From IMG/VR virus record IMGVR_UViG_3300021141_000059, positions 1 to 23,471 of that record: a DNA stretch of 23,471 nucleotides; one strand, given 5' to 3'. The DNA comes from a virus. The notes beneath the pieces are model-generated. The model did no database searches. It saw only the letters and a program-made list of their open reading frames with translations, and was not told where the DNA came from. The translations under genes and the position numbers were made by a program. This document shows, piece after piece, positions 1-23,471 of this stretch (its first letter is position 1; each line of letters opens with the position of its first letter).

Positions 1-16
1 TAATACTTTAAATTTT

Positions 17-391
17 ATGGTTGCACCAATTTTAACAGTTTCCAGTTTAATCTTAACTGGAGTATTTATTTACCTTTATAAGAAGGAAGTAAATAAGAAA
101 AAGGATATTGAAGCGAAGTACCAAGCTACGGAGAAGTTTGCGGAAGAAGCTGGGTCAAGTATCCTTAAACTACAAGAAGAAAAGAAAAAACTTCTTAATC
201 AACTAGCTACGTCCGCTACTCAAACTAATGACTTGAGAAGTGCGTTAACTTTAGCTGAGTCACGTAACAAGATCAATACGATCGCTAAGACAGCTGAAAA
301 AGCAGTAGAAGCTCGTGTTGTATTGCAAGGTGAAGAAAAACCGAAAGCACGTAGAGGTCGTCGTAAAAAACCTGCTACAACTAAAGATTAA
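17..391 (+). CDS. Small membrane-anchored coiled-coil protein, unknown function
   Basis: A 124-residue protein with three visible parts. Residues about 3-21 form one hydrophobic segment (likely transmembrane anchor or uncleaved signal anchor). Residues about 22-100 are highly charged and Lys/Glu/Ala/Gln-rich with no proline, as expected of a coiled coil. Residues about 108-118 are a strongly basic tail (KARRGRRKK). The topology suggests a protein held in the inner membrane with a cytoplasmic helical rod, and the tail could bind nucleic acid or acidic lipid; that is inference. The family is not recognised. The ATG at 17 follows a TAA at 1-3 that may end an upstream gene, and there is no Shine-Dalgarno sequence. 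The next gene starts 4 bases after the stop. It is too long and has the wrong composition for a typical holin, and no lipobox is present, so a spanin role is unsupported. Confidence 0.75.
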   Translation: MVAPILTVSSLILTGVFIYLYKKEVNKKKDIEAKYQATEKFAEEAGSSILKLQEEKKKLLNQLATSATQTNDLRSALTLAESRNKINTIAKTAEKAVEARVVLQGEEKPKARRGRRKKPATTKD

Positions 392-395
392 TAAA

Positions 396-821
396 ATGAA
401 CTGCTACAAACATCTAGTACAATCTAAGTTTTTAGCAAATGCATCAAAGGAGCTTGCTCGCGCGCGTAAAGTATTGCACGACGGGGAAGCTCCTCTTTTT
501 GAAACCACTCTACACTACAACAAGCTAGATAGAAAGTACGTCTACGACTGTTATGTAGAAGATTACATGCTACTAGCAGAGATCGAGCATCAATTTGATC
601 CTACAGTAGATTATAAGAATATTGTATTTTATATGGAAGAGGACTATCTTCTTTTTGTATACAGCAGATCAAGAAATCTTTTAAAAGAAGCTGTAATGTA
701 TTCCTACAATGTACATGGAGACATTCCAATTCACAAATCAAGACACACCATTAATGGTAAGGTGTGGTTTACTGCATTAATAGATACAAGAATGCCTTTC
801 CAGGTAAGCTCTCCAAATTAA
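396..821 (+). CDS. Conserved-looking hypothetical protein, 141 aa
   Basis: A soluble-looking 141-residue protein that I do not recognise. The reading frame stays open upstream to an ATG at 315, but that start would overlap the previous gene by 77 bases. The ATG at 396, just after the TAA at 389-391, is the better start and gives the N-terminus MNCYKHLVQSKF. The first third is a basic helix (KELARARKVLHD). The middle is rich in Tyr, Asp and Glu (DYMLLAEIEHQFD, FYMEEDYLLFVYSR), resembling alternating strands and helices. No catalytic motif, cysteine pair or membrane segment is evident. It lies in a same-strand run of small genes that includes an HD hydrolase and a late sigma factor, so a regulatory or nucleotide-related role is possible but unsupported. 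Confidence 0.7.
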   Translation: MNCYKHLVQSKFLANASKELARARKVLHDGEAPLFETTLHYNKLDRKYVYDCYVEDYMLLAEIEHQFDPTVDYKNIVFYMEEDYLLFVYSRSRNLLKEAVMYSYNVHGDIPIHKSRHTINGKVWFTALIDTRMPFQVSSPN

Positions 822-859
822 GTTGCAATTTTAAGATTTTATTACTATAGTTACCTTAT

Positions 860-1312
860 ATGGCAACAAAAGTAAAACCTTATACTCGAACACAGAGTAA
901 GACCCTTGAATGTAAAGTTTGTGGTACTGATGTACATAACTGCAGTCCAACTGCAAATGCTGTTACTTGCTTTCAGTGCGTTATGGAACTATACTGGCAT
1001 CCTGAAGATGCTCCTAAAAGGAAGACAGTGGGATATCCAAAAGGATGGAGATTCATGAAAGAGTTTATACATGAGAGTGGTGTAGTATACTTTAAAGGAG
1101 TAGAACAACCTGAATTAAAAGGTACACTACCTCCAACTCCTATTGCAGTAAAAGAACCTAAAGTTAAAAAGAGCAAAGCACAACGTGAAGCAGAAAAACA
1201 AGAGGCTTCAGTTAATGTAGTTAAGCTTAAAAAGGAATTAGCAAAAGAAACGAGAGTGACTTATCGTAAGAAAATAGAGTCTCAAATTAAACAGTTACAA
1301 AAACTAATATAA
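860..1312 (+). CDS. Four-cysteine zinc-ribbon-like protein with a lysine-rich C-terminal helix
   Basis: A 150-residue protein. Two CxxC knuckles, C18-x2-C21 and C37-x2-C40, are spaced as in a treble-clef or zinc-ribbon finger, so structural zinc binding is likely. An extra Cys lies at 28. Residues 50-92 form a compact Trp/Gly/Phe-containing segment (GYPKGWRFMKEF, FKGVEQPELKGTLPPTP). From about residue 95 to the end the chain is Lys/Glu/Gln-rich and predicted helical, probably a coiled coil. Small zinc-ribbon proteins in phages often bind nucleic acid or modify host RNA polymerase; that role here is inference. The gene follows a 38-base AT-rich gap (822-859), has no Shine-Dalgarno sequence, and ends 3 bases before the HD-domain gene, so the two are probably co-transcribed. 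Confidence 0.75.
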   Translation: MATKVKPYTRTQSKTLECKVCGTDVHNCSPTANAVTCFQCVMELYWHPEDAPKRKTVGYPKGWRFMKEFIHESGVVYFKGVEQPELKGTLPPTPIAVKEPKVKKSKAQREAEKQEASVNVVKLKKELAKETRVTYRKKIESQIKQLQKLI

Positions 1313-1315
1313 GAT

Positions 1316-2083
1316 ATGAATCTTACAGCAGAACAGTTACAAGAGAATTTTGATAAGCTTATCAGCTATATTGATAAGCATTTCGAAGGTGAAAGAAAAG
1401 AGCAATTGCTTAAACTTTATAACGATCACGAAGAGCGTTTATTATTGATGCCAGCAAGTGGTAATATTAACTATCACAATTGCTTCCCAGGAGGTTATGT
1501 AGATCACGTTATTAGAGTTATTGATATGTCAATTGCTGTGAATACTATGTGGGAAGCTTATGGAGCAAATATGAATCATACAGTAGAAGAGCTCGTGTTT
1601 GCAGCCCTTAATCATGATTTAGGTAAGATTGGTACAGAAGCTTCTGAGCAATATATACCTAACCCGTCAGACTGGCATAGAAAGAACCAAGGTAAGATAT
1701 ATACCAACAATCCAGCAAATTCATTCATGACAGTTCCTGATAGAAGTTTAAAGCTTTTAGCTGATAGAGGTATCAAGGTTTCAGAGAATGAATGGTTTGG
1801 TATTAAGCTGCATGATGGTATGTATGAGGAAGCTAATAAGCCTTACTACGTAAATTACAATCCAGAGAGTGCTTTACGAACCAACTTACCTTACATTTTA
1901 CACCAAGCTGATATGATGGCTTCAAAGGTAGAAAAAGACTTAATGGCAAAACAACCTCAAGCAGAAAGCTTTGCACCTAAGACATCTATTAAACCTGCAA
2001 AGAAAGGTATGTCAATTCCTGAGAACTTATCTCAACAAGAGAAGGATGATTTATTAAACGTGTTTGGAAAACTTTTTGACTAA
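1316..2083 (+). CDS. HD-domain metal-dependent phosphohydrolase
   Basis: A 255-residue protein with the signature of the HD superfamily, metal-dependent phosphomonoesterases and phosphodiesterases acting on nucleotides. The ligand pattern is visible in order: H64 (in YVDH), the H100-D101 doublet (ALNHDLGKIG), H166 (KLHD), and H196 with D199 (LHQAD). This resembles HD enzymes with a one- or two-metal site. The C-terminal 45 residues (from about 210) are Lys/Pro-rich and then helical, and look like a separate tail. The substrate cannot be read from the sequence; nucleotide salvage, dNTP hydrolysis or cleavage of a signalling nucleotide are all possible. The stop overlaps the next start (TAATG at 2081-2085), so translation is likely coupled. 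It sits two genes before a late sigma factor. Confidence 0.85.
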   Translation: MNLTAEQLQENFDKLISYIDKHFEGERKEQLLKLYNDHEERLLLMPASGNINYHNCFPGGYVDHVIRVIDMSIAVNTMWEAYGANMNHTVEELVFAALNHDLGKIGTEASEQYIPNPSDWHRKNQGKIYTNNPANSFMTVPDRSLKLLADRGIKVSENEWFGIKLHDGMYEEANKPYYVNYNPESALRTNLPYILHQADMMASKVEKDLMAKQPQAESFAPKTSIKPAKKGMSIPENLSQQEKDDLLNVFGKLFD

Positions 2084-2397
2084 TGGTGGCAGTAATTATT
2101 ATACTAAGTCTCGTAATTGTGTTGCTAGGTTATCTAGTGTATGCAAACTGGAAAAAAGCAGAACGAGCTGCAGAGTATTGTGAAACGTATGTTCGGTTTA
2201 TTTCTGTTTTGTTTATGAGATTTACGCAAACGCGTGAGAGATTAGAGGAGGTGGATCGTTTAGGAGCATTTAAGGCAGACGACGAAGTAGGATTTATTTT
2301 CAAAGATATCGATGAGTCAATCGATGATTTATACCAATTTATAACAAAATATGTCAACACAGCAGAAGATCAAGAAGACGAGAAAACCAAAGACTAA
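2083..2397 (+). CDS. Small N-terminally anchored membrane protein, unknown function
   Basis: A 104-residue protein. Residues 2-20 are almost entirely Val/Ile/Leu (MVAVIIILSLVIVLLGYLVY) and form a clear membrane anchor. Beyond that lies a charged, mostly helical domain and a very acidic tail (NTAEDQEDEKTKD). The short N-terminus followed by Lys/Arg suggests the soluble part is cytoplasmic. It resembles the gene at 17-391 in layout (MVA start, single N-terminal anchor, helical remainder), but the tails have opposite charge and I see no convincing sequence identity. The start overlaps the stop of the HD-domain gene by one base. The last 47 bases are overlapped by the next gene in another frame. 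The family is not recognised. Confidence 0.72.
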   Translation: MVAVIIILSLVIVLLGYLVYANWKKAERAAEYCETYVRFISVLFMRFTQTRERLEEVDRLGAFKADDEVGFIFKDIDESIDDLYQFITKYVNTAEDQEDEKTKD

Positions 2398-3082
2398 GAG
2401 ATTATACTTTGGACCAGAGGTTGATTTAGAGATTATAAAATACAACGAAACTGAAGACACCTTTGAGAGAAGTAGAATATACCAAAAGGGTATTCAACCA
2501 GCATTTGAGAAGTTAGTAGAAAACATTATTCACACGTTCAAGTTTTACTATACTGGAGATCAATCAATGCAGCAAATGCAGCATGAAGTTGTAAGTTTCC
2601 TAGTAGAGAAGCTACCTAGATTTAAGCAAGCAAATGGAAAGGCTTTTAGTTACTTTAGTATTGTAGCTAAAAACTTTTGTATTTTAAAAAATAAAAACAA
2701 CTACAAAAAGCTTCTAAGCCACGATCGTTTAGATATTGGAAGTGACTTAGTAATGGGTACAACCTACCTTGAAGATCAAGAACGTGAGTTGCAGTTAAAA
2801 ACTTTTATCGATAAGTATGTTGAGTACTGGGATGAAAAGATAGAGGATGCATTCTCAAAGCAAGGTGATAAGGTTTTAGCTTATGCAATATTGCATTTGT
2901 TTAAAACAAGAGCTACAATAGAGTTGTTCAATAAAAAAGCTTTATACATTTATGTAAGAGAAATGTCTGACGCAAATACTCAACAAATTACGAGAATGGT
3001 AAAGTTTTTAAAAGACAAGTATAGAATAATGTATAACGATTATTTGCAACTTGGCTACTTACCCAAAGATAAGTCTTATTAA
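2351..3082 (+). CDS. T4 gp55-like RNA polymerase sigma factor for late transcription (probable)
   Basis: A 243-residue protein with a basic N-terminus (KKTRKPKTKR) and a segment at about residues 40-120 resembling the region-2-like core of T4-type late sigma factors. It has IYQKGIQPAFEKLVENII, then helical HEVVSFLVEKLPRFK, then GKAFSYFSIVAKNF, which is the stretch where gp55 and other sigma-70 relatives bear the 'AYF..i..n' signature that contacts core polymerase and the -10 box. The C-terminal half (about 170-235) is helical and basic. In T4 such a protein replaces sigma-70 and reads only an 8-bp TATAAATA box. Three related boxes occur in this window before gene starts. The start overlaps the preceding gene by 47 bases; the next in-frame Met is about 70 codons in and would remove conserved sequence. 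The assignment rests on recalled family patterns, not a search. Confidence 0.7.
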   Translation: MSTQQKIKKTRKPKTKRLYFGPEVDLEIIKYNETEDTFERSRIYQKGIQPAFEKLVENIIHTFKFYYTGDQSMQQMQHEVVSFLVEKLPRFKQANGKAFSYFSIVAKNFCILKNKNNYKKLLSHDRLDIGSDLVMGTTYLEDQERELQLKTFIDKYVEYWDEKIEDAFSKQGDKVLAYAILHLFKTRATIELFNKKALYIYVREMSDANTQQITRMVKFLKDKYRIMYNDYLQLGYLPKDKSY

Positions 3083-3327
3083 TGTTAATAGCAGTAAACA
3101 AAGAGGAGTTGGAAGCCTTCATCGAATCCCAGATAAGTTGTTGGGAGGAAGTAGGTGGAGGTGCTAACTATGAAGCGTATGAGTTTAATCCTAGAGAGGT
3201 CGATAAGCAGCAGCTTGTCGACTTAGGTTTTTATGAGAATCGTGACTCTTGGATAGCGGGAGTGCAAATAAAAAAACTTCAAGAATACCTAGTCGAAATA
3301 AAGAATACATCGGGAATTAGGATTTAG
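3082..3327 (+). CDS. Hypothetical protein, 81 aa
   Basis: A small acidic protein starting within the stop of the sigma-factor gene (TAATG, 3080-3084), so it is probably translated by coupling. The sequence begins MLIAVNKEELEAFIE and has a mixed alpha/beta appearance (EELEAFIESQISCWEE, KQQLVDLGFYENRDSW, VQIKKLQEYLVEIK). There are no membrane segments, zinc ligands or catalytic motifs. It is the last gene before a 41-base gap carrying a promoter-like box, so it probably ends this transcription block. I do not recognise the family. Adjacency to a late sigma factor makes a co-activator or anti-sigma role conceivable, but nothing in the sequence shows it. Confidence 0.65.
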   Translation: MLIAVNKEELEAFIESQISCWEEVGGGANYEAYEFNPREVDKQQLVDLGFYENRDSWIAGVQIKKLQEYLVEIKNTSGIRI

Positions 3328-3346
3328 TACTATTTTTGTTCACTGC

Positions 3347-3359
3347 TATTTATATAAAA
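3347..3359 (+). promoter_or_regulatory. Candidate late promoter box (TATTTATATAAAA), first copy
   Basis: The gap 3328-3368 carries TATTTATA (3347-3354) followed by TAAAA. The box ends 14 bases before the ATG at 3369. TATTTATA matches the T4 late box TATAAATA at six of eight positions and is its exact reverse complement. Two other intergenic gaps carry the same element at similar spacing (11404 and 21109). If it acts as a -10 element on the + strand, the leader would be only a few bases long, in keeping with the missing Shine-Dalgarno sequence. Confidence 0.5.
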
Positions 3360-3368
3360 GTAAAACAA

Positions 3369-3710
3369 ATGGACAAGGATAGTTTATTGTTTGGAGACAA
3401 AACATTCTCAGATTTATTGCAGGATGTATATACCAACACAAAAAAGAAAGAAACACAAATTAACGGATTGATTGATCAGCTTAAACCAATGATCAAGAGT
3501 ATGACAGATGCTTCGGTCATGGTACCGTTAGTGAAGGAATACTTAGAAGTTTCTGTAAAGAACGACGACAATCTAGTTAAGTTGACTGCAATTATTCAAA
3601 GGTTGCTGATCAGCACATCCAAGACTCCTACAGATGGAGAGTTTGGTTTATCTGAAGCAGAGCGCTCTCAATTGATGTCAGAAGCTCAAGAAATAATTGA
3701 TAAGGGATAA
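3369..3710 (+). CDS. Hypothetical helical protein, 113 aa, first gene of the spike/hub unit
   Basis: A 113-residue protein starting MDKDSLLFGDKTFSDLL. The open frame extends upstream to a TTG at 3336, but that would place the promoter-like box inside the coding region. The ATG at 3369, 14 bases after the TATTTATA box, is therefore chosen. The protein is almost all helical and of mixed charge (YTNTKKKETQINGLIDQLK, VPLVKEYLEVSVKNDDNLVKL, EAERSQLMSEAQEIID), with no cysteine and no membrane segment. It immediately precedes the hub/spike genes (2 bases to the next ATG), which suggests a small structural, chaperone or assembly protein. Its length is close to the T4 late co-activator gp33, but I see no sequence basis for that name. 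Confidence 0.72.
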   Translation: MDKDSLLFGDKTFSDLLQDVYTNTKKKETQINGLIDQLKPMIKSMTDASVMVPLVKEYLEVSVKNDDNLVKLTAIIQRLLISTSKTPTDGEFGLSEAERSQLMSEAQEIIDKG

Positions 3711-3712
3711 GT

Positions 3713-4753
3713 ATGGGAATGTTTGATTTACTTCAAGGTCCGTATAGTCAGAATCCAGTCACAGCTGGTATTCAGAAACAGCGCATTGTTCCGGCTCACG
3801 TGTTGGAAGTCTGCATTGATAAAGATTCTCCTTTGTATGAGAATCCTGCCGACATTGGAAAAATCAAATACAGAGATGTAGGAAACTTAACTCCGTTTCG
3901 AACCAAAGTAGAAGACGAGGTAATTGCAGTTGCGTGGCCGATGGATAGATCAATGGGTCGTTACCCATTACCAGGTGAGCAGGTTATTATATTCGAAGCC
4001 TTTGGCGATGTCTTACTTCCAAATGCAACAACTTTACAGCGAATAGCTTTTTACGCTTTCAATGTTAATACTAACCATATTATAACTTCCAACCAGACTC
4101 CTTTCATTTTATCAAACAGTGGTAATGTGTCTAAGAAGCCAGTCAGTAGTGTAGTTGCTTCTAAGAGGTTTGTAAATAAACTTAAAGAACCTAAGGAGTT
4201 TAGAGATGGTGGTGATGTAAAAATATATCCACAAGTACAACCTTTTGAGGGAGATTTTATATTGCAAGGTCGCTTTGGTAACAGTATACGATTGGGATCT
4301 TCTGCAAATAAAGTAGAAGGTAAGAGGGATAAAGGAAGCGAAGCATTGCCATGGAAGAGCTACGGTAATCCAGGTGATCCAATTATGATATTGAGAGTCA
4401 ATAGCGAATATGTGACTGATCCAGAGGATATGTATGTTGTGGAGGATCCTAGCAAGGATGAAGGATCGATATACCTATGTTCTACTCAAAATATAGAATT
4501 AAAATTACAGATACCTAAGAGAATGAAAACTTGGGAAGAGACTTATTTAGTATCACCAAGCTCAGACAAGAAGGAAGATCAAATAAAATCTACTAGCAAA
4601 CTTTACGAAGAAATGTACTCTAAAGTTGTTGAAATGGACAAGGATGTGCATCAGCAGTTAGCTCCACACGGAGACGATCCTACAGATAGATCAAATGCAG
4701 CAACACAAGGCGTTCAAGATGAAGGTCCAATAGAAGAAGATAATTTACAATAG
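3713..4753 (+). CDS. Baseplate hub/spike protein with OB-fold-like N-terminal domain
   Basis: A 346-residue probable virion protein. Residues about 25-120 look like the OB-fold found at the base of tail spikes (T4 gp5 N-terminus, P2 gpV): a strand-rich stretch with VPAHVLEVCID, then the loop GRYPLPGEQVIIFEAFGD typical of the barrel that contacts the hub. A second beta-rich block at about 171-270 contains QPFEGDFILQGRFGNSIRLG and PGDPIMILRV, a pattern I associate with structural proteins of marine T4-like phages. The C-terminal 75 residues are Lys/Glu/Asp-rich and probably flexible. It probably forms the trimeric collar between hub and spike. The next two genes encode a muramidase and a beta-helix protein, giving the domain order of T4 gp5 as separate genes. 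The upstream AAGGGA is the nearest thing to a Shine-Dalgarno sequence in this region. Confidence 0.72.
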   Translation: MGMFDLLQGPYSQNPVTAGIQKQRIVPAHVLEVCIDKDSPLYENPADIGKIKYRDVGNLTPFRTKVEDEVIAVAWPMDRSMGRYPLPGEQVIIFEAFGDVLLPNATTLQRIAFYAFNVNTNHIITSNQTPFILSNSGNVSKKPVSSVVASKRFVNKLKEPKEFRDGGDVKIYPQVQPFEGDFILQGRFGNSIRLGSSANKVEGKRDKGSEALPWKSYGNPGDPIMILRVNSEYVTDPEDMYVVEDPSKDEGSIYLCSTQNIELKLQIPKRMKTWEETYLVSPSSDKKEDQIKSTSKLYEEMYSKVVEMDKDVHQQLAPHGDDPTDRSNAATQGVQDEGPIEEDNLQ

Positions 4754-4757
4754 CAAT

Positions 4758-5726
4758 ATGGCATACACAACACCACCAATAATACAAAGTGGTTTCCAGC
4801 AGAAGTGTCAGGAGATTACGAATCTTATTGATCAAAATTACGAAAAGATTGTAAAGAGTTTTGTTGAAGGAGCAATAAGAGATGCTGGTATCGAACCCAG
4901 AATAAGAATAAGTACTTTGATGCAGTTAGCACAAAACTTTCTAATACCACAAGTTCAAAAGTTTGAAGGAGGTTGGGTAGATCATCCTAGTGACTCTGGA
5001 GGTCCCACTATGCGTGGTGTAATCTCTTCTACCTTCCAAGGTAATTATAATAAGATTTTTATTAATGCAACAAAGCGTGCTGGGTTGGATAATATTGCAA
5101 TAAAGGCGCAAGCATTGGCAGATCAGTTTCCAAACGTAAATAGTGGAGATCGTAGAGGTGAGCATGTTAAAGGTGCACTGTATACTTTCAATTCTAGTCA
5201 CAAAGTTTCCTCCTTATTTATATGGAGCTTTTTATGTTCATCAGCAAATGGCTATCCAATAGCTGTAATGGCTGAGGATGCATGGTTGGGATATATCCAG
5301 TTCGAGACTTGTTGGGGTGGAGGTTCTGGAGCTGCATTTGGTCCAGATAAAGCATCTTATGATGGTGTTGCAAAAAAGAGTTATGGAAGAACTCGTATGG
5401 GAACTGAAGGATGGGTGAAGTGGATATCTGAGGATCTAGGTCCTAGTAAGTTGCCACAATTCACAGTTGAATGCTTTGGTTCTAAGATTGGATTCTATGA
5501 TAGAATAAGTCGCCCAGGTTCTAAGAATAATGTTTTTAGAAAGGGTTGGTTTAATCGACTAATAAATAATCCAACATCGGATTTAAAAATGTGTATCATA
5601 ATTAATGAGATCTTTAATAAGAACTCTACTGGCATGTTTAAGTTTGATGACAAGGAGGTAGAGTTTTTAACTCAAAAGGCAAAGATATATGAATCGCTAA
5701 AAATAAACTATCCTACTGGAGGTTAA
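4758..5726 (+). CDS. Tail-associated muramidase, GH108-like
   Basis: A 322-residue predicted peptidoglycan hydrolase. Residues 67-88 carry the signature of glycoside hydrolase family 108 (N-acetylmuramidase): KFEGGWVDHPSDSGGPTMRG, with E70 of the EGG triplet as probable catalytic acid. The family's C-terminal hallmark also appears late, FRKGWFNRL at about residues 260-268, plus a middle segment AEDAWLGYIQFETCWGGGSGAAFG that fits the substrate-cleft helix. GH108 enzymes are usually under 200 residues. Here about 65 extra residues precede the catalytic Glu and there is extra sequence between the motifs. There is no signal peptide, so it is probably carried on the virion rather than exported as an endolysin. 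It starts 4 bases after the hub/spike gene. It likely cuts the host wall locally during infection, like the lysozyme domain of T4 gp5. Confidence 0.82.
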   Translation: MAYTTPPIIQSGFQQKCQEITNLIDQNYEKIVKSFVEGAIRDAGIEPRIRISTLMQLAQNFLIPQVQKFEGGWVDHPSDSGGPTMRGVISSTFQGNYNKIFINATKRAGLDNIAIKAQALADQFPNVNSGDRRGEHVKGALYTFNSSHKVSSLFIWSFLCSSANGYPIAVMAEDAWLGYIQFETCWGGGSGAAFGPDKASYDGVAKKSYGRTRMGTEGWVKWISEDLGPSKLPQFTVECFGSKIGFYDRISRPGSKNNVFRKGWFNRLINNPTSDLKMCIIINEIFNKNSTGMFKFDDKEVEFLTQKAKIYESLKINYPTGG

Positions 5727-5735
5727 AATAAAAGT

Positions 5736-6719
5736 ATGCCACAATTATCGTATTCAGAGATACTTGAGAAAGTAAAGTCAGAAGGAGGCTTAGAGGCCGC
5801 TCTCAAAGGAACTTCAGCAGCCGGAAGTGGGTTTGGTGGAGAAGGTGAGGGTGGTGCTAGTGGTGGATTTAATCCTCAAGATCTAGTAGGAAGAAGTATT
5901 GAAATAGAAGTACAGCAGCTCCCAATTATTGACTATCCAATGGAAGATCTTTCTTACTCGCAAGAGGTAAGTAAGAAACCAGGTGGTGGTGCGGAGGCTG
6001 TAAAAAAGATTTTATCTATAAAAGGTGGAGGTGATGGAGGTTTATTTGTAAACAACTTCACTAAAACAACTGGGCAAGTTATTATCAACAGTAGTCGTGT
6101 TTTAATAAACGCTGACAAAGACTACTTAATGTTGTTTGGAAAAAACGTAGCAATAGCTTCTACTGGTCCCGTGAACATAGATAGTAGCGATTCGGTTACA
6201 TTATTTGGTGAAAGAGGTTTATTTTTAGGAGTTCCTAATAAAGGGGAGTCTTATGATCCTAATGTACCAAAACCACCAACGGCAAAATCTGATCCTATTC
6301 CAAACCAAGCTTACGAGCCGTTAGTGTTGGGTTCGAAGTTGGCAGAGCTTTTGGATGATATGTTAGTGATTTTAAAAAATGCTAATATAATTACTCCAAT
6401 TGGAAAGGCTTACTTTCTTGAGGATACACAATATGAGTTGGCATGCTTACAGTCACGTATTCCAGAATTACTAAGTACATATGCTTACGTAGATGGAGTA
6501 AGTCATCAGCAAACAATTAAACCAGCACCTACAGCTCCAGAAAAAGTTACTCCATATCCAACTAAATTGGTAGGTACTATAACAGCACTTGGAGATTCTG
6601 TAGTAGATTCAAACGTAACAAACAATCCACCACCAACGAATCCAATTTCATCACCTTTGAAAGATGTACCAGGATTCTACGATTCAGTGGATAATTTATA
6701 TAATATACCAGGAATATAA
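5736..6719 (+). CDS. Spike protein with short beta-helix segment
   Basis: A 327-residue probable needle/spike protein. After a helical N-terminus (1-27) comes a Gly-rich linker (28-45, GSGFGGEGEGGASGG). The main feature is at about 113-166, with short repeating strands of alternating hydrophobic residues and Asn/Asp/Ser turns: GQVIINSSRVLINADKDYLM, LFGKNVAIASTGPVNIDS, SVTLFGERGLFLGV. This is the appearance of the triple-stranded beta-helix of membrane-piercing spikes (T4 gp5 C-terminal part, VgrG-like needles). A helical block follows at about 190-265 (LVLGSKLAELLDDMLVILKN), then a Pro/Thr/Asn-rich tail. It follows the muramidase by 9 bases and precedes the M15 peptidase gene. No PAAR-type tip gene was seen in the window. 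Confidence 0.65.
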   Translation: MPQLSYSEILEKVKSEGGLEAALKGTSAAGSGFGGEGEGGASGGFNPQDLVGRSIEIEVQQLPIIDYPMEDLSYSQEVSKKPGGGAEAVKKILSIKGGGDGGLFVNNFTKTTGQVIINSSRVLINADKDYLMLFGKNVAIASTGPVNIDSSDSVTLFGERGLFLGVPNKGESYDPNVPKPPTAKSDPIPNQAYEPLVLGSKLAELLDDMLVILKNANIITPIGKAYFLEDTQYELACLQSRIPELLSTYAYVDGVSHQQTIKPAPTAPEKVTPYPTKLVGTITALGDSVVDSNVTNNPPPTNPISSPLKDVPGFYDSVDNLYNIPGI

Positions 6720-6720
6720 T

Positions 6721-8172
6721 ATGGCAAACTTAAACGGTAAACTAGGACAAGTGCCAGGAAGTACAGCTGTAATAAATACAGAGGTGTATACTTACTTTGC
6801 ACTTATGGCAGAAGCCTTGAAGCGAGATAAGGGTATTGAATTAAAAGTAGAACAGAGCTACTTATCAAAATTTGAAGTTATAGATGAGTTGAGAAAATCT
6901 GCTAAAAATAAAACACCCAACAATCCTACTATAGCATCTATGCTAGATGTTAAGGTTAAAATGGAGGACATTCTAGGAGTTAAGGCAGCATCTGCTCTTC
7001 CGTCCGGATCTGCAGCACCAGCACCATCTGGCTCTACACCACCAGCACAACCACCAGCACCACCAACCTTTCCTGCAGACTCTTATGAAAAACTTACAAA
7101 GTATTTAGGAACTCTAAAGCGTGGAGATTTTGATCCACCCCTTTATAATGAGTTTAGGAGTTCACAAGAGGAGTTTAATGTGTTTCCTTTTCCTAATTGG
7201 GAGGGGTTTGATCCTAGACAGACAGGAAACTTAGTAGTGATAGGACCTAAGCCAAATATTAAACCAGACGTCTTAGATTGGATATATAATAATAGTATAC
7301 TTTATGGATTTCTTCCTTACGGTAACCCACAGACTCAAGGTTTGTATTTTGTTGGCATTGAGAGTTTAAAGAAAAAGGTAAAGGCGGTAGAGAGTGTAGT
7401 AAAGGTTGTGTCTATATTTTTACAACAACAATTATCCCCATCCATCGTTACAACTACAACAGAGAAGGTTATAACAAACAGCCTTACTGGTGGAACAGAG
7501 TTTCAAAATCCAGGCAACCTTGACTACGCGATAGAGAAGGTTCCAGATAATAATAAAAAGTTAATACAACTAGTCCTTATTCCAGGAGAGGGAGATCATC
7601 TAGTAAGAGAGGATGTAGCAACAGCCTATGTAGCAATGAAAGCTGCAGCGAAGAAAGAAGGAGTTGACTTGAAAATAGGTTCAGCTTTTAGACCACCATT
7701 TGCATTGAATGGTCCAGTAAAAACTAAGGCTGGAAAAAGTCTTAATCCTACAACTCAGTTTAGTATTAGAAAGAGTAGAAAGCCAGATAAGAATGAAGAC
7801 TTTTGGTTAAATGCATCAGCAAACTCCTATAGTCCTGCAGTCGCTCCTCCAGGATCTTCTAACCATGGATCTGGAATTGCATTAGACTTAAACACCGGTG
7901 GATATCCATCGTATCCAGGAAACGCATTAGTAGCGGGTGGTAAAAACTATGAGTGGTTAGCTAAAAATGCACACCGCTATGGTTTTATTAGAGGAGTATC
8001 ATCTGAGGCATGGCACTGGGAATACTATCCACCAAACAAACCTAGCAAGAGCGGTAAGAACTCAAGTCAAGGTCCTTTTGCGATTGTATCTAAAACATCA
8101 CCTACTTGGGGATCATATGCTAATACGGATTGGCAAGGAGCGGGGGGATTTGCAGGAACTCTTACAGCATAA
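6721..8172 (+). CDS. Virion-associated M15 (VanY-like) peptidase with degenerate second module
   Basis: A 483-residue protein starting at ATG 6721, one base after the previous stop. An in-frame ATG at 6664 lies inside the spike gene and is less likely. The C-terminal domain (about 300-435) is a peptidase M15/VanY-type zinc enzyme that cuts D,D- or L,D-bonds in peptidoglycan stem peptides. The visible residues are R324 (GSAFRPP), H382 and D389 (SNHGSGIALD), and E429 with H432 (EAWHWE). These supply the zinc ligands His, Asp, His and the catalytic Glu. An Ala/Pro/Ser-rich linker occupies about 94-116. Residues about 183-212 echo the end of the M15 domain but lack its metal ligands. No signal peptide is present, so with the adjacent muramidase it probably rides on the tail tip. 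An Ala/Gly/Thr-rich tail follows the catalytic domain. Confidence 0.85.
   Translation: MANLNGKLGQVPGSTAVINTEVYTYFALMAEALKRDKGIELKVEQSYLSKFEVIDELRKSAKNKTPNNPTIASMLDVKVKMEDILGVKAASALPSGSAAPAPSGSTPPAQPPAPPTFPADSYEKLTKYLGTLKRGDFDPPLYNEFRSSQEEFNVFPFPNWEGFDPRQTGNLVVIGPKPNIKPDVLDWIYNNSILYGFLPYGNPQTQGLYFVGIESLKKKVKAVESVVKVVSIFLQQQLSPSIVTTTTEKVITNSLTGGTEFQNPGNLDYAIEKVPDNNKKLIQLVLIPGEGDHLVREDVATAYVAMKAAAKKEGVDLKIGSAFRPPFALNGPVKTKAGKSLNPTTQFSIRKSRKPDKNEDFWLNASANSYSPAVAPPGSSNHGSGIALDLNTGGYPSYPGNALVAGGKNYEWLAKNAHRYGFIRGVSSEAWHWEYYPPNKPSKSGKNSSQGPFAIVSKTSPTWGSYANTDWQGAGGFAGTLTA
6999..7068 (+). repeat. Low-complexity Ala/Pro/Ser linker repeat (CACCAGCA-type)
   Basis: Within the M15 peptidase gene, short imperfect repeats of the unit ccaccagca encode alternating Ala-Pro, Pro-Pro and Ser-Gly residues. 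This is a flexible interdomain linker and separates the N-terminal helical region from the degenerate peptidase-like module. Such tracts can expand or shrink by slippage; that is a general property, not something seen here. Confidence 0.7.
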
Positions 8173-8175
8173 GCT

Positions 8176-11100
8176 ATGGCATTAAACTTTGAGACAAAAT
8201 TTACAAAACCACTATCCGAAGACCTAATAGCAGGAAGGATAAAGGGTGCAGAGGATTTTGCTAACGCTATTACTACATATTATATAAAAACTGTACAGGA
8301 TGGTATGCCAGTGGGTGTACCACCAACACTACCTGCGCCAGGACTTAATCCATTAGCACCACCACCCTTCACAATTGGAGTAATAGGTGTAAGACCAAAC
8401 CCAGCAAAGGAGCGTGCTATGTTTGAAATATTGAAGGCTTATTTTTTGGCAAAGGATGTTGCAACAACAAAGGGAGCTATTGTAGGACTTAAAAACTCAG
8501 TAGTAGACACTACAAATAGGCTTAACCAAAAAAAGAAAGAAATAACTGATTTAGCTAAACAGGTAAAGGCAGCTGGACTTGAAATAAAAAACATTCCAAC
8601 GTACGTAAAGGAGGTATTGGAGGGTGTAAAAGAAATAATTCAAGAAGAGAAGGATAAAATTCAAAACCTTCAAAATTTATTTGAAAACCTAAAGGAAGAG
8701 TCTAAAGCTTTAGGAGTAAATGAGGAGGCTTTTCAAAATACTTTTGCTCAGGAGTTAAGACTTATTAATAGTTTAAAGACTTTTAAAGTTGAAAGCTTTG
8801 ATGATTTTGCTAGAATCCCTCAAACAATAAGAGAAACTAAACAAGCAATTTACAGGTTGCAGGGTCAATCTCGATCTGTAACTAATGTAGGAACTCTATC
8901 TAGCACAAGCGATGCTAAGATTTACGCTATGAATAAAATCACCGAAGTAGCACTATCGTTTGAACAGCTGTCTAATATTGTTTTAGATCCACCTAATTTT
9001 TTAAACTACGTTGCCAAGCTGTCGCGAAAGAATCCAAAAGTAGTTAGGCTTTATAGGGGTGTGGAGAAATTAGATGTAGTTGAGAGATTAGTCCGACCAG
9101 AATTAAAGAGGTTAGAGATTGAATTAGATAACGCAAAGCGTGAGGTAAAGCAGTACATTCAACCAAAGATTGATGCGATCAAACAAAAAGTTGAAGATAA
9201 GGTAACGGAGTTGACCATTAAGACAGATGATAGTATTAATACTCGACTTTATCTTAAAGTAAAAGATAGAGTACAAGACTTCCGTACAAACCACGAAGAG
9301 AGTCTGAAAGAGAAAAAACAAGACTTACAAACATTACAAAAGGCAATAACTAAGTCTAACGAAATTATAAAAAAGGTAGCTTCTTTGGAGAAGAGTTTAA
9401 TTCAGGAGTTTGAGGGTATCAAAAGTGAATTAATTATAGTAAAGCAGGAAGCAGCAGGTAGTATCTTGAAGTATAGAGATCTTTCTGTCGAAGCAAAAAA
9501 CCAACTAGCAAAGAGATTTGAGCAACCTATAATACCACAAAACTTAGAATCAATAACTCCAGCTAACCCACTTGAGGATCCTAGAGTTAGTACAACTAAT
9601 CCAGGAGAGTTTGTGCGAGGATATGAGAGGCAGATTGATAGTACTGCTGATTTGGAGCGAACAAGGGAGCTAAGAAGAAACGCAGCCAAAAATCAACAAG
9701 CGCCAGGACCAACGTCCGAGCAGGTTTACGACTATATGAATACAATGGGATTGGGAGATTTTTCTGATGCAGCAGTAAAAGTAATCGCTGAAGCTAAAAC
9801 AGACTTGGATACCTTCAAACGTTTGTTTGAGTTAAAGAGAGGTAACTTATTAGCTTATAAACTTACAATAGAAGATTTAGTATCAAACGTACAAGAGATA
9901 CTAACCCTACTACAAGAGGTTTCTGAATCAAAAGGTTCAGTAGGAAAGAAGGTGGCATGGGCAAAAGACGCAGCTGTGCTAGCAGGTAACAGAGTAAAGT
10001 ATTCTAAAGCAGGAAGGTTTACTGGAACTGTAGCTATATCGTTAAAAGACTTATTTGTTGACATTGTATCTTACATCACTCCATACGTCAAGAAGGCGAT
10101 CAGCTGGGCTCAGAAGTTGTTTGAAAAAGTAAAAGCACTTATCAAACGAAAGGTGGCTACTTTTGAAAAGGATGTTGAGACTTACTTACTTAACCTCGTT
10201 CCACTACAAGGAAAGATACCACAAGCTATTGAAGATGCACAAAACAAAAAACTAATATTAGACGCAAAGCGGGTTAGAGCAGAGGAGTTAAAAGAAAAAG
10301 CTAAATCAATACAAAAGCAGGTAACAGCTTTAGGAAAGGCAGCACGTGGAGCAGCAGGATTGTCAAAAAACCTTTTTCAAGATAAGAATTACAACTACGC
10401 AGCAAACGAACCATTCATTAAGAATACGATTGATGGTATATTTGCGTTTAAAGCAGAAAGAGCAGGAGCTGGTGATGCTCAAAAATTAAAAGCAGAAAAA
10501 GATTACTTTGATCAAAAATTAAAGCAACTTCAGTCGATAGATTTTCTAGTTAACGGATTTTTACTTATAATTCAAGACATACAATCTGACAGTACAAACG
10601 CAATCAAAAGAGAGCTTACAAGTTTTGGTGAATCACTAAAAGGTACAGCAGCACCGTATGTAGCTGGTTTTAATGAGTTGATATCAATAATGGGAACACC
10701 AGTCAAAAATGCATCTCAAATAAGTAAAGCACTTATTAGTGTTACTGGTGATGAGAGGCTTATGACAAGTATAGATGCAGCACTCGAGTCTGCTGATGTT
10801 GTAGGATTTTTGGTTGATCTAGAATCTAGATACCTAGGAAAGACTAGACAAGCTTTGAGAACTTATGTAGATAATCCTATTTCATCAAACCCAGAACATA
10901 CTGCAATGCTTGAGGAATTTCTTAACATCTTAGATAAAAAGCAATCCTTTGTGAGGTTTCTATTGAAAAAGCTCAAAGACATTATTGGTAGGGTTACACA
11001 GTTTATCGGTAAACAGGTGCAGCTCTTTATTGATGAGCAGAAGGAGTTAGCTAAAAAAGTATTAGCGAAATGGAAAACAAATAATGAGGTAGAGTTGGAG

Positions 11101-11394
11101 AGGATAAGAGATAAAGCTGTTAACGTAGAAGCAGCCTTTATGTCTGTAGCCTTGGGATTGGCTGCTAGAGCTTTTTGGACAGGAACTACTTGGACAGGAA
11201 GTACTGGAACAAATCACCTTACTCTAAACATTGGACCGTTTAAACCAATAAAAGCATTACCACAAGATGGAGTTGTGTCTATGGTTGAAGAGATGGCTGC
11301 TAGTTTTGAAAATCAATTAAAGCTAATGGCTGGACTAGTAATCCCACCACCAAACACAGGTATTGTTCCGATTCCATTTAGCGGTTATGTTTAA
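8176..11394 (+). CDS. Giant coiled-coil virion protein (possible tape-measure or hub-associated protein)
   Basis: A 1072-residue protein, largely alpha-helical. Residues about 95-210, 300-430, 555-600 and 680-790 are long Lys/Glu/Gln/Leu stretches of coiled-coil type. The ends differ. Residues 20-75 pair an aromatic helix (FANAITTYYIKTVQDG) with a Pro/Gly segment (LPAPGLNPLAPPPFTIG). The last 80 residues hold a tandem WTGTT/WTGST repeat and a second Pro-rich stretch (VIPPPNTGIVPIPF). Amphipathic patches occur at about 635-665 (LFVDIVSYITPYVKKAISW) and near 990. It lies 3 bases after the tail peptidase and ends the unit before gp25, so it is almost certainly virion-associated. Length and helicity fit a tape measure, but there is no transglycosylase domain or clear transmembrane cluster, and a structural rod of the hub or wedge is an equal alternative. 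Confidence 0.7.
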   Translation: MALNFETKFTKPLSEDLIAGRIKGAEDFANAITTYYIKTVQDGMPVGVPPTLPAPGLNPLAPPPFTIGVIGVRPNPAKERAMFEILKAYFLAKDVATTKGAIVGLKNSVVDTTNRLNQKKKEITDLAKQVKAAGLEIKNIPTYVKEVLEGVKEIIQEEKDKIQNLQNLFENLKEESKALGVNEEAFQNTFAQELRLINSLKTFKVESFDDFARIPQTIRETKQAIYRLQGQSRSVTNVGTLSSTSDAKIYAMNKITEVALSFEQLSNIVLDPPNFLNYVAKLSRKNPKVVRLYRGVEKLDVVERLVRPELKRLEIELDNAKREVKQYIQPKIDAIKQKVEDKVTELTIKTDDSINTRLYLKVKDRVQDFRTNHEESLKEKKQDLQTLQKAITKSNEIIKKVASLEKSLIQEFEGIKSELIIVKQEAAGSILKYRDLSVEAKNQLAKRFEQPIIPQNLESITPANPLEDPRVSTTNPGEFVRGYERQIDSTADLERTRELRRNAAKNQQAPGPTSEQVYDYMNTMGLGDFSDAAVKVIAEAKTDLDTFKRLFELKRGNLLAYKLTIEDLVSNVQEILTLLQEVSESKGSVGKKVAWAKDAAVLAGNRVKYSKAGRFTGTVAISLKDLFVDIVSYITPYVKKAISWAQKLFEKVKALIKRKVATFEKDVETYLLNLVPLQGKIPQAIEDAQNKKLILDAKRVRAEELKEKAKSIQKQVTALGKAARGAAGLSKNLFQDKNYNYAANEPFIKNTIDGIFAFKAERAGAGDAQKLKAEKDYFDQKLKQLQSIDFLVNGFLLIIQDIQSDSTNAIKRELTSFGESLKGTAAPYVAGFNELISIMGTPVKNASQISKALISVTGDERLMTSIDAALESADVVGFLVDLESRYLGKTRQALRTYVDNPISSNPEHTAMLEEFLNILDKKQSFVRFLLKKLKDIIGRVTQFIGKQVQLFIDEQKELAKKVLAKWKTNNEVELERIRDKAVNVEAAFMSVALGLAARAFWTGTTWTGSTGTNHLTLNIGPFKPIKALPQDGVVSMVEEMAASFENQLKLMAGLVIPPPNTGIVPIPFSGYV
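11175..11204 (+). repeat. Tandem 15-bp direct repeat encoding WTGTT/WTGST
   Basis: Two adjacent copies of ttggacaggaactac (11175-11189 and 11190-11204) differ by one base, c versus g at the twelfth position. They are in frame and encode the pentapeptides WTGTT and WTGST at residues 1001-1010 of the coiled-coil protein. A partial third unit (tggaac) follows. The near identity at DNA level suggests a recent in-frame duplication. Confidence 0.8.
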
Positions 11395-11403
11395 AAACGT
11401 AAC

Positions 11404-11419
11404 TATTTATATATAAAAA
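11404..11419 (+). promoter_or_regulatory. Candidate late promoter box (TATTTATATATAAAAA), second copy
   Basis: The 29-base gap between the coiled-coil gene and the next ATG contains TATTTATA (11404-11411) followed by TATAAAAA. The box ends 12 bases before the ATG at 11424. It is the same element as at 3347 and 21109 and heads the gp25/gp6 gene cluster. No Shine-Dalgarno sequence lies between it and the start codon. Confidence 0.5.
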
Positions 11420-11423
11420 CAAC

Positions 11424-11903
11424 ATGAAAGCATCTGATTTTGTAAATTTAATGCGCAAGGTTATACGCGAGGAAGTTCGATCGATTGTAAGAGAGGAATT
11501 GAAAACAATTAAACCACTTCTAAAGGAAACCACACAACAAGGATTAAACGCGTCTCTAAGACAAGGACTGCCAGCCAAAACACCAAAGGTAGCAGCTCCA
11601 ACTAGAAAACCAGCAATCACTCCACCAACCTTCGAAGGACCGTTGGCAGGATTACTTAATGAAACATATGAGTCTATGATAAACGATCCAATGCAGGATG
11701 ATGAGTGGCCAGATATGAATGGTGGAGCCTTAACAGCTGACCATGCACAAATGGGAGTACAAAGTATGTCTAGTCTATCGGCTATGATGGATGATGATTC
11801 ACCGTTACCGGATGGGGGTGGATATAGTGATCCAACAAGAGCGTTTATGAAAGATTACACGGCAGTGCTAAAAGCAGCTGATGCACATAGAATGGGTAAC
11901 TAA
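11424..11903 (+). CDS. Small helical/disordered protein upstream of gp25, unknown function
   Basis: A 159-residue protein. Residues 1-35 form a highly charged amphipathic helix (MKASDFVNLMRKVIREEVRS, then REELKTIKP), followed by an Ala/Pro/Lys/Thr-rich linker (about 45-70). The second half is rich in Met, Asp, Gly and Ser (DEWPDMNGG, SAMMDDDSPLPDGGG) and looks mainly disordered. The C-terminal motif DPTRAFMKDYTAVLKAAD forms a last helix. Short proteins with this helix-linker-helix plan are common next to baseplate genes of marine T4-like phages as far as I recall, but without a known function. It opens the unit behind a promoter-like box and its stop overlaps the gp25 start (TAATG), so coupled expression with the wedge proteins is likely. 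A virion adaptor or assembly chaperone is the best guess. Confidence 0.7.
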   Translation: MKASDFVNLMRKVIREEVRSIVREELKTIKPLLKETTQQGLNASLRQGLPAKTPKVAAPTRKPAITPPTFEGPLAGLLNETYESMINDPMQDDEWPDMNGGALTADHAQMGVQSMSSLSAMMDDDSPLPDGGGYSDPTRAFMKDYTAVLKAADAHRMGN

Positions 11904-12334
11904 TGGCAATAGAAGTAAGAATAAACCCGATTGATTTTGAACCAAACACGGCGATTGGTATTGATTTACCTATGAACTCAAGTTCGGGAACTTCTTTTAA
12001 ATTGAACTATCTATCGATAGATCAAGCTGTGGCGAATGCAAAAAACCTACTCTTAACAAATAGAGGAGAACGAATAATGCAACCGGAATTTGGTTGTGAC
12101 TTGCGTAACACTTTGTTTGAAAACATAACAGACGAATTAGTTTTAGATATCGAGAATCGTATTAGATCCAGCTTCGAATATTGGTTACCTTACATATTTA
12201 TTAGAGAACTTGTAGTAGATAATAATAGTGATGCCAACCGTGTCAATATCCTTTTGACTATAGGTTTAATAGGCAATCAAGTGGATACCAGATCTATTCA
12301 ACTTGAGATTTTAAACACAATACAGAATGGCTAA
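11903..12334 (+). CDS. 25: Baseplate wedge protein, gp25/GpW family
   Basis: A 143-residue protein of the normal size for the T4 gp25 / P2 GpW family of sheath-initiating baseplate wedge components. The family signature is clear at residues 53-68: NRGERIMQPEFGCDLR, followed by the usual LFE and an acidic amphipathic helix (ELVLDIENRIRSSFEYWLPY) and a beta-rich end (RVNILLTIGLIG). The protein is homologous to type VI secretion TssE and forms part of the wedge core that templates the first sheath ring. It is translated from an ATG that overlaps the preceding stop and overlaps the following gp6-like gene by 8 bases. That order (gp25/W then gp6/J) is the conserved arrangement in many contractile phages and strongly supports both calls. 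Confidence 0.95.
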   Translation: MAIEVRINPIDFEPNTAIGIDLPMNSSSGTSFKLNYLSIDQAVANAKNLLLTNRGERIMQPEFGCDLRNTLFENITDELVLDIENRIRSSFEYWLPYIFIRELVVDNNSDANRVNILLTIGLIGNQVDTRSIQLEILNTIQNG

Positions 12335-14219
12335 CATAACAAAGAAAACGTCAAAAGATATTAAGTACCTGGGTAGGGACTTCGATTCACTAAAGAGTGG
12401 GTTGGTCGAGTTTACTAAGGTTTACTATCCTGACACGTACAACGACTTTAATGAGGCATCACCAGGAATGATGTTTGTGGAGTTAGCTGCATACGTTGGA
12501 GATGTTTTAAATTACTATGTAGATTCTCAATTTAAAGAGACACTACTACTTCACGCTACGGAGCGCAGAAACATACTATCCATAGCCTCTGCAATGGGAT
12601 ACAAACCTAAGATCAGCGTACCATCACAAGTAGACTTGGATGTATACCAGTTATTCCCTGCATCTGGAAGTGTAGAAAATGTTGTACACGATTTGAGATA
12701 CGCATTAAAAATTCCTGCAGGATTAAGAGGAAGAAGTACAGCAGGTAGTGTGGAGTTCTTGGTTCAAGAGGATATTGACTTCTCAGTAGATAACATATAT
12801 TCTCCTACAGACATCTCTGTGTATACGGTTGATAATAATAATCAACCTAATTACTACTTAGCAAAAAAGACTGTAAAAGCTATATCAGCTCAACCTGAGA
12901 CAATTAATGTAGAGGTGAGTGGAACACAGAAGTTCTTCAAGTTTCAAATAGAAGGAGCAAACTTAATTGGTATTGATAGTATTGTTGATGCAGACGGAAA
13001 TACGTGGTACGAAGTGCCATATCTAGCTCAGGATACTATTTTCGAAAAAGTAACAAACACATCATATAATGATCCAGATGCAGCTGTGTATAGTGAAGAG
13101 TCACCATATCTTTTAAAACTTAAAAGAGTTCCCCGTCGATTTGTATCTCGAGTAACGGAGACTGGTTTAGAGGTTCAATTCGGATCGGGTGTGAGTTCAT
13201 CACCAGATGAGGAGTTATTAGCAACACCAGAAAATATTGGATTAACATTGCCAACGGGTAAGGATGACATCGACTCTTCTATAGATCCACAAGCACCAGT
13301 GTTTACAGGAGCTTATGGTATCGCTCCTTCAAATACAACTTTAACAGTTACCTACTTAGTAGGTGGTGGAATTGCAGCTAATGTTCCAAGCAACACTATT
13401 ACGGAGGTTGTGGCTATCAACGCAAACACAAACAACTTTCCAGCAACTACTGGGGTACTTAATTCTAATATCTTAAACTCTGTGGCGATTAATAATCCAG
13501 CAGCTGCAATAGGTGGTAGAAGTCAAGAAACCCTAGATGAGATAAGACAAAATACACTAGCACAGTTTACATCACAAAACAGAGCTGTAACTAGAGAGGA
13601 TTATATAGTTCGAGCATACGCAATGCCAAACGTATATGGTAGTGTAGCGAAGGTGTTTATAACTCCGGATGAGCAAGCGAACATAGGCACATCTGAGGTA
13701 AACGACACAGTAGCTAATCCCCTAGCAATGAATATGTATGTTTTAGGATATACAAACCAAAAACAATGTACAATAGCAAATAGAGCTATAAAGGAGAATT
13801 TAAAAACATACCTTTCACAATATAGAATGTTAACGGATAGTATTAATATCCGAGACGCCTACATTATTAACATTGGTGTTGACTTTGATGTAATAGCTTT
13901 ACCTAGCTTTAACGCAAACGAGGTCATATTAAATTGCATCACATTACTGAAGGATTTCTTCAACATCGATAAGTGGCAAATTGGACAACCAATAATTTAC
14001 GGAGACATATACAATCTACTGCTACAAGCGACAGGAGTTCAGACAGTAACAGCCGTACGAATAAAAAACATTAACGACGAACTACTTGATTACAGTAATG
14101 TAATATATGATATATCAGAAGCAACTAGAAATGGAATCATTTACCCAAGTTTAGATCCTGCAATATTTGAAGTAAAGTTCCCAGATAACGATATTAAAGG
14201 ACGCATAGCAACATTCTAA
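12327..14219 (+). CDS. 6: Baseplate wedge protein, gp6 / baseplate J family
   Basis: A 630-residue protein close in length to T4 gp6 (660). The N-terminal third has the T4-type gp6 pattern: GRDFDSLKSGLVEFTKVYYP, then TYNDFNEASPGMMFVELAAY, then VGDVLNYYVDSQFKE and an ATERRN segment (residues 17-83). The baseplate-J core is around 398-450 (SQETLDEIRQNT, then NRAVTREDYIVRAYAMPNV), with the C-terminal domain rich in Ile/Asn/Asp. In the virion, gp6 dimers form the ring that joins the six wedges and, with gp25 and gp53/gp7-type partners, opens like an iris on infection. The gene overlaps gp25 by 8 bases and is followed by the next structural gene after one base. Nothing looks truncated or frameshifted. 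Confidence 0.95.
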   Translation: MANITKKTSKDIKYLGRDFDSLKSGLVEFTKVYYPDTYNDFNEASPGMMFVELAAYVGDVLNYYVDSQFKETLLLHATERRNILSIASAMGYKPKISVPSQVDLDVYQLFPASGSVENVVHDLRYALKIPAGLRGRSTAGSVEFLVQEDIDFSVDNIYSPTDISVYTVDNNNQPNYYLAKKTVKAISAQPETINVEVSGTQKFFKFQIEGANLIGIDSIVDADGNTWYEVPYLAQDTIFEKVTNTSYNDPDAAVYSEESPYLLKLKRVPRRFVSRVTETGLEVQFGSGVSSSPDEELLATPENIGLTLPTGKDDIDSSIDPQAPVFTGAYGIAPSNTTLTVTYLVGGGIAANVPSNTITEVVAINANTNNFPATTGVLNSNILNSVAINNPAAAIGGRSQETLDEIRQNTLAQFTSQNRAVTREDYIVRAYAMPNVYGSVAKVFITPDEQANIGTSEVNDTVANPLAMNMYVLGYTNQKQCTIANRAIKENLKTYLSQYRMLTDSINIRDAYIINIGVDFDVIALPSFNANEVILNCITLLKDFFNIDKWQIGQPIIYGDIYNLLLQATGVQTVTAVRIKNINDELLDYSNVIYDISEATRNGIIYPSLDPAIFEVKFPDNDIKGRIATF

Positions 14220-14220
14220 C

Positions 14221-15315
14221 ATGGTACTAAGATTTTATCCAAAAAAAGACGCAACAATATATGAGCGCTACCCTAGTAAGAATACGGGGTTAGATGCTGT
14301 ACTAGAGCTTTCAAAAGTAGTTGCGGCTACTAGTAGCTATAACTCTAGAATACTAATCGACTTCGATTATAGAGAAGCTTCAGCTAGTATAGTTGAGTTG
14401 GGTCTCAATCCTAATAACTTTACTTGGAATCTAAAACTATACGCAACAGAGGAGCAAGAAATACCACTAGACTACACGCTAGAGTGTTATCCTATATCTC
14501 AGAGTTGGAATATGGGAATTGGACGATATGGTAATTCACCAGAGACTACAGAAGGAGTGAGTTGGACCTATAGAGAGGGGGATACTATAGCTGCATCTGC
14601 ATGGTTAACTGCATCGTATGCTGCTGGAAGTACTGCCTATTCGGTTACTACTAAAGGAGGAGGGGTATGGTATACTTCATCCGTGGCATCACAATCTTTT
14701 AGTTATAAAGCTGCAGATCTAGATATGGACGTAAATGGTATAGTCCGTAGAATCCAATCCGGTTCAATTGACTTTCAAGGCTTTATAATAAAAAAACAAA
14801 ACGCAGACGAGAGTTCTTTATCAACTTTCAAGAGTATAAAATTCTTTAGTAAGGATACGCATACAGTTTACTCACCAGTATTAGAGGCAAAGTATAATGA
14901 GAGTGTTAATAACACAACGCTTACTCAAATAGCAACAGATCAGCCTTACAATATTATTTCGACTAACATCGAACGCGAATATAAGGAGGATTCAATTCCA
15001 AGAATATCATTTGCAGCAAGATATAAGTACCCTGTAGTAACCTTCGCAACTTCGTCTGCATATTTAGACAGATATAAACTCCCAGCAGGAGTTCAGTATG
15101 CTATATATAGCGCGCAAACTGATGATGCAATTATAGACTTTAGTCAATACACACTTCTAAGTAGTGATAATAATGGGAACTATTTTCACCTTCCATTACA
15201 AGCATTCCAACCAGAAAGGTATTATAAGGTTTTGCTGAAGGTACCAAACTCTGGTAGCTTTGGTTACCAAATTCATGATAACGATTGGATATTTAAGGTT
15301 TCAAGAAATCAATGA
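14221..15315 (+). CDS. Beta-rich virion structural protein (DNRLRE-like)
   Basis: A 364-residue, mainly beta protein beginning right after gp6. The N-terminus resembles DNRLRE-type beta-sandwich modules: strand, then DATIYERYPSKNTGLD, then a strand LELSK, and after a short loop SRILIDFDY (residues 10-50). The middle is rich in Ser, Thr, Tyr and Trp (SQSWNMGIGRYGN, GVSWTYREGD), as in carbohydrate-facing phage proteins. The C-terminal part (about 245-360) has further strands (YKYPVVTFATSSAYLDRY) and ends in a Gly/His/Tyr-rich sheet. It has no cysteine pair or signal peptide. Its position in the wedge cluster suggests an outer baseplate or short-fibre attachment protein. Its stop overlaps the next start by ATGA (15312-15315). 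The domain assignment is from memory of the family and is moderate. Confidence 0.65.
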   Translation: MVLRFYPKKDATIYERYPSKNTGLDAVLELSKVVAATSSYNSRILIDFDYREASASIVELGLNPNNFTWNLKLYATEEQEIPLDYTLECYPISQSWNMGIGRYGNSPETTEGVSWTYREGDTIAASAWLTASYAAGSTAYSVTTKGGGVWYTSSVASQSFSYKAADLDMDVNGIVRRIQSGSIDFQGFIIKKQNADESSLSTFKSIKFFSKDTHTVYSPVLEAKYNESVNNTTLTQIATDQPYNIISTNIEREYKEDSIPRISFAARYKYPVVTFATSSAYLDRYKLPAGVQYAIYSAQTDDAIIDFSQYTLLSSDNNGNYFHLPLQAFQPERYYKVLLKVPNSGSFGYQIHDNDWIFKVSRNQ

Positions 15316-18300
15316 GAAATTTAGATAATACATTAGATGGTAATTTAGACGATAGCATTTCAGCTTTTACAACGGGGAGTGTGGCTTCCCTATTACCAAC
15401 ATCTAGTATTAACGAAAATGAAACAGCATACGATTTATTACCAGTTATAATAAACCAACCTCCAATAATTAGTAAAGGAATTGCAGACGCTTCAAGCCCA
15501 CAAATCAAGGCTTCACAAACAGCTGATGCTTCAGGAAAGTTTCTATATCAGTTTCCAGATGGAACTATTAAGGTTCTTATTGGTGCGACTTTTGATCTAA
15601 AAATAGAAGCGGTTCAACCTAATGTATTAAATGTTGAAAATGGTATTCCAATAATAAAAGAAGCTAATCAAGACTTATTTTATACATGGAAGTTGGATGA
15701 CGGTATTTTGAGATCATTTGAGCAAACATCCCTACGCAGTAAGGTTAGAGTTGTTAATAATGTAATTCGCTTCGAAAAGATACAACCCATCTCTGCAGGA
15801 ACTTACACGTGTGAAATATCTAACGATATAGGTGTGGTAATTTCAGAACCAATTACAATTGAAGTACTTAATCCAAACCTTGATACATTCTTCTATAAAA
15901 ACCTTATCACTAACGGGAGTGGTATGGAGGGTGTAGCTGGTTGGGAAGGTGATGTAGATACGCTCGTGGTCAGAGAAATGACAAAGCGAAATACTACACT
16001 ATTAAAGGTACCTAATCGAGTTGACTTATTCGGATACAATGCAGACACAATGCATCCACGCCCATACCAGTTAGAGTCCGGTGTAATAAAGGATGTTAAT
16101 TATACCCAAGATTTTTCCTCAAACGGAAAGGGAGGTTATTTTTCGAGAGATGTTTATAAGTTTGAGCAGGCAGGCGGAAAGTATTACGTTAACGTCTATC
16201 AGGATGTAGATGTTACTCCAATCCAGGATTTGGTAAAGGGTAGCGTTTATGGTATAGAGGGGGTTAGAGCAATACTTGGTTGTTATATAGGAAACGCTAT
16301 TGGTCAGTTTATTCCAACAAACACCACAATAAGCCCAGACCAAAAGACAGATCCAAAAAACTATGCAATGGGACATCCGAGGCTTAGTGTTGAAAACTTT
16401 TTAACAGCTGGACCAGGTTTTGTTGTAGATAAGTGTTATGTTACCTTGGAAGAGTATGATAAAGAGACTAGATTAATAAGTAGAGTTCTACTACCTAGTG
16501 GAGCAGTGAGACAGCAAACAAATGTCATAACGCTATTAGATCCATGGACTAAAGCCCTATCTAAGCATTATGGAAAAACATATTACGAGAATGATAAATT
16601 CCAATTAGGCTTCACTTCCAAAGCTCAAGGACTTGACGCAGTATTATTTGCAGCAGATGAGTTATACCCAAATCCACAAGACAGACCAACACATGGCCAG
16701 TATATGGAATTTAATCGTCTAGTGCTTGAGAGGCTTAACCCAAAAACAACAACAATTAGAGTTGGTATTAATTTCTACACCAACGACTGGCGCATAGCTA
16801 ATGGAGAAGATTATGCAGACTCAGGTTCAGATCTAATATTTGAAACTATAGGATACGAAAAAAACTATAAAAAGAATACATTTGAACAAAAGGGTAATGC
16901 TGATGAGGTTGATTTTATACTATCTGCAGTAGCTAGAAATGATAAATTTAAAGGAAAACCAAGAGTAGAGCAAATACCTCTTGCACCACCTCCAAGAGTA
17001 GCAGTAACTGGTGTTACATTATCGTTACTTCCAGTTGAGCGAGGAGATAAGTCAACGACAAACTACTATACACAAGCTACATTTAATACAAATAATAGAC
17101 CACAAGTTTCTTCTGTTAGTGGGTTAAAGAGAGAAGCGAGGTTTGATCCAATGGGTGTGTTATTTAGAGACTTGTTTGTTAATTTTGCACACCAATCCCA
17201 ACCTAGATTGATATTTGAGGATAATAGATTAAAGCAGCAGCACCAAACGACTTTATCACTAAAGCAGCAGTCAAGTAGAGATGCTTCTCCAAAAAGGTTT
17301 AACGTAGTGCAAGGGTCTATTTTTCCGTTTAAAGCAAATAGTGAAGTACGAGCTTATGGATTATCTAATTTAGACTTTGAGTCTAATTTAGAGGAGTTGA
17401 ATCTGTTACTAGAACCTTATAAGAATAGTATATACATGCACCCTACTGGGAGTGTGAGAACCATTGATGAGGTGCAGGAGTTTGAAACTATAAAAACTAC
17501 ACTTACTGGTTTAACAACTACAATACACAGTCAATTAAATGTAGCGCTTTCTGCCGAAGAGAATAAGGATGTACTTTGGAAGCAGCGGTTTAGATATACC
17601 CTAAGCTACATGGTTCGTAAGTCTGGAGTGGATTTGATGGATATTGGTTTTGCTAATCAGTACTACTTGTTAGTGGATTTTAATTCAGAAACCCCGATTA
17701 TACTATATAAAGATTCTAGTTTGGGAGGTATTGAAGTGTCGTTCGTAGTAGATGATTATCAAGTAGATGAGGTTGTAGGGCTTCGATTTCAGCTACCACA
17801 AGAGATGTTATCAACTTCAGTAGCAGAAGGAGGTTTAGGAATACCGTTTGTGTCAAATTATGAGCAGCAAGGAGTTAGGGGTGTAGAAGTGTTAAGCTTT
17901 TTATCTAATATAGATCAGTTCCCTTCAGCAAGTGCCTCATCAACTATCACTAGTCTGTACAATTCATATAGAGCGCGAGCGCAAGCTGTTAATGATGTTG
18001 CTGCACAGGAAAACTTAACACGTGCTATTTATGGAATACCACTGTTAGATGGAGTGGATATCGTTGAAGAAAGTGAGTTTGAAACTAATATAAGAGGTTA
18101 TTTATCTAAACAAGTAACTCTTGGATTTTTAAAGACCAACTACCTACTAGATCGACTTAGTGCGACAATTTATACCGGAGCAACTGTGCTTGATCCTACA
18201 TACACAACAACACTATATGCAGTAGGAATGGCACCACAGGTAGGTACTAATCTCAACGGATCACCAATAGAGGGTAGAGATGAAAACGGAATTACATACA

Positions 18301-18347
18301 CACTGAAGTATCCGCAAATTAAGGATAGCCAAACTGCGCTCAAATGA
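15312..18347 (+). CDS. Large baseplate/tail protein with Ig-like domain (paralogue 1)
   Basis: A 1011-residue protein. After a low-complexity N-terminus (Asn/Asp/Ser/Thr), residues about 90-186 form an I-set-like Ig domain with W126 (FYTWKLDDG), the AGTYTCEISN motif ending at C167, and closing strand SEPITIEVLNP. The usual first cysteine is absent, as in many phage Ig domains. Directly after comes FFYKNLITNGSG (about 193-205), followed by a Gly/Trp segment resembling the start of a carbohydrate-binding jelly-roll ('NLL.NG...GW'). The remainder is beta-rich with a helical part at about 880-940. The next gene repeats the Ig plus 'NLL.NG' order, so the two are paralogues. The start overlaps the previous stop (ATGA). 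Likely an outer baseplate or fibre-attachment protein that touches the host or its polysaccharide. Confidence 0.72.
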   Translation: MRNLDNTLDGNLDDSISAFTTGSVASLLPTSSINENETAYDLLPVIINQPPIISKGIADASSPQIKASQTADASGKFLYQFPDGTIKVLIGATFDLKIEAVQPNVLNVENGIPIIKEANQDLFYTWKLDDGILRSFEQTSLRSKVRVVNNVIRFEKIQPISAGTYTCEISNDIGVVISEPITIEVLNPNLDTFFYKNLITNGSGMEGVAGWEGDVDTLVVREMTKRNTTLLKVPNRVDLFGYNADTMHPRPYQLESGVIKDVNYTQDFSSNGKGGYFSRDVYKFEQAGGKYYVNVYQDVDVTPIQDLVKGSVYGIEGVRAILGCYIGNAIGQFIPTNTTISPDQKTDPKNYAMGHPRLSVENFLTAGPGFVVDKCYVTLEEYDKETRLISRVLLPSGAVRQQTNVITLLDPWTKALSKHYGKTYYENDKFQLGFTSKAQGLDAVLFAADELYPNPQDRPTHGQYMEFNRLVLERLNPKTTTIRVGINFYTNDWRIANGEDYADSGSDLIFETIGYEKNYKKNTFEQKGNADEVDFILSAVARNDKFKGKPRVEQIPLAPPPRVAVTGVTLSLLPVERGDKSTTNYYTQATFNTNNRPQVSSVSGLKREARFDPMGVLFRDLFVNFAHQSQPRLIFEDNRLKQQHQTTLSLKQQSSRDASPKRFNVVQGSIFPFKANSEVRAYGLSNLDFESNLEELNLLLEPYKNSIYMHPTGSVRTIDEVQEFETIKTTLTGLTTTIHSQLNVALSAEENKDVLWKQRFRYTLSYMVRKSGVDLMDIGFANQYYLLVDFNSETPIILYKDSSLGGIEVSFVVDDYQVDEVVGLRFQLPQEMLSTSVAEGGLGIPFVSNYEQQGVRGVEVLSFLSNIDQFPSASASSTITSLYNSYRARAQAVNDVAAQENLTRAIYGIPLLDGVDIVEESEFETNIRGYLSKQVTLGFLKTNYLLDRLSATIYTGATVLDPTYTTTLYAVGMAPQVGTNLNGSPIEGRDENGITYTLKYPQIKDSQTALK

Positions 18348-21091
18348 AAAAGATAACAACTAAACTAACAGGTGTTGCTCCAACACAAGAATTACGATCA
18401 GGTGACTTTTTCTTAATGCCCGAAAACCCAGCACCACCAGCTATTGTTTCAGACTTGGATAGAAACGTAAGACAAAAGACGTGGGTTAGAGAAATCATAG
18501 CCGGACGTCCTAGTTATTTTGAAATAGAGCCATCGTTTGGAGTTTATAGTGTAGTTGCTGGAACTGAAATTGAGATGTTTATCATCGCTGAAGATCCATC
18601 GCTAGTAGACGCTCAGAGTTTAGGAAACGATAGTAATCTGCAGTATGCCTGGAAAAGGGATGGTGCATCTATTACGGAAGTTAATTCACTGAACAATGGA
18701 AAAGGAATACCAGGTTTGAGCATTCCAGCAGCAGATGTGAATGCTAATGTTGGAGGAGTTTATGTTTGTGAGGTTACCAATGCCTATGGAACAACGGTGT
18801 CGAGTCGTATCCGCTTAGAGGTTATAGAAACAACGCTACACCCAATGATGTATCGAAATCTACTCAAAAACGGATCTTCTACTCAAAACTGGATAACAAG
18901 TACCGATATAATTACTAGATCCTTTTTAAGGAATGAGCAGTTAACTAAGCATTATGGAAGTTTACCAGGATTTAGTTTTTATGACTTCAAAGCGGATAGA
19001 CCAATAGGAGATCGCTATCCCTGGGAATTTCGCTTTTGTCAAGGAGGTAGTGCTGGACTTTTGTATCATCTTTTAGCAAAGTGGTACAAGAGAGATAGAA
19101 ATCTTTTTGATATAAATACCGATAGCAGTTCGGAGCGAGACTTGGACGGATGGGAAGATTGGGTATTGAAATCATTCCCATCAAACATAGTTCCCAACGA
19201 AGATATAAGTTCTTACAAAAATGCAGGATTCTTCCCAGGATTGAAGTGGATGGATTCCTATAATAGGAATACTAATAAAGTTATAGGATTAGAGAGTGAA
19301 GTAGAGGATCAAGTATTAACATACATCACTAGAGATAAGATAAAATTCAAAAAAGATGGAGGTAGAGAGGTTTCTACTTGCAGTCAGACAATTGATATAT
19401 CACAACTCAGCAATGCAATAGATGGTAAGATAACTGGACTTAATCAGATTAATGGTCAATTTTTTGCATACGTAGGAGCAGGAATTACAGGATATAAAAT
19501 TAGAGTTACAACATTAAATGGTGTAGAGACCTTTAATTGGTACGTATTAGATCCTAATGACTTTTTTGACAGAATAACGAAAAACACAGATAACCGCATA
19601 TCCCTAGTAAAGGATAGTGTAATAGAGATTATACCAGTTGTAGAAGATACAACTCAAATTTCTATTATAGCCAAAAATAATAACAACACCGAGTTGTCTA
19701 GAGTAGACATAGAAGGACCATCTGCTGTAGATGTTTTTGCTATAAAGGAGAAGGCAAACCTGCCTTTGACCTGGTATCCTGTTTTTGAGATGTTCATAAC
19801 CAATAATAACGATATCCGTATATTTGGTCAAACGTATTCTAACACGGATAGTTTACTACCTTTGATGTCTCCGAACCCAGCCATACCAAACCAAAAACTT
19901 AAAGGCTATGAGTATAGATTAAAACTAGAAAATTTTACTGGTGGAGCAGTTAAGAGAAGAAGGTTTAAAAACATACTAAAGGATGTAGGTTATACCGAGG
20001 ATGAGGGAGAGCAGATTATCGCATCAAACGGAGCTATAGATTTAACTACCTTTATAGCTAAAAAACAAAGAGAGGGGTATAGTTTAGGAGATTTTACACC
20101 ATCAACATCCACAGAAGTTGAAGGTTGGCAGTATAAAAGAGTAAAGGAGCACTATCAACATATAAGAAAGTTGCTGCAAGATGTAGAGGTTGGTATTAAG
20201 GTAAAGTTGATTTCAACACCCCTTTACCAAAACCTAGGGATAAGCGATAATGAAAATATCAGCGCAACAACTTTGCAAAGAGATTTACCTAATATCGATA
20301 AAAACGCTGCATTCTTTCTTAAAAAGATTAAGTATCAACAGGGTGGAAGTTACTTTCCTGTAACAACATACCACCCCGAATGGAGTGGAGATACTCCTAT
20401 TAACGCAAAGCGTGTTAATAAGGCTTTGCAAGACTATGGAGCAGCTGCGATGTTCGGTGTGGGATCAACTTTTGCAATACCAAAAAACACCAAAACGGTA
20501 GAGATTTTAATTACCTTTACTCACACCTCAGAAGCAATGGACGATCCTTCACCAGAATTGAAATCCTGGACACGCCAAGATATCTATCGAAGCGACTTTG
20601 CAACAACTAACAATGGAAGGTGTTTTAGGGAGTATGGATATCCAAGATGTGGAGTGTCTTTGGCTAAGTTTTTGCTTTTTGATCAAACAACAGAAGTTGG
20701 TGATGATTTTACTAGTTATTATATTCCACCACCAGAAGCAACTGTGTTAGGTTTACGAAGAAATAAGCTTTATCAAGATACAAACGACACCTCAGCACCG
20801 GGTACTTTTAAGTATGATTTTATAGTTCCTAACTCACTACCAGAGTTTACTGGACTTGATATATACACTCTTAATGATGCTTTAGAATCTTACCAAAGAG
20901 ATGTGCAGAGAATTGACAGCACACTTACTCCTGGTCAATCGCTGGAGGATAGAGTCAACTTTGAAGAGACGGTATCAGAAACAGAGGATGCTAGTTTGGA
21001 TAGGCTTGAAAACATTGAAAGCAATATTCCGGAAGACGCTGATATAACTGATGAGGATCAGGTAGGTATGGATAATAATCAAAACCCATAG
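18344..21091 (+). CDS. Large baseplate/tail protein with Ig-like domain (paralogue 2)
   Basis: A 915-residue protein overlapping the preceding gene by ATGA. Residues about 65-165 form an Ig-like domain with W103 (QYAWKRDG), the GGVYVCEVTNAYG motif with C142, and closing strand SSRIRLEVIE. Again the first canonical cysteine is missing. At 168-180 follows MMYRNLLKNGSS, the counterpart of FFYKNLITNGSG in the upstream protein. The rest diverges: a segment with YPWEFRFCQGG, a helical region at about 590-635 (KHI/RKLLQDVEVGIKVKL-like), and a Tyr/Pro/Gly-rich C-terminal beta region containing REYGYPRCG. It ends in an acidic tail (NIPEDADITDEDQ) and stops with tandem TAG TAA. It is probably a second baseplate or receptor-contact component made by ancient tandem duplication and divergence. 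Confidence 0.72.
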   Translation: MKKITTKLTGVAPTQELRSGDFFLMPENPAPPAIVSDLDRNVRQKTWVREIIAGRPSYFEIEPSFGVYSVVAGTEIEMFIIAEDPSLVDAQSLGNDSNLQYAWKRDGASITEVNSLNNGKGIPGLSIPAADVNANVGGVYVCEVTNAYGTTVSSRIRLEVIETTLHPMMYRNLLKNGSSTQNWITSTDIITRSFLRNEQLTKHYGSLPGFSFYDFKADRPIGDRYPWEFRFCQGGSAGLLYHLLAKWYKRDRNLFDINTDSSSERDLDGWEDWVLKSFPSNIVPNEDISSYKNAGFFPGLKWMDSYNRNTNKVIGLESEVEDQVLTYITRDKIKFKKDGGREVSTCSQTIDISQLSNAIDGKITGLNQINGQFFAYVGAGITGYKIRVTTLNGVETFNWYVLDPNDFFDRITKNTDNRISLVKDSVIEIIPVVEDTTQISIIAKNNNNTELSRVDIEGPSAVDVFAIKEKANLPLTWYPVFEMFITNNNDIRIFGQTYSNTDSLLPLMSPNPAIPNQKLKGYEYRLKLENFTGGAVKRRRFKNILKDVGYTEDEGEQIIASNGAIDLTTFIAKKQREGYSLGDFTPSTSTEVEGWQYKRVKEHYQHIRKLLQDVEVGIKVKLISTPLYQNLGISDNENISATTLQRDLPNIDKNAAFFLKKIKYQQGGSYFPVTTYHPEWSGDTPINAKRVNKALQDYGAAAMFGVGSTFAIPKNTKTVEILITFTHTSEAMDDPSPELKSWTRQDIYRSDFATTNNGRCFREYGYPRCGVSLAKFLLFDQTTEVGDDFTSYYIPPPEATVLGLRRNKLYQDTNDTSAPGTFKYDFIVPNSLPEFTGLDIYTLNDALESYQRDVQRIDSTLTPGQSLEDRVNFEETVSETEDASLDRLENIESNIPEDADITDEDQVGMDNNQNP

Positions 21092-21108
21092 TAACTTTTC
21101 CGCAAGCA

Positions 21109-21122
21109 TATTTATAATAAAA
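21109..21122 (+). promoter_or_regulatory. Candidate late promoter box (TATTTATAATAAAA), third copy
   Basis: The 34-base gap after the second Ig protein contains TATTTATA (21109-21116) followed by ATAAAA. The box ends 9 bases before the GTG at 21126. It is the third occurrence in an intergenic gap and supports the otherwise unusual GTG start of the following gene. Confidence 0.48.
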
Positions 21123-21125
21123 TCT

Positions 21126-23471
21126 GTGGCGAAGAAAGTAATACAAAGCATAGCAACGATTCCAAATGGTTCAATTAAGGTTGACCCAAAAGCTGTGGAA
21201 TTGAAGGAACGGATAGCATTGCCAGCTAAAACACCTACACAAACACCAGCGGCATCGCCACTTCCAGTACCTACACAACAACCAACCTCGATAAAGGGAT
21301 TTGGATCAGAATCCAATCTAATAGATCGTTATCCAAACGACGCAATTATCTTAGATGTTAGAAATGCTGTTAACGTATTTTTAGAATCAAACTACAGAAT
21401 AGATACCCATATCCAAGATGGGAATGACATCACTGTAGATGTAGAGCAGGATATAAAGGATTTAGGATATACCTCTGGTAAGTACTTAGTTGAGTATAAG
21501 TTCCATAGAAACTATCTTGGATCAGGAGATGGTCATAGAGTAGAAATACAAGAGATAAGCTCAGATGGACTTGAAGCTAGGATTACAGCTAGACCTAGTG
21601 ATACTTTAGATAATTCTAACTTCTTAAGCTTCTTTGCAGCTGGATTGTTTGCATTGCCAAAAGCGCAAACACTTTCTAACTTATTTTTATTTAAAAGTAC
21701 GGATACGGGAGTAGAGTCTTATAGGGTGTTTGATTATGTCCAAGATAGATTTACGCTTAGTATTAATCCTTTTTCAATTGTATTAAAATTCTCTACACCA
21801 CTACCAACAACGGTGGCTATCGGTGATAGAATATGGATTGCACAGCAGCTTAGTGATCCTATCGTGGACACCATTACAATGGTTCCACCAAAACCTAAAA
21901 GAAATCAAACAAGGATTGCTGGACCAAACTGGGACGTACTAAATAAAACCCAAACAACAGTTACTACTCCTTATAAGGATTGGGACGACATCTTAACGAC
22001 AAATATACAAACTACAGAAGGTATTATTAATAGCCTTTTGAGTGGATCCCTTATAGAGGGAGTTAACCTGAATGTAGATTATAGAAAGTTTTCTAACCAC
22101 ATAGTGCTAGGATCAGCAGTGGAGCGATTAGAGAATTTTAAGTATAAGTTAACTTTATTAGAAAGTTATAATGAAAAGATAGCAGACCTTAGTACTAACC
22201 TAACTGGACAATCAGGAAGCGCTGTTACGGGTAGTGCTGCTTTTCAAGCAAACGTGATTAACTTACAAACAAAACGAGCAGCTTTATTGGGTAGCTTTGA
22301 TTCGTACGAAAAGTACCTCTTTAACCAATCGAGTAGCTATGAAAGTAGTAGTTATGGTGAGTTTTATCCATCAACATGGCCAAAACAAAACAGCAGTAAA
22401 CCATACATAAACCACTCAGTAACTTCTTCGTATGCAGAAGAGTGGTACAGTAGCATATATTCTTCTGCTAGCTTATTCGACAACAATAACGGACAAGCTT
22501 TACATAAACTTATACCTGCACACGTTTTAGAAGATGCAGCCAATGATCAGTATACTCTGTTTGTGAGTATGATGGGTCACTACTTCGATATAATGCTTTT
22601 ATATATTAAGCAGATATCCGAAACAACTAATAGAAACCAATCTATATACGAAGGCTTTAGTAAAGATTTAATTTACCATGTTGCTAAAAACTTAGGAGTT
22701 GATTTTGAAAACGGTAACGTATTAGAAGAGTTGTGGGCTTATACACTAGGTACTAATTCTACTGGATCATTAGCTTCTAGTTTTGACTCAACTAGCGACG
22801 AGAGAACAAAAGAAATTTGGAAACGAATTATCAACAACCTACCATTCCTTTTAAAAACAAAAGGTACAGAAAGAGGTGTTAGAGCTTTAATAAACTGCTA
22901 CGGTATTCCTCAAACTATACTAAGAATTAGAGAGTACGGGGGAGCAGAACCTGAATTTGATTCAAAAACAGACTTACAATACGAACGATTTTTCTATGCA
23001 CTAAAGGTTGGTCCCAATGAGGCTACTGGAGATATGCAACAGATTAGCGCACCATGGACTACACTAGCTCAGAATCAACTAACTCCAATGAGTGTTGAGA
23101 TTAGAGCGAAGATGGCTGGTAATGTGACTGGAAGTAGGATACTGTTAGAGTCTGCAAACCGTTGGAAGATTGAAGCTTTTGAGAGTGGTAGTGGTACGCA
23201 TTTAGGATTTTTCCTAAAAAACGCTTCTAGTAGTGTGTGGGCAACAGCAAGTGTAAGCTGCTCTATTTATGATAATAAATTTCACCAAATAGCTTTAATC
23301 AGGTCTGCGGAAACTAACGCAACGTCAACAACACAAACCTACACTCTAATTGATAAAAGCGTTAATTACGATAAAGTAACAACAACCTTTACTGCATCTC
23401 TAGTAGTTGACGGAGCAACGAGCTCGTCATATAATCAAAGCTTTGTAACAGCTAGTACTTTATTTGTAGGA
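21126..23471 (+). CDS. Large tail protein, P2 gpI-like region plus LamG-like domain (partial, runs off right edge)
   Basis: An open frame of 782 codons from GTG 21126 to the window end with no stop, so the C-terminus is missing. A Pro/Thr linker (about 33-60) precedes a beta region (about 80-165; FLESNYRIDTHIQDG, KYLVEYKFHRNYLGSG). A helical part follows (about 300-370), then a Ser/Tyr-rich stretch. Residues about 460-605 (LIPAHVLEDAANDQYTLF, NNLPFLLKTKGTERGVRALI, NCYGIP) resemble the P2 gpI tail-protein family, whose 'KGT..alr..l...G' signature is visible at 579-593. From about 655 the sequence is LamG/concanavalin-like (PMSVEIRAKM, WKIEAFESGSG, KFHQIALIR). In P2-type phages gpI follows W and J, and here it follows gp25 and gp6 with three genes inserted. 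GTG is chosen because it lies just behind a promoter-like box and no nearby in-frame ATG exists. Confidence 0.72.
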   Translation, partial: MAKKVIQSIATIPNGSIKVDPKAVELKERIALPAKTPTQTPAASPLPVPTQQPTSIKGFGSESNLIDRYPNDAIILDVRNAVNVFLESNYRIDTHIQDGNDITVDVEQDIKDLGYTSGKYLVEYKFHRNYLGSGDGHRVEIQEISSDGLEARITARPSDTLDNSNFLSFFAAGLFALPKAQTLSNLFLFKSTDTGVESYRVFDYVQDRFTLSINPFSIVLKFSTPLPTTVAIGDRIWIAQQLSDPIVDTITMVPPKPKRNQTRIAGPNWDVLNKTQTTVTTPYKDWDDILTTNIQTTEGIINSLLSGSLIEGVNLNVDYRKFSNHIVLGSAVERLENFKYKLTLLESYNEKIADLSTNLTGQSGSAVTGSAAFQANVINLQTKRAALLGSFDSYEKYLFNQSSSYESSSYGEFYPSTWPKQNSSKPYINHSVTSSYAEEWYSSIYSSASLFDNNNGQALHKLIPAHVLEDAANDQYTLFVSMMGHYFDIMLLYIKQISETTNRNQSIYEGFSKDLIYHVAKNLGVDFENGNVLEELWAYTLGTNSTGSLASSFDSTSDERTKEIWKRIINNLPFLLKTKGTERGVRALINCYGIPQTILRIREYGGAEPEFDSKTDLQYERFFYALKVGPNEATGDMQQISAPWTTLAQNQLTPMSVEIRAKMAGNVTGSRILLESANRWKIEAFESGSGTHLGFFLKNASSSVWATASVSCSIYDNKFHQIALIRSAETNATSTTQTYTLIDKSVNYDKVTTTFTASLVVDGATSSSYNQSFVTASTLFVG

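Follow-up and report, generated by a model that had tools for sequence, protein, structure and literature searches.

The locus described here raises the question of whether the central spike of a contractile tail can be encoded by three consecutive genes instead of one. T4 gp5 is the textbook cell-puncturing device, with one chain, one lysozyme and one maturation cut. The window, which designates the whole stretch of DNA analysed, is a 23.5 kb virus record from an uncultivated phage, with a baseplate module containing gp25-type and gp6-type genes. The original prediction placed an OB-fold-like protein, a GH108-like muramidase and a short beta-helix protein one after another, and the three open reading frames were confirmed at exactly the predicted coordinates, all on the plus strand: gene 1 (3713–4753), gene 2 (4758–5726) and gene 3 (5736–6719). 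A search of the open-access literature found no description of a split gp5-like spike.

Neighbouring genes on the same strand include baseplate genes and a probable entry enzyme. Gene 4 (6721–8172) encodes a VanY (M15) peptidase domain (about 7597–8031; PF02557, 61.1 bits) behind an N-terminal domain, and its product is probably a second entry enzyme. The marker of the baseplate module is a gp25-type wedge protein (11903–12334; PF04965, 42.3 bits), followed by a gp6-type wedge protein (12327–14219; PHROG baseplate wedge subunit), which matches phage records at 42–49% in tblastn and served as the anchor for finding relatives and building a tree. The closest annotated records by gp6 are Microcystis phage Mel-JY01 (49%), Flavobacterium phages (immuto, 46%) and the metagenomic phage LR756508 (42.5%). 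A 1072-aa protein (8176–11394), apparently mostly helical, separates the VanY gene from the gp25 region; its place is filled in other loci by proteins of 280–1090 aa. Two big adjacent proteins farther downstream (15312–18347 and 18344–21091) are paralog-like, and both carry an Ig-like stretch close to their N-terminus (GTYTCEISNDIGV and GGVYVCEVTNAYGT).

The gene 2 product (322 aa) can be placed in the GH108 family, as had been predicted. It matches PF05838 with 31.6 bits, above the curated cut-off of 21.2, and the expected catalytic residue, Glu70 (codon 4965–4967), is intact in an EGG motif, so that both sequence marks of GH108 are present. The protein also carries the motif FRKGWFNRL, and its comparison with solved GH108-type proteins gave weak, collinear matches at the EGG and C-terminal GW.NRL motifs. 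An extension of about 60 aa precedes the muramidase at the N-terminus.

The AlphaFold2 model of the gene 1 product, built with an alignment of 54 relatives as input, has a pLDDT of about 85–95 across most of residues 20–270 and low confidence in the C-terminal tail. The OB fold predicted for the first protein was recovered as a five-strand barrel at residues 25–118 (about 3785–4066), and a second beta region occupies residues 182–256. In VIA-align comparisons with this model, spikes of contractile systems account for 16 of the best 50 rows with Z of 5.0–6.2, comprising P1 (6.2), Afp8 (6.0), P2 gpV (6.0), VgrG (5.7 and 5.3), Mu gp45 (5.7), T4 gp5 (5.2 and 5.1) and further spikes from phi92, E217, Pam3 and phiKZ; non-spike OB proteins, ribosomal ones included, reach equal values, and a middling Z alone is little proof. 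Unlike the other OB proteins, nearly all of the spikes align past the barrel to model residue 233–276. The range of T4 gp5 aligned to the model is 6–432 (end points only, Z 5.1), and because this range covers the OB domain as well as the antiparallel strands that open the needle domain, residues 389–427 (PMC4576200), the gene 1 product probably holds the needle neck as well as the OB. The putative neck corresponds to residues 165–263 (about 4205–4501, plus strand) with the motif EGDFILQGRFGNSIRLGS...EGSIYLCSTQNIEL. The claim that the parts follow exactly the order of gp5 stands for the genes but needs amendment for the domains, since the first gene seems to hold part of the needle too. Foldseek gave no significant match for the gene 1 model. 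Genes 1 and 3 of the window had no real match in PHROGs or Pfam, and the OB family yielded nothing of use against PHROGs. The OB and needle profiles had no convincing match among PDB sequences, where the matches were mostly coiled coils and designed helices and VgrG (8gra) reached no better than E 0.085.

The gene 3 product consists of an N-terminal extension (residues 1–104), seven octads (residues 114–169; 6075–6242, plus strand) and, beyond these, an EPLVLG helical segment and a C-terminal tail. The octads read QVIINSSR, VLINADKD, YLMLFGKN, VAIASTGP, VNIDSSDS, VTLFGERG and LFLGVPNK. The T4 needle is likewise built of octad repeats (VXGXXXXX) (PMC3004832). The hydrophobic period of 8 residues is significant at lag 8 (r = 0.42, p 0.001) and at lag 16 (p 0.003), with T4 gp5 as the control giving 0.63. 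Among the members of the needle family, 11 of 57 match DUF2345, with a best value of 1.1e-4. DUF2345 is the needle domain of VgrG. The monomer model of the gene 3 product was uninformative, as would be expected for an intertwined trimer folded as a single chain; it had no match in Foldseek. Support for the predicted beta-helix comes from sequence only, and the monomer model did not reproduce this fold. The assignment of gene 3 as a beta-helix needle is supported by the DUF2345 matches of its family, the octad period and the homology to one-chain spikes described below. The window's needle gene had no match among annotated phage records, and hence no isolate of the split type is known.

Profile comparisons indicate that genes 1 and 3 are two halves of one protein. 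With hhalign, the gene 1 family aligned to columns 23–264 (E 1.5e-27) and the gene 3 family to columns 274–363 (E 3.8e-15) of a one-chain spike family. The scores were 202.4 and 113.5 (the latter for the gene 3 family); column-shuffled controls did not exceed 22.3, and a reversed-profile control gave no signal. In addition, 50 single proteins are matched in both parts (E < 1e-5) by HMMs built from split-type proteins alone; among them are the close one-chain proteins of L202, L203, L204 and L214, with E values for the needle of 3.5e-66 to 7.5e-61 (loci of relatives are given by L number). These results support the reading that genes 1 and 3 encode the N- and C-terminal halves of what is a single spike protein in most relatives, in agreement with the split that had been proposed. 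The continuation of the OB into the needle, a feature of gpV/VgrG-type spikes, is found here across two genes. In the first survey, one-chain relatives have a linker of −2 to 22 aa between the halves and no enzyme, and split loci mostly have 216–569 codons there; the exceptions are L009, where VanY sits on the upstream copy of OB, and L037, whose contig is short.

The position of the muramidase between the two halves is conserved. Among its 29 distinct relatives at E < 1e-20, an OB gene lies immediately upstream in 27 of the 27 with an upstream flank, and a needle lies immediately downstream of, or is fused to, the muramidase in all 27 with a downstream flank. The relatives that do not have an OB or needle neighbour lie at contig ends. 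This recurrence indicates that the three-gene layout is more than chance. None of the 44 weaker GH108 proteins from the same scan has an OB or needle on its locus. In L193 and L195, the muramidase and the needle are fused in one chain; both fusions are divergent, and Pfam calls no GH108 there. The linkage and the fusions, together with the loss of the catalytic Glu in several members described below, are strong indirect evidence that the muramidase belongs to the spike, which is very probable.

The GH108 family, with its 29 distinct proteins, is one of several occupants of the gap between the halves. L009, L021 and L205 have VanY fused to an OB gene, and Amidase_2 is fused to OB in L024, L025 and L083 (partially in L085). 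Peptidase_M15_3 occurs as a gene of its own in L047 (and its near-copy L048), L062 and L072. L196 encodes a GH24 phage lysozyme and OB in one chain (6307–7794) with a separate needle gene downstream, a layout that corresponds at the gene level to T4 gp5* and gp5C. In L009 and L021, the downstream gene has only the N-terminal domain of gene 4, VanY being on the OB, as if VanY had moved from the one gene to the other. Judging from its contents, the gap resembles a plug-in site where entry enzymes of unrelated families can be placed. No recognised enzyme was found in the gap of the split loci L022, L033/L034, L064, L086 and L212, and in the wider survey the OB and needle genes are adjacent with nothing between them in L230, L235, L236, L238, L239 and L254, which rules out that the split always accompanies a gap enzyme. 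The middle gene of L022 was considered as a degenerate muramidase, which we do not propose at an hhalign E of 0.0012 and a probability of 20%.

Several of these loci have further peculiarities. Two OB paralogs precede a single needle gene in L009, L021, L205 and L208, and one of them bears the VanY in the first three. OB and muramidase-like genes are followed by two consecutive needle paralogs in L119 (6849–9716, to the contig end) and by three in L120 (4249–8647); these paralogs of 443–508 aa could form a needle of mixed chains. L212 (2068–10882) has three consecutive OB paralogs (576, 701 and 616 aa) and then a single 1032-aa needle protein whose C-terminal part matches GDPD weakly (E 9e-4, below the cut-off). 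The OB extension in the gap of L064 (2602–4746) contains clustered cysteines (RCENCAFFKAG...QCSKW...YCASYA) reminiscent of iron-sulphur proteins, and the C-terminal domain of the L022 needle protein (4647–6212) has HRG...YSAGC motifs that recall L,D-transpeptidase-type enzymes; neither has a Pfam match.

The tree of gp6 from 108 loci places the split state in separate clades, namely the window's clade (with every GH108 locus on the tree), the clade of L024 (amidases and M15 peptidases) and the group of L086, L235 and L254. The one-chain loci L203 and L214 are nested within the window's clade. The tree needs 5 switches between the states, each possibly in either direction, or about 4 when that of L054, which reflects only a truncated contig, is set aside; this number speaks against a single origin of the split. 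The one-chain state is likely to be the older one, judging from the one-chain spikes of P2, T4 and VgrG.

An ordinary lysis endolysin that came by chance to lie between two spike genes would agree with the frequency of GH108 among phage endolysins (PHROG 315, "endolysin") and with the mosaic gene order of phages. It would not account for the fact that all flanked relatives have the muramidase between their OB and needle, for its fusion to the needle in two of them, for the N-terminal extension or for the OB fusions by which unrelated wall hydrolases occupy this gap in other relatives, and the catalytic Glu is lost in several members; we regard this reading as unlikely. The Glu is replaced by Asp or Ser in L011, L019, L122, L126, L142, L193, L119 and L120, where the protein still lies in the gap. 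Because these members keep their place, a structural part of the gene 2 family in the spike is suggested. An extended form of this idea, that gene 2 is family-wide a structural collar joining hub to needle with dispensable enzymatic activity, is likewise unlikely. Against it stand the retention of the Glu by most members, the window's among them, and the presence of unrelated hydrolases, or of nothing, in the gap of other split relatives.

The separateness of the genes was also considered. Genes 2 and 3 of the window share a frame and are 9 bases apart, as might be the case if the three genes yielded one polypeptide by frameshift or readthrough. However, junction frames and spacings vary among loci, stop/start overlaps (TAATG) occur, and each gene has an ATG start in nearly all loci, so that a single polypeptide is hardly credible; the variation of frames also means that the genes are truly distinct rather than the product of a sequencing error. 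It had also been proposed that a T4-type chain of OB, lysozyme and needle was broken in three and its lysozyme replaced. The gene order mimics the domain order of gp5, and L196 has a GH24 phage lysozyme fused to OB and a needle gene of its own. The one-chain relatives, however, have no lysozyme in their short linker, the gap apparently follows the neck whereas the T4 lysozyme precedes it, and single-sequence hhalign of the spike genes to T4 gp5 and P2 gpV gives no signal; as L196 shows, the gap can also take up a lysozyme. Descent from a broken gp5 is therefore very unlikely, and the other proposal, a modular spike that evolved separately, is the better fit, GH108 being one of several gap enzymes.

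Comparison with known systems helps to define this modular spike. In T4 gp5, the lysozyme (174–339) precedes the beta-helix domain (389–575) (PMC4576200). In the T4 virion, the hub-plus-lysozyme (gp5*) and the needle (gp5C) are present as separate chains; the cleaved halves stay joined, and full activity of the lysozyme requires that the needle depart first (PMC3004832). The window shares with T4 the OB domain, which is N-terminal in gene 1 as in gp5, a muramidase, an octad-repeat needle and adjoining baseplate wedge genes. T4 makes one chain that is then cleaved, whereas the window has three genes; its enzyme is not a GH24 lysozyme within the same chain, placed between the OB and the start of the needle domain, but a GH108 protein from a separate open reading frame, in a gap apparently after the neck. 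The window's spike would act like T4 gp5, yet it falls outside gp5 proper by its separate genes, its other enzyme family and probably another place of insertion. P2 gpV and Mu gp45 combine OB and needle without an enzyme beside gp25/W and gp6/J type genes, as the one-chain relatives of the window do; they are single chains, and the window's is cut in two, with an enzyme gene in the gap. VgrG of type VI secretion also has an OB and a DUF2345-type needle, and its cargo enzymes may be fused to the spike or carried by it. It differs in having a gp27-like part and the OB in one chain with the needle, without an internal cut holding an enzyme gene. Phages immuto and Mel-JY01, the closest annotated relatives by gp6, share the gene neighbourhood but encode OB and needle in a single gene (378 and 503 aa, respectively); a "putative chitinase" gene follows the spike gene in Mel-JY01 and is absent there in immuto. 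At the level of sequence, the window's spike has the features of a gpV/VgrG-type spike spread over two genes, and it is a variant of the gp5/gpV/VgrG spike.

Taken together, we consider it likely that the three genes encode the central spike of a contractile tail with a muramidase at the hub–needle joint for use at entry. In the virion, the products would join into one spike: the gene 1 product (OB and neck) would sit on the hub, the gene 3 product would form a trimeric needle, and the muramidase would be held at the joint between them. The chain is cut within the needle region, apparently just after the neck, here and in at least two other clades. At entry, the needle would puncture the outer membrane of the presumed host and then detach, and the muramidase, presumably active and freed by the loss of the needle, would open the peptidoglycan. 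This step would be the job of the T4 tail lysozyme, with gene boundaries replacing the maturation cleavage of T4. More tentatively, and with less than even confidence, the spike may be obligately hetero-oligomeric, with a muramidase-fold protein as a removable hub–needle joint that can be re-equipped with unrelated hydrolases. Some relatives also have duplicated OB genes (three in L212) or needle genes (three in L120), which suggests spikes of mixed chains.

In these phages, the cut is made at the level of the gene, and the enzyme has been exchanged among at least five families (GH108, GH24, amidase, VanY and M15). The loci would offer a natural series for studying how a needle docks and forms a trimer without its hub, and how a lysozyme stays silent and is then released. 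They also provide a search rule for environmental phages, whose virion-associated wall enzymes can be sought between the OB and needle genes.
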